From Levilactobacillus yonginensis (lineage in GTDB: Bacteria > Bacillota > Bacilli > Lactobacillales > Lactobacillaceae), in contig NZ_OZ061549.1 in NCBI RefSeq assembly GCF_964065165.1, positions 1,302,001 through 1,366,000 on the forward strand: 64,000 nucleotides of DNA, read 5' to 3'. This document shows positions 1-64,000 of the stretch, in pieces. The notes under the pieces are model-generated. The model was not told where the DNA came from. It saw only the letters and a list, made by a program, of their open reading frames with translations, and made no database searches. Made by a program: the position numbers and the translations under genes. How positions within the stretch are numbered: the stretch's first letter is position 1; each line of letters starts with the position of its first letter.

Positions 1-1095
1 GCTCCTCAACTTTACAAACATAACGGGTACTACTACTTGTTGATTGCAGCGGGCGGCACCGGCTACGGTCACGGCGTTGAGATTGGCCGTGCCAAGACAA
101 TCTTTGGCCCCTACGAATCCAATCCAACCGGCGAACCCATCATCACCTCATCCCCGCACCACCTATTCTCCTTGGGCGACCCGGATGCTGGGCACTTCGA
201 AATGTTTAACCCGAACTCTCTGATGCAAAAGGCGGGTCACGGCTCCCTCGTCCACACGCAAACGGACGAATGGTACGTCGCCCACCTGATGTCCCGCCCA
301 CTTCCTGGTCAGAAAAAGAATCCACTGGGTCGTGAGACTTCCCTGCAAAAGATGGAATGGACCGCTGGCGGCTGGCTAGAAATGGCCGATGGCAGCAACT
401 TAGCTAAGATGTCCTTTGAGGGATTAAAGAATATCCCGACTACTCAGTCGACCACTCAATTTGATATTGACGACGACTTTACTGGGGACACCTACGACGT
501 CCGGTTCATGACGCCGTACAGAACGCAAGCTCCCAGCTGGGTCAATACCACCGAAAATCCTGGTCACCTGCGAATTCACGGTCACAATTCATTCTTCTCA
601 CAGGTCAACCCCAGCATCATGGCAACCCGGGCCACCTCACTTGACTATACGGTCCAGACCAAGCTCACCTTCCACCCCGACCACTATTCAGAGACGGCCG
701 GACTGGGACTCTACTATGACTCTAACAACTGGCTGTACGCTCGTCTATGCCAGGATGATACCGAAGACCACACCGTGTTGCGCATCTTACAGGCCAAGTT
801 AGGCGACCGCGTCGATCACCTCTTTGATGAGGTCACGGTACCCGACGATACCGCTGAAATTCGACTGGACTACCACCAAGGGATTGCACAAATTTCCTAC
901 CGGCTAACCGCTACCACCGACTGGCAGCCATTAGGCGACAGCTTTGACGTCACCTACCTGTCCGACGAAGGCGTCAACGGGGCACCAGGCGAAATCGGTG
1001 GTTTCACGGCCCTGTTCAACTTCATTGGTGCCGTCGATGCCCACCAACTGCAGTCATTTGCTGACTTTGACTACTACACCGTCAAAAACCATTAA
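1..1095 (+). CDS. GH43 beta-xylosidase, C-terminal part (5' end outside window)
   Basis: The reading frame is open from base 1, so the gene starts before the window. The first visible residues, APQLYKHNGYYYLLIAAGGT, match the part of GH43 subfamily-11 beta-xylosidases that directly follows the catalytic acid Glu, which should lie just upstream (inference). The propeller end carries GHGSLVHTQTDEWYVAHLMS, also typical of that group. From about residue 145 the protein is a beta-sandwich of the GH43 C-terminal type (GLGLYYDSNNWLYARL). No signal peptide can be judged. Known role of the family: release of xylose, sometimes arabinose, from the non-reducing end of oligosaccharides, usually in the cytoplasm. 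The permease gene begins 17 bases after the stop, so uptake and cleavage are probably co-transcribed. Confidence 0.9.
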   Translation, partial: APQLYKHNGYYYLLIAAGGTGYGHGVEIGRAKTIFGPYESNPTGEPIITSSPHHLFSLGDPDAGHFEMFNPNSLMQKAGHGSLVHTQTDEWYVAHLMSRPLPGQKKNPLGRETSLQKMEWTAGGWLEMADGSNLAKMSFEGLKNIPTTQSTTQFDIDDDFTGDTYDVRFMTPYRTQAPSWVNTTENPGHLRIHGHNSFFSQVNPSIMATRATSLDYTVQTKLTFHPDHYSETAGLGLYYDSNNWLYARLCQDDTEDHTVLRILQAKLGDRVDHLFDEVTVPDDTAEIRLDYHQGIAQISYRLTATTDWQPLGDSFDVTYLSDEGVNGAPGEIGGFTALFNFIGAVDAHQLQSFADFDYYTVKNH

Positions 1096-1112
1096 GAAAG
1101 AGGCATTCAATT

Positions 1113-2348
1113 ATGAATAAAACGACAATCTCTCTCAAACGACTGATTCCGGGGTTAATCATCGGCCCCGCCAGTTGGCTCGGTCCTTACATTGTCATGA
1201 ACAGTCTGTTCCTACCAGCGTTGATTCAACACTTCAACGCTACCCACAAAGTTGAACTAGTCGCTCTATTCTCAACCTGCGGGATGATTGTGGCAGCACT
1301 GTCTAATATGATTGCTGGCGCCCTGTCGGATAAAACGAAATCTCGATTCGGAAAACGAGCCCCTTGGTTACTGGGTGGTGCCTTCGTCTTCATGCTAGCC
1401 ATGATTGCGGCCTCCTTCTCACCCAACATTCCGGTACTTCTAACAGCCTGGATGATTGGTCAAGCGGCCCTCAACTTCATCGTGGCTCCCATGGTAGCCT
1501 GGATTGACTTCGCTCCTAAGGATGGGCGGGGGACGGCTTCCTCCGCTTACGGTGGTTTAGGGATGGCCCTGGGGAACAACGGTTTCAACGTAGTTGGTGC
1601 CATGTTTCTCAGCCAGTACCGGCTTGGGTTCATCATTTTTGGGATCATCACCTTTATTGGGGTTGCCATCGCGGCTTTTATCGTCCATGAACCCTCTAAC
1701 TTAGACGAAAAGCTTGAAGAAAAAGCGCCTAAGCCAAAATTAACGCTAAAGGACGCTGCTTCAATCTTCCCCCGCTGGTCGATTGGCCGGGACTACTACC
1801 TGGCCCTAATTGCTAAGCTGTTCCAAGGGGTCGGTAACTTTGCCATCACCGGATACATTCTCTACATCATGACCGACTTTCTTCACCGGGGCAGCCAGAC
1901 CCAATCCTCCATTCAATTGATCAACTTGATTATGCTAATTTTCGGTGTCTTCATGGGTTTCGTTGCTGGACCCGTTTCCGACAAATTTAAAATCTTAAAA
2001 CTGCCCGTTGGATTCTCCACGCTATTTCTGGCCCTAGCAGCCCTAATGTTGTTCTTCTTCCGTGACACGTTTGGCATCATCACCTACGCCCTCGCTGCCG
2101 GAATTGGAATGGGGATGTGGAATTCCCTGGATAACTTACTGAACTTGGAAGTTATTCCTGATCAAAACCGGGTCGCTTTCTTCCTGGGGGTTTACAACCT
2201 TGGGAACACGATTACCCAAGCAATCGCTCCCGTCCTCGCGGCAGCTGTAATCTCCCTCTTCGGGTACTCCGGTATCTTCATCGTTTCCTTCGTCTTCTCC
2301 CTGATTGGTGGGATTTTAATCCTAGGCATAAAATCAGTTAAACGGTAA
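1113..2348 (+). CDS. MFS/GPH-type sugar permease, probably for xylosides
   Basis: A 411-residue membrane protein with about twelve hydrophobic segments. After the second segment it has an MFS-like loop (GALSDKTKSRFGKRAPWLLG), and in the C-terminal half a matching VSDKFK loop. This is the layout of glycoside-pentoside-hexuronide and related major facilitator symporters. The ribosome site GAAAGAGG lies 10 bases before the ATG, directly behind the beta-xylosidase gene, so xylo-oligosaccharides or another pentoside are the likely cargo (inference from context). The central loop (DEKLEEKAPKPK) is charged and cytoplasmic. Substrate cannot be read from the sequence. Confidence 0.85.
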   Translation: MNKTTISLKRLIPGLIIGPASWLGPYIVMNSLFLPALIQHFNATHKVELVALFSTCGMIVAALSNMIAGALSDKTKSRFGKRAPWLLGGAFVFMLAMIAASFSPNIPVLLTAWMIGQAALNFIVAPMVAWIDFAPKDGRGTASSAYGGLGMALGNNGFNVVGAMFLSQYRLGFIIFGIITFIGVAIAAFIVHEPSNLDEKLEEKAPKPKLTLKDAASIFPRWSIGRDYYLALIAKLFQGVGNFAITGYILYIMTDFLHRGSQTQSSIQLINLIMLIFGVFMGFVAGPVSDKFKILKLPVGFSTLFLALAALMLFFFRDTFGIITYALAAGIGMGMWNSLDNLLNLEVIPDQNRVAFFLGVYNLGNTITQAIAPVLAAAVISLFGYSGIFIVSFVFSLIGGILILGIKSVKR

Positions 2349-2376
2349 GTAATTAACTTTAAAAAAGAGCATTTAT

Positions 2377-2417
2377 AAGGTCATTCGTTTGGTTAATCTT
2401 GCCAAGCGAATGACCTT
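2377..2417. terminator. Hairpin after the xyloside operon
   Basis: An 11-bp perfect stem (AAGGTCATTCG with CGAATGACCTT) around a 19-base loop lies 29 bases after the permease stop. There is no T-run on the + side, so termination may be weak or need other factors. Between it and the next gene at 2655 I see no further feature. Confidence 0.5.
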
Positions 2418-2654
2418 TCGCCTTACACCGTATTTAGTTGTCTGTTGTTGGCGAATCCATTATAAATAGCCCAACTAAATCCTATCGGCAATAACCATGT
2501 TGCATCACAATCAGCAGGCAGAACTTCTGCCCCCTGGCGTGCACTCAGTTTACCTGCACAGTTGTTGGTTACACCTGACTTGTCAACACATTGACGGCTA
2601 ACCAAGTTATCGTTAAACTTATCTACATGCTAAATTAGGGAGACGAATGCACAT

Positions 2655-3407
2655 ATGGAATGGGTTACGTTAGTTGTCATTGGATTTTTAGTCGGATTAC
2701 TGGTGATTTCTACCGGTGGTGGCGGGGCAGCCATTTACTTGGGAATTCTAACCAGTGTTTTTGGCCTCGCCCCGGCTGTGGCCGCGTCGACCTCACTAGT
2801 GACGGCCTTTCCATCCCTGATTGTTGGTGCGTACGGCCACTACCGGACTGGCCAAATTCATTTCAAAGTCGGTAATCAAATGTTAATAACGGCAATTCCC
2901 GCTACGGTGGTGGGAGCCTTGATTGCGCCCTACATTCCTAACCGCCCATACACTTGGATCGTGGCAATCATTCTAACCGGACTGGGTGTCCAGATTCTAG
3001 TCAAACGGTTTCTCAGTCATAGCGACCGACCCGCTAAACACCAGACCGCGCAAGCCGCCACGTATGGTGTGATTAGCGGTATTTTGGTCGGCGTTGCTGG
3101 TTTAAGCGGTGGTGGACCCATTATTGCCGGACTATTGGTCCTGGGCTTAGATATGCTCCCAGCGGCCGCGACGTCGTCCTACGTTTTAGTGGGAACATCC
3201 CTGTTTGGCCTAATTTTCCACCTCTCTGCTAACAACATTGACTGGTCGATTGGTCTCAGCCTGATGATTGGTGCGGTAGTCGGGGCATTCTGTGCACCGC
3301 GGCTGTTGGCCCACGTCAATCCGACTAAGCTTAACGACTACGCCAAACCGTTCATCGGTGTCATGCTGCTGTTCATGGGCGTGCGGATGGTCTTGCCATT
3401 GTTCTGA
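2655..3407 (+). CDS. TSUP (TauE/SafE) family permease
   Basis: A 250-residue protein with about eight membrane segments and two related halves. Each half opens with a glycine-rich motif (STGGGGAAIYLG near residue 21; GLSGGGPIIAG near 150), the signature of the TSUP/TauE-SafE family. These permeases move sulfonates, sulfite or other small organosulfur or C2 anions; the substrate here is unknown. GGGAGA sits 11 bases before the ATG. An earlier ATG at 2647 is out of frame and ends quickly, so 2655 is the start. It stands alone; a second family member lies at 59412-60257 but is paired with DUF1634. Confidence 0.85.
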   Translation: MEWVTLVVIGFLVGLLVISTGGGGAAIYLGILTSVFGLAPAVAASTSLVTAFPSLIVGAYGHYRTGQIHFKVGNQMLITAIPATVVGALIAPYIPNRPYTWIVAIILTGLGVQILVKRFLSHSDRPAKHQTAQAATYGVISGILVGVAGLSGGGPIIAGLLVLGLDMLPAAATSSYVLVGTSLFGLIFHLSANNIDWSIGLSLMIGAVVGAFCAPRLLAHVNPTKLNDYAKPFIGVMLLFMGVRMVLPLF

Positions 3408-3491
3408 AATGAATCACTTTACTGGTGAGCGGCTGTGATGGCTACTCACTTTTTTATTGTCATTTTATACCTTTTATATCCCCGTCTAATT

Positions 3492-3706
3492 GCCGCCTCC
3501 GGTCGTCAGGGTGGGGGCCGCCGGTTTCCAGGAGTGGTGCCAGCTGTGTCGATGGTGTTAAGCTGGACGCTTGGACTTTCCCAGTTTTACAGCATGGGGC
3601 GAGCCCGGAGACGCGTTGAGTTTCACGTGGCTTCAAGTCGAGGTGGGAGACCGCTCTTTGGCTCACGCCGGCCCCACAGCCGGTACCAATCCTGGAAACT
3701 GGAGGC
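3492..3706 (+). repeat. Cloverleaf repeat, copy A (forward)
   Basis: One of at least twelve dispersed elements. Terminal inverted repeats pair TTTCCAGGAGTGGTGCC with its near-complement at the far end. Inside are CTGTGTCGATGGTGTT on the left, CCCCACAGCCGG on the right, and three arms. Arm 1 pairs TGTTAAGCTGG with CCCAGTTTTACA and has a T-T mismatch; arm 2 has GGAGACGCG against CGTGGCTTC with an A-G mismatch. It lies between convergent genes. Short reading frames across it are not genes. Confidence 0.8.
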
Positions 3707-3715
3707 AGACAACGC

Positions 3716-3751
3716 AACAAAAAACGTGAACACTCAGAAAAGTGTTCACGT
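3716..3751 (-). terminator. Terminator of the choice-of-anchor-A gene
   Basis: An 11-bp perfect stem (ACGTGAACACT with AGTGTTCACGT) is followed by T6 on the minus strand. The + side reads TCTTTTAG, so it may also stop transcripts from the TSUP gene. Confidence 0.85.
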
Positions 3752-3822
3752 CTTTTAGATCAATTTAAATTGTCGAAACGTGCGCCAGTAGGCAGCTAGC
3801 TAACCGCCTTCTGACTTACTCT

Positions 3823-5859
3823 TTAGTTGCGACGTTTGCGCCGAACAACCGCGGTTCCCAGCAAACTTGTTGCCAGTGCCAATCCTAAGACTTGGGCCCA
3901 GTTACCCTTAGCTTCACCAGTTTGTGGTAAGCCATCGGCCAAGCCTAATGCTGCCAAAATCTGTTGCCGAACGGATTCCAGTTGTGCGACCAATGCCGTG
4001 TTGCCCTCAGCCCGCGCCTTAGCAATTGCTGCGTCGACTTGGTTCAGAAGTGCTTCTTCAGCGGCCGTATTGCCTTCTTGTTCGAAGTCGATCAGGTCAT
4101 CCTCAAACTCTTCCGCCATGTCCTCGGTGTACTCTGGGTGTTCGTGTTCATAATTCAAATCTTCGTCGCCACCATTGGCTTCTTCACCCGGTTCGCTTGG
4201 CGTTTCAACATCTGGCGTCTCAACGTCAGGAGATTCTGTGTCAGGAACTTCGATACCGGGAACTTCTGGTTCAGGCTCGTCAATGTCAATGTCACCATCA
4301 CCATCGCCCTCATCCGTATCCTTGTCCTCTTCTGAATTATCTTGCAGGTCCCACCGGTGAGTTTCGGCCTTCACAACAACCTTATCCGCAATAATGTTCC
4401 CATCAATGTTTTGGTTAGCGATAACCGTTGCGGATGGCGCTAAAATGCTACCTTGGAACGGTGCGTTGATGTTAATATCACCGGTAAATTGTTTGTCACT
4501 AGCGGTACTGTCATAGAAGTTCCACAGCAAGTGGTTATCTCCAAAGTGTTCCGTTTCTTGGTTATCCCGGTCACTACCGTCACTGTACTTAATTCTGATT
4601 TGTGAGTTCACAGTGTAGTCTTCGGCACCACCAGTATCCACATTGATAATAATCGTGGTCCCGGTATCCTCAGGAGACAGGCCCTTGATAGTCAGTGGTG
4701 TGTTCCCGGCCAGAACGTCTGGCGATAGATTAATGACAATTCGGTTATCAGCATCTGGCTTCAAATCACTGACATCGATGACCCGGTTGTTTTGGTCAGC
4801 GAAGTCACTAGACGTGTAGCTGGCTTCACTCTTCCGGTTAGCCAACGACTCATTGACCTGTTTCAATTTAGCAAATTCTTCATCAAAGTCAATGTAAGTC
4901 TGGCCCATCTGGTCTTGATAAACTTCAGATGACAGCAGGTGGTCAATGTAAGTTCCGTTAACCATGGGCCGGTTAGGATTGCTGACGTCAATTTCTACGC
5001 CCTGACCAAAGACGACTTTGTTGACCCGGGTATCCCCAGCCGAAACGAAGGAACTGCCAGCAATATTGGTGATGTTTTGTATGTAAGAAATATCTTTGTC
5101 CAACAATTCTTCAATGATGTTCGTCCCAAAGTTGACGTTCCCAATCAGGTTTTGAACAGCAACGTTCCCGTTGGTGTGGGTGTTTAACTCGGCTTCGCGA
5201 GCAAATATGTGGAATTGTGAAGATACCCCCAGGATGTTATTCAAGTCAGGATAATCATCGTATACGCTCCCACCAGCCTGGATACCCTCAGCACCAGTTG
5301 GCGTCAACGCCGTCGTAACGATCGTTTGATTGGCAATCTTGGCCAACGCCTTAGTTAAGGCTGCCCGGGCCTTGGCGGCTGCCGCAGCTTTAGCAGCAGC
5401 TGTCTGCGTACTCGTACTATTAGTTGCAGGAGCAGTGGTGGTCGTTGATGGATTCGTAGGTGCCTTAGCGACTGGTGCTGATTTCAGTAAACCAGCACGA
5501 GACTTTTTCATCTGGTTGTTGGTTACTTGTGAGCCATCTTGCTTAGAACCATTAACTTTATCTTGATCAGAATTAGAATCGCTCTTCTGGTCAGTCCCTT
5601 TACCTGAGTCGTTCTTTTGCTGACCGTCTTCCAGTTCTGAACCGGCTTTGCTCTGATCCTGAGCAGGCTGGTCCTTGTCCCCAGCTGGTGCCCCTTCGGA
5701 CTCACCGGCCACCTTCGTGATTCCGTCCGCAGCGGCTGGTTGGGTAGCAGCCTGAGCCGTTACCGCGGTGCCGGCGCCTAAGGCTAGAATTGTTGCACAA
5801 GCAAAGACCCACTTACGGCCTGCCTTATACATCTTAAAATGCGTCCGTTTCATTTCCAT
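3823..5859 (-). CDS. Wall-anchored choice-of-anchor-A domain adhesin-like protein
   Basis: A 678-residue surface protein. It begins with a KxYKxGKxW-type signal peptide (FKMYKAGRKWVFACATILAL, cleavage near AQAA at about residue 37). A polar, Lys/Asp/Gln/Ser-rich spacer runs to about residue 170. A choice-of-anchor-A domain follows at about 205-500 (FHIFAREAELNTHTNGNVAV, then FQGSILAPSATVIANQNIDG). A Glu/Pro/Asp-rich stalk with repeated PDVETP-like units leads to the sorting signal LPQTGE near residue 644, a membrane segment and RRKRRN. It is therefore expected to be fixed to peptidoglycan by sortase. The ligand is unknown. ATG at 5853 is an alternative start. First of five surface-protein genes; its own terminator follows. 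Confidence 0.88.
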   Translation of the reverse strand: MEMKRTHFKMYKAGRKWVFACATILALGAGTAVTAQAATQPAAADGITKVAGESEGAPAGDKDQPAQDQSKAGSELEDGQQKNDSGKGTDQKSDSNSDQDKVNGSKQDGSQVTNNQMKKSRAGLLKSAPVAKAPTNPSTTTTAPATNSTSTQTAAAKAAAAAKARAALTKALAKIANQTIVTTALTPTGAEGIQAGGSVYDDYPDLNNILGVSSQFHIFAREAELNTHTNGNVAVQNLIGNVNFGTNIIEELLDKDISYIQNITNIAGSSFVSAGDTRVNKVVFGQGVEIDVSNPNRPMVNGTYIDHLLSSEVYQDQMGQTYIDFDEEFAKLKQVNESLANRKSEASYTSSDFADQNNRVIDVSDLKPDADNRIVINLSPDVLAGNTPLTIKGLSPEDTGTTIIINVDTGGAEDYTVNSQIRIKYSDGSDRDNQETEHFGDNHLLWNFYDSTASDKQFTGDININAPFQGSILAPSATVIANQNIDGNIIADKVVVKAETHRWDLQDNSEEDKDTDEGDGDGDIDIDEPEPEVPGIEVPDTESPDVETPDVETPSEPGEEANGGDEDLNYEHEHPEYTEDMAEEFEDDLIDFEQEGNTAAEEALLNQVDAAIAKARAEGNTALVAQLESVRQQILAALGLADGLPQTGEAKGNWAQVLGLALATSLLGTAVVRRKRRN

Positions 5860-6380
5860 ATCGAATTATCCCTACCTTTCGCATTAAACTCCGTCTTTAT
5901 TTTCTCTCTCTCGTGGGGAACATTCAACATCAAACGGAAATTATTTTACTTAAAAACTACTCATTAATGCGGTAGTTTACCATAATGACGAATGTGGATA
6001 GAAATAATGAAGCACTTTGTCATGATTTTCCAGTTTTATCAACCAAGTTTCAATATAATTTCAGCAATTGGCCCTCCACCAGACAGACTTTCAATATGAC
6101 GTGAAAACCAACCATTTCTAGGAAACAGCCTCCCGCTTAAAACTTCTATGTGATTTGGTAAACAACTGTTTGCCGTAACCGTCAGCCAAACTGACAGCCA
6201 CTCCCACTTAAAATAGCGGACACAATTTATATCGGTTACGTTAGGACAGGTAGAATATGACATGAACTCAGCGGCTACCCCAATAAACTTGGCAAAATTT
6301 TCAAAGGATCTACAACTTAACAAAATGACTGATCATGCTTAATTCATCAGGCCTACACGTTCAGATTCAGGTGTCATGTA
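5860..6380. other. Intergenic region upstream of the anchor-A gene
   Basis: AT-rich DNA without a convincing gene. A 94-codon minus frame at 6039-6323 has no ribosome site and no recognisable protein character. The promoter of the anchor-A gene must lie in the first 150 bases, but I cannot fix its boxes. Confidence 0.4.
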
Positions 6381-6568
6381 ACCGCAGGCAGCCAGGGATG
6401 GCACCCACTGTGTCGACAGTGTTGGTTGGCATTTTTAGCCAGCCTACAGCGTGGGACGTGCTGAAAGACTTGGCGGGCTTACCAAGGCTTTCCGCCGAGG
6501 ATAAAGACCGCCCTTTGGCTTTATCCGGTCCCCACAGTGCGGTACCATCCCTGGCTGCCGAAGGCGGC
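6381..6568 (+). repeat. Cloverleaf repeat, copy B (forward)
   Basis: Terminal inverted repeats GGCAGCCAGGGATGGCACC and GGTACCATCCCTGGCTGCC. Arm 1 pairs TGTTGGTTGGC with GCCAGCCTACA (T-T mismatch). Arm 2 pairs AAAGACTTGG with CCAAGGCTTT (A-G mismatch). Arm 3 pairs GGATAAAGACC with GGCTTTATCC (A-G mismatch). It lies between the terminator of the LRR gene and the anchor-A gene. Confidence 0.85.
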
Positions 6569-6583
6569 AATCATAGCTACCCA

Positions 6584-6614
6584 ATCAAAAAAGGGTGGAA
6601 GTAAGCTCCCACCC
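6584..6614 (-). terminator. Terminator of the LRR/MucBP gene
   Basis: GGGTGGGAG pairs with TTCCACCC on the minus strand and is followed by T6, directly after the gene's stop. Confidence 0.85.
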
Positions 6615-6631
6615 TCAAACATAGTTTAAAT

Positions 6632-8878
6632 TTAGTTACGACGCTTGTTCTTAAAGCCAGCTAAACCAAGACCGCTGACCAATACGGCTAATCCAGCGGC
6701 GACAATACCAGCAACGGATTTGTCACCCGTTTGTGGCAACGTGGCCTTCGCAGCAGCCTTAGCCGGTTGTTCACCTGACTTAGGGCTAGCTGCTAGGTTA
6801 ACCTTAGCAGCCGCTGCACCCTTTTGGACACTAGCAGCAGTTGCCGTAGCAGCTGATTGGCCGCCCTTGTTAACGACTGCAGCCGCACCGCCAGTAGTCA
6901 CCGTAGCAACAGGCGCTTTGGGGTCTTTAATTGGGTTATCTGTAACGATGGTAGCACCATCACCACCGTTAGCCAGCTGGTTGTAACTGAAGGTAACCGT
7001 TGAACCATTAGCTGAGTACGTACCACTAGCAACACCGGATCCCGCGACCTGGTAACCGTCAATTTTATCAGCGGTGACGTTGTACGTATCGCCGACGTTC
7101 CCAGTCTGAACGTGCTGACTGATAACCTTACCATCTTGGTCAACGTTGACGATGGTGACCGTCCCCGTCGTCGTTCCAGGCGTTGGGTCGACAGGGTTAA
7201 CTGGGTCCACCGGCGTAACCGGTTTGACCGTCTTGTCGTTCGTCAACTGGAAGGTGACGTAAGCAGAGTAGTGTGAACCAGCAGGGCCTTTAACCACGAT
7301 GGTGTAGTACCCATCCCGGGTGTTGGCGTTGGCAACCAGTTGGTCACCCTTGATGGCAACGTCGCTAGCAGCGTCATCCATGCTGGCCAGATCCGTTTGT
7401 GAAACTGGGGCTGTTTCCGAATAGTTAACGGAAGCAATGGTTCCCTTCAAAGATGGGTCAATGGTGCTAGCTGTATCGAATTTGAATCCGATACCAGCAC
7501 CCGTCACTGGGTTGAAAGTGTATTTTCCGTTGTAAACCGTGACAGGTTGACCAGTAAGCGTTTGATCCTGGGAATAGTACGTCTGTTGGGCAGTTGGCAC
7601 AATCCCCACTGTGAGGTGGTTGTTCCATGAACTAAGCTGATTGTTTCCAATGATTGGTGCCGAGATATCGCCACTAAAGTTGTTGTACACAATGTTAACA
7701 TCCGCGTTAATTTTAGAAACGTTCTCCATGCCACCGCTTAACTGGTTATATGCCAGGACTAAAATATCTAGTTTTGGCAAGTAACTGTAATCTGGAATGT
7801 CGCCAGTCAACTTGTTGTTCCACAGATTCAAGTTTTGAATATTTAGATTGTTATGCAGATCTGGTAACTGACCCACTAAACCGGCACCGTCAAGTGACAG
7901 AAAACCTAAGTTAGGATTCTTATCAAAGCGACTCTGGATAAATTGATCTGGCGTAATATTCCAGTTAGCTGGTGCATCATCTGGGTAGACCAACGTAAAG
8001 CCCGCCAAGTTTGGTGCAAACGAGAAGTTAGGAATCGTTGCCGGGTCAACGTCGGCATTTTCCAAATCAACGCTAGTCAAACCCGTAAAGTACTGTAAAC
8101 CGGTCAAATCTTTAATCTGCTCTTTTTTATCCGTGCTATTAGTAAGAATATCATTCAATCCGACCCGGAACCCAGTCCATGCATAGAGTGACCAGTCTTC
8201 AACCTTGTATTGACTCCCCCACTGTTGTTCAAAGCAGGCTTCAAGCGCGTGCCGTAAAGCTGGATCAGGCATCCAGACCGACGCATTAACACCCTGAATC
8301 TTAGAGACATCGGTTGGTAGGGTCGGCGCAACGACGGCGTTACCCCGTAATAAGTCAGCCCGACTAGCAACTGGGGCCTGAATTGTCTTAACGTCTGAGG
8401 TCACTTGATTGTCCTGCTTAACGTCTGTTTCCGGTTGAACGGATTCTTCAGCAACCTGCCGCTTAGGAGCTTCTTGTTTAGGCGCAACCTTTTGCCCATT
8501 ACTTTGGTTTTCTTGTGATTGGTCAACGGGTTCTTGAACATCTTTTTGACCAGATTGTTCACCGAGTGATTGTTTGTCTTTTTCATTGGAAGCGCCATCA
8601 TTTCCCTGACCAGCGGACTGTTCCTGTTGCTTAGCCGGTCCCTCAGAGTCGTTTGGTTGTTCACCCTGTACACTGCCATCAGAAGTAGCGGCCGGTTCAC
8701 TCACTTTGGCAACCGGTGCAGCATCACCAGTGTCAGTGTCCGCCTGAGCAGACACACTAACCCCCGCCACGCCAAGTCCTAAGCCCAGCACAGTCATGCA
8801 ACAGTAAACCCAGTGTTTGCCTGCCTTGTAACTCTTATAATGTTCTTTAGTTTCCCCTAAAACTGTTTGATTCCGCAT
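6632..8878 (-). CDS. Wall-anchored leucine-rich-repeat protein with MucBP domain
   Basis: A 748-residue surface protein. KxYKxGKxW signal peptide (HYKSYKAGKHWVYCCMTVLG, cleavage near SAQA). A Gln/Glu/Asp-rich spacer runs to about residue 165. The cap starts VWMPDPALRHALEACFEQQW, followed by irregular leucine-rich repeats (GLQYFTGLTSVDLENADV, NIQNLNLWNNKLTGDIPD). Beyond is a beta-rich region and one MucBP-like domain (VTIVNVDQDGKVISQHVQTG) at about 565-625. An Ala/Lys-rich stalk leads to LPQTGD near 714, a membrane helix and KNKRRN. MucBP and LRR domains suggest mucus, matrix or polysaccharide binding; the ligand is not visible. Start fixed by GAGGAGG seven bases upstream. It is a paralogue of the gene at 11348-13477. 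Confidence 0.88.
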   Translation of the reverse strand: MRNQTVLGETKEHYKSYKAGKHWVYCCMTVLGLGLGVAGVSVSAQADTDTGDAAPVAKVSEPAATSDGSVQGEQPNDSEGPAKQQEQSAGQGNDGASNEKDKQSLGEQSGQKDVQEPVDQSQENQSNGQKVAPKQEAPKRQVAEESVQPETDVKQDNQVTSDVKTIQAPVASRADLLRGNAVVAPTLPTDVSKIQGVNASVWMPDPALRHALEACFEQQWGSQYKVEDWSLYAWTGFRVGLNDILTNSTDKKEQIKDLTGLQYFTGLTSVDLENADVDPATIPNFSFAPNLAGFTLVYPDDAPANWNITPDQFIQSRFDKNPNLGFLSLDGAGLVGQLPDLHNNLNIQNLNLWNNKLTGDIPDYSYLPKLDILVLAYNQLSGGMENVSKINADVNIVYNNFSGDISAPIIGNNQLSSWNNHLTVGIVPTAQQTYYSQDQTLTGQPVTVYNGKYTFNPVTGAGIGFKFDTASTIDPSLKGTIASVNYSETAPVSQTDLASMDDAASDVAIKGDQLVANANTRDGYYTIVVKGPAGSHYSAYVTFQLTNDKTVKPVTPVDPVNPVDPTPGTTTGTVTIVNVDQDGKVISQHVQTGNVGDTYNVTADKIDGYQVAGSGVASGTYSANGSTVTFSYNQLANGGDGATIVTDNPIKDPKAPVATVTTGGAAAVVNKGGQSAATATAASVQKGAAAAKVNLAASPKSGEQPAKAAAKATLPQTGDKSVAGIVAAGLAVLVSGLGLAGFKNKRRN

Positions 8879-8908
8879 GATTTTTTCCTCCTCGTGAAAT
8901 GTGTGATT

Positions 8909-8917
8909 CCCTAGTAA
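8909..8917 (-). promoter_or_regulatory. Shared leader motif TTACTAGGG
   Basis: On the sense strand TTACTAGGG lies 30 bases before the start codon, between a TATAAA-like box and the GAGGAGG site. The identical nine bases occur in the leaders of the surface genes at 11348-13477 and 14014-16113. Confidence 0.4.
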
Positions 8918-9600
8918 CCGCCGATGTCACCTTGAGGTGGTCTATTACGTCAATATGTACTTGTCTACTTTATAATCCTATCTTCCGGGTCCTTCACCAC
9001 ATTTTTTGTAATGTGGGCAAAGAACCTTACAGCTTCATTATAGCCTGATAAATATTTTTTTCAATACGAATTATAAATATCCATAACAAAACTAATGTAA
9101 AACCGTTTTGGGGGACAAAAATGGCGGGGTGCCAGGTGATATACGTTAAGGTTGGCTTTCCAAAATTCCCAGTTTAACTTAGCTGAAGGTTAGACTTATC
9201 GGCTACTAGTCCCCCAGGTGGCACCGTTTCATGAAGCTTGTCATAAACCCAAGTAATACCGATTGAACCATCAAGTCCTATTTGTTAATTTAAAAAACAT
9301 TTAGTCCCACTTTGCCCATCAACATATCTGACAATTATACTTAAACTGTCTGCCACTTTAAGTTGGTTCCCTGGCGTTAAATTTGAGCTACTATTTTCGC
9401 ATTTTTGATAAAATCAGCGAATTGTGAACGGCAATTTAACTCAGGTATCTTCCAAAATGCCAGAGTCACTTTGAACAATTAAATTTAATTTCCGTTATCG
9501 ACTAACACCGTGTAAATAAAAAATATTGTCTTATATTTTATTTTGTGCAAAAATCATTTATAACACCGACGTAACACATTCTGAAAGACGGGGTAAAATT
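8918..9600. other. Divergent intergenic region between two surface genes
   Basis: About 680 AT-rich bases with the promoters of both flanking genes. At 9128-9233 imperfect inverted ends (GGTGCCAGGTG and CCAGGTGGCACC) may be a decayed repeat. No gene seen. Confidence 0.35.
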
Positions 9601-11166
9601 ATGATGTCCCAGAAAAAAGATTGTCACCTAATGGATCGATTTAACCGTGTGCTCATGAACAAAAATAATCATTACCTACTCTTTGCTGGCTTAATCTTAG
9701 TCAGTCTCAATATTGGACTAACGACTGGATCCACCTCAAAAGCATCAGCTGAAACGCTATCTCCCCAAGTGGCTATGACCCCAGGCTCATCACCCAGTTC
9801 CGCCCCGAGCCAAATCAACGAGACTGTCAATACCGGTAATGTTGGTTCTACGGCTGACGAAAAATCTGATTCAGGCTCTTTACCCGCTGGTACATCAGAC
9901 GCTTCAAGGGACAGCAACCATGCGACGACAGATAAGCGTGCGAATGAACTGACTTTCAACGAAGATGTTTCGACTAGCCGTTCTTCCATTAAATCTAGAA
10001 CTCGAACGACTAACGCCGACCTTGATGCGGCACCAAGCGTCCTCAACAATTCTGAAAATACCACAGCTAGCAATTTCGGCGATGAACCGACAACGTCGGC
10101 CCACCAACACCAGATTGCCGTACACTACTACAAAAAGGACACCACGGAGCAACTAGCTCCCGATAGCGCAATAACCGTCATCGATGGCCAAGCCTACACA
10201 GCCCCCTCAAGATCATTTACCGGCCACAACCTCAGTTCCCAGACCAATACTACTGGCAGCTACAGCGGTGCAGCCGATACCGCCTTCTACTACGCCGTTC
10301 AAAAGGGAACCGTGCACGTTTCTTACAAGACCAGTATTGGTGGCGAGCTTTTCAAAAAAACTATCACTGGTAACGTCGGCGACAAATTCACAATAGACGC
10401 CCTTGACTTCAACGATGGCGATCCTAAAGACTTCATGCTTAAGGGTGCTCACCAAGTAACCGGAACTTATACCTCGGCACCTCAAACGGTCACCTTTACT
10501 TATCAGATTCCCAGCGTTCATTCTTCTACGCAACATGGTATGACTGTTTTCACGACAACCTACGCCGACGGTAATTTGAAAAAAATCGAGATTTTTGATG
10601 GCAACTTTGACATAACCTGCGGCAAAGATTCTAAGGGGCACGCCATCGTTGCGATTCACTCGTTAGTCACGCCTTTAGCAAATAATCACGCCCAACTTTC
10701 AAACAAAGCTATCGCGAACGTTGGCAAACGTTTCGGCTATTTCGCTACTAAAGCGACCAGTTATATTTTTGAAAAATCAACAAGCAGTACTTCCGTTAAA
10801 GTTATGAAGATTAACAATCAGTTTGGCGCTTTGACTGTCGCAACTATTGATCTAACGTCCAAAAATACCAGTGCTGACGCAGTGGCCCAAACGCTGGGAA
10901 TCAGTGGGCAGACCACCTTCACTGCATTCTGGCATAAATACATTGCTGGAAAGGCGCCAGCTACCTCTTCAATTCGAGAAAAGGACGCCCGTCATCCTGT
11001 GTTGAATTCACAGTCAACGGCTCCTGACAACAACTTACCAGGCCGCACCAAGCTCCCCCAAACTTCTGAAGCTCAGGCAAACTTCTCTATCTACGGCTAT
11101 TTCCTACTATTACTTCTTAGTATCGTGGGACTGCTCAAAAAAGAGGGGGAAATACGGAAATTCTAA
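9601..11166 (+). CDS. Wall-anchored MucBP-domain surface protein, LPQTS sorting signal
   Basis: About 521 residues from the preferred ATG at 9601 (preceded by GACGGGG); an in-frame upstream start at 9526 has no ribosome site. The N-terminus has a positively charged stretch and one hydrophobic segment (LLFAGLILVSLNIGLTTGS) with SKASAET as a likely cleavage region. This is a signal peptide unlike those of its neighbours. A Ser/Thr/Asp-rich spacer follows. Two MucBP-like units start at IAVHYYKKDTTEQLAPDSAI and VHVSYKTSIGGELFKKTITG. The following segment (about 300-450) is not recognised. The end is LPQTSE, a hydrophobic helix and KKEGEIRKF. The sorting signal has Ser in place of the usual Gly. 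It is the only + strand member of the surface cluster. Confidence 0.8.
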   Translation: MMSQKKDCHLMDRFNRVLMNKNNHYLLFAGLILVSLNIGLTTGSTSKASAETLSPQVAMTPGSSPSSAPSQINETVNTGNVGSTADEKSDSGSLPAGTSDASRDSNHATTDKRANELTFNEDVSTSRSSIKSRTRTTNADLDAAPSVLNNSENTTASNFGDEPTTSAHQHQIAVHYYKKDTTEQLAPDSAITVIDGQAYTAPSRSFTGHNLSSQTNTTGSYSGAADTAFYYAVQKGTVHVSYKTSIGGELFKKTITGNVGDKFTIDALDFNDGDPKDFMLKGAHQVTGTYTSAPQTVTFTYQIPSVHSSTQHGMTVFTTTYADGNLKKIEIFDGNFDITCGKDSKGHAIVAIHSLVTPLANNHAQLSNKAIANVGKRFGYFATKATSYIFEKSTSSTSVKVMKINNQFGALTVATIDLTSKNTSADAVAQTLGISGQTTFTAFWHKYIAGKAPATSSIREKDARHPVLNSQSTAPDNNLPGRTKLPQTSEAQANFSIYGYFLLLLLSIVGLLKKEGEIRKF

Positions 11167-11180
11167 GGTTTACAATCCAG

Positions 11181-11222
11181 AAAAAGATGGCATTCTCAAG
11201 GCCTGAGGACGCCATCTTTTTT
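11181..11222. terminator. Bidirectional terminator between convergent surface genes
   Basis: AAAAAGATGGC pairs with GCCATCTTTTTT. The T-runs on both strands serve the + gene ending at 11166 and the minus gene ending at 11348. Confidence 0.85.
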
Positions 11223-11347
11223 CAACCCAAAAAGCCCTGAGATTTTCACCCAGGACCTCTAAATTCTATTCTGCCTTTTAACGGTCACATAATTTTAATT
11301 AGGCATTCTTACAATCACATTTTATAAGAAACTAGGTTAAACACAGA

Positions 11348-13477
11348 CTAGTCGTTCTTCCGAGACTTAACGGCTAAACCTAAGGTAGCCAGCAGCATGC
11401 CGATGCCAGCAATAATAGCACTGGCCGTACTCTGTTCGTTTGTTTGTGGCAAGGTCGTCTTAGCTGTTGCTTGGTTAACAGTTTGACCACTGGCAGTCGT
11501 ACTGGTCTTGGCAACCGTTGCTGCTTGACCACTGGTCTTAACGGCTGAAGCAGCCGTCTTAGTAACCGTCACCTGAGCCGCCTGTCCGTTGGATTGAACG
11601 GCCGCCGCATTCTGATGGGAACCTGCCTTCTTTGCAGCCGCCTTAACATCTGGTCGATTAGCCTCGGCTTCATCGATAGTTGCAGCATCCCCACCATTCG
11701 TGATAACTGGTGAAGCGGCATCAGTGGTCGTATCGACTACTGGCGCAACTTCTACTGGGTGATCAACGTCAGGTGTCGGTTCAGTCGTGGTCCCAGTATT
11801 AGGAGCAACAACTGGCGCTTTATCATTCTTGATTTCAAAGCTAACGTAGGCAATGTAGCCACCGTACTGACTGGTGTAACGACTGTTCCGAATGGCCATG
11901 TAGTAAGTCCCATCTGGGGCATCCGCGTTGGCAACCAGGTTGAAGCCCAGCTTGTTAGATGGATCTGCTTCAACCGTGAACCAGCTCGTGGCATTCTCTT
12001 GCTTACCTTCCCAGGCAAGTAGGTCCGTCATCGCAATCGTAGCATCGGGTGCGCCGTAGGTGATGCGAACGCCCTTGGAATACTGGGTGAGAATGATAGG
12101 GTCGTTACTGAGTTGCCCGGTCTTACCATCTTGAACCCCACTAACCACATTCGTGATGGGGTCGAAGGTCCGGTTCTTAGCCGTCAACGTGTAACTCTTG
12201 CCGTTCAAGAATTGGTAGTAACTGTAGTTATTGATTTGAGTCGAGCCATTGTAACGGTCCAACATCCCAGATGAAAATTCATTGTAAATGCCATAGAACA
12301 TACCGGTAAAGTTGCTGAGGTCTGGTAGATCACCAGACAGCCGGTTATTGTTGATATACAGGTATTGGATATCTGGCCAGTTACTGAGACTTGGCACACT
12401 CCCAGTCAATTGGTTGTTCGCCAGGTTCAGGTTGTTCAGGCTAATTAAACTGGCAATTCCAGATAGGTCACCGGACAAGTTGTTGTTAGCCATGTTTAAG
12501 TATGAGAGTGCGGTATACCGGGACAGGTCTGGAATCGTGCCCGTCAAACCAAAATGACTCACATCCATACTGCTCAACTTTGTGTTTGAAGCGAGGTAGG
12601 TGTTGAAGAAACTAGCCACGTCTTTGGTCGTTGCGGTTCCTTTTAGACTACCTAGGTCCAGTTGCTTCAGATCAGGCGCAAAGGAGAAGTCGATCATTTG
12701 GTCTGCTGGGATATCGTAACCGTAGTCGAAGTATTGCAGATTCGTAAAGTACTGGAGACCTTCAAATTCTGACGGCATTGGAATCGGGCCACTGTAATTG
12801 CTGGTGGTCAGCATCTTTGCATCTTCAATGTACTGATACAAGTTAGCGTCGGTAATCTTAGCCCACGGTGCAGACTTCTGGACATTGTTTTCCACCCAAG
12901 TCCGCATTGTTTGACTTGGCATCCATACGGAAGCGTCTACACCATCAATGCTGGGCTTAGCAACTTTGGCTAAGTTAGACCGATCAACTGCTAATTTAGA
13001 TGCTGGTGCACTCATTAGCTTTGGCGCTTGCTGATTATCATTCTGGACAGGTTTCTCGGTTGCTTTTGGTTCATCCTTGACAACCGATTCCTGACTATCT
13101 TTTTGGTCTACATTTTGAACTTGTCCTGGCTGATTTTCAGGGGCAGCTGGTGTTTTCTCTTTAGATGTCTGGTCTTTGACTGGCGCAACTGGTGCTTGTG
13201 GTTCCTGTTGCTGGTCTTTATCGCCACTTGCATCTCCAGCCGTCTGGTCTTGAGCTTGATCATTAACCACACCAGCTGGCTTAACAGCGGAACCCGCATC
13301 CTGCTTTACAACGCTGCTCTGCACAACATCGGCGTCGGGCGTGTCCGCCTGGGCCACACTAACACTGGCCAGGCCCATCCCTAAAGCCAAAACGGTGATG
13401 CAGGCGTAAACCCAGCGTTTGCCTGCCTTGTAACTCTTGTAGTGTTCTTTGGATACTCCCTCAACTTTTTGTAACAT
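11348..13477 (-). CDS. Wall-anchored leucine-rich-repeat protein, LPQTN sorting signal
   Basis: 709 residues from the ATG at 13477, which has AGAGGAGG seven bases upstream; a longer in-frame opening to 13597 lacks such a site. KxYKxGKxW signal peptide (HYKSYKAGKRWVYACITVLA, cleavage near VAQA). Gln/Asp/Lys-rich spacer to about 155. Cap VWMPSQTMRTWVENNV, then about six leucine-rich repeats (ALSYLNMANNNLSGDLSG, SLNNLNLANNQLTGSVPS). A beta-rich region follows, then a low-complexity Ala/Thr/Val stalk. The end is LPQTNEQ near residue 676, a membrane helix and KSRKND. Signal peptide and cap resemble the gene at 6632-8878, so the two are probably an old duplication. There is no clear MucBP unit here. 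Likely displayed by sortase on the cell wall. Confidence 0.87.
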   Translation of the reverse strand: MLQKVEGVSKEHYKSYKAGKRWVYACITVLALGMGLASVSVAQADTPDADVVQSSVVKQDAGSAVKPAGVVNDQAQDQTAGDASGDKDQQQEPQAPVAPVKDQTSKEKTPAAPENQPGQVQNVDQKDSQESVVKDEPKATEKPVQNDNQQAPKLMSAPASKLAVDRSNLAKVAKPSIDGVDASVWMPSQTMRTWVENNVQKSAPWAKITDANLYQYIEDAKMLTTSNYSGPIPMPSEFEGLQYFTNLQYFDYGYDIPADQMIDFSFAPDLKQLDLGSLKGTATTKDVASFFNTYLASNTKLSSMDVSHFGLTGTIPDLSRYTALSYLNMANNNLSGDLSGIASLISLNNLNLANNQLTGSVPSLSNWPDIQYLYINNNRLSGDLPDLSNFTGMFYGIYNEFSSGMLDRYNGSTQINNYSYYQFLNGKSYTLTAKNRTFDPITNVVSGVQDGKTGQLSNDPIILTQYSKGVRITYGAPDATIAMTDLLAWEGKQENATSWFTVEADPSNKLGFNLVANADAPDGTYYMAIRNSRYTSQYGGYIAYVSFEIKNDKAPVVAPNTGTTTEPTPDVDHPVEVAPVVDTTTDAASPVITNGGDAATIDEAEANRPDVKAAAKKAGSHQNAAAVQSNGQAAQVTVTKTAASAVKTSGQAATVAKTSTTASGQTVNQATAKTTLPQTNEQSTASAIIAGIGMLLATLGLAVKSRKND

Positions 13478-13512
13478 GGTAGTTCCTCCTCTGTGTGAAG
13501 TCCTGTATCGCA

Positions 13513-13521
13513 CCCTAGTAA
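13513..13521 (-). promoter_or_regulatory. Shared leader motif TTACTAGGG
   Basis: Same nine bases as at 8909 and 16174, 35 bases before the start codon. A TATAAA-like box lies about 30 bases further upstream on the sense strand. Confidence 0.4.
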
Positions 13522-13924
13522 GCGCATACATCAAACCGATCATAGCCACTTTATATTTTTGTGATTGACGATTGTGGGCATCCCTAGTTTGCCACACATT
13601 TGATAAAGTGGATAAATTTCTTTACGACCCCATTGTAACGCGTCTGTGATAAATATCAATAGAAATTGTAAATGATTATAACTATTTATTTGGTTGGTTC
13701 CACGACCTTACCAAGTAACTTTAGTCTCTCCGAGCGAGCCAGCTAAACGCCTTGGTAAGCGAGGAGCTTAAGGATGTCGTATCAAACCGTTTTACGAATT
13801 TTGGCAACTATGTCAACGCGAAAATCTTATCTGACTTTACGGCGGCACCTACTCATTTAGCCAACAACTTTAGTTGCTTTTCCGGCGACCGTCAAAGCAG
13901 CTAAATAATGGTTTATACTATAAC
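13522..13924. other. Intergenic region with unexplained hairpins
   Basis: Holds the promoter region of the LRR gene plus two unassigned structures. CTTACCAAG (about 13712) is complementary to CTTGGTAAG (about 13752), and CAACTTTAGTTG (about 13863) is a perfect palindrome. No gene seen. Confidence 0.4.
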
Positions 13925-13958
13925 GAAAAAGTGACCTTGTCTCAACTGACAAGGTCAC
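13925..13958 (-). terminator. Terminator of the third LRR surface gene
   Basis: An 11-bp perfect stem GTGACCTTGTC with GACAAGGTCAC is followed by T5 on the minus strand, 56 bases after the stop. Confidence 0.9.
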
Positions 13959-14013
13959 TCTAATCACACAATTCCTATTTTGAGTCATTTACTGGTTCAG
14001 TTTGCCCACCCGC

Positions 14014-16113
14014 TTATTTCGTGCGCCGGCGGAAACCTAGCCAGCCCCCCAAGGTGAGCAGTAAAGCCACGCCCCACCATGGTGATGTTGATTGTTCATC
14101 CGTCTGAGGTAAAACTGTCGACGTTGCCGTTTGACCGACCGTCGCAAGTGGTTCAGCGGTCACAGTTGCCCCCTGACCACCGGTCGTAGTGCCGCTCCCA
14201 CCAGGTGTCGCCGGCTTACCCGGCTCTTCTGGTCCTGGTAAGTCCACGTCTGGATCATCAACATCTGGATCAGTCGTCCCCTCATCTCCATCGCCACCAG
14301 TCTCAACAGCTGCATAGATATAGGTCACACTGATATCTTCGTCACCGAACGTGCCACTGGCATTGGCCGGCGTTGAAACTAACTGATACCCCTCTACTTC
14401 TAAAGCTTCAGTCGTGTAAGTCGTTCCAGGTTGGCCGGTCAAAACTTTATCCGCCGCGATCGATTGGCCGTTAGCCAACTGATAATGGACGGTCACGTTG
14501 GTATCCGCCACCGGGGTCACCACGGGTGGCGTCACTGTTCCACCGCCATCCTTCTTATAGACATAGTAAACGTCAATAGCGGTATCACCGTATTTGCCGA
14601 CCGCATTTTCCGGGGTCTTCAACAACGTATATCCCTTGATTGTCTGGGCCTCAGTCACGTAGTCGTCGCCCACCATACCGGCCGGTAGTGTCACGGCGTC
14701 TGCCAAATCCTTGCCCGCTTCATCCTGGTAATGCACCGTCACGGCCGCCGCTTTATCCGCAAGCACATAAGGCTGGACCACAGCGAATTGATAGCTTCCA
14801 TAGGAGTCGCTACCTGAAGCATTTCCCGTCATAAAGTAATACTCATCCATTGGAATCACGTTGACGCCGGGGTAAGTGGTCCCACCAGGTTTTTGATCAG
14901 GAATCTTGGTGAAGTACAGCCCACCCTGACCATCACTCGTCGCGGTCCCCCCCGTATTATAGATACGGTAGTACAATTCGTTATTGGTGAAAGAAACGGG
15001 TTCTCCCACAATAGACGTCGCAGCAATTTGAATGACTTTGCCATCGATCGTGGTAAACGAAATTTTTAAATGGCCCTCTCGTAAATCAGTATCAACGTTG
15101 ACTGGATTCAATTTCACAAATTGACTGCCAGCGTGAAATGTCGTATAGCGGTTCCCTTTCAATGGTGAAAAATCCTGAACGTGGTTAAACGCCATCAAAA
15201 GGGTCTTCACGTTCGTCAGTCCAGCTAGCGGAGTCACGTCTTCAATCCGGTTATGTTGCAGATCCAAGTAAGTTAGCTTGTTCAGCTTAGCCAGTGGCGT
15301 CAGGTCGACCACATCCCCGTAGTAGTAGCCCGGATTCTGGTCCAAACTACTGCCGAGACTCAAGCGGGTCAGGTTGGTAGCGTACTGCAGGCCCTCTAAG
15401 GAAAATTCTGTTTTTCCGTCGATATACGTGTTAACTTTTCCTTGAATACTGAGCGTCGTCAATAACAGCAGGTCATCTTGCGTGATATCAGCAACGCTAC
15501 CCCAGGTTTGGCCCGGATTCTGACCACGTAACGCAGTTAAAATAGCTTGCTGGAGAATTTGGTTTGGCATCCATTCATCAATTGACGACACCTTTGCCTG
15601 GTGATTCAGCTTAACGGGTGCCGCTTTGGCCACCTGAGCCTTAACCAATTTCACAGCCTTAATAGATGGATCAGCCCCCTGCTTGACGGTGGCCGGTGCT
15701 GGACCTTCAGCAGAAATGGGGACTGCCGTTTCCTGTCCACCCGGAGACTTTTCTGGCGTAGAAATCGGTTGAGCGACCTCCTGATCAGTCGCGGCGGCTG
15801 GTGCTTCTTCGGTGATTGGCTCATTTATGTTAGCGTTTTCATTTTCGACCGAATCAGTCACAACCGGTTCTTCTTCAGTCGTCTCTGTCTGCTCCGTAGC
15901 TGATGAATTCAGCGTCACAGAATCTGCTTGTAAGTGCCGTGAAGGCGTTGTGACCGCCGTGTCAGTGCTCGTAGCCACTGCTGTGTCTGCCTGTGCAGTC
16001 TGGTTGTCAGTTACAGCAACGACTAGTCCCGCAGTAACCACGGTGGCCCAGACCCAGCTGCGCCCCTGTTTCGTCAACGTCCAAGTCGTGGGTGTGTCGT
16101 TCATTTTACGCAC
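14014..16113 (-). CDS. Wall-anchored LRR protein with two MucBP domains, LPQTD sorting signal
   Basis: About 699 residues. The start is probably GTG at 16113, six bases after AGGAGG; the in-frame ATG at 16128 is part of the ribosome site itself. The signal peptide is a degenerate KxYKxGKxW form (TKQGRSWVWATVVTAGLVVA, then AQAD). Thr/Glu-rich spacer to about 170. Cap DEWMPNQILQQAILTALRG, then leucine-rich repeats (LNKLTYLDLQHNRIEDVTPL, LTNVKTLLMAFNHVQDFSPL) of the internalin kind. Two MucBP domains start at VTVHYQDEAGKDLADAVTLP and VTVHYQLANGQSIAADKVLT. Asp/Pro/Gly-rich stalk, LPQTDEQ near residue 668, membrane helix, FRRRTK. Expected to be sortase-anchored and to bind host or polysaccharide ligands (family inference). 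Confidence 0.87.
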   Translation of the reverse strand: MRKMNDTPTTWTLTKQGRSWVWATVVTAGLVVAVTDNQTAQADTAVATSTDTAVTTPSRHLQADSVTLNSSATEQTETTEEEPVVTDSVENENANINEPITEEAPAAATDQEVAQPISTPEKSPGGQETAVPISAEGPAPATVKQGADPSIKAVKLVKAQVAKAAPVKLNHQAKVSSIDEWMPNQILQQAILTALRGQNPGQTWGSVADITQDDLLLLTTLSIQGKVNTYIDGKTEFSLEGLQYATNLTRLSLGSSLDQNPGYYYGDVVDLTPLAKLNKLTYLDLQHNRIEDVTPLAGLTNVKTLLMAFNHVQDFSPLKGNRYTTFHAGSQFVKLNPVNVDTDLREGHLKISFTTIDGKVIQIAATSIVGEPVSFTNNELYYRIYNTGGTATSDGQGGLYFTKIPDQKPGGTTYPGVNVIPMDEYYFMTGNASGSDSYGSYQFAVVQPYVLADKAAAVTVHYQDEAGKDLADAVTLPAGMVGDDYVTEAQTIKGYTLLKTPENAVGKYGDTAIDVYYVYKKDGGGTVTPPVVTPVADTNVTVHYQLANGQSIAADKVLTGQPGTTYTTEALEVEGYQLVSTPANASGTFGDEDISVTYIYAAVETGGDGDEGTTDPDVDDPDVDLPGPEEPGKPATPGGSGTTTGGQGATVTAEPLATVGQTATSTVLPQTDEQSTSPWWGVALLLTLGGWLGFRRRTK

Positions 16114-16173
16114 GATAATCCTCCTCATTCGGTTGGCATATTGCGCTACATCCAGTTGTAAAATTTAGTGATG

Positions 16174-16182
16174 CCCTAGTAA
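16174..16182 (-). promoter_or_regulatory. Shared leader motif TTACTAGGG
   Basis: Third identical copy, 60 bases before the GTG start and about 25 bases after a TATAAT box on the sense strand. Confidence 0.4.
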
Positions 16183-16474
16183 AAATACCGGTTGTTTTGA
16201 TTCACCCCCATTATAACTGGTTCCTCACCATAAAGCTAGTATATAGTGAATGATTAATGCTGTTGTAGCCACTATAAACCAGTTGTCCGCAAATCTATTC
16301 CATTGATTAATTTGTTGATTTGACAGTCTTTATAACTATTTTTTATATTTAATGTCGTCAATTGACTTTTCAATCATTTCCTATGTTACACAATTTCAAA
16401 TTTGGTAAACACCGGTCCGAAAAGGTTTGTTTGGTCATTTCTCGAACGATTCGCTTAATTATAAGTAAATTAGG

Positions 16475-16503
16475 TTGTCCCACCCCTATTCCCATGCTAC
16501 ACT
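16475..16503 (+). promoter_or_regulatory. Promoter of the thi operon
   Basis: TTGTCC, 17-base spacer, TACACT with TGC directly before it (extended -10). Transcription would start about ten bases before the riboswitch. The 290 bases upstream hold no other feature I can name. Confidence 0.6.
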
Positions 16504-16520
16504 ATGTCCAACTTAAAAAA

Positions 16521-16609
16521 GTTTCTGGGGATACCGTCATACGGCACGAGAGTAAGTTGTGAACTTTGACCCATCGAACCTGTCAGTTAACACTGGCGTA
16601 GGGAGAAAC
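16521..16609 (+). promoter_or_regulatory. TPP riboswitch (THI box)
   Basis: The closing stem P1 pairs GTTTCT (16521) with AGAAAC (16604). Inside are the conserved TPP-aptamer blocks in order: GGGG, a P3 arm with CACGAGAG where CUGAGA is usual, ACCC, GAACCTG, and ACTGGCGTAGGGA. It precedes a thiamine-precursor transporter operon. Known mechanism: thiamine pyrophosphate binding lowers expression. The GAGA block departs slightly from consensus. Confidence 0.88.
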
Positions 16610-16618
16610 GCACGGATA

Positions 16619-16665
16619 CTTCATCTTGCGGCGGCGACTTCCCCTGAGATGAAGCTTTTTATTTT
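16619..16665 (+). terminator. Riboswitch-controlled terminator
   Basis: CTTCATCT pairs with AGATGAAG, followed by CTTTTTATTTT. It lies between the aptamer and the AAAGGAGG site of the first gene, so TPP binding should favour termination. Confidence 0.85.
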
Positions 16666-16681
16666 GTAAAGGAGGTTATTT

Positions 16682-17434
16682 ATGAAACGTAAGCTATACC
16701 CGTTAGGTAGCCTGGTCTTGCTCCTAACGGTCTGGCAAGTGGCGGTCACGTTACTTAAGACCCCGGCCTTCATTTTGCCCAGTCCCGTGGCGGTCATCCA
16801 AGCACTGGTGGCCGACGCTTCTGGCCTACTGGCAAATTCCTGGGTCACGCTCCACGAATCACTGATTGGACTACTCATTGCCTGTCTGTTAGCTTTTGGG
16901 ACCGCGCTCGTCATGGACCGCTGGCAGTTACTTTACCAATCCTTCTACCCCCTACTCGTTATCTCACAGACACTGCCAGTCATGGTTCTGGGACCACTGC
17001 TGAGCCTCTGGTTTGGCTTCGGCATGGCCCCTAAGGTCATCCTGGTCGTGTTGATGAGCTACTTTCCCATCATCGTTTCCTTCTCGGAGGCGCTGGGAAA
17101 AGTCTCTAAGGAACAGATTCGATTCCTCCAAACCATAGGCGCCAAGGATTGGCAAGTCTATCGCATCCTGAAGATTCCGCAAGGCATGCAGGGCTTCTTC
17201 GCTGGCTTACGAATTGCCGCTACCTACTGTGTGAGCGGTGCCATCATCGGGGAATGGCTCAGCGCTGAGGCCGGGCTGGGATATTACATGATTCGGGTGA
17301 AGAATGGTTATCAAATTGACAAGGTCTTCGCCGCAATTTTTTGCGTTATCGTTTTAAGTTTGGGACTCAACATAGCAACGCGTAGTTTGCAAAAATTATA
17401 TTATAAAACATTAATCCAAGGGAGATCATCATGA
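16682..17434 (+). CDS. thiX: HMP/thiamine-precursor ABC transporter, permease
   Basis: A 250-residue binding-protein-dependent permease of the TauC/SsuC/ThiX kind with about six membrane segments. The ATPase-contact loop is visible around residues 145-175 (IGAKDWQVYRILKIPQGMQG) followed by FAGLRIAATYCVSGAIIGEW. AAAGGAGG lies six bases before the ATG. It is the first gene after a TPP riboswitch and overlaps the next gene by ATGA, which indicates tight translational coupling. With the products of the next two genes it should import hydroxymethylpyrimidine or a formylated or amino precursor for thiamine synthesis (inference from riboswitch and partner family). Confidence 0.88.
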   Translation: MKRKLYPLGSLVLLLTVWQVAVTLLKTPAFILPSPVAVIQALVADASGLLANSWVTLHESLIGLLIACLLAFGTALVMDRWQLLYQSFYPLLVISQTLPVMVLGPLLSLWFGFGMAPKVILVVLMSYFPIIVSFSEALGKVSKEQIRFLQTIGAKDWQVYRILKIPQGMQGFFAGLRIAATYCVSGAIIGEWLSAEAGLGYYMIRVKNGYQIDKVFAAIFCVIVLSLGLNIATRSLQKLYYKTLIQGRSS

Positions 17435-18435
17435 AATTATCTAAACTTTGGCTACTAGTTCCGGTTCTGCTCTCACTGACCGCCTGTGGCAACTCCAAGA
17501 GCTCATCGTCTGACACCAAATCCGCTAAAAAGTTGACCGACGTCTCAATCGTCCTTGACTACGTTCCCAACACCAACCATACGGGACTCTACGTGGCTAA
17601 AGATAAGGGTTACTTCAAGGATGCTGGACTAAACGTCAAAATCATCGAACCAGGCGACAACGCCACCAGTGTCGGCATGGTCGGCGCCAACAAGGCCCAA
17701 TTTGGGGTCAGCTATCAAGAAGATGTAACCTATGCCCACGCGGACGGCAAGAACATCCCCGTCAAGGCTATCGGAACGGTCATCAAGCACAACACCTCTG
17801 GCTTCGTCTCCAAGAAGTCTAGCGGTATTACCTCGCCTAAAGACTTTGTCGGCAAGACCTACGCCGGTTGGCAGACACCCAGTGAGGAGGCCGTATTGAA
17901 GGCCGTTATGAGCGAAGCTAAGGTTAATCCAAAATCCTTGAAGATCGTCGGTGCCACTGGTGATGGTCCTAAGAGTCTTGGGAAGAAGAACGACATCCAA
18001 TGGTGGTTCCAAGGTTGGGACGTTATTCGGGCTAAGGACGACGGCATCAAGATCAACTACATGCCCCTCCGTCAATTAGACCAGCGCTTAGACTACTACA
18101 CGCCCGTCATCATTACCAACAACACTCAGCTGAATAAAGATCCTAAGTTGGTCAAAGCTTTCATGAAAGCCACAAAGAAGGGGTACCAGGACGCTATGGC
18201 GCACCCTAAGGCCGATGCCAAGATTCTCCACAAATATGCCAAGGATTACGACCTGAAGTTTCTTGAGGAATCCCAAGCCTTCCTGTCTAAGAACTACACG
18301 GATGACGCTAGCAAATGGGGGCAAATGGATAGCAAAGTCTGGAACAACTACACCGGCTTTATGAAGGAATATGGTCTGATCAAGAAGACCATCCCAGCCA
18401 GCACGCTGTACACCAACCAATACGTCGGAGGTTAG
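17431..18435 (+). CDS. thiY: HMP/thiamine-precursor binding lipoprotein (NMT1/THI5-like)
   Basis: A 334-residue lipoprotein. Signal peptide with lipobox LTAC (Cys19), then a Ser/Lys linker. The NMT1/THI5-like solute-binding fold begins with VSIVLDYVPNTNHTGLYVAK, the usual start of pyrimidine-precursor binding proteins, followed by DKGYFKDAGLNVKIIEPGDN. A membrane-tethered receptor for the transporter encoded on either side. Start ATG overlaps the permease stop (ATGA), with GGGAG just upstream. TPP-riboswitch control makes HMP or formylaminopyrimidine the best ligand guess. Confidence 0.9.
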   Translation: MKLSKLWLLVPVLLSLTACGNSKSSSSDTKSAKKLTDVSIVLDYVPNTNHTGLYVAKDKGYFKDAGLNVKIIEPGDNATSVGMVGANKAQFGVSYQEDVTYAHADGKNIPVKAIGTVIKHNTSGFVSKKSSGITSPKDFVGKTYAGWQTPSEEAVLKAVMSEAKVNPKSLKIVGATGDGPKSLGKKNDIQWWFQGWDVIRAKDDGIKINYMPLRQLDQRLDYYTPVIITNNTQLNKDPKLVKAFMKATKKGYQDAMAHPKADAKILHKYAKDYDLKFLEESQAFLSKNYTDDASKWGQMDSKVWNNYTGFMKEYGLIKKTIPASTLYTNQYVGG

Positions 18436-18438
18436 CCT

Positions 18439-19176
18439 ATGGCGATCACACTGGAACACGTCGGCCTAACACTAGATGACTTGGAGATTCTAAATGACGT
18501 CACGGCCACTATCAATGCGGGCAGTTTTGTGTCCTTGATTGCACCCAGTGGTGCCGGTAAATCGACCCTACTGAAGATTCTGACCGGACTGTTACCCATT
18601 TCGACTGGGTCAGTGGTGGTCGACGGTCAACCCATTACCGGACTGAACACCACGTTTAGTTACCTTCCACAGGAGGATATGTTGTTACCGTGGCTGAACG
18701 TGGACCAGAACATTACGCTCTACCAACGGATCAACCATCAAACCGTGGATCAGGACCACGTGACGGACCTGCTAACCCTCTTTGGGTTGGTCGACTACCG
18801 CCACTTCTTGCCCCGTCAGCTCTCTGGTGGGATGCGGCAGCGGGTCGCCTTACTACGAACCATGATGAATCCGGCCAACTACCTACTCCTAGATGAGCCG
18901 TTTGGGGCCTTAGACGCCATGACTCGTGGACTGATGCAGGACTGGCTACTCAGCCTACCAACGGCCTTGAAACGAACGACGGTATTAGTAACGCATGATA
19001 TCGAGGAAGCCATCTACTTGTCCGACCGAATTTTAGTCTTGTCAGCCCGACCGGCGCACGTTGTTCAGGACATTTCACTGACCCCTGCGACTCGTGACCG
19101 GGAGTGGTTGGCTACTCAGGCGCCACTGAAGACCGAAATCTACCAACTCTTACTGGAGGATTCCGATGTTAAGTGA
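18439..19176 (+). CDS. thiZ: HMP/thiamine-precursor ABC transporter, ATPase
   Basis: A 245-residue ABC ATPase. Walker A APSGAGKST (residues 35-43, first Gly replaced by Ala), Q-loop near YLPQED, signature LSGGMRQR, Walker B YLLLDEPFGALD and switch His in LVTHDIEEA are all present. Family: nitrate/taurine/HMP-type importers. It starts three bases after the binding-protein stop and overlaps the next gene by 11 bases, so it is in one transcript with it. Confidence 0.9.
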   Translation: MAITLEHVGLTLDDLEILNDVTATINAGSFVSLIAPSGAGKSTLLKILTGLLPISTGSVVVDGQPITGLNTTFSYLPQEDMLLPWLNVDQNITLYQRINHQTVDQDHVTDLLTLFGLVDYRHFLPRQLSGGMRQRVALLRTMMNPANYLLLDEPFGALDAMTRGLMQDWLLSLPTALKRTTVLVTHDIEEAIYLSDRILVLSARPAHVVQDISLTPATRDREWLATQAPLKTEIYQLLLEDSDVK

Positions 19177-19876
19177 TGCCCACTGCCATCTGGCTGGAAG
19201 CCGGGAACTGGCTAACCTGCAGCAACAAGACCAGATTTTAACGATCATCAACTGTCAGTCCCCCACTGAGTGGGACCACAATACATTACTCACCGGCGCT
19301 AATCAACACTTGAGCTTCGGTATTCACCCCTGGCAGGCCACAGACTTTCGCTGGCCGGAAGTCACTCCCTACCTGGAGAAAACTGCCGTGGTCGGCGAAA
19401 TTGGCTTAGACAACGTTTGGACAGACGTCAACCTACTGGACCAGTCGCGTGTCTTTGAAGCCCAGCTCCAATTTGCACATGACCACCGCAAGCCCGTCAT
19501 CCTGCACACGAAGGGGTGCGAGCGAGCGGTTCTCAAAACCATTCAAAAGTATCCCAATCGCTATATGGTCCACTGGTACGCCACGAAGGAGTATCAACGT
19601 GACTACATCCGCTTGGATTGTTTCTTCACGATTGGTGTAGATGTGCTGACTGACCCCGCCGTGGCACAATTAGCGCAGGACGTCCCGCTGAACCGAATTT
19701 TAATTGAGACGGATGGTCTGGAGGCCATCCGTTGGGCGGGCGACGATAAGGCTACCGTGGCCGACTACCCCCACGTGTTGCATCGGAGCATCCGGGCCGT
19801 GGCAGCATTACGGGGAATGGCTTCGGACGAACTGGAAGCACAGGTTTATCGGAATTTAGAGGCGTTTCTGGCTTAG
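19166..19876 (+). CDS. TatD-family metal-dependent hydrolase in the thi operon
   Basis: A 236-residue TIM-barrel hydrolase of the TatD family. Expected metal ligands are all present: HxH in DAHCHL (residues 5-7), Glu in VVGEIGLD, His in VILHTKG, His in YMVHWYA and Asp in IETDG. TatD proteins are usually annotated as DNases, but this copy is shorter than typical. It is the last gene of a TPP-riboswitch operon and overlaps thiZ by 11 bases. A role in trimming an imported pyrimidine precursor is therefore possible (inference); an unrelated housekeeping hydrolase is the alternative. Confidence 0.8.
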   Translation: MLSDAHCHLAGSRELANLQQQDQILTIINCQSPTEWDHNTLLTGANQHLSFGIHPWQATDFRWPEVTPYLEKTAVVGEIGLDNVWTDVNLLDQSRVFEAQLQFAHDHRKPVILHTKGCERAVLKTIQKYPNRYMVHWYATKEYQRDYIRLDCFFTIGVDVLTDPAVAQLAQDVPLNRILIETDGLEAIRWAGDDKATVADYPHVLHRSIRAVAALRGMASDELEAQVYRNLEAFLA

Positions 19877-19952
19877 TGATCATTGAAGAATTGCCACCTC
19901 CGGCTACACGGATATCGATGTCACACGGCTTTCCTCAATCCAGCAGCTCAAA

Positions 19953-20000
19953 AAAAGTGGTCCCAGTAATCAATAACTGATTACTGGGACCACTTTTATA
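19953..20000 (+). terminator. Terminator of the thi operon
   Basis: AAAAGTGGTCCCAGTAATCA pairs almost perfectly with TGATTACTGGGACCACTTTT around a five-base loop, followed by ATATT. Confidence 0.85.
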
Positions 20001-20146
20001 TTGACTCATTTTCAAATGATGCACAATTTGTGTTAATCTACCAACGGTTCCCCAGAATCGGTTGGCGCTAGGTTCAAACCAATACTAAGCAAACTGTTAA
20101 GTAATTTTAAGCCGACATTTCTTTTGAAGTCGATAGCCATCTTAAG

Positions 20147-20261
20147 CAGATGGGCTCAGACGCCTCATTCTTCTTAGCCGTTTACGGCTTAGAAGACCAA
20201 GCTTTAAGACTCACGCTTTTCAAGCTTAAAGTTGTGTCGGCACCGTTCCAGCCCATCTACT
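20147..20261 (+). repeat. Short cloverleaf relative, copy 1
   Basis: Ends AGATGGGCT and AGCCCATCT are perfect inverted repeats. One arm pairs CTTCTTAGCCG with CGGCTTAGAAG, with the same T-T mismatch as arm 1 of the larger family; another uses CTTTAAG with CTTAAAG. GTTGTGTCGGCACCGTTCCA near the right end recurs in the copy at 22493. It lies between the thi operon and glpF. Confidence 0.6.
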
Positions 20262-20289
20262 GCGACCGGCAAGGCGGTCAAATCAAAGA

Positions 20290-20997
20290 CTATTTTAAAA
20301 GGAATTCCAATCCAGCGGCGAGCAACCCACCGATGAGCGGCCCAAACATTGGGACCCAAGCGTAATTCCACTCAGTCGCCCCCCGGTTAGGGACGGGTAA
20401 AATGGAGTAAGCCAACCGTGGTCCCCAGTCCCGGGCGGGGTTGATGGCGAACCCAGTGGTCGTCCCTAGGCCCATCCCGATAACCATGATTAGAGCCCCG
20501 ACGATGAACGGTTTCAAACCTTGGGTGAAGTCCCCCAGATTTAAGAGAATAAAGATAAACGCCCAAGTAGCCACAATTTCAGAAATGAAATTAAACAACG
20601 GATTTTTAATAGCTGGCCGGGTCGCAAAGATACCGACCTGGTTACCAGACGCCTCATCCGGTGTTGCTTTAAAGTGGGGATAGAATTGAAGGATAACCAA
20701 TGCCGCACCCAGAAAGGCCCCTAAGAACTGGCCCAATAAATAAGGTAATACATCGGCCCACGGGAAGAACCCAAATACAGCGAAACCAATTGTAACGGCC
20801 GGGTTCAAATGACCTTGCGAACCCAACATGCCGGCCACGTAAACTCCCATGGTCACGGCCATTCCCCAGGCAATCGATACAAAGGTCCAGTCGCTCCCCT
20901 TCGCGTACGTCTTGTTGAGGTTGATACTAGCACCAGTCCCGGCACCTAACAAAATCAGAATCAGGGTACCGAAGAACTCGCCAATAAAACCACTCAT
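20290..20997 (-). CDS. glpF: Aquaglyceroporin / glycerol facilitator
   Basis: About 235 residues, MIP family, six membrane helices plus two half-helices. Both NPA boxes are present: HLNPAVTIG and AINPARDWG. The Asp after the second box (NPARD) is the usual mark of glycerol-conducting rather than water-only channels. Start chosen at ATG 20997, eight bases after GAGGTAGG; a GTG at 21006 lies against that site. The family passes glycerol, small polyols, or lactic acid in lactobacilli. It stands alone, with no glycerol kinase beside it. Confidence 0.9.
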   Translation of the reverse strand: MSGFIGEFFGTLILILLGAGTGASINLNKTYAKGSDWTFVSIAWGMAVTMGVYVAGMLGSQGHLNPAVTIGFAVFGFFPWADVLPYLLGQFLGAFLGAALVILQFYPHFKATPDEASGNQVGIFATRPAIKNPLFNFISEIVATWAFIFILLNLGDFTQGLKPFIVGALIMVIGMGLGTTTGFAINPARDWGPRLAYSILPVPNRGATEWNYAWVPMFGPLIGGLLAAGLEFLLK

Positions 20998-21039
20998 AAA
21001 ATACACCTACCTCATAATATTATGTAACGAAACTAACGA

Positions 21040-21165
21040 TTGAAAGTTGGTTTGATGTTTGCCGCCTCCGGCTACGTGACTGCTTTGAATCAATCGAATA
21101 CCGTGCTTAGTTAGCCTTTGACATCAGTCAGCCACGCAAACAACTCAACCCTAACTTTCAACCCT
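21040..21165. repeat. Large imperfect inverted repeat upstream of glpF
   Basis: TTGAAAGTTGGTTTGATGTT on the left matches the complement of AACTCAACCCTAACTTTCAA on the right with few changes. The left arm carries an extra GCCGCCTCCGGC mini-palindrome like the tips of the cloverleaf repeats. The rest of 21007-21402 shows no other feature. Confidence 0.45.
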
Positions 21166-21402
21166 TAATCTTAAATCAGCGCCATTAACAGTCTACCATA
21201 GCTGACTCCTGCTGGCGCGATTATTTGTTTGCGCTTTCAAAGAAGCCGCTAACCACACAACCGTCCAAGTCTTGTAATATTACGAACACGCCATAAAAGT
21301 TAACGCCAATGATGTTCACCCGTAACTATCCTGTAAAAGAAAACGGCTATCTTAGTAAGTGTACCAGCGACATGAACTTACATATGAGGGATGGATATAA
21401 AG

Positions 21403-22179
21403 ATGAAGACACTTAAAAAAGTCAGTTTAGCCGTGGCCTTTGCCGCAGCTTTAGTACCAGCATTTAGCCTGGGCACCACCGCTCATGCCAATGCCACGAA
21501 TACCATTGTCAGCACCCGCAACATGACCGATACCGCCTACACTCGTAAGAGCGCTACTGGGTGGACCTACAACCTAGGCGGTACGGCAACCAATATGACC
21601 TTTGGAAAAAAAACGCACTACTTAAAAAATTATCCCCACACGACTTGGCACGCCACTAAGAAGCGATACATCGTGAAGAAAAACGGCGTGAAGTACCTTT
21701 ACTACTATGTGACCAACGGTAGAAAGACGGCCTCAGGTTGGATCTGGCACGGCTACCTGCAAAAGAAGAGCTACGCCCACACTTCGACCAATGCCACTAC
21801 AACTGGTAACGGTACTTATAGTGATGTCTACAAAGCAGCCAAATCAAAACTAGGTAAACCTTACGTGTTTGGCGCCAACGGTCCCAGTTCCTTTGACTGC
21901 TCTGGCTTTACCAAGTACGTCTTCCACAAAGCCATCGGACAAACTCTGCCGCGGACCGCACAACAACAGTACAATAGTTACGACCACGTGAGTGCCCAGA
22001 ATGCTAAAGCCGGGGACCTGATTTTCTTCGGTACTAGCAAGAACAATATCTCCCACGTGGGTATCTATAAGGGCAGCAATAAGATGATCGACGCCCAATT
22101 ACGAGGTGTCGTCAACGAAGCCACCAACGTATCCTGGTGGCACACGGTCGGTTACTCACGACCAGCAACGTTAGATTAA
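21403..22179 (+). CDS. Secreted NlpC/P60 peptidoglycan hydrolase
   Basis: About 258 residues from ATG 21403 (GAGGG 12 bases upstream; the ATG at 21391 touches that site). Signal peptide KKVSLAVAFAAALVPAFSLG with cleavage near AHANA. A middle region rich in Lys, Tyr and His (about 35-125) looks like a cell-wall-binding segment. The C-terminal NlpC/P60 domain (about 145-258) has the catalytic Cys in FDCSGFTKYV and the His in SHVGIYKG. DAQLRGV holds the third position, where many members have His. It should cleave stem peptides of peptidoglycan outside the cell during growth or separation. Confidence 0.87.
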   Translation: MKTLKKVSLAVAFAAALVPAFSLGTTAHANATNTIVSTRNMTDTAYTRKSATGWTYNLGGTATNMTFGKKTHYLKNYPHTTWHATKKRYIVKKNGVKYLYYYVTNGRKTASGWIWHGYLQKKSYAHTSTNATTTGNGTYSDVYKAAKSKLGKPYVFGANGPSSFDCSGFTKYVFHKAIGQTLPRTAQQQYNSYDHVSAQNAKAGDLIFFGTSKNNISHVGIYKGSNKMIDAQLRGVVNEATNVSWWHTVGYSRPATLD

Positions 22180-22188
22180 ATTTAAGCG

Positions 22189-22305
22189 AGTGGGACAGAA
22201 AGCGGTTAGCTAGTGAGCATTAACTTCGAACCGTTAAAAATCCTGAACTTGAATTATTTGCCGTTCGGGGTTAAGCGGAGCTAGCTGCCTTCTGTCGCAC
22301 GTTTC
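22189..22305 (-). repeat. Second repeat family, copy 1
   Basis: Inverted ends AGTGGGACAGAAAGC and GCCTTCTGTCGCAC, with TGAGCATTAAC inside one end and GGGGTTAAGCGGAG inside the other. The same blocks recur at 26012, 26188, 26301 and 57688. It begins ten bases after the NlpC/P60 stop. Confidence 0.75.
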
Positions 22306-22324
22306 GGCTAAAGTGCATCACAAA

Positions 22325-22355
22325 GAGTCTGGGCTTCCAGGCTCTTTTAATTTGT
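22325..22355 (+). terminator. Terminator after the NlpC/P60 gene
   Basis: GAGTCTGG pairs with CCAGGCTC around a four-base loop, followed by TTTTAATTT. The second-family repeat lies between the stop and this terminator. Confidence 0.8.
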
Positions 22356-22492
22356 CCAAACGGTTTAAATTGTCTGCCCCATCCCCAGCTCTGAAAGTGG
22401 TTCAGCACGATCAGAACTAAGATTGTGACATACTCCCATCTTTACGGACCAATTGATAACGAATTAGTTGAGTGGCTTGCATGTGTACAGTT

Positions 22493-22611
22493 ATGGGCTC
22501 AGGCGCGTCGTCCTACTTAGTTAGTAGGTGATTTTCCAACTCGACAAAGCTTGTAGACTCGGTATTTTCGACGCTTCAAGTTGTGTCCGCCCGTTCCAGG
22601 CCGGTAAGGCG
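22493..22611 (+). repeat. Short cloverleaf relative, copy 2
   Basis: Shares GGGCTCAG-CGC, GTAGACTCGG, CGACGCTTCAAGTTGTGTC and CCGTTCCAG with the copy at 20147, in the same order. The inner arm CCTACT with AGTAGG is conserved as a structure but not in sequence. Confidence 0.6.
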
Positions 22612-22701
22612 GAAGGCCACACTAGGTTGCCTAATTTTCCCGCCAATACGTTTGCTATAATCAGCGTAACTAAACTTTCTAGTTTTTGCCCAAAATCCCA
22701 C

Positions 22702-22732
22702 AAAAAAAGCTACAACCGAAATGGTCATAGCT
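22702..22732 (-). terminator. Terminator of the Spx-like gene
   Basis: AGCTATGACC pairs with GGTTGTAGCT on the minus strand, followed by T7, 15 bases after the stop. Confidence 0.8.
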
Positions 22733-22746
22733 GGTTAAGTCTTCTA

Positions 22747-23169
22747 TTAAGCTGGTGATACACCCAAGCCCTTGCCGTTCAAAATCTTGAAGAAACTAGC
22801 CAGTTCCTTCTTCCGGTAGGCAGCGGGAACGAATTCCCGAATGGTTTCCAAATCGAAACCAGTGGCTAACTTGTTACGATCGACGACAATCGGGTTCTTT
22901 AAGATGCCCGGATTCTTTTGTAAGAGATCAACCAATTCGTTCATCCCCATATCCTGAACGGATGCAGGTAAAGCTTTGTAGGCCTTAGAACGCGTTGAAA
23001 TCAGGTCGTCAGTACCTTCTTCAGTCAAAGATAACATGTAGAGAATCTCTTCTCGCGTTAAAGGTTGTTTTTTAATGTCACGTGCCGTAAAGATAGCGTC
23101 GTGGTTAGCTAACCACTTCATAGCCTTGGTTACCGCAGTCGTTTTCGCATGAAAGTACATTTTAATCAT
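22747..23169 (-). CDS. Spx/ArsC-family regulator lacking the redox cysteines
   Basis: About 140 residues from ATG 23169 (GGAGGG eight bases upstream). The Spx/ArsC fold is recognisable: start MIKMYFHAKTTAVTKAMKWL, middle FTARDIKKQPLTREEILYML, and NPGILKNPIVVDRNKLATGF, which matches the RPIIxD-G(Y/F) segment of Spx. Classic Spx has CxxC near residue 10; here that place reads HAKTTAVT and the whole protein has no cysteine. It can therefore not act as a thiol switch, and may bind RNA polymerase constitutively or under expression control only. A CIRCE-like palindrome in its leader suggests heat-shock (HrcA) control. Confidence 0.82.
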   Translation of the reverse strand: MIKMYFHAKTTAVTKAMKWLANHDAIFTARDIKKQPLTREEILYMLSLTEEGTDDLISTRSKAYKALPASVQDMGMNELVDLLQKNPGILKNPIVVDRNKLATGFDLETIREFVPAAYRKKELASFFKILNGKGLGVSPA

Positions 23170-23214
23170 AGAATCGCCCTCCAATAATCTGTCTTCGATG
23201 AGGTGCAGAATTTT

Positions 23215-23240
23215 TTAGCACTCGGATGTTTGAGTGCTAA
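23215..23240. promoter_or_regulatory. CIRCE-like operator (HrcA-type)
   Basis: TTAGCACTC, 8-base spacer, GAGTGCTAA. Both half-sites are perfect matches to CIRCE, whose usual spacer is 9. It lies 12 bases downstream of a -10 box and 45 bases before the Spx-like start. Confidence 0.75.
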
Positions 23241-23252
23241 TTTATGATTCTC

Positions 23253-23281
23253 ATTGTACACCACAATGAGAAAGGATGAAA
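23253..23281 (-). promoter_or_regulatory. Promoter of the Spx-like gene
   Basis: On the minus strand TTTCAT, 17-base spacer, TACAAT. The CIRCE-like site covers the start of the transcript. Confidence 0.5.
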
Positions 23282-23530
23282 CCCAAATCTCTCGGTCTAG
23301 CCCACCTTTTAACAATTTCTTCACTTCTCGTTAATTTGGGGGTTAAATTGTCCCTTTTCATCGGCTTACAATACACTCTAACAGGGGAATGCAACCGTTT
23401 TAAGGTGGAAAAATGAAGATTTTTTGAAGATGTTCATTGAAGCTTGGAAACAGCTTACCACTTTTCATGACAAACCGTCTTTGATTTGAATCAACATTGA
23501 AGAGAAATTTAAGAAACCGTTCTCACTATC

Positions 23531-23569
23531 AAAAAAAGTAGCGTCGTCGAAATCTCAACCACGCTACTT
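23531..23569 (-). terminator. Terminator of the lipoprotein operon
   Basis: AAGTAGCG pairs with CGCTACTT, followed by a T-run on the minus strand. It is about 100 bases beyond the stop at 23670. The rest of 23282-23530 holds no recognised feature. Confidence 0.85.
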
Positions 23570-23669
23570 GTCTTAAATCTTAATTTACCTAATTGACTGG
23601 ACCGGCTTTTTATTAAGGAAACTTATTTAGCTTTTCTCAATGCAACTATCCCAAATACGAATTACCCGT

Positions 23670-24848
23670 CTAATTCGTGGGGTCGTCAGACACCGGTAAC
23701 CAAATGTCAGCGCCATCACTCGTATCCTCCCATTCCAGGACCCCGGTGCTAGACACCCGGAACTTCCCAATGGTCGGGGCAATCTCATCGCGTCCCATAT
23801 CCCGGACCGTCACGACCACCCGGCCCTTACTATCCTTCTCCGGTGTCGAAATACCAGATTGTTTGTAGGTGTGGGTGGTCCCGCCAAAGTCCGAAAGGTG
23901 ACGGGTGATCCAATCATCTAGCTGCTTTTCCGTTAGCTGTTTGGCCGGATTATTGCCAAAACCAAAGGCCATCCCCGGCTTATTGGCCACCTTTGTCATG
24001 TCCTTCATCTCCGTACCATCCCCTGGCACGGTCAGCTTGTTACCACTCAGGGTCACTTTATAAACGCTGCCTAAGTACTTATCTGAATACGTCTTCAATA
24101 AATAAGTCCCTTGCCCGAGACTTTGATAGTAAACGGCGTTGTTAGCACCCCAGCCATTTCCCGTTTGATAAACGGTATAATTTTTCGTAAAGCTATCAAT
24201 CTGGCCATCGATGCTCTGATCACTAATAAAGAACCGGGTTCGATCGTAAGCAATCTTTTTCTCATCGGTTCTAGTCGATGAGGTAAACCCAGTGGACCAG
24301 GTCCCCACTAACTCAGTCGGCGCACCAGTCCTCCAAACACCAGTGGTGTCACCGATAATATAGACACCCTTGATGTGTTGGTAACGCGTCTTCACGGTAT
24401 AATAGGAGCTTTGCTTCATATACGTTAGTTCCAACGTATACGCTTCACCCTTAGGACTCTTCATAGCCAATTTGTACTCACCATCTTGGCTGCTTTGAAT
24501 CGAGACAACCAGGCCACTCGCAATGGTCCCCCGACTCCGGGAGGTCACCTGCCAGTGCCAATTGCCCTTCCGGTAGTAAAACTGTGAGTAGGTCATTTCT
24601 CCGTTACTCTGGGTACTCCGGTCCTCAGCATTCTTCTGTGTGAGACCACTCAGCAAGGTCGTTAACGCGGATGGTTTGGGAGTTTCCGCCTTAGTTGATG
24701 TGGCCCCCGCCTTGGTGGCTGCCTGCTTCTTCACTACCGACTGGCGACTACTGGCCTTATCCGCCGACTTCGTTTGATGGTGACCACAGCCCGTTAAGCC
24801 AACTACCAGCAAGGCCAATACACTGACACCAATTACTTTGATTTTCAT
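23670..24848 (-). CDS. Lipoprotein with one copy of an unnamed repeated domain
   Basis: 392 residues from ATG 24848 (GAGGAG nine bases upstream). Lipoprotein signal with lipobox LTGC (about Cys20), then a Lys/Ala/Ser linker. The first domain (about 55-160) contains RSTQSNGEMTYSQFYYRKGN followed by WHWQVTSRSRG. Two copies of the same pattern make up the protein encoded directly upstream. The second half (about 175-390) has Gly/Tyr/Thr-rich beta-type sequence (GTYLLKTYSDKYLGSVYKVT) and a C-terminal domain ending in IWLPVSDDPTN; I do not recognise either. Membrane-attached outer face, role unknown. It follows the upstream gene by 41 bases and shares its terminator. Confidence 0.75.
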   Translation of the reverse strand: MKIKVIGVSVLALLVVGLTGCGHHQTKSADKASSRQSVVKKQAATKAGATSTKAETPKPSALTTLLSGLTQKNAEDRSTQSNGEMTYSQFYYRKGNWHWQVTSRSRGTIASGLVVSIQSSQDGEYKLAMKSPKGEAYTLELTYMKQSSYYTVKTRYQHIKGVYIIGDTTGVWRTGAPTELVGTWSTGFTSSTRTDEKKIAYDRTRFFISDQSIDGQIDSFTKNYTVYQTGNGWGANNAVYYQSLGQGTYLLKTYSDKYLGSVYKVTLSGNKLTVPGDGTEMKDMTKVANKPGMAFGFGNNPAKQLTEKQLDDWITRHLSDFGGTTHTYKQSGISTPEKDSKGRVVVTVRDMGRDEIAPTIGKFRVSSTGVLEWEDTSDGADIWLPVSDDPTN

Positions 24849-24889
24849 CTTGTTCTCCTCAATTTTAAAACAACCGTCATTCAACCCGG

Positions 24890-25834
24890 TTAGTGAGCCT
24901 CATCGTTGGTGTATCTACCGTCAATATTTTGATAGCTGGTCCATAAGTGGTAGGTATTGGATGACCAGTCATAGGAAACGCTCACGGTGAAGTCCTTTTG
25001 TTTCTCCATGTCTGACATCTCAAATGACGTCGGGTTCCCGGCGTAGTCCACCTTCACACTGCCGATCATGGCATGGATGATTGGCCCACGTTTCTTTGAA
25101 GAAAAGTCCCAGTACCAATGAGCATAGCGACCATTTCCACTGGGATTCATACCATAAAATTCGCTGGTCGTTTGGTCGCCGCCGTTGGTCTGCGTGCTGG
25201 CATCTTCGTAGCCCTTTCCACGACCGACCGTCGACTGGATAACATCTTGGAGGTTCACATCTTTGGCTGGCGTCACGTCATCTTCAGTATCGCCCAACGT
25301 GTAATCGCCGTTGATCTGCTTAAAATCCGTATTTAAATTATACTGGGTGTTTGATCCCGCTAACCAGTGAAAAGTCAACGTGTAGTCGGTTCCCTGATCA
25401 TAGTACTCACTCTTCATCTTCAGCTGTGCGGCCTGACCATCCTTAGCCACACTGCGCACCTCGCCAACTTCAATCGTTCCCCGTTTGCTGGAGGTCAACC
25501 ACCAGTACCAGGTCCCGTTCTGTTGTTTAAATTGTGAATAGGTCTTTTCATTGTTGTTCGTTCGGGTACTAGCATTCTCGCCCGCCTTCTCCGTCAAATC
25601 TGACAGAACGTCGACATCCCCAGTTGAATCAGGGCGCCGACTGCTAGCCACCTTATGGCTGGATTGAACCTTGACCTTACTACTGGTAGCTGTGCTGGGC
25701 TCAGTCTCCGTTGACTGGTGACCCGCTATCGACAAGCCTAGGAAGAAGGCTAACCCAACAACGACAATGATGCCGACGCCCGCCCAAAGCTTGCGAGTAG
25801 GTGTCCATTTTGGCGACGATTGTTTATGACGCAT
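24890..25834 (-). CDS. Membrane-anchored protein with two copies of the unnamed domain
   Basis: 314 residues. A basic N-terminus and one membrane segment (LWAGVGIIVVVGLAFFLGLS) are followed by a Ser/Thr linker, then two related domains. Copy one holds ASTRTNNNEKTYSQFKQQNG, WYWWLTSSKRGTIEVGEV and FKQINGDYTLGD. Copy two holds ASTQTNGGDQTTSEFYG, HWYWDFSSKKRGPI and YQNIDGRYTND. The shared core is an aromatic W-x-W strand followed by S-(S/x)-K/R-RG. The downstream lipoprotein carries a third copy. No known family recognised. GAGGAAA lies before the start. First gene of a two-gene unit. Confidence 0.75.
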   Translation of the reverse strand: MRHKQSSPKWTPTRKLWAGVGIIVVVGLAFFLGLSIAGHQSTETEPSTATSSKVKVQSSHKVASSRRPDSTGDVDVLSDLTEKAGENASTRTNNNEKTYSQFKQQNGTWYWWLTSSKRGTIEVGEVRSVAKDGQAAQLKMKSEYYDQGTDYTLTFHWLAGSNTQYNLNTDFKQINGDYTLGDTEDDVTPAKDVNLQDVIQSTVGRGKGYEDASTQTNGGDQTTSEFYGMNPSGNGRYAHWYWDFSSKKRGPIIHAMIGSVKVDYAGNPTSFEMSDMEKQKDFTVSVSYDWSSNTYHLWTSYQNIDGRYTNDEAH

Positions 25835-26011
25835 AAATTTTCCTCTTTTCTCTATGTATAATTAAAATATTTTAGCTAATTGATTCTTTTATGTATAACG
25901 TTATTCTACCAGTTTACCGGATGCTTGACAGCCATGGATTCGGCAAATTAGTTCAATTGGATATATTTGATAGGCTGGACTAATCGGTGACGGAGAGCTA
26001 GGTCATTAAAA

Positions 26012-26120
26012 GAAAGACGATCAAAGGTGGTTTAATCAATGAGCATTAACGTTAATAGACGAATAAGCCTGGTCTTGGATTGTTTATCTAGCGAAGTTCT
26101 GCCCGCTGTCGCACGTTTCA
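26012..26120 (-). repeat. Second repeat family, copy 2 (decayed)
   Basis: GACGATCAAAGGTGGTTTAA, TGAGCATTAACG and CTGTCGCACGTTTCA match the blocks of the family, but the central hairpin is eroded. It lies beyond the beta-helix gene's terminator. The rest of 25835-26011 is AT-rich promoter DNA of the membrane-protein gene. Confidence 0.6.
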
Positions 26121-26140
26121 ACTATCGACGTTGGGCGCGT

Positions 26141-26173
26141 AAAAAAAGGGCTTGAGACTTTTGCCTCAAACCC
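26141..26173 (-). terminator. Terminator of the beta-helix protein gene
   Basis: GGGTTTGAG pairs with CTCAAGCCC on the minus strand, followed by T7. Two repeat copies separate it from the stop codon. Confidence 0.85.
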
Positions 26174-26187
26174 TACGTATTTACTTT

Positions 26188-26286
26188 AGCTGAAACGTGC
26201 TACCGACAGGCAACTGGCTCCGCCTAACCCCATAAGACCAAGAATCCAGATTCAGGATTCTCAGTCTTATGACGTTAATGCTCACC
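26188..26286 (+). repeat. Second repeat family, copy 3
   Basis: GAAACGTGC, CTCCGCCTAACCCC, a hairpin of CATAAGACCAAGAATCC with GGATTCTCAGTCTTATG, then GACGTTAATGCTCAC. The right terminal block is missing. Confidence 0.75.
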
Positions 26287-26300
26287 CTTTGTTTTTTACT

Positions 26301-26424
26301 TAGCTGAAACGTGCGTCTGCCGGGCAGACAGCTCCGCCTAACCCCGCTAGACCAAGAATCCAAGTTCGGGATTCTCGGCCTAGCGACGTTAATGCTCACC
26401 GTCTAAACGCCCTTCGTCGCACTC
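26301..26424 (+). repeat. Second repeat family, copy 4, fused to a stop codon
   Basis: GAAACGTGCGTCTGCCGGGC, CTCCGCCTAACCCC, a hairpin of GCTAGACCAAGAATCC with GGATTCTCGGCCTAGC, GACGTTAATGCTCACC, then CCTTCGTCGCACT. Its last bases run into the stop codon of the beta-helix gene. It stands in tandem with copy 3. Confidence 0.8.
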
Positions 26425-28274
26425 TATGAATCTAAATCAAACGCCAACGCCCGTGTCCACAGGCCATTGCTCATTTGGTAGTAGGTTGTGACCTTGCCAT
26501 TTGAGTCTGTGCGCTTGACCCGATGTGTAATCGTGACGCGCCGTTCCGCTAAATCAGCCGTTGTGCCCTTTTGCTTGGCCAACAGCGGATCATTAAATGG
26601 TCGCGTGTAGACTGGGTAGATCTTCATCAGCGTTAAATCGCGGTCGTATTCTTCAACATTGAAGGTATCAAACTGCAACGCCCCCGTCCGAATCCAGTAC
26701 TTTGTTTTAGCATTCTTACCAAATCGAATCCGGTACCACTTACCAGTGTCAGCCGTGGCACGCATGTCAACGTAGACCCGCTTGCTCTTGAGCTTCTTCC
26801 AGTTGAATTTCATGATGTTCCAATTCTTGTGCCCGCGAATGTGATTGTACACGGAGTAAGTCTTATAGTTCTTTTTCAATTGTGCGTGTTGCGTGGCTAA
26901 GCCGCCCACGTACTTTTCACTCTTGTTGGTCTGCTTACGCTTCTTCAACTTTTGCGAAGAGGTGCTGCTAGAACTGCTAGAATTAGAAGTTGGTTTGTGT
27001 ACTGTCGTGTTCGTAATCGTCTGTTGCGCCGCCACGTTGGTGATGACTGCCTTTTGCTTCTTCACCGTGTTATTGGCAATATCAATGTCCGACCCGGTCA
27101 GATCAAAGTTTCCTTTCACAAAAGCTGCTTTGGTCCCGGATTGTGTCGTGGCCTTGTTATCTGTAATTGAGACACCCGTCATTGGATTGTTAGCTTTCTT
27201 ACTGTCCAGGTAAATATATTGCTTAGTTGGGTTGACGTTAGTGAACGTGTTATCGGAAATATTTAGGTTTGTCATATTGTATTCGGGTTCAGAATTGTAC
27301 AGGTAAATGTAGTTTCCAGATCCTAATACGTGTTGATTGATAAACTTGTTGCCAGTGATCCACAGGTCGGAAATCCCTTTAAAGTGAATCGTAGCGACCC
27401 CATCAGACATCAGTGGTTTAGGATCGACCACCGTATTGTTGGTGAAAAAGACATCATGAATGATGCCAGCTTTACCGTGACCATAGATGGCATGTTCACC
27501 AATTGGGTTAGGCGCGTATGAAGCCACCTGACCGGAAGCCTTAGAGACTGGCAAGAATTGGTTATGATCGACCTTCACGTTAAAGCTTGGCAGATTATCG
27601 TACTTGTCACCCTTGTTCTTGTAGGACATGGCTTTCGCGTTGGAATAATCCACCTGAATGGCTTCCTTGTAATCCATAGAGCCGTTGAACCCGGTAAAGA
27701 CAGAATTCTTAACCCTCACAGCGTGGCTCCCATCGATATCGATGTAGTGACCAGTTGGTGATTCGGCGTTATCGAAGACACACTTGTTAAACGTCACGTT
27801 GCTAGCGTGGTGAATACTTTGGGTGAAGACGCTCTGTCCAGCAGCGGTGTTGTCCCCCTGGAAGGTTGCGCCCGTCCAAGTCACATTACTGATACCGCCG
27901 TCATAGCCAGCTTCAGGACTAGGGTAGACAAAGTTAACCCGCTTGCCCGAAGTCACACGGAACACGGCACCCTTATCAAATTTAAAGTTGATGTTTGAGT
28001 GAAGCTTGATGGCCCCCGCATTAAAAACATACGTCCCCTTGGGCACGTGAATCGTAACCGCTCCGCTCCATTTGTTGATCATATTCTGCAAGGCGGCATT
28101 GTTGCTCGTCTTAGCATCGCCAACCATCCCCTGGTGCTTGGCATTGATCTTGGTGGCCGCATAAGCCACCGATTCATTGGCCGAACGTGGTGTTACTGTT
28201 ACCGGATTTAGTCCCAAAAACGTTGCTCCCGCAACAACCACGGCGAATAAGCCAAATTTTGCTCGCAAATTCAA
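26424..28274 (-). CDS. Secreted right-handed beta-helix (pectate-lyase-like) protein
   Basis: 616 residues. The start is TTG, with GGAGGGG about nine bases upstream. Signal peptide LRAKFGLFAVVVAGATFLGL. The N-terminal region INAKHQGMVGDAKTSNNAAL then MINKWSGAVTIHVPKGTYVF is the usual opening of pectate-lyase/polygalacturonase-type beta-helix proteins, with repeated coil units to about residue 415. A Ser-rich linker and KLKKRKQTNKSEK lead to a C-terminal Tyr/Lys-rich region (about 450-616) resembling SH3-like wall-binding domains of lactobacilli. Likely an extracellular polysaccharide-active or -binding protein; catalytic residues cannot be assigned. A TATAAT box lies 40 bases upstream of the start on its strand. 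Two repeats abut the stop. Confidence 0.8.
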   Translation of the reverse strand: MNLRAKFGLFAVVVAGATFLGLNPVTVTPRSANESVAYAATKINAKHQGMVGDAKTSNNAALQNMINKWSGAVTIHVPKGTYVFNAGAIKLHSNINFKFDKGAVFRVTSGKRVNFVYPSPEAGYDGGISNVTWTGATFQGDNTAAGQSVFTQSIHHASNVTFNKCVFDNAESPTGHYIDIDGSHAVRVKNSVFTGFNGSMDYKEAIQVDYSNAKAMSYKNKGDKYDNLPSFNVKVDHNQFLPVSKASGQVASYAPNPIGEHAIYGHGKAGIIHDVFFTNNTVVDPKPLMSDGVATIHFKGISDLWITGNKFINQHVLGSGNYIYLYNSEPEYNMTNLNISDNTFTNVNPTKQYIYLDSKKANNPMTGVSITDNKATTQSGTKAAFVKGNFDLTGSDIDIANNTVKKQKAVITNVAAQQTITNTTVHKPTSNSSSSSSTSSQKLKKRKQTNKSEKYVGGLATQHAQLKKNYKTYSVYNHIRGHKNWNIMKFNWKKLKSKRVYVDMRATADTGKWYRIRFGKNAKTKYWIRTGALQFDTFNVEEYDRDLTLMKIYPVYTRPFNDPLLAKQKGTTADLAERRVTITHRVKRTDSNGKVTTYYQMSNGLWTRALAFDLDS

Positions 28275-28423
28275 AAAATCCCCTCCACTTCCTAATTTCT
28301 TTCTTCATAACTCATTATAACTAAGACATGCAAGCGTTGCGTTGTCTTAATCAAAATGTCATACGAATGAAAGATTCCGGACTTAAAGGGGACCCTTTTT
28401 TAATTATATAATTTCTTTATTAA

Positions 28424-28807
28424 TTACATTAATTTAGCGATATCGTTGTGTAAGTTGGTGAGTCGTTCAACAACTTGGCCACGAACTTGCGTGTAAACCT
28501 TCACGCCATCTGGTGTCAGCTTCAAGTTGTGTTGCCGACGATCGACTTGTGAGGCGATGCTTTCGATTAAACCAGCCCGCAACAACCGTGAAATCTGGCC
28601 AGAGATCATCGACTTGGAAACACCGATTTGACCGGCAAATTTCGTTGGCGTGAATTCTTCACGTTGATCAGTGATGGCGTGTAACAAGTTGAATTGTTCC
28701 AAGGAGATCGTGATATCCTCCGTTTTGATGGTCGTTACTGGCCGCATGATTTTTTGGAGTTGAGAAAACCATTCCAAGGATTGGTTTAAATCGTTCGTTT
28801 GCGTCAT
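28424..28807 (-). CDS. MarR-family transcriptional regulator
   Basis: 127 residues, winged-helix MarR fold: EQFNLLHAITDQREEFTPTK, recognition helix near IGVSKSMISGQISRLLRAGL, wing DRRQHNLKLTPDGVKVY. GGAAAGAAAG lies before the ATG. It sits 150 bases upstream of the secreted beta-helix gene on the same strand and 250 bases from the divergent HAD gene; either could be its target, with no clear operator visible. No cysteine-based sensor is evident. Confidence 0.88.
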   Translation of the reverse strand: MTQTNDLNQSLEWFSQLQKIMRPVTTIKTEDITISLEQFNLLHAITDQREEFTPTKFAGQIGVSKSMISGQISRLLRAGLIESIASQVDRRQHNLKLTPDGVKVYTQVRGQVVERLTNLHNDIAKLM

Positions 28808-28989
28808 TAATCTTTCTTCCTTTCTGCATAGCTCTAGCAGGGATGACTCTTACTATCTTACCCGCTAATCATTTATTATAGCCCTTATTTCTACTCTATA
28901 TGTTACCGATTCATTAATAGTTTATAGCATAGTGCTCAATAAAACTAGTAATTGCAATCATTTTGTTATATTTCTTCCCCAGCGTCCCA

Positions 28990-29018
28990 TTGAATTCCCA
29001 ACATCAAGCCATTATGAT
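28990..29018 (+). promoter_or_regulatory. Promoter of the HAD phosphatase gene
   Basis: TTGAAT, 17-base spacer, TATGAT, about 38 bases before the ATG. Confidence 0.55.
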
Positions 29019-29055
29019 TAAGGTTAAGAAATTCTAAACACAAAGGGAGAACTGT

Positions 29056-29874
29056 ATGACTCAAATTAAACTGATTGCAACCGACGTCGATGGGACCTTT
29101 TTAAATTCACAACGGCAGTACAATCATGACCGTTTCGATGAACAACTCACCCGTTTGGCAGCGGCCGGCATCCACTTTGTCGTGGCCAGTGGTAACCACT
29201 TAGGTCACCTTCACCGCGTCTTTGCGCCCACCCCCGCCGTTCAAACGTTCGTTGCCGAAAACGGTAGTCTGATTGTGAACCAAGGCAAAACCCTATTTGA
29301 AACCGCGATTCCCAACCCCATCGTCAATCAAGTTGTCACCGCAATTCTAGCCGACGACCATTTACGACCACAAGTACTCCGATTATCTGGTGCTCACGGC
29401 ACCTACATTAACCGGCGGGACCATCCCACGGACGAAGCCTCCCAAGATTACTTCTTCAATAACATTGTCCGCGTTGATGACCTCACAGAGGTTCACGACA
29501 CCATCTACAAAATCAACGGTGAGTGGCCCAACGAGACGATTCAACACTTAGCCGCCAAGCTTAACGCCCGGTTCCCTGGGCAGATTCACGCCACCGCTAG
29601 TGGATTCGGCAGCATTGACATCGTTGCGCCCCACATGAACAAAGCCATTGGCTTGATGCAACTGGCCGAGTCCTGGGGCTTACGTAAGGAACAGGTCGCA
29701 GCATTCGGGGATAATGATAACGACCGCGAAATGCTAGAACACGTTGGTCTCGGCGTTGCCATGCAAAACGGGACAAAGTCCGTCCGTGACGTAGCTAACT
29801 TGATTACTCCCACTGACAACGATCACGATGGCGTGCTGAACGTCATTGACGCCATTCTAGCCGGTGAAGTTTAA
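29056..29874 (+). CDS. Cof-type HAD phosphatase
   Basis: 272 residues. Motif I DVDGTFLN has the nucleophile Asp10 and Asp12. Motif II is VVASGN, motif III has the Lys in MNKAIG, and motif IV is AFGDNDNDREML. A type-IIB cap lies between. The Cof family hydrolyses sugar phosphates, flavin nucleotides or pyridoxal phosphate; the substrate is not visible. AAAGGGAG is eight bases upstream of the ATG. Its stop faces the stop of the next gene 15 bases away with no clear terminator, so the 3' ends of the two transcripts probably overlap. Confidence 0.87.
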   Translation: MTQIKLIATDVDGTFLNSQRQYNHDRFDEQLTRLAAAGIHFVVASGNHLGHLHRVFAPTPAVQTFVAENGSLIVNQGKTLFETAIPNPIVNQVVTAILADDHLRPQVLRLSGAHGTYINRRDHPTDEASQDYFFNNIVRVDDLTEVHDTIYKINGEWPNETIQHLAAKLNARFPGQIHATASGFGSIDIVAPHMNKAIGLMQLAESWGLRKEQVAAFGDNDNDREMLEHVGLGVAMQNGTKSVRDVANLITPTDNDHDGVLNVIDAILAGEV

Positions 29875-29889
29875 AACTAGCTAAACGGT

Positions 29890-30720
29890 TCAGTGACTCG
29901 TTAGCTTACCTGGTGACCAGAGTAGTCGAGCAATCAAACGCCACATGGCAGGACTGGCGTGCAGTTGTCCGTGACTAACGCCGCGAACATGGTGTTCCTG
30001 ATAGGTGACCGGACTGCCGACAACAATTTGCCGGAGCGCCTGTACTTGCGTCGCAGGAACTGAACCATCCGTCTGCCGTCCTAAGAGCGTGCCGTAGACG
30101 TTATAAATGGTCAATAGACCCACGGCCTGCAAATTAGCACGCTGGTCGCGTAGCCGCTCAAATGCCTCATCAACGGGTCGCGTTGGCTGACTTTCGTCGA
30201 CCGGCGCACCTAACAGAATCAAGCGATTAGGCCGGGGCAGATTCACCGCAGGCCCATGCAGGACCAAACTGCCGACCGCCGCACTGCCGCCCCACGAGTG
30301 GGCAACCACGTTATAGCTCGTAATACCATAACGGTGCCTAAGTTGACGCAGAATTTCCGTGATCCAACGAATCTGTTGCTGATAATCCGCCGTAAAACTG
30401 TGCGTAAACAGGACTTGAATCAAGGGATTAGTGGCCTGGCCAGTCCACGTTCCAGTAAAATGGAGCACACCGATTCGCGAGACGGTCACGGTCAACACCT
30501 TGTGACCGTATCCGTGACGGGCCAGCCAACGCAACAACCCATTATAGGTCCACGCGTTGCCACCCCATCCTGGTATAAATAGGGTGGGGACGGCCGTGTA
30601 TTCAGTATCCGCCCGACGATTAGTCAAAGGAACTGCTGGCGTAGCGACCTGAGTCGTCCACCGGTAACCCAACCAACTACCACCAAGGAAAACCGCTAAC
30701 CATCGCCATTTGCTTGCCAT
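29890..30720 (-). CDS. Membrane-anchored alpha/beta hydrolase (DUF915-like)
   Basis: 276 residues. A short hydrophobic N-terminus (WRWLAVFLGGSWLGYRW) is followed by an alpha/beta hydrolase with the oxyanion region PTLFIPGWGGNAWTYNG, nucleophile elbow VAHSWGGSAAV and a late His in HVRGVSHGQLHA. This is the DUF915 type of lactobacillus cell-surface hydrolases; esterase activity is the family guess. A second family member lies at 61484-62374. AAGGGGG is nine bases upstream of the ATG. Confidence 0.8.
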   Translation of the reverse strand: MASKWRWLAVFLGGSWLGYRWTTQVATPAVPLTNRRADTEYTAVPTLFIPGWGGNAWTYNGLLRWLARHGYGHKVLTVTVSRIGVLHFTGTWTGQATNPLIQVLFTHSFTADYQQQIRWITEILRQLRHRYGITSYNVVAHSWGGSAAVGSLVLHGPAVNLPRPNRLILLGAPVDESQPTRPVDEAFERLRDQRANLQAVGLLTIYNVYGTLLGRQTDGSVPATQVQALRQIVVGSPVTYQEHHVRGVSHGQLHASPAMWRLIARLLWSPGKLTSH

Positions 30721-30926
30721 GTCACGACCCCCTTAAACTAACCTATTATGCCAGTTTCATCGATTGCGTACAAGTGAAATTTTGTTCACTAAACATTTAT
30801 ACCAGTTACCGACTCAGTTTACAAATTTGTCCGTACAAACGTAAATGGCACAAAATTAAATTGTTCCTAGGTAAATTGTTGGGTGCTGAAGGCTTCACCA
30901 ATTAAACGTTTATGCCCAAACTTCAT

Positions 30927-30956
30927 TTGACAATTGTCCGGATAAAAAAGTACTAT
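30927..30956 (+). promoter_or_regulatory. Promoter of galM
   Basis: TTGACA, 18-base spacer, TACTAT. The spacing is one base longer than ideal. Confidence 0.65.
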
Positions 30957-30965
30957 AGGGATAAA

Positions 30966-30979
30966 TGAAAACGCTTTAT
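30966..30979 (+). promoter_or_regulatory. Candidate cre site for CcpA
   Basis: TGAAAACGCTTTAT, close to the cre consensus with its last two bases off, at the transcription start of galM. CcpA bound there would repress (inference). Confidence 0.5.
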
Positions 30980-31005
30980 AACTCTTAGAATCGAGGAATT
31001 TACCT

Positions 31006-32040
31006 ATGAAAACTGCTGTGAACCATTGGGATACTTACCAGGCGCAAGCTGTCACAGAGTACGCCATTGAAAATAAAAATGGGGTTAAACTCTCTATCTT
31101 AAGCTGGGGAGCTACCCTCCACAAGCTGACCGTTCCAAGTGCCAACGGAGACAAGAATTTGGTGCTATCTTACCATAAGATGGCCGACTACCTCGACAAT
31201 CCATTCTACGTTTGCATGGGAATTGGCCGAACCGGTGGTCGAATCGGTGGAAGTTCATTTGAACTCGGTGGTCAGACCATCCACGTCGATACCAACGAAG
31301 GTGATGACACCAACCTCCATGGTGGTCCTAACGGTTTTAACACGGTCAATTGGGAGGGTGAAGTCGACGACAGTAATCCCACTGAGGCTAAGATTATTTT
31401 GTCCCACACGTTCAAATCCAGCGAAGATTCCTTCCCTGGCGATATGCGGGCCAAAATGATCTACTCTCTGGATGACCACGACCACGTTAACCTGAAGTTC
31501 GAAGCCAATTCAACCGAACTGACCCTCTTCAACCCAACGTTGCACGTCTACTTCAACCTGAGTGATGACCAACTGATCTCTGGTCAAACGTTACAGATCA
31601 ACGCGCAGGAACACTTGGAGGTAACTGACAAGAAAATTCCAACGGGCAACATGATCGCCAACGCTGACACACCTTACGACTTTGCCAAGGGGCAAAATCT
31701 GGGGCAAGCTATCCGTGGCCTGCAAGGTATTCCGGAAAAAGGTTTCGATGACCTCTTCCACGTAGAACCCGCTGCTGATGGCACGATTGCCAAGTTGAGC
31801 GACCCCCAATCCAACCGCGCAGTCACCATCAAGTCCCAGCGCAATGGCTTAGTTGTCTTCACTGCCAACTCCTTCACGTCCGATATGAAATTAACGACTG
31901 GCCCTGGCCAGCCATACATGGGCGTTGCGTTGGAAGCCCAAACGCTCTCCGACACGCCGCATCATCCTAACTTTGGGGACGTCAGCTTACCAGCTGGTGA
32001 AACGCAGAGTTACGAGATTTCTTACGACGTTACCTATTAA
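31006..32040 (+). CDS. galM: Aldose 1-epimerase (galactose mutarotase)
   Basis: 344 residues, the usual length for GalM. Motifs: LSWGATLHKLTVP, CMGIGRTGGRIGGSSFELGG, LHGGPNGFNTVNW (His of the active site), NPTLHVYFNLS (second His) and the C-terminal Glu in VALEAQTLSDTPHHPNFG. Cytoplasmic; interconverts alpha and beta anomers of glucose, galactose and maltose. Maltose phosphorylase releases beta-glucose-1-phosphate and glucose, and mutarotases are often encoded beside it, which fits the mal genes 2 kb away. GAGGAA lies before the ATG. Has its own promoter, cre site and terminator. Confidence 0.92.
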   Translation: MKTAVNHWDTYQAQAVTEYAIENKNGVKLSILSWGATLHKLTVPSANGDKNLVLSYHKMADYLDNPFYVCMGIGRTGGRIGGSSFELGGQTIHVDTNEGDDTNLHGGPNGFNTVNWEGEVDDSNPTEAKIILSHTFKSSEDSFPGDMRAKMIYSLDDHDHVNLKFEANSTELTLFNPTLHVYFNLSDDQLISGQTLQINAQEHLEVTDKKIPTGNMIANADTPYDFAKGQNLGQAIRGLQGIPEKGFDDLFHVEPAADGTIAKLSDPQSNRAVTIKSQRNGLVVFTANSFTSDMKLTTGPGQPYMGVALEAQTLSDTPHHPNFGDVSLPAGETQSYEISYDVTY

Positions 32041-32050
32041 TGTTACTAGA

Positions 32051-32086
32051 AACGACCCCTCACTGCTAGTGAAGAGTCGTTTTTTT
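32051..32086 (+). terminator. Terminator of galM
   Basis: AACGACCCCTCAC pairs with GTGAAGAGTCGTT, followed by T5. Confidence 0.9.
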
Positions 32087-32115
32087 GACGAAATTGTAAT
32101 GTTTCATCCACTATT

Positions 32116-32304
32116 GGCCGCCTGCGGCTGCCAGGGACCACGCTGTGGGGCAACCCCTGAAGCCTCGAAAATCACGAGTCTTCAGGGCGCCCAGAAACCT
32201 CGTGGCAGACCACCCCGAGTTTCCTAGGTCGGCCCATGTTCTAGGTGGCATAGCCCCCGCCACCAAGAACATCGACACAGCGCGGTCCCTGGCCTCCTCC
32301 GGCT
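32116..32304 (-). repeat. Cloverleaf repeat, copy C (reverse)
   Basis: Ends GCCAGGGACCACGCTGTG and CACAGCGCGGTCCCTGGC pair almost perfectly. Arms: CCCTGAAGCCTCG with CGAGTCTTCAGGG; AGAAACCTCG with CGAGTTTCCT; ATGTTCTAGGTGGC with GCCACCAAGAACAT. Each has one internal mismatch at the family position. It lies 30 bases after the galM terminator. Confidence 0.9.
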
Positions 32305-32516
32305 TAGGATTGGTGTAAATTTAAAAATACTCAAATTGAGCATGCTTTGTTCATCAATATTTCTGCCGAGATAACTCTTTAATTGCAGTTTAGATATAGC
32401 ATTTTCTACCGCCTAACAAGTCCTCGTCCAGCTATGGTCAATTTAGCCTACGTAGTCCACTAAGACTTGGTATTTCATCTTTCAAAGGCGCTGACAATCT
32501 CAACGAGTCACATTCG

Positions 32517-32545
32517 TTGACAGGCTATTTGCCCTATGATAAATT
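32517..32545 (+). promoter_or_regulatory. Promoter of the zinc-independent rpsN
   Basis: TTGACA, 17-base spacer, TAAATT. The Zur-type box starts three bases later. Confidence 0.55.
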
Positions 32546-32548
32546 GGT

Positions 32549-32569
32549 AAAGCGTAATTATTATCATTT
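32549..32569. promoter_or_regulatory. Zur-type operator
   Basis: AAAGCGTAAT-T-ATTATCATTT matches the Bacillus Zur box AAATCGTAAT-n-ATTACGATTT at 17 of 20 positions. It sits directly behind the -10 box of the zinc-free S14 gene, the place expected for repression under zinc-replete conditions. Confidence 0.7.
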
Positions 32570-32594
32570 AATAGTAAAGGAGCCTCATCTATTC

Positions 32595-32864
32595 ATGGCA
32601 AAGAAATCCAAAATTGCAAAAGCAAAACGTATTGAAGCTACTGTCGAACGCTATGCTGAACGGCGAGCCGAACTTAAGGCCGCTGGCGACTACGCAGCAT
32701 TAGCTCTGCTTCCTCGGGATGCTTCCCCTACTCGGATGCACCATCGTGACCATTTAGATGGCCGGCCTCACGCTTACATGCGTAAGTTTGGGCTCTCACG
32801 CCTGAACTTCCGGCAACTCGCCCATGAAGGCAAGATTCCTGGCGTTAAAAAAGCTAGCTGGTAA
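32595..32864 (+). CDS. rpsN: 30S ribosomal protein S14, zinc-independent paralogue
   Basis: 89 residues from ATG 32595 (AAAGGAGC 12 bases upstream). [40 protein letters not shown] and [20 protein letters not shown] are classic S14. The long form of 89 residues without any CxxC pair is the zinc-free (C-minus) type. In Firmicutes this form is usually a spare that replaces the zinc-binding S14 when zinc is scarce and is controlled by Zur; the box in front of the gene agrees. Single-gene unit with its own terminator. Confidence 0.95.
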
Positions 32865-32894
32865 GCATCCGTTCCTCTAAATTCAACTCAAAGT

Positions 32895-32940
32895 AACCCA
32901 CGTCAAGCGCTGTCCGCGGCTCCGTTTGACGTGGGTTTTT
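32895..32940 (+). terminator. Terminator of rpsN
   Basis: AACCCACGTCAA pairs perfectly with TTGACGTGGGTT, followed by TTT. Confidence 0.9.
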
Positions 32941-32990
32941 CTATGCCGTACACTGAATTCATTACGTTTAACAAAAGGAGTACACCTCAC

Positions 32991-33428
32991 ATGGCAGAAG
33001 TTTTAACGGTTATCCGGGCTTTCGACGTCTTCGGCAACGGTGCCCAGACACCTTATGGTATTGACACACCTAAAATTAACGCCCAATTTGTTGGCATCAG
33101 TCCAGCGATGGCTTTCGACGTGAATAATCAACCGAAATTAGCCCGCCAAATCGAACGGCAGCTACGGCAAATCGAAGCGGAAATCCGCGATCAATTCCGC
33201 GATGAACTCATCAATCTGGGTGGCACTGATTTGACCCAAAACCTGCAGGTTACCCAACAATTGATCACCACTTTTAAGGAACGGTTGGAACAGGACCTCC
33301 TGGTTAAAAATCAGCTCGAGCTGGAAAGCCTGACGACCAGTGGCGAGTGGCTCACTTACTGGCAGGATGATGCGCCCTTAGTTAAGACCAAAGCGCAGCA
33401 ACAACAGAACTTGCCGCAAGATTTCTAA
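32991..33428 (+). CDS. Uncharacterised 145-residue protein
   Basis: Starts at ATG 32991 with AAAGGAG ten bases upstream; an in-frame extension into the rpsN terminator is not credible. The protein has no signal peptide or membrane segment. Residues 1-60 are mixed (VIRAFDVFGNGAQTPYGIDT). Residues 50-115 are strongly helical and Gln/Glu/Arg-rich (LARQIERQLRQIEAEIRDQF), suggesting a coiled coil. I do not recognise a family. It follows rpsN by 126 bases but beyond a strong terminator, so a separate promoter is needed. Confidence 0.7.
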   Translation: MAEVLTVIRAFDVFGNGAQTPYGIDTPKINAQFVGISPAMAFDVNNQPKLARQIERQLRQIEAEIRDQFRDELINLGGTDLTQNLQVTQQLITTFKERLEQDLLVKNQLELESLTTSGEWLTYWQDDAPLVKTKAQQQQNLPQDF

Positions 33429-33446
33429 CAATTACTTAGTTAGATT

Positions 33447-33628
33447 GCTGCCTCCGGTTGCCGGGAATGGTGGCCGCTGTTGGGGCCGGAGAAAGCCAAA
33501 GAACGGTCTTTCTCCTCGGCTTGAAACCGGGCCCAACAGCGGCCGTTTCCAAGCTCGCCCTACAACATAAGCTGGCCAGCCAGCTTATGTTGTCGTCACT
33601 GCGACCACCATTCCCGTCAACCTACGGC
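33447..33628 (-). repeat. Cloverleaf repeat, copy D (reverse)
   Basis: Begins 18 bases after the stop of the 145-residue protein. Ends TTGCCGGGAATGGTGGCCGC and GCGACCACCATTCCCGTCAA pair. Arms: GGAGAAAGCC with GGTCTTTCTCC; TTGAAACCGG with CCGTTTCCAA; and a perfect 14-bp stem ACAACATAAGCTGG with CCAGCTTATGTTGT. Here arm 1 has lost the usual mismatch. Confidence 0.88.
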
Positions 33629-33714
33629 TATATTTGCGTTTAAGTTAAATACGACGGAAATTCCATTATTGTTAGTTGTTGCGTCATCTCGACTAACTTT
33701 GAATTTTCAAACAA

Positions 33715-33756
33715 AAAGCGATCATCCGGCATTTCAGCTGGGTGGTCGTTTTCGTT
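33715..33756 (+). terminator. Hairpin with T-run
   Basis: AAAAGCGATCATCC pairs with GGGTGGTCGTTTT. It may end transcripts of the 145-residue protein gene after passing repeat D. Confidence 0.55.
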
Positions 33757-33770
33757 TATCTATATTTTAG

Positions 33771-33928
33771 ATACAGTCTAATTGTAGCGTCAGTGCTGAA
33801 CGCACCCACGGCACAGTTCCCAGCGGCCATAGACGGTTAAACACAAAAAGCAGCCACCTAACTAATAAGTCAGGGGACTACCTCATTTACATACAGTTTA
33901 ATTGTACTGTCAGTGCTGAGCGCACTCA
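33771..33928 (+). repeat. Direct repeat pair, 38 bases, 120 bases apart
   Basis: ATACAGT-TAATTGTA--GTCAGTGCTGA-CGCAC occurs at 33771-33808 and 33891-33928 with about five differences. The second copy is directly followed by cloverleaf copy E. Confidence 0.7.
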
Positions 33929-33951
33929 TCAGCAATCCAGTGAGCAACGCT

Positions 33952-34134
33952 CAGCCGGAGGACGCCAGGGACTGCGCTGTGTCGATGTTCTTAGCGGAAT
34001 GATTCTTTCCGCTTAGAACATGGGCCGACCTGGGAAACTCGCGTATTGGGCGAGGTTCTCAGGCGCCTGGGGAGACCGCACTTCGGCTCTCCAGGGTCGC
34101 CCCACAGCGCAGTCTCTGGCGGCCGCAGGCGGCC
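33952..34134 (+). repeat. Cloverleaf repeat, copy E (forward)
   Basis: Ends GCCAGGGACTGCGCTGTG and CACAGCGCAGTCTCTGGC. Arm 1 is ATGTTCTTAGCGGAA with TTCCGCTTAGAACAT, broken only by the T-T mismatch; arm 2 GAAACTCGC with GCGAGGTTC; arm 3 CCTGGGGAGACCG with CGGCTCTCCAGG. It ends 23 bases before the mapA stop; no other terminator for mapA is visible. Confidence 0.9.
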
Positions 34135-34157
34135 AAGCTCCACCACAACTCAACAAC

Positions 34158-36413
34158 CTACTTCAGTTCAACACTTTCACCAGCGACATCAATGGTCAGA
34201 GGATCACCACTAATCAGCTTGAAGTGTGGCCCGTCAGCGTGAACGCTGACTTCGACCAACCGGCCATGGAAGACCTGACGGAACGTGTAACTCGTCCAAG
34301 TCTTTGGCAAAAATGGAGCATAGTGCAGCTGGCCATTGCGAACTCGCATACCAGCAAACCCTTGAACCACAGCAATCCAACCACCGGTCATAGCTGTGAT
34401 GTGCAGCCCATCCGTGGTGTCGTTGTTGTAATTATCCAAGTCCAACCGTGCCGTCCGTGAGTAAAGTTCCACAGCCTTATCCTTGTAACCCAGGTCGGAA
34501 GCCAAGACGGAGTGAATAGCTGGTGACAGACTGGATTCGTGAACCGTCAGTGGTTCATAGAAATCAAAGTTGGCCTTCTTTTGTTCTGGCGTGTAATCGT
34601 CGATGAAGTCCCAGATTCCTTGCAGCACATCCCCTTGCTTGATGTAAGGTGACCGCAGAATCTTATCCCATGACCAGTGTTGGTTGATTGGCCGTTGGTC
34701 GGCTGGAATTGAGCTGACCGGTTCGATATCCTTGTCCAGGAAACCGTCATGTTGGACGAAGATGTTCAAATCCTTGTCATAAGGCAGGTACATCCGGTCA
34801 ACAATGTCTTGCCACTTAGCCTTTTCTTCATCAGAAATGGCCAACTTCTTGGCCGTTTCCTGGTCGACCTTACCCAAGATTTCCAACGTGTATTTCAACG
34901 TCCACTGTGCCAACATGTTTGTGTCCCAGTTGTTATCAACGTTGTTTTCGTACTCGTCAGCACCGGTAACCCCGTGGATCATGTATTTCTGATTCCGCTT
35001 GCTGAAGTGTACCCGGTCAGCCCAGAAGCGAGAAATTTCGCTGAGGACCTTGGCCCCTTCATGCAGAACGTAGCTGGTATCACCGGTGTAACGCGTGTAA
35101 TTGTAAATGGCAAAGGCAATATCACCATTCCGGTGGATTTCTTCAAAGGTAATTTCCCATTCATTATGGCATTCGATCCCGTCAAACGTCACCATTGGGA
35201 AGAGTGCCCCGTTCAGGCCCTGTTCCTTGGCGTTGACGTAGGCTCCGTCAAGTTGTTTGTAGCGGTACATCAACAGATTGCGCGTCACTTCGGGGTTCGT
35301 AATCCCCAAGTAAACGGGAACGGCGAAGGCTTCGGTATCCCAGTAGGTGGCACCACCATACTTCTCGCCAGTGAACCCTTTTGGTCCAATATTCAAGCGA
35401 GAATCCTTGCCATAGTAGGTAGAAAAGAGTTGGAACAAGTTAAAACGAATTCCTTGTTGCGACTCGTCGTCACCCTTGATGACCACGTCAGACTTTTCCC
35501 AACGGTCAGCCCAGATAGCGGTATGGGCGTTGAGCAATTCTGCGTAGCTTTCCTTAGCGACCTTGTCGCTAAGTTCATGCATGGCCGCGGTCAGCTTTTC
35601 CTGCGTGTCGTAATCACGTGAAGTAACCACGATGACCCGCTTTTCCAACGTCGTTTCAGCTTGAGGGGCCAGCTTGCCGTTGAAGGCAGTAACGACTTCC
35701 TTGTCATTAGGTTGGGCAACGTTGACAGCGTTTAAATCAGTAACCGTCCGCATTTCCATCCCAGAAGTGAACTGTGGCGTGCCAAATGGATTTGGCGTCG
35801 TCTTGGCAATGATACTGCCACTCTCAGCCCGTTGATCAGCATCCAACACGTCCCAGAAACGTTCGTCATAGTTGGCTTCTTCGTTCTTCACGTCGGCGTC
35901 GATACTTGGCTTGATGGTCACGTCTACACTGTCCGCGCTCAAGTTCTTAACGCTGACCCGTTGAACGGAAAGTTCTTGTTGGCTAACACTCAGAAAACGT
36001 TCAAACTTAAAGGCTACCCGCACGTCACCCCGTTCAACCACGAAGGACCGGTTTAATACGGCCTGCTTCATGTCTAGGTCCAAGACAAAGTCGCTGATCT
36101 TGTCCTTGGCCAAGTCGATGGCTTCACCATTAATTTCGATGGGCAATTTGATGAAGTTGACAGCATTCACAACTTTCCCAAAGTACTTAGGATAGCCGTT
36201 CTTCCACCAACCCACTCGGGTCTTGTCAGGATACCAGACACCACCTAGATAGATTCCTTGCAGGGAGTCACCGCTGTATCCTTCCTCAAAGTCACCACGC
36301 ATCCCCATGTACTCATTCCCTAAACTGGTCATGGATTCCTGGAGGCGTTTGTCTTTGGGATCAAACGTATGGGTAATGACGTTCCATGGCTGTACCTCAA
36401 AAATTCGTTTCAT
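34158..36413 (-). CDS. mapA: Maltose phosphorylase (GH65)
   Basis: 751 residues from ATG 36413; an ATG three codons earlier lies only two bases after the AAAGGAG site. Length and sequence fit GH65 maltose phosphorylases of lactobacilli. It starts MKRIFEVQPWNVITHTFDPK, then MGMRGDFEEGYSGDSLQG, GGATYWDTEAFAVPVYL and the catalytic-acid region VTGADEYENNVDNNWDTN. Cytoplasmic; cleaves maltose with phosphate to beta-glucose-1-phosphate and glucose, saving ATP. Transcribed behind malT, from which it is separated by 445 bases holding cloverleaf copy F and an operator-like palindrome. The usual partner beta-phosphoglucomutase gene is not in the window. Confidence 0.95.
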   Translation of the reverse strand: MKRIFEVQPWNVITHTFDPKDKRLQESMTSLGNEYMGMRGDFEEGYSGDSLQGIYLGGVWYPDKTRVGWWKNGYPKYFGKVVNAVNFIKLPIEINGEAIDLAKDKISDFVLDLDMKQAVLNRSFVVERGDVRVAFKFERFLSVSQQELSVQRVSVKNLSADSVDVTIKPSIDADVKNEEANYDERFWDVLDADQRAESGSIIAKTTPNPFGTPQFTSGMEMRTVTDLNAVNVAQPNDKEVVTAFNGKLAPQAETTLEKRVIVVTSRDYDTQEKLTAAMHELSDKVAKESYAELLNAHTAIWADRWEKSDVVIKGDDESQQGIRFNLFQLFSTYYGKDSRLNIGPKGFTGEKYGGATYWDTEAFAVPVYLGITNPEVTRNLLMYRYKQLDGAYVNAKEQGLNGALFPMVTFDGIECHNEWEITFEEIHRNGDIAFAIYNYTRYTGDTSYVLHEGAKVLSEISRFWADRVHFSKRNQKYMIHGVTGADEYENNVDNNWDTNMLAQWTLKYTLEILGKVDQETAKKLAISDEEKAKWQDIVDRMYLPYDKDLNIFVQHDGFLDKDIEPVSSIPADQRPINQHWSWDKILRSPYIKQGDVLQGIWDFIDDYTPEQKKANFDFYEPLTVHESSLSPAIHSVLASDLGYKDKAVELYSRTARLDLDNYNNDTTDGLHITAMTGGWIAVVQGFAGMRVRNGQLHYAPFLPKTWTSYTFRQVFHGRLVEVSVHADGPHFKLISGDPLTIDVAGESVELK

Positions 36414-36460
36414 GGTCAACATTTCTCCTTTATCTACGTTGGACTAAATGGTCTGACGTT

Positions 36461-36643
36461 GGTTCGCCTGCGGATGACAAGTACTGCGCTGTGGGGCAAA
36501 CCTGAAGCCTCCAAAACCGAGTCTTCAGGGCGACTTGAAACCTCACCTAACCCGTGAGTTTCCAAGCTCGGCCGTGTTGTAAGCCAGGACAAAACCCTGA
36601 CTAACAACACCGACACAGGCTCCGTACTTGTCTTCCTCCGGCT
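36461..36643 (-). repeat. Cloverleaf repeat, copy F (reverse), between malT and mapA
   Basis: Ends GACAAGTACTGCGCTGTG and CACAGGCTCCGTACTTGTC. Arms: CCTGAAGCCTC with GAGTCTTCAGG; CTTGAAACCTCAC with GTGAGTTTCCAAG; GTGTTGTAAGCCAGG with CCTGACTAACAACAC. It ends 48 bases before the mapA start codon, so a malT-mapA transcript would carry it in the mapA leader. Confidence 0.9.
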
Positions 36644-36711
36644 AAACTGTACGTCAAAGACAACTAGTCAACGAAATGATTTTCAAAATTCATTAATTAA
36701 CTTTGATATAG

Positions 36712-36728
36712 CCAAACGTTAACGTTGG
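36712..36728. promoter_or_regulatory. Operator-like palindrome upstream of mapA
   Basis: CCAAACGTTAACGTTGG, an almost perfect palindrome with a central ACGT-like core as in LacI-family operators. It lies upstream of mapA and is a candidate site for the nearby LacI-type regulator. Confidence 0.4.
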
Positions 36729-36858
36729 TTTTCTTTTAATCAAGCATAACAATGATGGTTACCTATCACCAATGACTGGACTTGGCATTTGGAAATCACT
36801 GATTAATCTACCTCTCAGGGCATAATTTCCAATCGTTTGTCGCCGTCATTTTTTTCGT

Positions 36859-38235
36859 TTATGCTCGGAAAGTTTCTTTGATACTCATAACTGAAATTGC
36901 ACCGATTGCCATGATGACCCCACCTAACAAGAACATGTTGGCTTGGGCACCACCAAGCAGTGGGAACAGTGCAAAGCTGGCCAGAGAAGCCACGATTTGT
37001 GGCAAACAGATGGAACCGTTGAACAGCCCCAGGTAAGTTCCCATGTGAGCACCAGACAGAGCGTTGGTAACCATGGTCAGTGGGTAAGTGTTCATCGCAG
37101 CCCAAGCAATCCCAACTAAGATAAATGAGCCAATCAAAGCGTATTGGTTGTGGATGAAGAAAACGGATAAGAATCCGAGTGCCCCTAACCCTAAGCTACC
37201 GGCATAACCCAATTTATGAATACTGTTAGGTAACTTAGCCAAAACGTATGACCACACCACAGCAGCAATAGATTGCACGGCGGCTAACACCCCGTACCAG
37301 TTACCAGCAGCCTGGTAGCCAGCAGATGCGGCGTTCGTGGTGTGCCAAACGTTGGAAGCAATGGCCCCAGCGGAGTAAGTCCATAAGTATTGGAAGGCCA
37401 CCCAGCAGAAGAATTGAACTAAGGTAACGGTCCAGAAAACCTTGGGTGCGGACTTCAGTAATGCAAACCAGTTCCCACCCTTTTCGTTATCTTCCTTTTG
37501 GATACCATGGTACTTGGCGTAAGTATCTGGATCGTATTCGTGAACCCGGAAGATGGTGAACAAACTGGTGATGACTAACAGAATCGCCCCAACGTAGAAG
37601 GCAACTTTAACCGTCGCTGGTACAACCCCTTTGGACGCCGTGTTGGCGATCCCAATAGCGGCAAACAAGAATGGCAGAATGGCGGCTAAAACGGCACCCG
37701 TGTTGGACAAGAAGCTTTGAATCCCGTAAGCATAACTCTTCTGATCATCGTTGACCATGTCCCCAACCATCATCTTGAACGGTTGCATCGCAACGTTCGA
37801 TGATAAGTCCAGGAAAGCCACGGTGATGGCCCCGAACAACAAGGCTGCCAGTGACGCGTAGCCAAAACCCATACTTCCTGAGTTTGGTAGCAGACACATG
37901 ACAATGACCGCGACAATCGTTCCTAACAACAGGTAAGGCAACCGCCGACCACCAAACTTAGGTGCCCAGGTTCTATCGGAATAGTACCCGACAATCGGTT
38001 GCACAATTAAGCCAGCCAATGGTGGCAAAATGAAGAACCACCCTAAACTGTTGGGGTCTGCCCCAATGGTTTGAAAAATCCGACTCATTTGAGAACTTTG
38101 TAACGTAAAGGCCGTTTGCACCCCTAAGAAACCAAAGTTGATCATCCAAATAGTACTAGCAGACAACGTCGGCAAACCGTTTTTCTTTTGCGCGGCGGCC
38201 GCTGACGTGTCTTCTGAAGCTGCAACGTCTGACAT
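36859..38235 (-). CDS. malT: Maltose permease, MFS/GPH-like
   Basis: 458 residues with about twelve membrane segments. After a polar N-terminus the first segment reads STIWMINFGFLGVQTAFTLQ, followed by SQMSRIFQTIGADPN and the loop GYYSDRTWAPKFGGRRLPYL. This is the pattern of maltose/sucrose-type permeases (SLC45-like, GPH group) found beside maltose phosphorylase genes in lactobacilli. GAGGAGG lies before the start. Its promoter region carries LacI-type operator and cre sequences. Adjacent malR and mapA fit maltose:proton uptake for phosphorolysis. Confidence 0.88.
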   Translation of the reverse strand: MSDVAASEDTSAAAAQKKNGLPTLSASTIWMINFGFLGVQTAFTLQSSQMSRIFQTIGADPNSLGWFFILPPLAGLIVQPIVGYYSDRTWAPKFGGRRLPYLLLGTIVAVIVMCLLPNSGSMGFGYASLAALLFGAITVAFLDLSSNVAMQPFKMMVGDMVNDDQKSYAYGIQSFLSNTGAVLAAILPFLFAAIGIANTASKGVVPATVKVAFYVGAILLVITSLFTIFRVHEYDPDTYAKYHGIQKEDNEKGGNWFALLKSAPKVFWTVTLVQFFCWVAFQYLWTYSAGAIASNVWHTTNAASAGYQAAGNWYGVLAAVQSIAAVVWSYVLAKLPNSIHKLGYAGSLGLGALGFLSVFFIHNQYALIGSFILVGIAWAAMNTYPLTMVTNALSGAHMGTYLGLFNGSICLPQIVASLASFALFPLLGGAQANMFLLGGVIMAIGAISVMSIKETFRA

Positions 38236-38291
38236 AGCGAAAACCTCCTCAAACTAACTTTAAATAATAGCTAAATGACTTTACGAGATAC

Positions 38292-38320
38292 ATTATGGCA
38301 CCGCTTTCATTCTAATGCAA
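38292..38320 (-). promoter_or_regulatory. malT promoter with overlapping operators
   Basis: On the minus strand TTGCAT, 17-base spacer, CATAAT. GCAAACGGTTGC (38317-38328), a MalR/LacI-type palindrome, overlaps the -35 box. TGAAAGCGGTGCCA (38296-38309), one base off the cre consensus, covers the -10 side. Both would block polymerase. Confidence 0.65.
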
Positions 38321-38361
38321 CCGTTTGCGCAAATTTTTTTTGGCCATTTGTTTGCTCACTT

Positions 38362-38375
38362 TGAAAACGCTGACA
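38362..38375 (+). promoter_or_regulatory. cre site, full consensus match
   Basis: TGAAAACGCTGACA fits TGWNANCGNTNWCA at every position. It lies about 45 bases upstream of the malT -35 box, next to the malR terminator. Confidence 0.6.
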
Positions 38376-38378
38376 GTT

Positions 38379-38421
38379 AAAAAAGGCTCGCCAACTGGAT
38401 TTAGCACCAGTTGTGCGAGCC
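38379..38421 (-). terminator. Terminator of malR
   Basis: GGCTCGCACAACTGG pairs with CCAGTTGGCGAGCC on the minus strand, followed by T6. It separates malR from the malT promoter. Confidence 0.9.
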
Positions 38422-38429
38422 CTCACAAT

Positions 38430-39395
38430 TTATTTAATTTCGTACGGAATTTTTATTTGACCAGGCGTTGGTGACTCCAATGGTTCACGATCACTAAACA
38501 ACAAGGCCACCGTGGCGGATCCCATTTTTTCTGGGAACAAGTCCACTGAATGAAGGTTAGCGTCCGTCAGGCCGTCAGGTAGTGAGTGGTTGAAACTAAC
38601 GATGGGAAACCGGCTAATGTCGTATTGTTCACGCAACAGCCGGTAGAACTCAATGGCATTATAGTCATCAGTGGCCATGATACCGTCAATTTCAGGGTGC
38701 TGCTTGATAAAGAGTCGCACCCGGTTCAACTCGCCCAACTTGCACGTCAACGGCTCCACGTTAAACTCAGCAGTCACCCGTTCATACCCTTCTCGCCGTT
38801 GCTGCTCATAGCCCCAATCATGTTCGGATTCCACGAAGACTGGGTGCTTGACGGCCAACTGGTCGAGTAGGTAGGTCGCCCCACCGATACCGGCCTGTAG
38901 GTTATCGTTGTCCACGAAAAAGTCCTCGGCGTGATCGGCGGGATGGCCAATCGTCACGAACCGCAGTTTGTGTTGCCGCAGGAAGTTCGTGATGGGGTCG
39001 TCAGCTTGCGCGTAGAACAAAATAAACCGTTTGATTTTCCCCTGCGCGACCATCGACTTCACGTTCTTCAGCAGGTCCTCTGGGGTCTTACTGATGGCAA
39101 CGGATAACACGTATTGGCGCTGAACCAACTGGGTGTTGATCCCCCGCAACAGGTCAATGTAAAACGGGTTCTCGGGCAACGTGTGGTTAGCCGTCGGAAA
39201 AACCACGCCCACCGCGTTGGCTTCCCCCGCCGTTAGATTTTTAGCGTTGTAATTTGGCAAATACCCTTCGGCATCGGCCAAAGCTTGAATACGCTCCCGG
39301 GTCGCTTGACTGATCCGGGGATTATTATTTAATGCACGTGAGGCTGTCGATACCGACACACCAGCCTTGGCGGCAATATCACGGATAGTTAACAT
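38430..39395 (-). CDS. malR: LacI-family regulator of the maltose genes
   Basis: 321 residues from ATG 39395 (AAGGAG 11 bases upstream). LacI-type helix-turn-helix at the N-terminus: MLTIRDIAAKAGVSVSTASR, ALNNNPRISQATRERI and the hinge AKNLTAGEANAVGVVFP. The rest is a periplasmic-binding-like effector domain (FILFYAQADDPITNFLRQHK, IDGIMATDDYNAIEFYRLLR, IPYEIK at the end). It is upstream of malT and mapA on the same strand but has its own terminator. Operator-like palindromes at the malT promoter and before mapA are its probable targets. The inducer is presumably maltose (inference). Confidence 0.85.
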   Translation of the reverse strand: MLTIRDIAAKAGVSVSTASRALNNNPRISQATRERIQALADAEGYLPNYNAKNLTAGEANAVGVVFPTANHTLPENPFYIDLLRGINTQLVQRQYVLSVAISKTPEDLLKNVKSMVAQGKIKRFILFYAQADDPITNFLRQHKLRFVTIGHPADHAEDFFVDNDNLQAGIGGATYLLDQLAVKHPVFVESEHDWGYEQQRREGYERVTAEFNVEPLTCKLGELNRVRLFIKQHPEIDGIMATDDYNAIEFYRLLREQYDISRFPIVSFNHSLPDGLTDANLHSVDLFPEKMGSATVALLFSDREPLESPTPGQIKIPYEIK

Positions 39396-39499
39396 CTCTA
39401 AAGGCTCCTTATACGCAGACACTTCTCATAAGTCAAATCTTACCATACATGTTCGGGTATTGAAACTTTTTCCAGCGCCTTAACGACAGGCTTCACGGC

Positions 39500-39540
39500 A
39501 CGCAAAAAGGGGGGGTCAACAAGGAACCCCTCTTTGCGTT
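39500..39540. terminator. Terminator-like hairpin upstream of malR
   Basis: ACGCAAAAAGGGG pairs with CCCCTCTTTGCGT. It could stop + strand transcripts heading into malR; no gene clearly needs it. A second hairpin follows at 39565-39618 (GACTGAAACACC with GGTGTTTAGTC). Confidence 0.45.
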
Positions 39541-39701
39541 TATTCCTAACTAATGGTTGAAAGGACTGAAACACCCACTGTTCCTGATACAACCAGGATT
39601 GGGTATTGGTGTTTAGTCAGACATAGTGGCGTGCCAATAATATTGCGTAAGTGCTGTCATTCAGGTATCTAAGCTAGCTGAGTTTCCAGAAACTCGCTTA
39701 A

Positions 39702-39880
39702 CCGGAGGCAGTCAGAGGTGGAGCCAGCTGTGGCGACGGTGTTAGCCGATTTTCGGCTTACACCGTGGGACGTGTTTGGAGACTGGTGCTTCTTCCAGGC
39801 TTCAAACCGAGCCGAAGGACCGCTTTTCAGGCCGCAGGCGTTCCCCACAGCAGGCGGAATCTCTGACTGCCGCAGGTGGC
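39702..39880 (+). repeat. Cloverleaf repeat, copy G (forward)
   Basis: Ends GGCAGTCAGAGGTGGAGCC and GCGGAATCTCTGACTGCC. Arm 1 CGGTGTTAGCCGA with TCGGCTTACACCG (T-T mismatch). Arm 2 GTTTGGAGACTGG with CCAGGCTTCAAAC (A-G mismatch). Arm 3 around GGACCGC and GCAGGCGTTCC is weaker. It lies between malR and the secreted-protein gene. Confidence 0.85.
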
Positions 39881-39951
39881 TGGGTGAGACTAGTTTTAAG
39901 TCTATAACGCTTAGGTGCAACTGATAGTTAACCAGTTGCCATTACAAGTTC

Positions 39952-40401
39952 TTACTTGTACCGGTAATAATAGGCACCTGAGGTTTTAACCAAAGCACCC
40001 GGATAAGTGGCGTGGAGCGCCGTTTTACCGTGATGCTTGACTCGGGTCCAAACTGCCCAGTCTTTAGGGTACAGGTCATCCTTTGGTGAAACGCGGTAAC
40101 CCTTACCGACTTTTTGCAGCTGTAAAGGACTTTGCGTCGACGTCGTCTTATTTGACTTACCCGACATGGTAAACCAATGAATTTTAAACCCAGCGGTTGT
40201 GTTCTTAGATTCCCATTTCGTGAAAATTTGCATTTCATAATGATGGAACCCCTTGTCATAAAGTCGCCAGTGACCGCGCAGTGACTTGGGAATCTCCGTA
40301 CGTTGCGTAGCGGCCTGAGCGGTGACGGGTGCCGAAGTAATCAGCGAGAAACCACCGATCACCGTGAGACCCAACGCTAAAGTTAACCAAAGCTTTTTCA
40401 T
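39952..40401 (-). CDS. Small secreted protein of unknown function
   Basis: 149 residues. Signal peptide KKLWLTLALGLTVIGGFSLI with cleavage near AQAA (about residue 31). The mature part of about 118 residues is rich in Trp, Tyr, His and Lys (GHWRLYDKGFHHYEMQIFTK, then DWAVWTRVKHHGKTALHATY) and predicted beta. No cysteine, no anchor, no known domain recognised. It ends right after AYYYRYK. It lies 43 bases downstream of the giant surface protein gene on the same strand, so the two may be co-transcribed. Confidence 0.7.
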   Translation of the reverse strand: MKKLWLTLALGLTVIGGFSLITSAPVTAQAATQRTEIPKSLRGHWRLYDKGFHHYEMQIFTKWESKNTTAGFKIHWFTMSGKSNKTTSTQSPLQLQKVGKGYRVSPKDDLYPKDWAVWTRVKHHGKTALHATYPGALVKTSGAYYYRYK

Positions 40402-40443
40402 CCGAACTGTTTCCTACTTTCCGTTAATGATAGTATCTCGTGA

Positions 40444-43400
40444 CTAGTCTTGGTTCCGGCGACGACGCATGAGCGCGAAGAACCCGGCAAAGGCCGCAGC
40501 AATCAACACAACCACACCGGCAATCGTGGTGACTTGCTTACTGTTGTCCTGCTTGCTGGAGGATTGGTCAGCCTTGGGTGAAGCCGTCTGCTTGCTGGTA
40601 CTGGTTGACGTGTTCGATGAGGTCTTCGCCTTCTTTTCAGGCTTAGCCTTAGTCGTGTCAGCCTTCTTAGCAGTCTGCTTGTCAGTTGCCGACTTCTTAG
40701 TAGTGGTCGTGTCTGGCTTAGTTGCCGCATGGGCCACCGTTTCACCAGTCAATTGGTCTGCCGCCCGGGTAACGGCTGGAATAATCACGTTCAGGGCGTG
40801 ACCACCAGCGTTCCCGGCAAATGCTAAGACGGAGGTTCCGCCGTTGGCAGCAGAATGCGACGTCGTCAACGTAGCCTTCTTACCAGTTTGGCCACTAAGA
40901 CCGTATTGGGCTAATTGCCGTGAAGTAGTCGTACCGGCCTTCTTAGCGCTGGTCTTGGCTGTCGTCTTCTTGGTAGACTTCTTCGTGGCCTTGACCGTCT
41001 TCTTAGGCGTTGTCTTAGGTGTCGTCGTTGTCGTTGCTGGAGTCGTTGCTGGGGTCGTTGCTGGGGTCGTCGTTGGCGTGGTTGTGCCGGTCGTTTGGCC
41101 AGGGTTAGCTGGTTGAACTGGCGTGGTTGGTGTCGTCGTCCCGGTTTGACCACCGTTATTCTGACCAGCGGCAATCAGTTTGTCTAAGACAGACTGACGG
41201 ACGGCGACGAGGTTATCCTCAGCGTCTTTTTGATCTGTTTGAGCTTTTTCAAGAGCAGCTTCAGCATCTGGCAACTTAGCCTGAGTGTCAGTCAAAGTCT
41301 TTTGAGCTGCGGCCAGAGTTGTACCAGCATCGGTAACAGCTTGGTTAGCATCTTTAAGCGCAACAGCGGCAGTTTCTGCCTTAGACTGTGCATCCTTAAC
41401 TGCCTGGTTAGCAGCGTCCAAACTAGGTTGATCCTTAGCTAATTGTGCGTTCGCATCAGCTAACGCCTGTGCCAGTGGTTTTTGCGCCGTATTAGCTGCA
41501 TCCAGTTTAGCCTGGGCAGGAGCAACGGCAGCATCAGCCTTGTCCGCTGCTGCCTGGGCATCAGCAACGATTGACGCTGCTGAATTGTAATCCTTCAAGG
41601 TTGAGTTGAGGCTATCCAGATCACTTTGATCTTGTTTAACTGTCGCATTTTGATCAACTAAATCACTTTGCAGCTTGGTTAAGGCTGTCTTCTCAGTTGC
41701 TTCAGCGGTTTGGGCAGCAGTCAATGCATCCGCTGACTTCTTAGCATTATCTTGTGCCGTTGTCAATTTGGTGTTAGCAGCCGTTAAGTTGTCCTGCATT
41801 GACTGTGCGTTATCCTTGGCATCTTGTATACTCTTAGTTACTTGGTCTACCATGCCTTGTGCATCGGATACTGCTGTAGTGGCATCCGTCACGGATTTAT
41901 TAGCAGCTGTTACTGCGTCCTGCTTAGCAATAACGTCGGCATTAGCTTTGTCAATTGCAGCTTCAACGCTAGCTGCATCTGCGACAGCGGCATCCTCAGT
42001 AGCTTGTGCAGTTGCTGTGGCGGCCGTAGCTTTGGCTAATTCAGCCTGTTGGTCATTAAGAGTCTTCCGCATAGCCTCGGATTGCTCAGTACTGATACTC
42101 GTATCTGGGTTAGCAATGACTGCACTAGCTGACGTATCAAACTTGGTTGCGTCCTCAATATAAGAAGGGCTTTCTGTTACCGTTTCAAAGTGGACTTGTC
42201 CCATACCATCTAAGGCCATCCCAAAGTATTGCGTTGTGTACTCATTTAGAGAATCATAGCCTGCTAACCCCATCAAATGACCAAAACCAGAACTAGCATC
42301 ATCAAACAGCATACCGGTAATTGTCGTGTAAATGCCGCTTCTGATATCATCTAAAGTTTTAGCGGTGCTTAAGGTCGTGTTCGCACCCATGTTTTCATAA
42401 TAGTTCCCGGTTGCCGATAAACCATATTCCCCAGCAACTGCTTCAATGGCTGGCACATCATGAGCCCGCTTATCATAAATATTCCAGTTATCCGTATCAT
42501 ACTTGGCGGCAATTTCCTTAGCAAAGGACATCATCGTCGTCGTAATCGTTACCTTTGGTTCACCAATTAATTCCCGAACCTGGTTGATCAAGGTTGCCGT
42601 GTACTTTGCTAGATCCTGATACTGAGCATCCGTCAGCGAAGCAGCGTTAGTGTAGGTAACAGCGGCAGCACTAGCATTCGTCTGATATTGATTGCTATCA
42701 AGACCTAACCCAGGACTGGCAATTGCATTCAAGGTAGCCGCTGCTGAAGCTGCAGCTTCACTCGTTGCATCACCACTTGTAGTAGCAACATATTCCTTAA
42801 GGGCATCCAACGTCAACCCAGCTGGTAGCGTAATCGCGTTACCAGTCATACCAGTCAGTGAAGCCGCCGTCTGGTTTACCGTATCTTTAACAAGTTGTTG
42901 GTAAGCTGCCGCCTTGTCTACTGCCGTCTTGGCAGCATCAATCGCAGCTTCTTTATCAACTGCTGCGGTAGAAGCAGCTGCGGCTGCATTAGAGGCCAAC
43001 GTCAAAGCATCGCTTGCTGCGATAGAATTATCGGTTGCAGTCTTAAGTGCTGTATTGGCATCCTTTAAACTGTCATTGTAATCAGACAATGCTGATTGCT
43101 TATCCGTCACTACCTCGGCAGCAGCATCTGCCATACTTGCTGCATCAGTTTGCGCTTTTTGAGCTGTCTCAACTGCAGCAGCTGAGTTGGCAGCGGCGGT
43201 ACTAGCAGCCGCGGTACTATTAGTTGCCGTGGTAACCTTAGCCTGCTTAGCTGGAATGTCAACGTCAGACGTATTCTTAGCAGTGGCAGTATCAGTCTTC
43301 AATTTATCTTCTTGAGCTGAAATCTGTGTCTTTAGGTCTGCGATGCTCCCTGGTGTTGCATTCCCAGCCGTCGTCTTAGCATCAGCCAAAGACTTCTGTG

Positions 43401-43917
43401 CAGCGGCTGCAGCACTCGTTGCTGCATCAGCAGCTTTTTGAGCATCATTAACCGTATCTTGACCGGCCTGGCTATTTTGGGTTGCAGTATCAACGGCAGT
43501 CTGATCGTCATTAACTTTACTCTGTGGATCAGTAACGCCCGCTTTCGCAGTGTCAACGGCTCCATTCGCTGCTTCCTGATCCTTAGTTGCTTGATCAACC
43601 TTAGTATTTGCATCAGTAACAGCTTGGTTGGCCTGATCGACAGCACCCGAATCAGTCGTAATTTGACTGTTGGTATCGTCAACCGTCTTTTGTGCCCCGG
43701 AAGTGGCGTTTTGGGCTGCCGTAACGGCAGTCTTAGCATCCTTAACCTCTTGAGAAGCCTCTACTTGTTGATTCAGTTCATCTGAAACTGATTGTGATTG
43801 CGTAGCACCACTACTGACAGGTGCTGTTGAATCCGCGTGAGCAACTAATCCACTGCTTAAAGCGGTTCCTGCTAAAATAGCAGCTGTCCCAGCAGCGATT
43901 TGAATGGTTTTTTTCAT
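40444..43917 (-). CDS. Giant coiled-coil surface protein with SEC10/PgrA domain
   Basis: 1157 residues. Signal peptide KTIQIAAGTAAILAGTALSS with cleavage near AHADS. Long Ala/Asp/Lys/Thr coiled-coil regions (about 45-340 and 620-930) flank a central SEC10/PgrA-type surface-exclusion domain (about 375-610): LAKYTATLINQVRELIGEPK, AKYDTDNWNIYDKRAHDVPA, NEYTTQYFGMALDGMG. A Thr/Pro-rich stalk with PATTPATTPATT repeats, a Gln/Gly segment and a Lys/Thr-rich region follow. The C-terminus has a membrane segment VTTIAGVVVLIAAAFAGFFA and RRRRNQD but no LPxTG motif before it. So the protein is probably held by its membrane helix. SEC10/PgrA proteins are known from conjugative plasmids and as adhesins. 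AAGGGG precedes the ATG. Confidence 0.85.
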   Translation of the reverse strand: MKKTIQIAAGTAAILAGTALSSGLVAHADSTAPVSSGATQSQSVSDELNQQVEASQEVKDAKTAVTAAQNATSGAQKTVDDTNSQITTDSGAVDQANQAVTDANTKVDQATKDQEAANGAVDTAKAGVTDPQSKVNDDQTAVDTATQNSQAGQDTVNDAQKAADAATSAAAAAQKSLADAKTTAGNATPGSIADLKTQISAQEDKLKTDTATAKNTSDVDIPAKQAKVTTATNSTAAASTAAANSAAAVETAQKAQTDAASMADAAAEVVTDKQSALSDYNDSLKDANTALKTATDNSIAASDALTLASNAAAAASTAAVDKEAAIDAAKTAVDKAAAYQQLVKDTVNQTAASLTGMTGNAITLPAGLTLDALKEYVATTSGDATSEAAASAAATLNAIASPGLGLDSNQYQTNASAAAVTYTNAASLTDAQYQDLAKYTATLINQVRELIGEPKVTITTTMMSFAKEIAAKYDTDNWNIYDKRAHDVPAIEAVAGEYGLSATGNYYENMGANTTLSTAKTLDDIRSGIYTTITGMLFDDASSGFGHLMGLAGYDSLNEYTTQYFGMALDGMGQVHFETVTESPSYIEDATKFDTSASAVIANPDTSISTEQSEAMRKTLNDQQAELAKATAATATAQATEDAAVADAASVEAAIDKANADVIAKQDAVTAANKSVTDATTAVSDAQGMVDQVTKSIQDAKDNAQSMQDNLTAANTKLTTAQDNAKKSADALTAAQTAEATEKTALTKLQSDLVDQNATVKQDQSDLDSLNSTLKDYNSAASIVADAQAAADKADAAVAPAQAKLDAANTAQKPLAQALADANAQLAKDQPSLDAANQAVKDAQSKAETAAVALKDANQAVTDAGTTLAAAQKTLTDTQAKLPDAEAALEKAQTDQKDAEDNLVAVRQSVLDKLIAAGQNNGGQTGTTTPTTPVQPANPGQTTGTTTPTTTPATTPATTPATTTTTPKTTPKKTVKATKKSTKKTTAKTSAKKAGTTTSRQLAQYGLSGQTGKKATLTTSHSAANGGTSVLAFAGNAGGHALNVIIPAVTRAADQLTGETVAHAATKPDTTTTKKSATDKQTAKKADTTKAKPEKKAKTSSNTSTSTSKQTASPKADQSSSKQDNSKQVTTIAGVVVLIAAAFAGFFALMRRRRNQD

Positions 43918-44355
43918 CTAAATTATCCCCTTAGATTATAGAAATATTTATTTCTCAATGATTGATGCTTGGTCTGTCGAACTGACCGAAAAGTCCCAGC
44001 CGGTTCATAGCCGTACTGACGGTTGCACAAATTGACCAGAGTGCTGGGCAGTGTCTATCTGATTCTTCCCTTTATGTACATACACCCGAAAAAGCTTAGC
44101 CACGTGTCAAAATAAGAAAGCGTTTCATTTATCGATCAATTTGTGACCGGCTATCTATCAAACATCCGGTACCGCCAACTTTCCAGGCCGATAAGCCACC
44201 TAGAAAGCATACCGCTCTAAACCACCACCTAATTTTTTTAAAATAAAAATATTTTTGTTATGTATTTGTTTGCGGCATAACTAGTTATTGCCACCCTAGT
44301 TTACACCTTTATCCCGTTGATATAAATAATATTTTCGGGGTTTCATAAAGCCCTT
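43918..44355. other. Promoter region of the giant surface protein gene
   Basis: AT-rich DNA without a gene. GAAAGCGTTTC at about 44112 is a cre-like palindrome with two consensus mismatches. No clear promoter pair could be fixed. Confidence 0.35.
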
Positions 44356-44423
44356 AAAAAGGCCCAGTGACAGTCATCACCTCTCGATTAATTTCTAGAA
44401 CGAGAGATGACCATCACTGAGCC
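44356..44423 (-). terminator. Terminator of the two-component system operon
   Basis: GGCTCAGTGATGGTCATC, then TCTCG, pairs with CGAGAGGTGATGACTGTCAC plus TGGGCC on the minus strand, followed by T5. It is about 390 bases beyond the kinase stop, with cloverleaf copy H in between. Confidence 0.75.
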
Positions 44424-44620
44424 TAATAACATCAACGAATTCATAATATTTCACAGAAAATTTCATTCAATTTTTAAGTGATTCTACCCAGACAAGTCTG
44501 CTAAAATCATCATATTTATTTACTAATCTGACGAATCACTGAATCAACCACTAATCAAAAAACATTATCCAACGTCAGGCAAAGCACCACTACTACCGTT
44601 AAATAACGACCACAACGGTA

Positions 44621-44811
44621 GCCTTCGGTTGTCAGGGAGGGGCTCGCCGTGTCGGTGGTGTTAGTCACGGGTGACTTGGCCCGGGGCTTACAGCACGGGA
44701 CGAGTTTGGAAACTTGCGGGTTGGGCAAGGTTTCAAATCGAGCCGGAGGACCGCTTCTCAGGCCGCAGGCGGTCCCCACAGCGGGTCCCTCCCTGGCGGC
44801 CGAAGGCGGCC
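44621..44811 (+). repeat. Cloverleaf repeat, copy H (forward), abutting the kinase stop
   Basis: Ends GTCAGGGAGGGGCTCGCCG and GCGGGTCCCTCCCTGGC. Arm 1 uses GTGGTGTTAGTC with GGCTTACAGCAC (T-T mismatch). Arm 2 pairs GGAAACTTGC with GCAAGGTTTC (A-G mismatch). It ends three bases before the stop codon of the histidine kinase and lies in that gene's 3' untranslated region. Confidence 0.88.
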
Positions 44812-44814
44812 ACT

Positions 44815-46152
44815 CTAGTCTTTGCCACGACGGTTGAGCCCAGTCGAGGCATTCAGTGGCAAGGTCGTCACAAACTGGCTTCCCTGCGGACTATTAGGCT
44901 TAACCGCAATATTCCCATGATGCAAACTAACAATCCAGCTCGCAATCGACAATCCCAACCCGTTACCACCAGTCTGGCGACTTCGGGAAGAATCGACCCG
45001 GTAGAACCGATCAAAGATGCGTTGCCGTTCACTCGACTTAATCCCGATACCCTGGTCAGCCACCACAAGTTGCCATTTACGACCGGTCAATTTCGCCGAT
45101 ATCGTAATCGTACTGTCCTTGGGTGAATACTTCATCGCGTTATCGATCAAAATATTCATTAGCTGATGAATCAGATTCTGATCCATCACTGCCGCAAAGT
45201 CCTCGACCGGTGCTAATTTTAACTGCTTACCTTGACTGGCCGCAATCTCCGTATACGGTTCGACCGTGTGCGCCAAGAAATTTGCAACCTGAGTACTCTC
45301 AAAGTTCGTTTGGACCGTGTTGGAATCAGACCGTGCCAGCGCTAATAAATCCTGCGTCAACTTTTGGAGCCGTTGACTTTCACTATTGGCCACCGCAATG
45401 CTCTCCGCCTGATCAATAATTTTATCGTTCGGCTTGGTCAGCAGTAGTTCCAGTTTATTTTGGATAATTGTGAGTGGCGTCCGCAACTCATGGGCGGCAT
45501 TCCCCACAAACTCAGTCTGCCGCCCCCACGACTTGAGGATTGGCCGCATGGTCAGTCGCGACATCCAACTGCTCATGGCAATCGATAGGAGCCAGAAGAC
45601 CCCCATCGTAATCAACATAACCTTAGTAAAACTACGCATAGCCGCCTTCTGGGGATCAATATTTTCCATGATCAGCAGGTAGCGTCCAGCCACGGACTTG
45701 TCCGCGTTGCTCTTTGGTACCTTGACCAAGAGCGTTCGAAAATTATACTTGTCCTTGACTAAAATTGACCGGAGTTTGCCCACCTCGGTCGTATCTAACG
45801 TAATGTTTCTTAACGTTTCGTACCGCGACCCCAGTTGCAACTTGTTCATCACTTGCCCTTCATTGTTGAAAATCAGGGTGGTCGTCATGAACGGGTGAAT
45901 CGAACGATGCGGCCGCGCTAACTGTTTATCCTGCGCCCCGTCCTGTCCAAAGGGTTGCACACCATCTTGCCGTGGTGGCCCAGCCAACCGAGCACTTCGT
46001 TCGACCCGCAGTGCTTGGTCAGTACTAGTCAGGATAGCTTGTCGAAACAGCACAAACACAATGATGCCCAGCAACAAGAAGATAATGGAGAACCCAATAA
46101 AATTACTCCAAAATAGGCGCCACTGTTGGGCGCGATTAACTCTATTGCTCAT
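44815..46152 (-). CDS. Sensor histidine kinase, CiaH-like
   Basis: 445 residues. Two membrane helices (about 16-38 and 177-197) enclose an extracellular loop of about 140 residues. The DHp helix has the phosphoacceptor His221 in NAAHELRTPLTIIQNKLELL. The ATPase domain shows the N box (LMNILIDNAMKYS), G1 (VVADQGIGI), F (RIFDRFYRVD) and G2 (GGNGLGLSIASWIV). It overlaps the response regulator gene by 11 bases, so the pair is coupled. Layout and neighbour resemble CiaRH/ArlRS systems that sense envelope stress; the signal here is unknown. Cloverleaf copy H directly follows the stop. Confidence 0.9.
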   Translation of the reverse strand: MSNRVNRAQQWRLFWSNFIGFSIIFLLLGIIVFVLFRQAILTSTDQALRVERSARLAGPPRQDGVQPFGQDGAQDKQLARPHRSIHPFMTTTLIFNNEGQVMNKLQLGSRYETLRNITLDTTEVGKLRSILVKDKYNFRTLLVKVPKSNADKSVAGRYLLIMENIDPQKAAMRSFTKVMLITMGVFWLLSIAMSSWMSRLTMRPILKSWGRQTEFVGNAAHELRTPLTIIQNKLELLLTKPNDKIIDQAESIAVANSESQRLQKLTQDLLALARSDSNTVQTNFESTQVANFLAHTVEPYTEIAASQGKQLKLAPVEDFAAVMDQNLIHQLMNILIDNAMKYSPKDSTITISAKLTGRKWQLVVADQGIGIKSSERQRIFDRFYRVDSSRSRQTGGNGLGLSIASWIVSLHHGNIAVKPNSPQGSQFVTTLPLNASTGLNRRGKD

Positions 46153-46834
46153 CGGGGGCCTCCATAATATACCCCGCGTTCCGGATAGTTCGCAACGACA
46201 GGTCGCTACCGGCGTGCTTAAGTTCCTTACGTAAATTGCTCATATAAACTTCAACCACGGACAGACTAGTCTCCGAGTCAAACCCCCATAAACGATTAAA
46301 TATCTGTTCCTTCGTGATAATGGTCCCGGGATTGGCTACCAGATAAGCCAACAAATCAAATTCCCGACCTTTTAAGGTTAATGGGTTACCGTCAAAAGTT
46401 GCCAGGTGCTTGCTGGTATTGATTTCCAACTGACCCAGACTGATGACATCACTGCTATTTAGGTGCCCCGTCCGCTTCAACAGCGCCTTCATGCGAGCTA
46501 ATAGTTCTTCCCGGTGAAATGGCTTGGTTACGTAGTCATCCGCCCCATCGTTAAACCCCCGCAACTTATCGGCAATCGTATCCTTAGCGGTTAAAATCAG
46601 CACCGGTGTGCCTACCCCTTTGTTGCGGATGTGTAGCAACAGGTCTAAGCCGCTTTCGCCAGGCAACATCAAGTCTAGAATAATGGCGTCAAACACACCC
46701 TGACTCGCTAGAAATTCTCCCTGTTCACCGTCAAATGCGGTGGTTGTTTCACAAATCGGCTGGATTAATTCAACAATGTCCGCAGACAGTTCTTTTTCAT
46801 CTTCTACAACTAATACCTTGGCTGAGCTACTCAA
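46142..46834 (-). CDS. OmpR-family response regulator, CiaR-like
   Basis: 230 residues. Receiver domain with VLVVEDEKEL, phosphorylation site Asp54 in AIILDLMLPG, Thr in LILTAKD and Lys in DDYVTKPF. The C-terminal OmpR-type winged helix has LTLKGREFDLLAYLVANPGT and SVVEVYMSNLRKELKH. The start is TTG at 46834, eight bases after AAAGGAGG. A DNA-binding partner of the downstream kinase; targets are unknown, though envelope genes are usual for this group. Confidence 0.92.
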   Translation of the reverse strand: MSSSAKVLVVEDEKELSADIVELIQPICETTTAFDGEQGEFLASQGVFDAIILDLMLPGESGLDLLLHIRNKGVGTPVLILTAKDTIADKLRGFNDGADDYVTKPFHREELLARMKALLKRTGHLNSSDVISLGQLEINTSKHLATFDGNPLTLKGREFDLLAYLVANPGTIITKEQIFNRLWGFDSETSLSVVEVYMSNLRKELKHAGSDLSLRTIRNAGYIMEAPDEQ

Positions 46835-46850
46835 CGGGCGTTCCTCCTTT

Positions 46851-47074
46851 AAAATTCTAAAGTTAACAATAGTTATTAATATTACGTAGTCGTTGTTTGG
46901 CCGCCTACAGCCAACAAATTACTTAGCTGCAGGTTGAATATCCGCTGACTTCCCGGCTTACACAGTGTTCTTAGACGACTATGATCAACGACTGAAACAG
47001 TCGTTGTCAATTGGACCAAAGCTGCTAAGTGTCCGCATTTTCCGACTGTCGTCGTGGTAAAACACAATCAGAGT
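46851..47074. other. Upstream region of the two-component operon with a decayed repeat
   Basis: Contains the operon promoter. At 46896-47060 it has scattered cloverleaf-like words (GGCCGCC, CGGCTTACA) and a perfect hairpin AACGACTG-AAA-CAGTCGTT at 46990. Possibly an eroded copy. Confidence 0.3.
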
Positions 47075-47262
47075 CGAAAGCAGCCAAGGATGGAGCCGAC
47101 CGTGTCAGTGGTGTTAGCTGGCGATTTTTTCAGCCAGCTTATAACACGGGCGACTTTGGCGGCACGGGTCCTTCATGGCTGCAAGCGAGCGAGAAGACTG
47201 GTGCTTTTCCAGTCTGAAGCATCCCCACAGCAGGCGGAGTTCCTGGTAGCCAGAGCGCGGCC
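47075..47262 (+). repeat. Cloverleaf repeat, copy I (forward)
   Basis: GAAAGCAGCCAAGGATGGAG on the left and CGGAGTTCCTGGTAGCC on the right are degraded ends. Arm 1 GTGTTAGCTGGC with GCCAGCTTATAACAC keeps the T-T mismatch. Arm 2 GAGAAGACTGG with CCAGTCT is fully paired. The 470 bases to the yfhO-like gene hold nothing else I can name. Confidence 0.75.
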
Positions 47263-47734
47263 AATTTAGAACAATTCAACGGTTCAAATTCTTACCAATA
47301 CTGGGACAAGCTACGTATTTCAGCTTTCTACCTTTAGTTCTTAGCAAAAAAGCTCTCTACCAGTAATCATCCCTAACAATACGTCAATTAGGGAACCCAC
47401 GCAATCATTGCATCACGCGGCATTGTTAGACTTTAACTAGACACCCAATCGTAAATGAGCAACCTTTCAACTAAGAGATTCACTACGTCAAACACCCCGA
47501 CATCTCCGACAATCGGTTGCTACCATCCACTACTTGGCAGTCTGAGGTTATAGTGTACCTGCTTAACGATAACGTAACCTTAAGTTGTTTGCTTTACCAA
47601 ACGCTAAATTTTTTCGAAGATTCGGCCATCAACTACGGAACTTATCTTAAAGTGAGGTAGACTTTTATCAAAGTAGTCTGCATGGTATCCTATTAAGGTC
47701 AGACATTTTGTTCGTCATCAACGGAGGGGTTTTC

Positions 47735-50461
47735 ATGAATCAACAACGTCACACTCTAGCTGCCCTACGCGTTAGCCGCTGGGTGTATGGGGGAGCATTC
47801 TTACTACCACTGATCATTATGTGCGTGGTTTTCTTTGAACTAAAAATCACACCGTTTGGTCACCGGAACCTATTATTTAGTGATATGGGCGCACAATACA
47901 TTCCCATTCTCGAGAATTTACGACACACAATTTTAAATGGACAGTTCCACCTATTTTCATTTTCACTAGGAACTGGTAGCGGCATCTTGCCGTTACTGAC
48001 CTACTACGTCATCAGTCCGTTCAACCTACTGATTTTCCCGTTTTCGGCGGCGCACTTACCGACCGCCATCACCTGGATCATCATTTTAAAAATTAGTACC
48101 ATTGGCCTCAGCATGGCCGTCTTCCTCCGCCACGCCTTTCTTCGCAGCGGCTGGTCCATGCTACTATTCTCCACGGCCTTCAGTCTCTGTGGTTTTGTGG
48201 CGATGTACTTCTACGATATGATGTGGCTCGACGCCTTAATCTGGTTACCGCTGGTTGCGTTAGGCCTTCACCGGATCGTTAGCCGCCACCGCTACGGACT
48301 CTACACTGTCAGCCTAACCGCCACCATCATCTGCAATTACTACTTAGGCTATATGACCTGTCTCTTCTCCGTCATGTACTTTATCTATTTAATTATTGAA
48401 CATCAACCAAACCCAACCCCGTTCAAAGACGTTTGGCACATGCACCTGGCCGCCATCCGTCAATTCATGATTGGCTCGTTGTTAGCAGGCGGGATGTCCA
48501 TGATCGTCCTAATTCCGACGGCAATGGGCATGCTACTGACCGGAAAAAATGCCATGTTCGTGGCAAACTTCCTACCAACACCACTCTTCGGACCGGAAGT
48601 CATGGCCCAATTTGGACCCTTAGCTGGCAACTATCAGTCCCACCTGTACCACGCACCATCAGTCTTTATGGGAACGCTGATGTTCCTGTTGCTCATCGTT
48701 TACTTCGTTTCTCCACGTATTCGTGCGGTAGAAAAACGTCGGACCATGTGGCTCCTAATTACTATGGGATTAAGCCTATTTGTGACCCTCTTCAACACCA
48801 TCTGGCACATGTTCCAGCAACCAGCCGGCTTTCCGTTTAGAAACGTCTTTTTCTTCACCTTCTTGGTGTTAACGACGGCCTACCGCGCTTGGCAAACTCG
48901 GCCTGCTCAAACCATGAACGACCCCCAAAAGGTGCTCGCTTTGGTTTGGGGCATGGGCCTGCTGGCGATTGGCTTTCTCTCAGCGCAAGTCATTCCCCGC
49001 ATCTGGGCACGCTTCCTACCTAGCTACAACAACGACCTCTACTTACACAGTCAACCGCAATTTCACTTACTCTGGCTGGCGTTGGGACTCCTACTCCTAA
49101 ATACCATGCTCTTATTCATTAGTGAGTGGCGACCGATTCGAATCGGCCTGCTGGGATTGCTCCTATCGGTCGAACTCGGAAGCAACTTCTACACGGGTAC
49201 GCAGGGCATCAATTTTGGCTCACAAACGAAATTTGAAAAATCCTTTAAACAGGACGCGGCTATTCTAAATAAAATCCACGCGAACCAGGCTAAGGCCAAC
49301 CTTCACCGAATCGACTACCAGCATTCCGAAATTGGCCAAGCTTACAGTGGGGCTTACAACCACTACAATGATCCGATCATGTTCGACTATCCTGGCGTGA
49401 GCCTTTATAGTTCAACGTTGATGGAACAATCGCGCGTTTTCCAACATGATTTAGGTTATTTCAGCGCCAACGTTCGCCGTATCAGTACGCAGGGGTACAC
49501 ACATCTGACAGATACTTTGCTGGGCGTAAAATACCGGTTAAATGCTGGTAACCCCCACCCGGTCACCAAGTTGAGCGCCTATGCCGGCATCGGTTTTGCC
49601 GTACCCAAAGCGATGACCGACCTCCAACTGAATGACCAATCGGCCTTCTACAACCAGCAACGTGTGTTAAATGCCCTGGGTGCAGAACGTGACACGCTCG
49701 ACCCCGTTACGGTTAAGAGTGTGGCCACCCGGCGGGCTAAGGTGGCCGAGGTCAACAGCATTCCTGATAAGACCTACATTCCGGGCCCGCGCTACCTACA
49801 GACGTTTACGGTCCGGATCAACGCAACTGGCTTATTACACGGCTATTCACCGTCCAACACGCTGGTCTATTCCAGCCTGAGGGTCAACGGCAAGAGTGCC
49901 AAGCCGATGATCAATGCCGACGGTTACCGTTACATCTTCCGACTTGGTCAGTTCACACGAGGCCAAACTTTGAAAATCAGTTACATTACGCAGGAACCCG
50001 CTGCGGGCTACAGTAACCAGTTCGTTTCATTGAATCAAACGCGGTACGCATCACTAGTCACCCAGCTAAAGCAGAACCGTTTCAAGCTTCGCAAGAATAG
50101 CGGTGTTTCCTGGTTGTCTGGTGATGTGAACGGCACCAAGCAAAAATCAATGCTATACCTGGCCATTCCCAAAACACCGGGGTGGTCAGCCACCGTGAAT
50201 GGTCGACCGGTTAAGATACAATCGGCTATGCATGCGCGGTCGGTCGTGCCCATCATCCGCAATTATGACGGGATGATTGCCCTGCCGTTGCAACGGGGTA
50301 AGAACCACGTAACATTGACGTACCAAACGCCTGGGTTGAAGGCCGGTGCGCTCATCAGTGCGGCCAGCTTCATCATTTTCGCCTTTCTGTGGGTCACCGT
50401 CGAGTGGCGGCGCCCATTGGCTAAGCGGACGGATGATCAGAAGAAGGAACGACATTTCTAA
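47735..50461 (+). CDS. YfhO-family polytopic membrane protein
   Basis: 908 residues from ATG 47735 (GGAGG nine bases upstream; an in-frame TTG at 47708 precedes that site). About twelve to thirteen membrane segments fill the first 560 residues, with FSDMGAQYIPILENLRHTIL and FSFSLGTGSGILPLLTYYVI, the signature of YfhO proteins. A large outer domain (about 520-870) and a final membrane helix follow (VTLTYQTPGLKAGALISAAS). YfhO is a GT-C-type glycosyltransferase linked to glycosylation of teichoic acids or lipid-carried sugars in Bacillus and Listeria; the donor here is unknown. Monocistronic with a strong terminator. Confidence 0.85.
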   Translation: MNQQRHTLAALRVSRWVYGGAFLLPLIIMCVVFFELKITPFGHRNLLFSDMGAQYIPILENLRHTILNGQFHLFSFSLGTGSGILPLLTYYVISPFNLLIFPFSAAHLPTAITWIIILKISTIGLSMAVFLRHAFLRSGWSMLLFSTAFSLCGFVAMYFYDMMWLDALIWLPLVALGLHRIVSRHRYGLYTVSLTATIICNYYLGYMTCLFSVMYFIYLIIEHQPNPTPFKDVWHMHLAAIRQFMIGSLLAGGMSMIVLIPTAMGMLLTGKNAMFVANFLPTPLFGPEVMAQFGPLAGNYQSHLYHAPSVFMGTLMFLLLIVYFVSPRIRAVEKRRTMWLLITMGLSLFVTLFNTIWHMFQQPAGFPFRNVFFFTFLVLTTAYRAWQTRPAQTMNDPQKVLALVWGMGLLAIGFLSAQVIPRIWARFLPSYNNDLYLHSQPQFHLLWLALGLLLLNTMLLFISEWRPIRIGLLGLLLSVELGSNFYTGTQGINFGSQTKFEKSFKQDAAILNKIHANQAKANLHRIDYQHSEIGQAYSGAYNHYNDPIMFDYPGVSLYSSTLMEQSRVFQHDLGYFSANVRRISTQGYTHLTDTLLGVKYRLNAGNPHPVTKLSAYAGIGFAVPKAMTDLQLNDQSAFYNQQRVLNALGAERDTLDPVTVKSVATRRAKVAEVNSIPDKTYIPGPRYLQTFTVRINATGLLHGYSPSNTLVYSSLRVNGKSAKPMINADGYRYIFRLGQFTRGQTLKISYITQEPAAGYSNQFVSLNQTRYASLVTQLKQNRFKLRKNSGVSWLSGDVNGTKQKSMLYLAIPKTPGWSATVNGRPVKIQSAMHARSVVPIIRNYDGMIALPLQRGKNHVTLTYQTPGLKAGALISAASFIIFAFLWVTVEWRRPLAKRTDDQKKERHF

Positions 50462-50473
50462 CTGAATTTTCTG

Positions 50474-50505
50474 GTGTCCAGGCTTTGATTGCCTGGACAC
50501 TTTTT
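50474..50505 (+). terminator. Terminator of the yfhO-like gene
   Basis: GTGTCCAGGC pairs perfectly with GCCTGGACAC around seven bases, followed by T5. Confidence 0.92.
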
Positions 50506-50533
50506 AATTATCCTAAGGACAGACAGGATGGAT

Positions 50534-50689
50534 TGCCGCCTCCAGAGGTTGGGGGCAATCCTCGCTGTGGGGACCGGGGGAAGCCACAGAACGGTCTTCC
50601 CCCTCGACTTGAAACCTTGCCCAATCCGCAAGGCTTCGAGCTCGTCCCGTGGCGTTAGAACGAACATTGTCTCCAGCCTCTTCCGGCTA
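50534..50689 (-). repeat. Cloverleaf repeat, copy J (reverse, one arm lost)
   Basis: GGGGGAAGCC with GGTCTTCCCCC and TTGAAACCTTGC with GCAAGGCTTCGAG are intact arms next to CTGTGGGGACC. The third arm and right terminal repeat are degraded (ACATTGTCTCCAGCC). Confidence 0.8.
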
Positions 50690-50913
50690 CATGACTACTT
50701 ATCTGGTACATTATGCGCATTCTATTCAGCAATTAGTCTGATATAGTTGGCAGAAATAACCTCAGATCGAGATGTCATATACATTTACCTTGCCAAGTTA
50801 GAAAAAATCGACTCGAGTAAGCAACTCTTGCCAGCCTGACCAATCCAATCTCAACCATACATCAGCCTAACATTCGTACCGTAATCGCCCATATAACGTT
50901 AATGACTCACCGT

Positions 50914-51181
50914 AGCCAGCCAGTGCCAGGGAGGGTTCCCGCAGTGTCGATGGTGTTGGTCTGGGTGAACTTCCCGGACTTACAGCATGCGATGCGTTTG
51001 AAGACTTATTTGGGCTTTAATAAGGCTTCAAACCAAGCTGGAGGACCGCTCCTCAGGCCGCAGGCGTTCCCCACAGCGGGGATCCTCCCTGGCACTGGCT
51101 GGCGGAATCCCGAATCTACACCACGGGATGCGTTCCTCACAGCGGGCAGCGGGGACTCTCCCTGGCGCCGGCTGGCGGAAT
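50914..51181 (+). repeat. Cloverleaf repeat, copy K (forward) with duplicated right end
   Basis: Ends CAGTGCCAGGGAGGGTTCCC and GGGGATCCTCCCTGGCACTG pair. Arm 2 GTTTGAAGACTTATT with AATAAGGCTTCAAAC keeps the A-G mismatch. The main copy ends at 51105. At 51129-51181 its right end is present a second time (GCGTTCCTCACAGCGGG then CTCTCCCTGGCGCCGGCTGG). Confidence 0.85.
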
Positions 51182-51273
51182 AACTCCACAATATTTAAAC
51201 AAATTACGGTTTGAAGTTAGCGGTGTTCATTTCACGACGAGGGGTGTATCCTGAACGCAGGAGGGGATTTTTT

Positions 51274-52098
51274 ATGACTGGATTACATAAATGGGGATTG
51301 GCCTTAGCCGTCACATTGCTCGCTGTTGGCGGTAGCGTCACCGGTGCTTCTGCGGCAACCAAGACCAAAGATTTACCGTTATACACGACGTACGTTCGAA
51401 CCAAGAAGGCCATGACCATCGGGGCTAAGTTGAAAACCAAGGCCGGATACCGAACCGTTTACGTTAAAAAGAATCAACTGTTAGCTGTGAACACGGTCGA
51501 CACCAAGCAAGTTGGTAAGCAATTTAAGGAATATGCGACCTTCACTCTGGGGGCGGTCCATTATGCTAAGATCAAGAGCTTGAAATACAGCCCGAAAACT
51601 ATTCGGTTCAGTACTGCCAATTTTAAACGGGTCAAAACACTGAAGGCACCCGTTCGCACACAGCTGTTACTCAAGGGAACGGGCTACAAGATGGGCCGCA
51701 ACCGGATTTACCAACCAGGCCTCGTACTGACGCTGGATAACTATCTACAAACTTATAGCAAGTCCCAGCTCAAAAAATACGATCCCAACTGGACCAATCC
51801 AACAACCGATGTCAGTGACTTCACGTTTATGAACAAGAAGCCACTCGGCAGCGTTAAAGTGACGAAGCTGACCAAAAAGGGCCAGACCTACATCCTGGAT
51901 TACAAGACGCCACTCAAGGGTTTCGCCGACAAAAAAATCAGTAAACACCACTATCGTCTAACGATTAAGCAATTAGGCACTAGCAAGCAAAATTATCTGC
52001 CAATCGACGATACCTACGATGCTGCGGCTTCTTGGACCAATTACCAACTCAACAACAAGCCCTACTTCGCTGGGCAAATGGAATGGGGTCTCGACTAG
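51274..52098 (+). CDS. Secreted protein of unknown function
   Basis: About 274 residues from ATG 51274, which has AGGAGGGG nine bases upstream; an in-frame ATG at 51211 is upstream of that site. Signal peptide GLHKWGLALAVTLLAVGGSV with cleavage near ASAA. The mature protein is basic, rich in Lys, Thr and Tyr (TYVRTKKAMTIGAKLKTKAG) and without cysteines; it ends YFAGQMEWGLD. No domain recognised, no wall anchor. Possibly a charge-bound wall protein. Cloverleaf copy K lies immediately upstream, so the promoter must sit inside or just behind the repeat. Confidence 0.72.
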   Translation: MTGLHKWGLALAVTLLAVGGSVTGASAATKTKDLPLYTTYVRTKKAMTIGAKLKTKAGYRTVYVKKNQLLAVNTVDTKQVGKQFKEYATFTLGAVHYAKIKSLKYSPKTIRFSTANFKRVKTLKAPVRTQLLLKGTGYKMGRNRIYQPGLVLTLDNYLQTYSKSQLKKYDPNWTNPTTDVSDFTFMNKKPLGSVKVTKLTKKGQTYILDYKTPLKGFADKKISKHHYRLTIKQLGTSKQNYLPIDDTYDAAASWTNYQLNNKPYFAGQMEWGLD

Positions 52099-52173
52099 TC
52101 CCTACCTCTACTAACGAAATTGGGACCGAATTTGTCACCCATTTTCACGAAAAAAGTCAATTTTACACAGAAA

Positions 52174-52216
52174 CGGTCCTCACCCCGGCATATTGCCGTT
52201 GGTGAGGACCGCTTTT
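52174..52216. terminator. Bidirectional terminator
   Basis: CGGTCCTCACC pairs perfectly with GGTGAGGACCG, followed by CTTTT on the + strand. It lies between the convergent secreted-protein and antiporter genes. Confidence 0.85.
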
Positions 52217-52289
52217 AGATTTAAGCATATCAGACAAACCATTACTACTCGCTGACCACTCAACAGCAACCGTAGGCGAAACACCAATC

Positions 52290-53486
52290 CTATTCTGCGG
52301 GTCGAACCTTGGAACGGTCGACCTGACCACGCCGCACGTGGTCCATCGCCCAGCGTAACAGAAACGGCGCCAATAAGGTGGCAACAATGATGGCCGCAAC
52401 GATAGCAGAATACCGGACCGGTGACATTAGCTTGGCCTGGTACCCGATTTGTGCGATGATCAATGCCATTTCACCCCGGGAAACCATTCCGGCACCAACT
52501 GCTGTGGAGCTCCCCAATGAGAAACCAGCCATTTTGGCCCCAGCCCCAGCACCAACCAATTTGGTCAGAACTGCCACAATGGTCAGGACCGCGATGAAAC
52601 CGATTTGTTTGCCCAGACCATTGAAATCCATGTTCAGGCCGATACTGACGAAGAAGACAGGGATAAAGAGGGCGTAACCCACCGGTTCGATGTGCCGGTC
52701 AACCGTAGAACGAGCCGAAGTCTGCGAAATAGCGATACCAGCGAAGAATGCTCCCACCACATCGCTCAACCCAACCAGCTCAGCAACGTAGGCCATCCCA
52801 AAGCACAGGATAATTGCCATTAACGTTGCACCCATCGGAATCATCAGCCGGTCGCCGATTTTTGCCATGTAAGGCGCTAACCAGCGGACGACAAAGTAAA
52901 TGGCTGCGAAGTAAATGATTTGTTCAATCGTCGTTAATAAAAGGCTGCTGGATTGGGCGGCACTCTCGCCGACAGCCGTTCCGGTCGTGCTAACCAAAAC
53001 ACTCAGAATCACAACGGCCAGCACGTCATCCACCACCGCGGCACCCAAGATGGTGGTCCCTTCACGGCTGTTGAGGGCGTTCATTTCCTTCAGCACTTCG
53101 ACGGAAATTGACACGGAAGTTGCGGCAAAAATCACGCTGATGAACAAACTCTCCGTGGTTCCCAGATTGTAGAACATCCCGACCAAATAAGTCCCAATGA
53201 CTGGAATCAGTACTCCCATCAACGCGACCAGGACACTGGGTTTCAAATACCGTTTCAGCAGTTGGAGGTCACTTTCCAGTCCAGCAATGAACATCAGGAT
53301 AATGACCCCAATTTCCGCAAAGCTTTCCAACGAATGGGACAGGGTAATCCAGCCTAAAAGTGCTGGTCCCACTAGAACCCCCACGAGTAATTGCCCAATA
53401 ACGGCCGGAATTCCAATTCGGGTACAGTAGTGGCCCACCACAGTTGTTGCCAACAGAATCAAGGTTAAGTCTTTTAATAGTTCCAC
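52290..53486 (-). CDS. napA: CPA2-type Na+/H+ antiporter (NapA-like)
   Basis: 398 residues, about twelve or thirteen membrane segments. The ion-binding Asp pair is Asp153-Asp154 in GAAVVDDVLAVVIL, as in electrogenic NapA antiporters. Other family marks are GIPAVIGQLLVGVLVGPALL and FFAGIAISQTSARSTVDRHI. No cytoplasmic KTN/TrkA domain follows the membrane part, unlike KefB/C. Start is GTG with AAGGAGG eight bases upstream. It expels Na+ (or Li+) in exchange for protons and helps pH and salt tolerance. The transcript should begin near 53715, so the leader is over 200 bases and contains a terminator-like hairpin. Confidence 0.88.
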   Translation of the reverse strand: MELLKDLTLILLATTVVGHYCTRIGIPAVIGQLLVGVLVGPALLGWITLSHSLESFAEIGVIILMFIAGLESDLQLLKRYLKPSVLVALMGVLIPVIGTYLVGMFYNLGTTESLFISVIFAATSVSISVEVLKEMNALNSREGTTILGAAVVDDVLAVVILSVLVSTTGTAVGESAAQSSSLLLTTIEQIIYFAAIYFVVRWLAPYMAKIGDRLMIPMGATLMAIILCFGMAYVAELVGLSDVVGAFFAGIAISQTSARSTVDRHIEPVGYALFIPVFFVSIGLNMDFNGLGKQIGFIAVLTIVAVLTKLVGAGAGAKMAGFSLGSSTAVGAGMVSRGEMALIIAQIGYQAKLMSPVRYSAIVAAIIVATLLAPFLLRWAMDHVRRGQVDRSKVRPAE

Positions 53487-53625
53487 GAGTAGCCTCCTTC
53501 AATTTAAACAGTCATTTTATTCAATAATTGCTGAATCCTTCACCCAGCATAGTCTTCCAACGCCTAAATAGCGACCTGGTAGCCTGTCAGTTAGGTGAGT
53601 AAATTTAGTCCGTTTACCCGTAAGC

Positions 53626-53694
53626 AAACAAAAAGCGACCGCCAAAACGGTCCCCCCAACCCAAGGAGGACGCCGTTCTTGAAAGCAGTCGCTT
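53626..53694 (-). terminator. Leader terminator upstream of the antiporter gene
   Basis: On the minus strand AAGCGAC and GTCGCTT close a stem that also pairs CGGCGTCC with GGGACCG and ends in CTTTTTGTTT. It lies between a TATAAT promoter (53722) and the antiporter start, with no gene between. It therefore looks like an attenuator. Confidence 0.6.
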
Positions 53695-53721
53695 CAACCA
53701 TCTCTAATTCAATTAAGATTT

Positions 53722-53750
53722 ATTATACGGGAACCCCTGACAATCCGCAA
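53722..53750 (-). promoter_or_regulatory. Promoter of the antiporter leader
   Basis: On the minus strand TTGCGG, 17-base spacer, perfect TATAAT. Confidence 0.55.
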
Positions 53751-53851
53751 CCCAGACGCCTCTGGCCAAAAAGTTCCAATCAAAACATCAAGTTATTTAC
53801 CCGCTGAACCCTGAATCGTGGTAGAATTATATCGATTGTGAGGTGACGCGT

Positions 53852-54052
53852 GTGAAGTGGCTTGAATCTAATTTAGTCGTGATTTTCTGGGCGGTTATCT
53901 TCGGTGAAGTTGTTGGTTACATTGGCGGAACTCTGGAACAAATGACCTGGAAGCCCCTACAAATGGGAGTTTCAATGGCAGTTGTTGCTTTGATTGCGGT
54001 CAACGGAATCACGCTACTCAGCCGTGATGACCAAGCTTCGAGCGAAAAATAA
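53852..54052 (+). CDS. Small two-helix membrane protein (DUF2929-like)
   Basis: 66 residues from GTG 53852 with TGAGGTG about eight bases upstream; GTG 53843 overlaps that site. Two membrane helices (NLVVIFWAVIFGEVVGYIGG and MGVSMAVVALIAVNGITLLS) joined by a short loop with LEQMTWKPLQ, ending in a polar tail. The pattern matches the YjzD/DUF2929 proteins of Bacillus and lactobacilli, whose function is unknown. Own terminator follows. Confidence 0.75.
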   Translation: MKWLESNLVVIFWAVIFGEVVGYIGGTLEQMTWKPLQMGVSMAVVALIAVNGITLLSRDDQASSEK

Positions 54053-54083
54053 CGCTCTGAATAAGCATGATCGTAAACTTTAG

Positions 54084-54111
54084 TCTTAGCATTTATGCTA
54101 AGGCTTTTTTT
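54084..54111 (+). terminator. Terminator of the small membrane protein gene
   Basis: TCTTAGCA pairs with TGCTAAGG around four bases, followed by T7. Confidence 0.88.
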
Positions 54112-54132
54112 GACTGGTCAGGTGCCCATCGT

Positions 54133-54302
54133 TCCGGTGGTCAGGTACGCCGCCTGTGGGACCGTCTAAAGCCTATGGTGCGGTCTTTAGACTCGACTTT
54201 AAGCCTCCAAGGACGAGTCTTAAAGATCGTCCTAGTCTTGTAAGACCAAGCAGCCCACTTGTTCTAACAAGACCGTCACGGGCGCCGCACCTGACCACCT
54301 CC
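54133..54302 (-). repeat. Cloverleaf repeat, copy L (reverse)
   Basis: Ends GGTGGTCAGGTACGCCGCC and GGCGCCGCACCTGACCACC. Arms GTCTAAAGCC with GGTCTTTAGAC, CTTTAAGCCTC with GAGTCTTAAAG, and GTCTTGTAAGA with TTCTAACAAGAC, each with the family mismatch. The sequence differs strongly from the other copies but the fold is the same. Confidence 0.85.
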
Positions 54303-54404
54303 ACTAGCGACTAACCAGTAAATACAGATATGCCTTCTCCACTAAAATTGACTTACTCAGCAACTAATTCTGTACTTCTAGTCGTCATCAAAACCATACA
54401 TAAT

Positions 54405-54459
54405 GAGCCTAGTTTGCTTGACGTAATTTCTACCGTCAACCAGACTAGGCTCTTTTTTA
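54405..54459 (+). terminator. Strong hairpin with T-run
   Basis: GAGCCTAGT with ACTAGGCTC encloses an inner pair TTGACG with CGTCAA, and T6 follows. It faces the alarmone synthetase gene and would stop + strand read-through; no + gene lies directly before it. Confidence 0.75.
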
Positions 54460-54532
54460 TTTAACGATTCATGAACACTAGAAATACACCAACCGATTGG
54501 AGAACGAAGCCAATTTCACCTTCGGAACCAGG

Positions 54533-54562
54533 GCCTCCCTGACAATCGCAGGCGGCCCAGAC
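54533..54562. repeat. Isolated cloverleaf end
   Basis: CTCCCTGACAATCGCAGGCG is like one terminus of copies B and H but has no partner. It lies three bases from the stop of the alarmone synthetase gene. Confidence 0.4.
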
Positions 54563-54565
54563 ACG

Positions 54566-55237
54566 TTAGGACCGCTTTTCCTCCGCCCGAATCTGGTTTT
54601 TAATGGCATTCATATCCTGGTCGAGTTGATGAACCAACTCAGCCTTCGCCACCAGTTCATGTCGTAGTTCATCCTGGTGCTGGACGTTTTTCTTATAACT
54701 TAACTCATGTTCCAGCGAAGCCCAGAAGTTCATGGCAATCGTACGGATCTGTACCTCAACCGTTACCTCTTCGACACCCGCTGCCAGAAAGACCGGGACT
54801 GCCAGGATTAAATGCAAGCTTCGATACCCGTTTGGCTTAGGCTTCGATACGTAGTCCTTACGGTTCAAAACTTTAATGTCCGGTTGTTTTTCTAGCCGCC
54901 GCTCCATAGCTAAAATATCGTCCTCAAATCGCACGATAATCCGAATACCCGCGATGTCATGCATCTGTTGCGGTAACGTCTCAAAGTCAAAATTCAAATG
55001 CTTCCGTTGCACCTTTTCCAAAATACTTTCGGGTGACTTGATCCGGGACTGGAGACTATCCACCAATGTATGACCATTTTGAATGCGATATTCTTGGTCC
55101 AAGTAGTGAATCTTCGTCTCCACAACCTGCACAGCACTCCGGTAATTCAACATCAACGAGCGAAACCGATCGATTGCTTCTAGAGACGTTGGGTCATTAG
55201 GAAACTGGGCGGGCAAATTATTTGTCGTATCTGTCAT
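54566..55237 (-). CDS. Small alarmone synthetase (RelP/RelQ type)
   Basis: 223 residues, synthetase domain only. Motifs in order: RIKSPESILEKVQRK, DIAGIRIIVRFEDDI, YVSKPKPNGYRSLHLILAVP (substrate and G-loop) and EVQIRTIAMNFWASLEHELS. No HD hydrolase and no TGS/ACT domains, so it makes (p)ppGpp but cannot degrade it, and is controlled by expression or ligands. Acts in the cytoplasm under stress. Its start overlaps the stop of the MFS exporter gene by ATGA, so the two are coupled. Confidence 0.9.
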   Translation of the reverse strand: MTDTTNNLPAQFPNDPTSLEAIDRFRSLMLNYRSAVQVVETKIHYLDQEYRIQNGHTLVDSLQSRIKSPESILEKVQRKHLNFDFETLPQQMHDIAGIRIIVRFEDDILAMERRLEKQPDIKVLNRKDYVSKPKPNGYRSLHLILAVPVFLAAGVEEVTVEVQIRTIAMNFWASLEHELSYKKNVQHQDELRHELVAKAELVHQLDQDMNAIKNQIRAEEKRS

Positions 55238-56478
55238 TCATTTATGTTCCTCTTAGTAGGTTTACTGCGCCACTGGCGAATCTCTGGAATCAGCCACCAT
55301 AGTAGTAGAAAGTTTAGTAACAAGGTAAATGCGGTAAACGTAAATACACCACTATAATTAAACCAATTGGCCACTAATCCCCCAACTAGCGCTCCCAGCA
55401 TACTGCCGAGTGCTTGGAAGGATTGGTTCCAGCTGAAGACCGTTCCCACCAATGAGTGAGGCGCGTTCTTGGTCAACATTGTTTGGACGGCCGGGAATAG
55501 CGCCCCATCGGAGACGCCAATCATGAACCGGAACACGCCAAGTAGCCAGACACTGGACACGAAGCCTTGCGGAAAGTACATTAAGACGGCAAAGACGTAC
55601 CCGAAGACCAACACTCGTTGTGTCCCGTGACGGTCACCGTACTCACCTAGCTTAGGTGCCGCTAACAGCGTTGAAATTCCGGGTAACGCCGCAATGATCC
55701 CGGCAACCAACGTAATTGGTCCCGTACCATTCATGAGTTGTTTGACGTACAGACTGATAATTGGCGTGATGGAGTTATTCCCCATTTGAATAAACATGGT
55801 TGAAACTAACAACACCAAAACGAGTTTAGGATTTTTAACCTGTTTGAGCCAACTACCCGCTTGCGCTTGTTTCTCGCGGCTGATGGGGGTGAAATGTTCG
55901 TGGACCAACGTGGCGCTTAGAATAAAGACCACAATCAAGAAGAAACCAGTCAACAGAAAAGTCCAGCGAATCGTGAAAACCTGGGCCAAAATACCACCCA
56001 AAACTGGGCCAATCAAGTTCCCACTCACGTACCCCGTTGTCAGCACACCCAACGCGTTGCCACTCTTTTCCTTGGGCGTTTCGGCAGCAATCAGCGCACT
56101 AGCGTTAGGAATATAACCGGCAAAAAAGCCCTGCAAAAAACGCAAGCCAATCAACTGCCAAACGTTCGTCACAAAGCCCATGAGGCCAATCACGATGGCC
56201 ATCCCGATTGATGACCGGAGTAACATCAATTTCCGACCCTTACGATCGGCCAGCTTGCCCCACAGCGGTGAAACCGCCGCAATGACGAAGAAGGTGGCCG
56301 CATAGGTCAACCCACTGTAAATGGTGACTTGGCCCTTCGTAAAGTGGCCCAAACCTTCAACGTACAACGATAAAAATGGCATAATTTCACTGAAACCCAT
56401 GCCAGCAATAAACGTTCCTAACCACAAAACGGCCAAATTCCGCCGCCACTGTTCAGATTTACCTTTGCGTGTTCCCAC
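55234..56478 (-). CDS. MFS drug-type exporter
   Basis: 414 residues, twelve membrane segments, GTG start. MFS motif A is clear: GKLADRKGRKLMLLRS. The motif C region TTGYVSGNLIGPVLGGILA is the antiporter signature of the drug:proton DHA1 group. The second half repeats the motif (GEYGDRHGTQRVLVFG). The substrate is unknown. It is the first gene of a unit with the alarmone synthetase. Confidence 0.87.
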   Translation of the reverse strand: MGTRKGKSEQWRRNLAVLWLGTFIAGMGFSEIMPFLSLYVEGLGHFTKGQVTIYSGLTYAATFFVIAAVSPLWGKLADRKGRKLMLLRSSIGMAIVIGLMGFVTNVWQLIGLRFLQGFFAGYIPNASALIAAETPKEKSGNALGVLTTGYVSGNLIGPVLGGILAQVFTIRWTFLLTGFFLIVVFILSATLVHEHFTPISREKQAQAGSWLKQVKNPKLVLVLLVSTMFIQMGNNSITPIISLYVKQLMNGTGPITLVAGIIAALPGISTLLAAPKLGEYGDRHGTQRVLVFGYVFAVLMYFPQGFVSSVWLLGVFRFMIGVSDGALFPAVQTMLTKNAPHSLVGTVFSWNQSFQALGSMLGALVGGLVANWFNYSGVFTFTAFTLLLNFLLLWWLIPEIRQWRSKPTKRNINE

Positions 56479-56741
56479 GACTTCTTCGCCTCTTTAACTA
56501 TTTATTTACACAATGACATTCCGCAAGATTATCCATGTCATTCGAGATTCAAATCGTCTTTTAATTTAGAAATCCAAAATAAGCGACCATACCGATGACC
56601 ATCACCACCAAGCTCATAACAAAACTTAACTGGATACAATTATTTAAATTTTTAAACTCACTGAATCTATTAGTAACTAGTGTAGCATAAGTTGAGCAGC
56701 TCACTGCAAATAAGGGTAGTGTCCCAATCGAAAGAAATTAC

Positions 56742-56770
56742 TTCACAAATGAATGGTTTTCAGGCATAAT
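56742..56770 (+). promoter_or_regulatory. Promoter of the first alcohol dehydrogenase gene
   Basis: TTCACA, 17-base spacer, CATAAT. The second dehydrogenase gene has nearly the same arrangement. The preceding 56479-56741 shows no other feature. Confidence 0.5.
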
Positions 56771-56822
56771 AAATTTCGGCATGTGATTAGAGTAACAGAA
56801 AATTGATAATGGAGGAGATTTT

Positions 56823-57581
56823 ATGTCAAATCGTTTAGATGGTAAAGTTGCAATCGTTACGGGTGGCTCATTGGGCATCGGTTTAGCCGTTGCCCAAAAG
56901 TTTGTTGAAGAAGGCGCAAAGGTGATGATTACTGGTCGCCACGCCGACGTTGGTGAAAAGGCTGCTAAGTCCGTTGGCACCCCTGATGTCATTCAATTCT
57001 TCAAGCATGACGCCACTGACGAAGAAGGCTGGAACGACTTATTTGATGCCACTGAAAAGGCTTTTGGCCCCGTTACCACGGTCGTTAACAACGCCGGGAT
57101 GGCCATCGCCAAGAGCATCGAAAACACGACGACTGCCGAATGGCATCAACAATTAGGCGTTAACCTAGATGGTGTCTTCTTCGGTACCCGTTTGGGTATT
57201 CAACGGATGAAGAACCAGAACCTCGGCGCTTCCATCATCAACATGTCCTCCATTGAAGGTTTGGTTGGTGACCCTAACCTGGGTGCCTACAACGCCTCCA
57301 AGGGTGCTGTACGGTTGATGTCAAAATCTGCTGCTTTGGATTGCTCCTTGAAGGACTACGATGTTCGGGTCAACACCGTTCACCCTGGTTACATCAAGAC
57401 GCCATTAGTTGACGCACAACCTGGTTTCGAAACGAACATGTCTCAACGGACCAAGACGCCAATGGGTCACATCGGTGAACCTAACGACATCGCCTACATC
57501 TGTGTTTACTTGGCTTCCAACGAATCCAAGTTCGCTACGGGTGCTGAATTCACTGTCGATGGCGGTTACACTGCCCAATAA
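56823..57581 (+). CDS. R-specific NADP-dependent alcohol dehydrogenase (SDR), copy 1
   Basis: 252 residues, short-chain dehydrogenase. Cofactor motif TGGSLGIG, then TGRHADVG, where the Arg favours NADP. NNAG, Ser in NMSSIEG, Tyr-x3-Lys in YNASKGA and C-terminal DGGYTAQ. Length, sequence and the terminal Gln match the well-studied R-ADH of Lactobacillus brevis, a Mg-dependent tetramer that reduces ketones to R-alcohols. TGGAGGAG lies before the ATG. A close paralogue follows 340 bases downstream, with its own promoter and a second-family repeat in between. Confidence 0.93.
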   Translation: MSNRLDGKVAIVTGGSLGIGLAVAQKFVEEGAKVMITGRHADVGEKAAKSVGTPDVIQFFKHDATDEEGWNDLFDATEKAFGPVTTVVNNAGMAIAKSIENTTTAEWHQQLGVNLDGVFFGTRLGIQRMKNQNLGASIINMSSIEGLVGDPNLGAYNASKGAVRLMSKSAALDCSLKDYDVRVNTVHPGYIKTPLVDAQPGFETNMSQRTKTPMGHIGEPNDIAYICVYLASNESKFATGAEFTVDGGYTAQ

Positions 57582-57599
57582 TCTCTGATTTTTCTGACG

Positions 57600-57634
57600 A
57601 AGCAACCGACCTACTTGGGGTTGGTTGCTTTTTA
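57600..57634 (+). terminator. Terminator of the first dehydrogenase gene
   Basis: AAGCAACC pairs with GGTTGCTT, followed by TTT. Confidence 0.85.
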
Positions 57635-57637
57635 ATT

Positions 57638-57668
57638 GGATCTGAGGTAAAAGTCTCAGACCCTTTTG
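57638..57668 (+). terminator. Second hairpin behind the first dehydrogenase gene
   Basis: GGATCTGAG pairs with CTCAGACCC, followed by TTTT. It resembles the terminator at 26141-26173, and like it stands beside second-family repeats. Confidence 0.6.
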
Positions 57669-57687
57669 GCGTTCTGAACGTATATAG

Positions 57688-57806
57688 TCGAAACGTGCGA
57701 CAAAAGGCAGTCAACTCCGCTTAACCCCGCTAGACGAGTAATCCAAGACCAGGATTATTCGTCTAGCGACGTTAATGCTCATTGACTAACCGCCTTTTAT
57801 CGCACT
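57688..57806 (+). repeat. Second repeat family, copy 5 (best preserved)
   Basis: GTGCGACAAAAGGC and GCCTTTTATCGCAC are inverted ends. The core is GCTAGACGAGTAATCC with GGATTATTCGTCTAGC around a short loop, flanked by CTCCGCTTAACCCC and GACGTTAATGCTCA. Confidence 0.85.
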
Positions 57807-57836
57807 CTCCTTACTTGTCCAAAATTGATAAAACAC

Positions 57837-57865
57837 TTAACAAACTCAGCGAGTTGTAGCATAAT
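57837..57865 (+). promoter_or_regulatory. Promoter of the second alcohol dehydrogenase gene
   Basis: TTAACA, 17-base spacer, CATAAT. Confidence 0.5.
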
Positions 57866-57921
57866 AGTAATTAACTTGTATGTGAAACTAATCACGTAAA
57901 CACTTTATGGAGGTTATAATT

Positions 57922-58680
57922 ATGGCAAATCGTTTGGATGGAAAAGTTGCAATCGTAACTGGCGGAACGCTTGGAATTGGTTTAGCCGTTGCTCGTAAGT
58001 TTGTTGAAGAAGGCGCAAAGGTCATGATTACTGGCCGCCACGCTGACGTTGGTGAAAAGGCCGCCAAGTCCATTGGCACTCCTGACGTGATTCAGTTCTT
58101 CCAACAAGATGTTTCGGAAGAAGCCAGCTGGAACGCCGTTTTCGATGCAACTGAAAAAGCCTTCGGTCAAGTTACTACGGTGGTTAACAATGCTGGTATC
58201 GGTTTAACTGGCCCTATTGAAAGCACAACAACGGCAGACTGGCACAAATTACTCTCCGTTAACTTAGATGGTGTCTTCTTCGGTACCCGGTTAGGGATTC
58301 AACGGATGAAGAACAAGCATCTGGGTGCTTCCATCATTAATGTCTCCTCCATCGAAGGCTTAGTTGGAGACGCTAACGCCGGCTCCTATAACGCTTCTAA
58401 GGGGGCTGTGCGGATCATGTCCAAGTCAGCCGCTCTAGACTGTGCCATGAATGACTACGACGTCCGGGTCAACACGGTTCACCCTGGCTACATCAAGACG
58501 CCAATGGTCGAAGCCGTTCCTGAAATCGAAGCAGCTATGTCTGACCGTTCCAAGACGCCAATGGGCCACTTAGGTGAACCTGACGACATCGCTTACATCT
58601 GCATCTACTTGGCTTCTAACGAATCCAAGTTTGCTACCGGTGCTGAATTCGTTGTCGACGGTGGTTACACCGCCCAATAA
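57922..58680 (+). CDS. R-specific NADP-dependent alcohol dehydrogenase (SDR), copy 2
   Basis: 252 residues from ATG 57922 (GGAGG 10 bases upstream). By eye about four fifths of residues equal copy 1. Same cofactor motif (TGGTLGIG), Arg in TGRHADVG, Ser in NVSSIEG, Tyr-x3-Lys in YNASKGA and DGGYTAQ. Most changes lie in 60-75 (FFQQDVSEEASW), 92-110 (NNAGIGLTGPIESTT) and 195-212, loops that shape the substrate pocket in this family. It may therefore have a different ketone or aldehyde range (inference). Tandem duplication. Confidence 0.93.
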   Translation: MANRLDGKVAIVTGGTLGIGLAVARKFVEEGAKVMITGRHADVGEKAAKSIGTPDVIQFFQQDVSEEASWNAVFDATEKAFGQVTTVVNNAGIGLTGPIESTTTADWHKLLSVNLDGVFFGTRLGIQRMKNKHLGASIINVSSIEGLVGDANAGSYNASKGAVRIMSKSAALDCAMNDYDVRVNTVHPGYIKTPMVEAVPEIEAAMSDRSKTPMGHLGEPDDIAYICIYLASNESKFATGAEFVVDGGYTAQ

Positions 58681-58746
58681 ACACCTCTCCTTGCGGCATT
58701 TCCTGCCGCCACTCAACTCGTTCACGTTCATTAATACCGCAACAGC

Positions 58747-58782
58747 AAAGAAGCTCCGACCAATTTGGCCGGAGCTTCTTTG
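58747..58782 (+). terminator. Terminator of the second dehydrogenase gene
   Basis: AAAGAAGCTCCG pairs with CCGGAGCTTCTTT around an AT-rich loop. Confidence 0.85.
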
Positions 58783-59037
58783 TCTCTTCTATTCTCTTTG
58801 CTGGTCGTTTTCCCTGTATTTCCGCCTTCGGCTACCTTAGCTCGAGCTACCGACCCACTATCACTACAACTTTACGTCACATTCATGCTTCCAAGTAAGT
58901 CATTAATCCAAGCTCAACGGCACACGCTTGATTCTTCCAAATTTTTGGTTAAAGCAACGTCTGACCATTTTATCTAATACTAGTGTCAGTCGCAGGCTTT
59001 CGGGCAGGGTGTGGCTGTATGGAACCGGAGACGGCGT
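58783..59037. other. Intergenic region with a repeat-tip motif
   Basis: CCGCCTTCGGCTACC at 58822 is the small palindrome found at the tips of cloverleaf repeats, here alone. Nothing else is recognisable. Confidence 0.35.
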
Positions 59038-59412
59038 TTAGCCATGAACCCCAATTAAGAGGGCGGCAATCAAAATGAATAAGACTAACGTGGTAATCGC
59101 CACGTACAGGTGATCTCGCTCTTTGTAGAACGCGTAGATGGAAACGATAACCCGTAAAACGGGCGTTAAAATCAAGCAGTACACGCCTAACATCATGATG
59201 GCATACGGCCGCAATTGCCAGGTTCCCGTTAAAATCGTGGCCATCCGCCGCGGAACGAATTCTCCCTCATAGCCCGAATAACCGGTTGTCAAAAACATCG
59301 CTAAACCAATCAACATAATAATGGCTGAAACAATTACACCAACCTGTAGAATTCGACCAATAACGGTTTCAACTTGAGCCATTTCATTAGCCGTTGCTTT
59401 CTTTGATTCCAT
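59038..59412 (-). CDS. DUF1634 membrane protein, TSUP partner
   Basis: 124 residues with three membrane helices (GVIVSAIIMLIGLAMFLTTG, YAIMMLGVYCLILTPVLRVI, TTLVLFILIAALLIGVHG). This is the DUF1634 family, nearly always encoded beside a TauE/SafE permease. Its start shares one base with the stop of the permease gene, so the two form a coupled pair. It probably acts as an accessory subunit (inference); the function of the family is not known. No obvious terminator follows. Confidence 0.85.
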   Translation of the reverse strand: MESKKATANEMAQVETVIGRILQVGVIVSAIIMLIGLAMFLTTGYSGYEGEFVPRRMATILTGTWQLRPYAIMMLGVYCLILTPVLRVIVSIYAFYKERDHLYVAITTLVLFILIAALLIGVHG

Positions 59413-60257
59413 TAGAAGTGAACCCCCAATCCTTTAAACAACATTTGAAAACCGATGTACAAAATAATGGGAATAAACACAATACGAATCCACCGAGCTG
59501 GTAGGACTTGCATGATCCGCGACCCAATCACGGCACCGACCAAAATCCCCAAAGCCATCGGCACGGCAATTCCTGGTAAAATGGCGCCATTGAAGAAGTA
59601 CACAGTTGCACTAGCCGCTGCCGTAACCCCCATCATCAAGTTGGATGTTGAGCTGGAAGGCTTCAACGGCATCTTCATAAAGGTATCCATCGCCATGACC
59701 TTGAACGCCCCGGAACCAATTCCGAGGAGCCCACTAGCTACGCCGGCCCCGAACATAACGGAGAAACCGGCCGGTACATTTTCAACCTGGTAATCAATAC
59801 TCTTCTGTTCGGCCTTGTCGTAGTAGCTGCCATTTAGTTTAAGCTTGGCAGCAATCTTGTCTGGTTCCACGCGTTGTAAAACCTCTTGTCCCCGCTGTAA
59901 CTTCCGGTACATGTTCCACCCAGAGAAGACCAATAGACACCCGAATAACAGGTACAGGTACTTGGGGTCCAAAACCCCGGTTAACAAAGCGCCCACGATG
60001 GCCCCTGTGGTGGTCGCAATCTCCAAAAACATGGCCACCCGCAAGTTCAACACATTGTCCCGTAAATAAGCGATAGTTGAGCCCGAACTCGTCGCAATCA
60101 CCGCGATAATGCTGGCTCCAATTGCATATTTAATATTTAGCCCCATCCCTAGGGTTAAGATTGGCGTGATGATCATCCCGCCACCAATTCCCAGGATTGA
60201 TCCCGCAATCCCGGCAAAGATACCCACGGCTAACATGATTAATGCTGTATGAATCAT
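59412..60257 (-). CDS. TSUP (TauE/SafE) family permease
   Basis: 281 residues with about eight membrane segments and the family's glycine-rich motifs (GSILGIGGGMIITPILTLGM; GVASGLLGIGSGAFKVMAMD). The central loop carries a soluble stretch (LQRGQEVLQRVEPDKIAAKL). AGGAGG nine bases upstream of the ATG. It pairs with the DUF1634 gene. Substrate unknown, probably sulfite or an organic sulfonate. The LysR gene upstream has its own hairpin, so a promoter must lie in 60258-60510. Confidence 0.85.
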   Translation of the reverse strand: MIHTALIMLAVGIFAGIAGSILGIGGGMIITPILTLGMGLNIKYAIGASIIAVIATSSGSTIAYLRDNVLNLRVAMFLEIATTTGAIVGALLTGVLDPKYLYLLFGCLLVFSGWNMYRKLQRGQEVLQRVEPDKIAAKLKLNGSYYDKAEQKSIDYQVENVPAGFSVMFGAGVASGLLGIGSGAFKVMAMDTFMKMPLKPSSSTSNLMMGVTAAASATVYFFNGAILPGIAVPMALGILVGAVIGSRIMQVLPARWIRIVFIPIILYIGFQMLFKGLGVHF

Positions 60258-60509
60258 AACTTTTTACCTCCTGACCAATTCCCAATGTCGTCTTTGATTA
60301 TCAACTTTTACGCGACTGGTGGCAAGTTGGTCAGCTCTCTCAGCGAGTAAAAAATGAACTTGATTCACAAACGAAATTCTTGTAATTACGGTTCTTAATT
60401 TTAAAAAATCGCTTATTTATATAACCCTTCACAAAACAACTTGTTTCGGCTATCTGTCTATCTTCCCAATTGACCAGGCACATATTCCCGCTATAACGGC
60501 ATTTATGAC

Positions 60510-60559
60510 TAACAATAAACGGCAACTCTCCCATACAAAAAATATATGGAAGAGTTGCC
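60510..60559 (-). terminator. Hairpin after the LysR gene
   Basis: GGCAACTCTTCCATA pairs with TATGGGAGAGTTGCC on the minus strand, followed by GTTTATTGTT. It separates the regulator from the TSUP unit. The remaining 60258-60509 is AT-rich promoter DNA. Confidence 0.7.
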
Positions 60560-60580
60560 TAAATTGTATTTACAATATAT

Positions 60581-61438
60581 CTAATAACTGTCAATAAACC
60601 GCTGTACCAGTGGACTCGGCGTAATCTCTGCCGACCACACTAGCTTCAAGGTGGTCCGCCACGGCTGATAACGAATTAGCCGGACACTGGTCTGTGGCCC
60701 ACTGACCTGCTCAGCTACTGAGTGTGGCACGATGGCCACCCCCATCCGGGCTTCAGCCCACTGAACGGCTGTCCGAGCATCATCACAGGTACAGGCAATG
60801 AACGGTGCCATCCCTTTCTGACTAAAGGTCGTCTCAAACAATTGTTCAAACCGCCGATAGATAATTAGCGGCACACTTTCAAGATCTTCCACCTTCAGGG
60901 TAGCCGCCGCAAAGTGATCGTACTTTTGCGGTACAACTGCCACCATCGATTCCGTAGCCAACTCCTTGCTAGTAAGCCCCGGTGCCGTGAACGGTGTCCG
61001 TACAATGGCTACGTCAATCAGATGCTTCGCCAGTCGGTCGATTAGGCCATAAGTGTTGTCCTCAAACAAACGAATCTGAACCTTGGGGTAATGCCGAGTC
61101 AGCGTCCGCAATTTAGCGTTTGGCGTTGCCCCGATTGACGACGAAATAACGCCAACGGATAACGTCCCCGCTAGGCCCTGGCCTAGTGAGCGCACCTGCG
61201 TATCCGCCCGATCTCGCAAATCAACCAACTGTTGCGCATAATCTCGTAACAGTTGACCGGCTGGGGTCAACGTGGTTCCCGTTGCCGAACGATTCAATAG
61301 CGTAACCCCCAGCTCACGCTCAAGCTGTTTCAGCTGGTAACTCAACGGCGGTTGTGCCATATGCAACTGTTGAGCCGCTGCCGTGATTTGGCCCGCATTC
61401 GCAACTGCTAAAAAGTATTCAAGTTGGCGAAAATTCAC
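60581..61438 (-). CDS. LysR-family transcriptional regulator
   Basis: About 285 residues. The start is taken as GTG 61438, eight bases after GGGAGG; the TTG at 61444 lies too close to it. N-terminal winged helix (NFRQLEYFLAVANAGQITAA, AQQLHMAQPPLSYQLKQLER) and a C-terminal effector domain (VGVISSSIGATPNAKLRTLT). It is next to the TSUP/DUF1634 pair on the same strand and may control it. The effector is unknown. Confidence 0.88.
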   Translation of the reverse strand: MNFRQLEYFLAVANAGQITAAAQQLHMAQPPLSYQLKQLERELGVTLLNRSATGTTLTPAGQLLRDYAQQLVDLRDRADTQVRSLGQGLAGTLSVGVISSSIGATPNAKLRTLTRHYPKVQIRLFEDNTYGLIDRLAKHLIDVAIVRTPFTAPGLTSKELATESMVAVVPQKYDHFAAATLKVEDLESVPLIIYRRFEQLFETTFSQKGMAPFIACTCDDARTAVQWAEARMGVAIVPHSVAEQVSGPQTSVRLIRYQPWRTTLKLVWSAEITPSPLVQRFIDSY

Positions 61439-61483
61439 AAGCAAGACCTCCCACTGTTTCCACCAATTATAGCAGAAATGATC

Positions 61484-62374
61484 TTACGGTTGCGTCGTTT
61501 CTCCGTTCAAGGCTCGCCGCTTGGCCTGTTGGTTCTGCTGCCGCTGATCTGCCGGCAAATTCTCTTGCAGGAGGTACTGACGAATCAATAAAACAATTTG
61601 CTTATTCTGCGGCAAGTCAGAGTGACTGGTTTCATCCCCAGTTACTGTGATTTGGGTGTAATGGGCCACTTGATTTTGGAACACATACTTTCCCTGGTTC
61701 ACGCTATTAGCTGGAACCGTGCCATCACTCGAATAGTTTTCAGTCCCCGCAACGGAATAAACCGTCAGTTTTTTCGGTAACTTTTGCCGGCCCGCAATCA
61801 ACTCTTTCAACATGGTTGTCTGTTGCGTCGTGCTATCGGATTCCATATTGTACGGTGTCGCAATCGTCATCAACCGGTCGATACTGACGTGCTGAGTCTC
61901 CCCGAAGTACTTCTCTAAAAATAGACTCAAAATCAATCCACCGTTAGAGTGACCCATCGCTGAGAAATGATTAAAATGATAAGTCTTCACTAGATCCTTA
62001 AAGGCAATATTTAGCCACTTTGCCTGCTTATTAATGTTCGTGACCCCATCCTGATTATTGTCAAAGGCAATCACGATGAAGGGATGATTATCTCCCTGAC
62101 GAATCGATCCCGTGTAAGTAACGCGACCATTCGTTTCCACCTGAACCTTCAAAACACTATGACGTACCTTGGTTTCTTTACGTAATTCCTTAATCAATGC
62201 ATCAAACCGATTCTGACTAGCACTAGACCCTGGTACCATAATGGTCGGATTCAGTGCCGTTTTATATTGAGTACGATAGTGCGTCGTTCGTTGCCGCATC
62301 CAAGCTGTGCTGGGGACAAAGACGGCCAGAATTACTAGAACACCCAATACCCAATGCCACCATTTATGCCCCAT
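61484..62374 (-). CDS. Cell-surface alpha/beta hydrolase (DUF915-like)
   Basis: About 296 residues from ATG 62374 (GGGGG about nine bases upstream); a GTG at 62383 overlaps that site. One N-terminal membrane segment (WWHWVLGVLVILAVFVPSTA), then an alpha/beta hydrolase with the nucleophile elbow AMGHSNGGLILSLF, an Asp in SVAGTENYSSDGTVPA and a late His in GDETSHSDLPQNK. Paralogue of 29890-30720. It overlaps the upstream EIIC gene by 11 bases, so the two are co-transcribed. Likely an outward-facing esterase or lipase-like enzyme. Confidence 0.82.
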   Translation of the reverse strand: MGHKWWHWVLGVLVILAVFVPSTAWMRQRTTHYRTQYKTALNPTIMVPGSSASQNRFDALIKELRKETKVRHSVLKVQVETNGRVTYTGSIRQGDNHPFIVIAFDNNQDGVTNINKQAKWLNIAFKDLVKTYHFNHFSAMGHSNGGLILSLFLEKYFGETQHVSIDRLMTIATPYNMESDSTTQQTTMLKELIAGRQKLPKKLTVYSVAGTENYSSDGTVPANSVNQGKYVFQNQVAHYTQITVTGDETSHSDLPQNKQIVLLIRQYLLQENLPADQRQQNQQAKRRALNGETTQP

Positions 62375-63677
62375 GGTTCGCACCCCCTTGGCCGTTTAAT
62401 AAGCGAACAAATGGCAAATAGACCAGCACAGAAATGCTCAAACATACCAAGCTTAAGGCCAACGCCCGCCAATCACCACCGGTCCCCACGAAGGCAATTA
62501 GGGGCCCCGGCGTCGTACTTGGCACCGGATAGACAATCGGCGGTACCAGTTTGAGCGTAATTGCCGCCCAAGCCACCCCAACGTTAACTGCTGGGGCCAC
62601 AATAAATGGAATCAACAACACGGGATTATAAAGTAACGGCAATCCTAGCAGCGTTGGTTCATTCAAATTCACTAAATTAGGTAGAAAGGTCTGGTTGGCG
62701 ATTCGCCGATAACTGACTTGTTTGGACCCGATCCAAATAGCAATCAGTAGCGCCAGCGTCATCCCCGCGCCCCCAAAGTTGGCGTAAGCGTCGCCCAAAG
62801 TATGGAGCGTTACTGGATTAGGCGCCCCCCACCCGGAACCGTGCTGGACCGCATAGGCTAAATTTTGAAGTGACGTCACCGCACTGTTACCGGCCAAAGA
62901 GACCGGTCCAATCAAACCGAACCACCACAACAGGTTGTTTAAGACCGTCACGCCCAGAATGACGAACCCCCGATGCCCCGGATTAGCCACCAGTTCGCTC
63001 AGACCCTGATAAACCAAGCCGTTTAATCCACCAGCAGTTAACCAACTCAAACCATAACCAATGCCAATGGTGACAATCAACACCACGGTCAACGGCCAGG
63101 CAACCCGACCAGTCCACGACAGTTGGTAGCGCGGGTGCTTTAATTGCCAGCGCGTTAACCACTGCATGAGGTGCGTGGCAAACCAACCCACACACAGCCC
63201 GACCACGATACCTAAGAAGATTCCTTGTGGTCCCAGGTTGGGCTCCATGAATTTAGACATGCCCTCACCGGTACTGCGATTGATCTGTTCTAACGCGTCA
63301 TAGTTCACATTTAACGTTAAGAAAGCTAGCGCACTCATGACGCCAATAGCCTGGCCATCACCACGATAAGTCTTGGCCAAATAGCGACCGGTAGTGAAGG
63401 CAATAATCACAGCCACTACGCCGTTGATCACGGTACTGGCAACCTGAATTAGTTGTTGCCACAAATCCAGTCCGGGCAACCAGTCACCCACATGATAGAT
63501 TTGAAAAAAGAACCCGTTACTGGCTAGAAAGCTCTGACCAATAACGTCGATCAACGTCATGACTAAGACAAACGGATAAGCGATACGTAAGGCTTCTCTA
63601 ATTGCGCGAGCCGCCCGCCATCGACTCACCCGTTGATTGAACCGCCACAATCTCCTTAAAGGTCGCCACTGTTCCAT
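62364..63677 (-). CDS. Orphan PTS EIIC, lactose/cellobiose type
   Basis: 437 residues from ATG 63677 with GAGAGGTGG upstream; an in-frame start at 63695 lies before that site. About ten membrane segments in the pattern of lactose/cellobiose (ChbC/CelB) EIIC. Typical stretches: YPFVLVMTLIDVIGQSFLAS, LLWWFGLIGPVSLAGNS and the conserved LVNLNEPTLLGLPLLYNPVL, which holds the Asn-Glu of the substrate site. No EIIA, EIIB or glycosidase gene adjoins it; instead it is coupled to a hydrolase gene. It must borrow EIIB from elsewhere, or has another role. Confidence 0.85.
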   Translation of the reverse strand: MEQWRPLRRLWRFNQRVSRWRAARAIREALRIAYPFVLVMTLIDVIGQSFLASNGFFFQIYHVGDWLPGLDLWQQLIQVASTVINGVVAVIIAFTTGRYLAKTYRGDGQAIGVMSALAFLTLNVNYDALEQINRSTGEGMSKFMEPNLGPQGIFLGIVVGLCVGWFATHLMQWLTRWQLKHPRYQLSWTGRVAWPLTVVLIVTIGIGYGLSWLTAGGLNGLVYQGLSELVANPGHRGFVILGVTVLNNLLWWFGLIGPVSLAGNSAVTSLQNLAYAVQHGSGWGAPNPVTLHTLGDAYANFGGAGMTLALLIAIWIGSKQVSYRRIANQTFLPNLVNLNEPTLLGLPLLYNPVLLIPFIVAPAVNVGVAWAAITLKLVPPIVYPVPSTTPGPLIAFVGTGGDWRALALSLVCLSISVLVYLPFVRLLNGQGGANHGA

Positions 63678-63888
63678 GGTGCCACCTCTCCCCAACTACA
63701 CATATTTATCACTATTATACGAGTTTCCCAGGCAAGATTAGCCCTGACGTCTTATAAATTATTCTTTAGATTGGTCAACTAGTCGATGGGCTACCTCCCC
63801 CATTAGTCACGAAAAGTGCCTATAAATACCCGTTCTCCCGGCGTATACTAAAGGCGTGTCAAAATACATAGTAATTGGAGATGGAGTC

Positions 63889-64000
63889 ATGCAACTCAGA
63901 CAGCGCCTACTAATCGCCACCCTGTTGGCCCTTGGCTTACTCATCGGCCCAGGATCATCGGTGACCGCCCACGCCAAATACAAGGGACATTCACAAACCC
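63889..64000 (+). CDS. Secreted protein, N-terminus only (3' end outside window)
   Basis: ATG at 63889 with GGAG about eight bases upstream. The 37 visible residues are a signal peptide (QRLLIATLLALGLLIGPGSS) followed by VTAHAKYKGHSQT, cleavage probably after AHA. A TATACT box lies at 63844. The function cannot be told. The 210 bases before it contain only promoter-like DNA. Confidence 0.65.
   Translation, partial: MQLRQRLLIATLLALGLLIGPGSSVTAHAKYKGHSQT

Follow-up and report, generated by a model that had tools for sequence, protein, structure and literature searches.

The genome of Levilactobacillus yonginensis carries a family of dispersed repeats of about 180 nt that share a three-armed fold, covarying stems, mismatches fixed at particular places and a bias between the two strands. 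These features suggest that the folded shape of one strand has been preserved by evolution, and that this shape is perhaps recognised by a putative protein.

A covariance model was built from 16 copies, with G-U pairs allowed on the sense strand, where sense means the direction of copy E on the + strand. In the window, the stretch of 64,000 nucleotides that was analysed, the model gave 14 rows; two were opposite-strand echoes of copies E and C, and 12 copies remained. On the + strand these are copies A (3516-3710), B (6380-6569), E (33953-34134), G (39700-39881), H (44623-44808), I (47094-47239, a weak match of 36.1 bits) and K (50918-51103). On the - strand are copies C (32116-32304), D (33446-33629, head to head with E), F (36462-36643), J (50534-50688) and L (54127-54305). 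At least 141 matches were found in the genome among the best 150 candidates scored, two of them overlapping each other, and six further matches came from additional stretches searched with the model. Copies 83-86% identical to E stand in flanks that, judged by eye, are unrelated. The model-fitted alignment had 143 rows, from which two opposite-strand rows were dropped and 141 kept; two distinct sets of 141 are thus used below, the genome matches for gene context and the alignment rows for pair counts.

Copy E matches the covariance model (R1) with 193.5 bits. Its sense strand folds as DNA at -70.4 kcal/mol (z -10 against shuffles, which were run as DNA only), and the opposite strand as RNA at -104.4 kcal/mol (z -8). 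The predicted fold consists of a closing stem, arm 1 and a short stem around arms 2 and 3, so that its shape would be two stacked three-way junctions and not a plain cloverleaf. The two sides of the closing stem P1 (33954-33981 and 34103-34130) form an inverted repeat with 86% complementarity, and its pairs covary in the family. Arm 1 (P2, 33985-34021) has a 7-base loop and T facing T (T.T) at 33992/34014. The short stem P3 (34022-34025 with 34099-34102) encloses arm 2 (P4, 34029-34063), with A facing G (A.G) at 34037/34055 and a G.T wobble at 34033/34059, and the predicted arm 3 (P5, 34066-34095), in which A 34075 is either bulged or facing G 34086. All of these parts are given on the + strand. 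The neighbouring protein encoded at 34158-36422 is 99% identical to its L. tongjiangensis counterpart and 90% identical to that of L. brevis.

The repeat could not be assigned to a known RNA family, as no window copy had an Rfam match at the gathering threshold, and a search of 33400-34200 returned only three microRNA matches far below threshold. A tRNA identity for the cloverleaf was rejected as well, no tRNA being found in the window. The only Rfam match at the gathering threshold in the window is a TPP riboswitch (RF00059) at 16516-16621. A further strong fold, made of nested inverted repeats, lies at 26040-26323 and does not match the cloverleaf model. Among the open-access titles listed, none concerned this repeat family.

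The stems of the repeat covary. In the model-fitted alignment, 34 column pairs were significant at E < 0.05 (131 of the 141 rows), and all of them lie in helices: 11 of the 15 listed arm-1 pairs, 7 of the 16 listed arm-2 pairs, 14 pairs on the closing-stem diagonal and 2 in arm 3, one of the latter being one step out of register with the other. The test was a custom script modelled on R-scape, not R-scape itself, with a null in which the inferred substitutions were replayed along a FastTree tree at random columns in 30 replicates. No significance was reached by the 5 innermost pairs of the closing stem or by the 4 P3 pairs, all of which hardly vary. A structure-free MAFFT alignment, made from sequence alone with 144 of 145 rows used out of 147 copies, gave 20 significant pairs, 19 of them in the same helices. 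Copies were also compared with their orthologues in the relative G010 (mean identity of copy pairs 0.919). Between orthologous copies, the stems differ at 4.3% of sites and other columns at 6.5%, and in ten pairs of the 69 orthologous copies both bases had been replaced so that a different Watson-Crick pair resulted. A first-pass annotation of this DNA had proposed that compensating changes, together with fixed unpaired positions, mean that the folded form itself is selected. The significant covariation in both alignments, the slower divergence of the stems and the mismatches described next, which are not scattered and are held across genera, support this proposal.

In arm 1, T.T occupies one fixed place in 126 of 139 copies of the model-fitted alignment, and in arm 2, A.G occupies one fixed place in 123 of 140. 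The corresponding place of arm 3, the least well aligned arm, in which the A may be a bulge, has A.G in 78 of 123 copies. At the 13 other arm-1 pairs, T.T is found in only 0 to 4 copies each. The remaining arm-1 pairs are Watson-Crick in 82 to 99% of copies, apart from 35/65 (63%) and 46/54 (75%), the pair that closes the loop. In arms 1 and 2, between two and four Watson-Crick types are used at most pairs, and little variation is seen at a few, such as T-A at 38/62 next to T.T. Thus, the earlier description of arm 1 as variable yet paired is correct for most of its stem pairs, which vary by paired changes, and A.G was rightly reported for arms 2 and 3 of most copies. If the letters of that annotation follow coordinate order, its list of copies with T.T (A, B, C, E to I, K and L) is also confirmed: T.T is present in 9 of the 11 window copies in the alignment, and copy I, too weak for the alignment, has T.T when read from its sequence. 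The exceptions it named were recovered, since copy D pairs A-T at this place, copy J has an arm 1 that is lost or not alignable, and A.G is missing from arm 2 of copy I in its sequence. Two recurring mismatches were absent from its list: G.G at the fourth arm-1 pair (35/65) in 48 of 139 copies, and A.A or C.A at 25/152 of the closing stem in 50 of 141.

Conserved letters surround the mismatches. The mismatch columns have an entropy of 0.32-0.42 bits against a median of 0.97 for paired columns. The expectation that they would vary less than paired columns holds against this median but not throughout: conservation is higher still in 9 to 10 of the 52 paired columns, so the mismatch columns belong to the least variable ones without being the most conserved of all. 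In the comparison of orthologous copies, 11 of 136 T.T and A.G pairs had changed, about the rate of an ordinary stem pair, which counts against the reading preferred below. Over larger distances, 19 copies from malP-flanking loci of Lactiplantibacillus, Companilactobacillus, a Limosilactobacillus bin and uncultured Lactobacillus were compared. Their arms are quite different, yet T.T is present in 15 of the 19, and where the arm for A.G exists, in 16 copies, 15 have this mismatch.

The two strands are not equivalent. Seven positions were treated as special, namely five mismatch-prone ones and the one-sided 81/105 and 72/145; in the stems outside them, 142 G.T and 44 A.C were counted in the direction of copy E. 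Position 81/105, the arm-2 wobble position (34033/34059 in E), has 63 G.T and 2 A.C, and position 72/145 shows the opposite, with 24 A.C and 5 G.T. With these two positions added the totals are 210 G.T and 70 A.C, and over all listed positions they are 218 and 98. Both the A.C excess at 72/145 and the frequent C.A at 25/152 count against the preferred reading. By copy, 69 of 141 have more G.T, 16 have more A.C and 56 are equal; the last two groups likewise count against it. Among the 69 copies with orthologues in G010, 100 changes were between Watson-Crick and G.T, 50 between Watson-Crick and A.C (p 5e-5), and 51 between Watson-Crick and other mismatches. The model permits G-U and therefore tilts the alignment-based and the orthologue counts towards the sense strand; wobble-free folding of both strands is free of this tilt and gave 191 to 101 and 209 to 100, or G.T over A.C at about 2:1. 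The excess of G.T over A.C in three counts implies that the fold of one strand is constrained. The ratio of G.T to A.C was 97:34 and 39:9 in copies classed by the direction of the gene at their 3' side, and 6:1 in unclassed copies.

The family is not confined to one species. Matches at E 1e-6 were found in 17 of 28 named genomes when the best 96 candidates per genome were scored. L. andaensis, Lactiplantibacillus fabifermentans and Companilactobacillus nantensis had at least 96 matches each, Furfurilactobacillus milii at least 66, L. brevis at least 7 and Pediococcus parvulus at least 1; L. plantarum EGD-AQ4 had at least 54 among the 96 scored, the best at E 6e-12. Lentilactobacillus kefiri and hilgardii had 0 matches at this threshold among the best 96 candidates, a zero that may miss copies; C. 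zhongbaensis likewise had 0, yet two weaker matches are present at its malP locus. At E 1e-3, matches were found in 23 of 40 genomes, comprising 23 of 24 from this genus (G022 being the sole genome without) and 0 of 16 from other families of the order. All genome counts are lower bounds, as the best 150, 67 or 96 candidates were scored. In L. tongjiangensis (L049:8292-9675), tandem cloverleaf units of about 295 bp stand between copies D and E, an array that is reduced in the window. A shorter dispersed subfamily of about 150-165 nt lacks arm 3 (L171:3483-3635, L176:1272-1424, L205:1546-1712), and its ends resemble AGCCGNGAGG and CCGTAAGGCG.

The repeats are placed in a definite orientation, next to stop codons and terminator-like T-runs. 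Gene context was taken from a simple reading-frame caller; 46 of 141 copies overlap a called frame by more than 60 bp, and these frames were taken as spurious. Stop codons are commoner on the 3' side: 74 of 141 copies have one no more than 150 bp from their 3' end, and 20 have one as close to their 5' end; among the 69 unpaired copies the numbers are 43 and 11. This arrangement implies that the adjoining mRNAs mostly carry the other strand. In 49 of 141 copies, a terminator-like T-run on the strand of the gene is found no more than 60 bp from the 3' end, against 7 to 10 copies in three other counts. Among 39 neighbouring pairs less than 1 kb apart, 31 are head to head, so that the sense strands point away from each other, 1 has the reverse arrangement and 7 share one direction, one of the 7 being the two overlapping matches; the relative G010 has 16, 1 and 5 such pairs. 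Head-to-head pairs separated by a few hundred bases were also seen in Lactiplantibacillus and uncultured Lactobacillus (L081, L114, L116, L117, L118, L119), so this arrangement is not confined to one genus. Orientation with respect to replication is weak, with a tally of about 82:59 copies in a frame set by dnaA at 1.756 Mb and by skew turns near there and near 0.5 Mb; this is unlike the prediction for an enzyme that acts on the lagging strand and counts against the preferred reading. At the malP locus of L. tongjiangensis, andaensis, lanxiensis, wangkuiensis and paucivorans, copies read as standing after the stop codon and ahead of a terminator-like hairpin, and in L. namurensis as following a hairpin of this kind; no copy was found there in L. 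brevis, hammesii, fuyuanensis and acidifarinae.

Dispersed copies in unrelated flanks and the tandem units indicate that the family has spread. Orthologous flanks were present in the examined part of G010 for 103 of 141 copies, of which 70 were of like length, 13 shorter and 20 longer; some of these 33 differences are projection artefacts, as D and E scored shorter though G010 has both. Four of six sites compared read as internal deletions in the lineage of the window, with one or both element ends left, and the other two, copy G and 46750-47260, gave no clear reading. No clean insertion relative to G010 was seen in seven regions compared by BLAST and three that were aligned; one region is a deletion that left part of a composite repeat in this genome. 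Nor was a clean empty site or a target site duplication (TSD) found with up to 141 joined-flank queries over the sequence then assembled for the search and in these comparisons with G010. Four joined-flank matches inside repeated DNA were not accepted as empty sites and were taken to be the positions of the copies themselves or of neighbours in tandem. With regard to the terminal inverted repeats of DDE-type MITEs, the two ends of the element form an imperfect pairing, and both in addition carry the short direct repeat CCGNAGG.

Larger and smaller arrangements of the element were also observed. Copy G stands within a composite repeat (window 39500-39920) with inverted ends ACTAAAGGTTGAAAG and CTTTCAACCTTTAGT, of which up to nine other copies were found; its longest versions carry two head-to-head cloverleaves, one of which is missing in several versions. 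Solo element ends (AGCCGNAGGYGG) without a cloverleaf lie at 19894-19905, 21062-21073 and 58822-58833, and the one at 19894-19905 reads as what is left of a copy found in the relative G010.

A gene that might mobilise the repeats was sought among neighbouring proteins and Y1 transposase loci, and none linked to them was found. Among neighbouring proteins, the recurring families listed read as frames within repeats or as ordinary paralogues. In the genus, 21 of 29 genomes have Y1 transposase matches, IS200-like by reading of their translations. However, 14 Y1 loci with 1 to 1.5 kb flanks (8 from this genome, and 6 of 53 matches in other genomes) contained 0 repeat matches, and no Y1 match was found in G002, G005, G006 (72% complete), G012, G017 and G023, which hold 43 to at least 67 copies; Y1 was therefore rejected as the partner. 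Nucleotide searches of plasmids with copies E, B and C and of phages with copy E, which are weak for so variable a family, returned no match and do not support carriage by either. Thus, of the first-pass interpretation, selection on the fold stands, and a protein or single-strand transposase as its agent gained no backing from a linked gene, a Y1 locus or a clean empty site.

The closest functional parallel may be the REP sequences. REPs are folded single-stranded DNA recognised in a strand-specific manner, and, according to part of PMC8266576, conserved stem mismatches matter for the activity of E. coli TnpA-REP: mutations that correct them severely affect cleavage, although SELEX selection for the mismatch bases was weaker than expected. 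The present repeats resemble REP/BIME with TnpA-REP (RAYT) in high copy number, intergenic position, strand-specific constraint, fixed mismatches and, in 40 of 141 copies, a GT-A(G/A)C start. They differ in length, being about 180 nt with three arms against a hairpin of 21-65 nt as given for REPs in part of PMC6006769, and in their head-to-head arrangement of opposed copies. A GTAG/GTGG-like 5' foot is missing in most copies (GT directly precedes the A(G/A)C start in 40 of 141, with G in 95% of those), and no Y1 transposase was linked at the 14 Y1 loci. Membership in REP/RAYT thus fails on three features, the 5' foot, a cognate flanked Y1 gene and the short hairpin, and the comparison is apt in the sense that the repeats may work like REPs.

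Other known repeats share some of these characters. BOX and RUP of Streptococcus pneumoniae, as described in part of PMC3049150, number about 110-125 copies, have compact folds with paired termini, are enriched between convergent genes and show slow present mobility, all of which resembles the repeats studied here. BOX is modular (boxA-B-C), and both BOX and RUP cause TSDs, unlike the present family, for which none was found; the passages of PMC3049150 that describe them give neither the strand bias nor the fixed mismatches seen here. The bcr1 repeat of the Bacillus cereus group, given as 147-167 bp in the relevant part of PMC2267715 and as MITE-like in that of PMC3446304, is also a dispersed structured repeat of similar size, and belongs to another genus. 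The ends of IS200/IS605 elements are recognised as a folded single strand via unpaired bases, as stated in part of PMC8266576; unlike them, the repeats showed no transposase gene linked to them at the 14 Y1 loci. Integron attC sites are also recognised as a folded single strand through unpaired bases.

We prefer a folded single DNA strand over RNA as the target of selection, and give roughly even chances to the reading that these repeats of Lactobacillaceae are old, mobile, non-coding and dispersed and act via one folded DNA strand, with the mismatches as protein contacts. The functional strand would be the one reading GCCGGAGG...GGCGGC, folded as DNA, in which the closing stem and two stacked three-way junctions would carry three arms. 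The stem sequence would be largely free while pairing holds, and T.T in arm 1 and A.G in arm 2, often also in arm 3, would be kept as contact points for a putative protein by which the element is, or once was, mobilised in the form of folded single-stranded DNA. We infer DNA rather than RNA, a recognising protein and past mobility from the patterns above. A narrower version, in which a cloverleaf-sized element moves as folded single-stranded DNA by an enzyme outside IS200/RAYT, with T.T and A.G as its recognition marks and with stop codons and terminators setting the direction of insertion, is doubtful.

The sense strand may instead act as RNA, either a structured non-coding RNA or an RNA-borne parasite, made by read-through or from its own promoter, with the mismatches contacting an RNA-binding protein. 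RNA accommodates G.T pairs better than DNA does, so the G.U-type tolerance in the stems speaks for RNA and against DNA; the conserved letters around the mismatches and the strong folding of either strand of copy E also fit this explanation. Against it, promoters in the 5' flank are not enriched (28 of 141 with at most 3 mismatches, against 38 in shuffled sequence) and a sense promoter was rejected; moreover, nearby genes mostly transcribe the other strand, the strand bias is independent of the direction of the 3' gene, and the window copies lack Rfam matches. It is a substantial possibility, if on the unlikely side. The nearby transcripts also bear on the proposal that the repeats are 3'-UTR structures of adjoining genes, serving mRNA protection or transcription control as proposed for REP and BOX. 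The 3' end lies within 30 bp of a stop codon in 32 of 141 copies, and the malP copies of five species read as lying ahead of the terminator-like hairpin, both of which favour it. The mRNA is mostly the antisense strand, however, on which A.C would stand in place of the tolerated pairs, and A.A and C.T in place of the fixed mismatches; the sense-strand bias is therefore not accounted for by selection on 3'-UTR RNA. Four related species also lack the malP copy, and copies decay by deletion. We regard 3'-UTR RNA as an improbable target. Finally, a mutation process, template switching from one hairpin arm to the other, could keep paired arms alike even if the fold is not selected. Long imperfect palindromes readily undergo this kind of correction, and deletions were seen at the stem base; but this process would erase mismatches, whereas T.T and A.G persist across genera, and it predicts no bias of G.T over A.C, which makes it very improbable.

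In some lactic-acid bacteria, a repeat of about 180 bases is thus present a hundred times or more. With so many copies in many species, the family forms a large natural experiment, in which the stems are largely free and single mismatches are not. Two exact mismatch steps can be named as candidates for protein contact, and the strand bias separates selection at the level of DNA from that at the level of mRNA. The repeats thus point to a putative partner protein in food-relevant bacteria, a strain of L. plantarum included.
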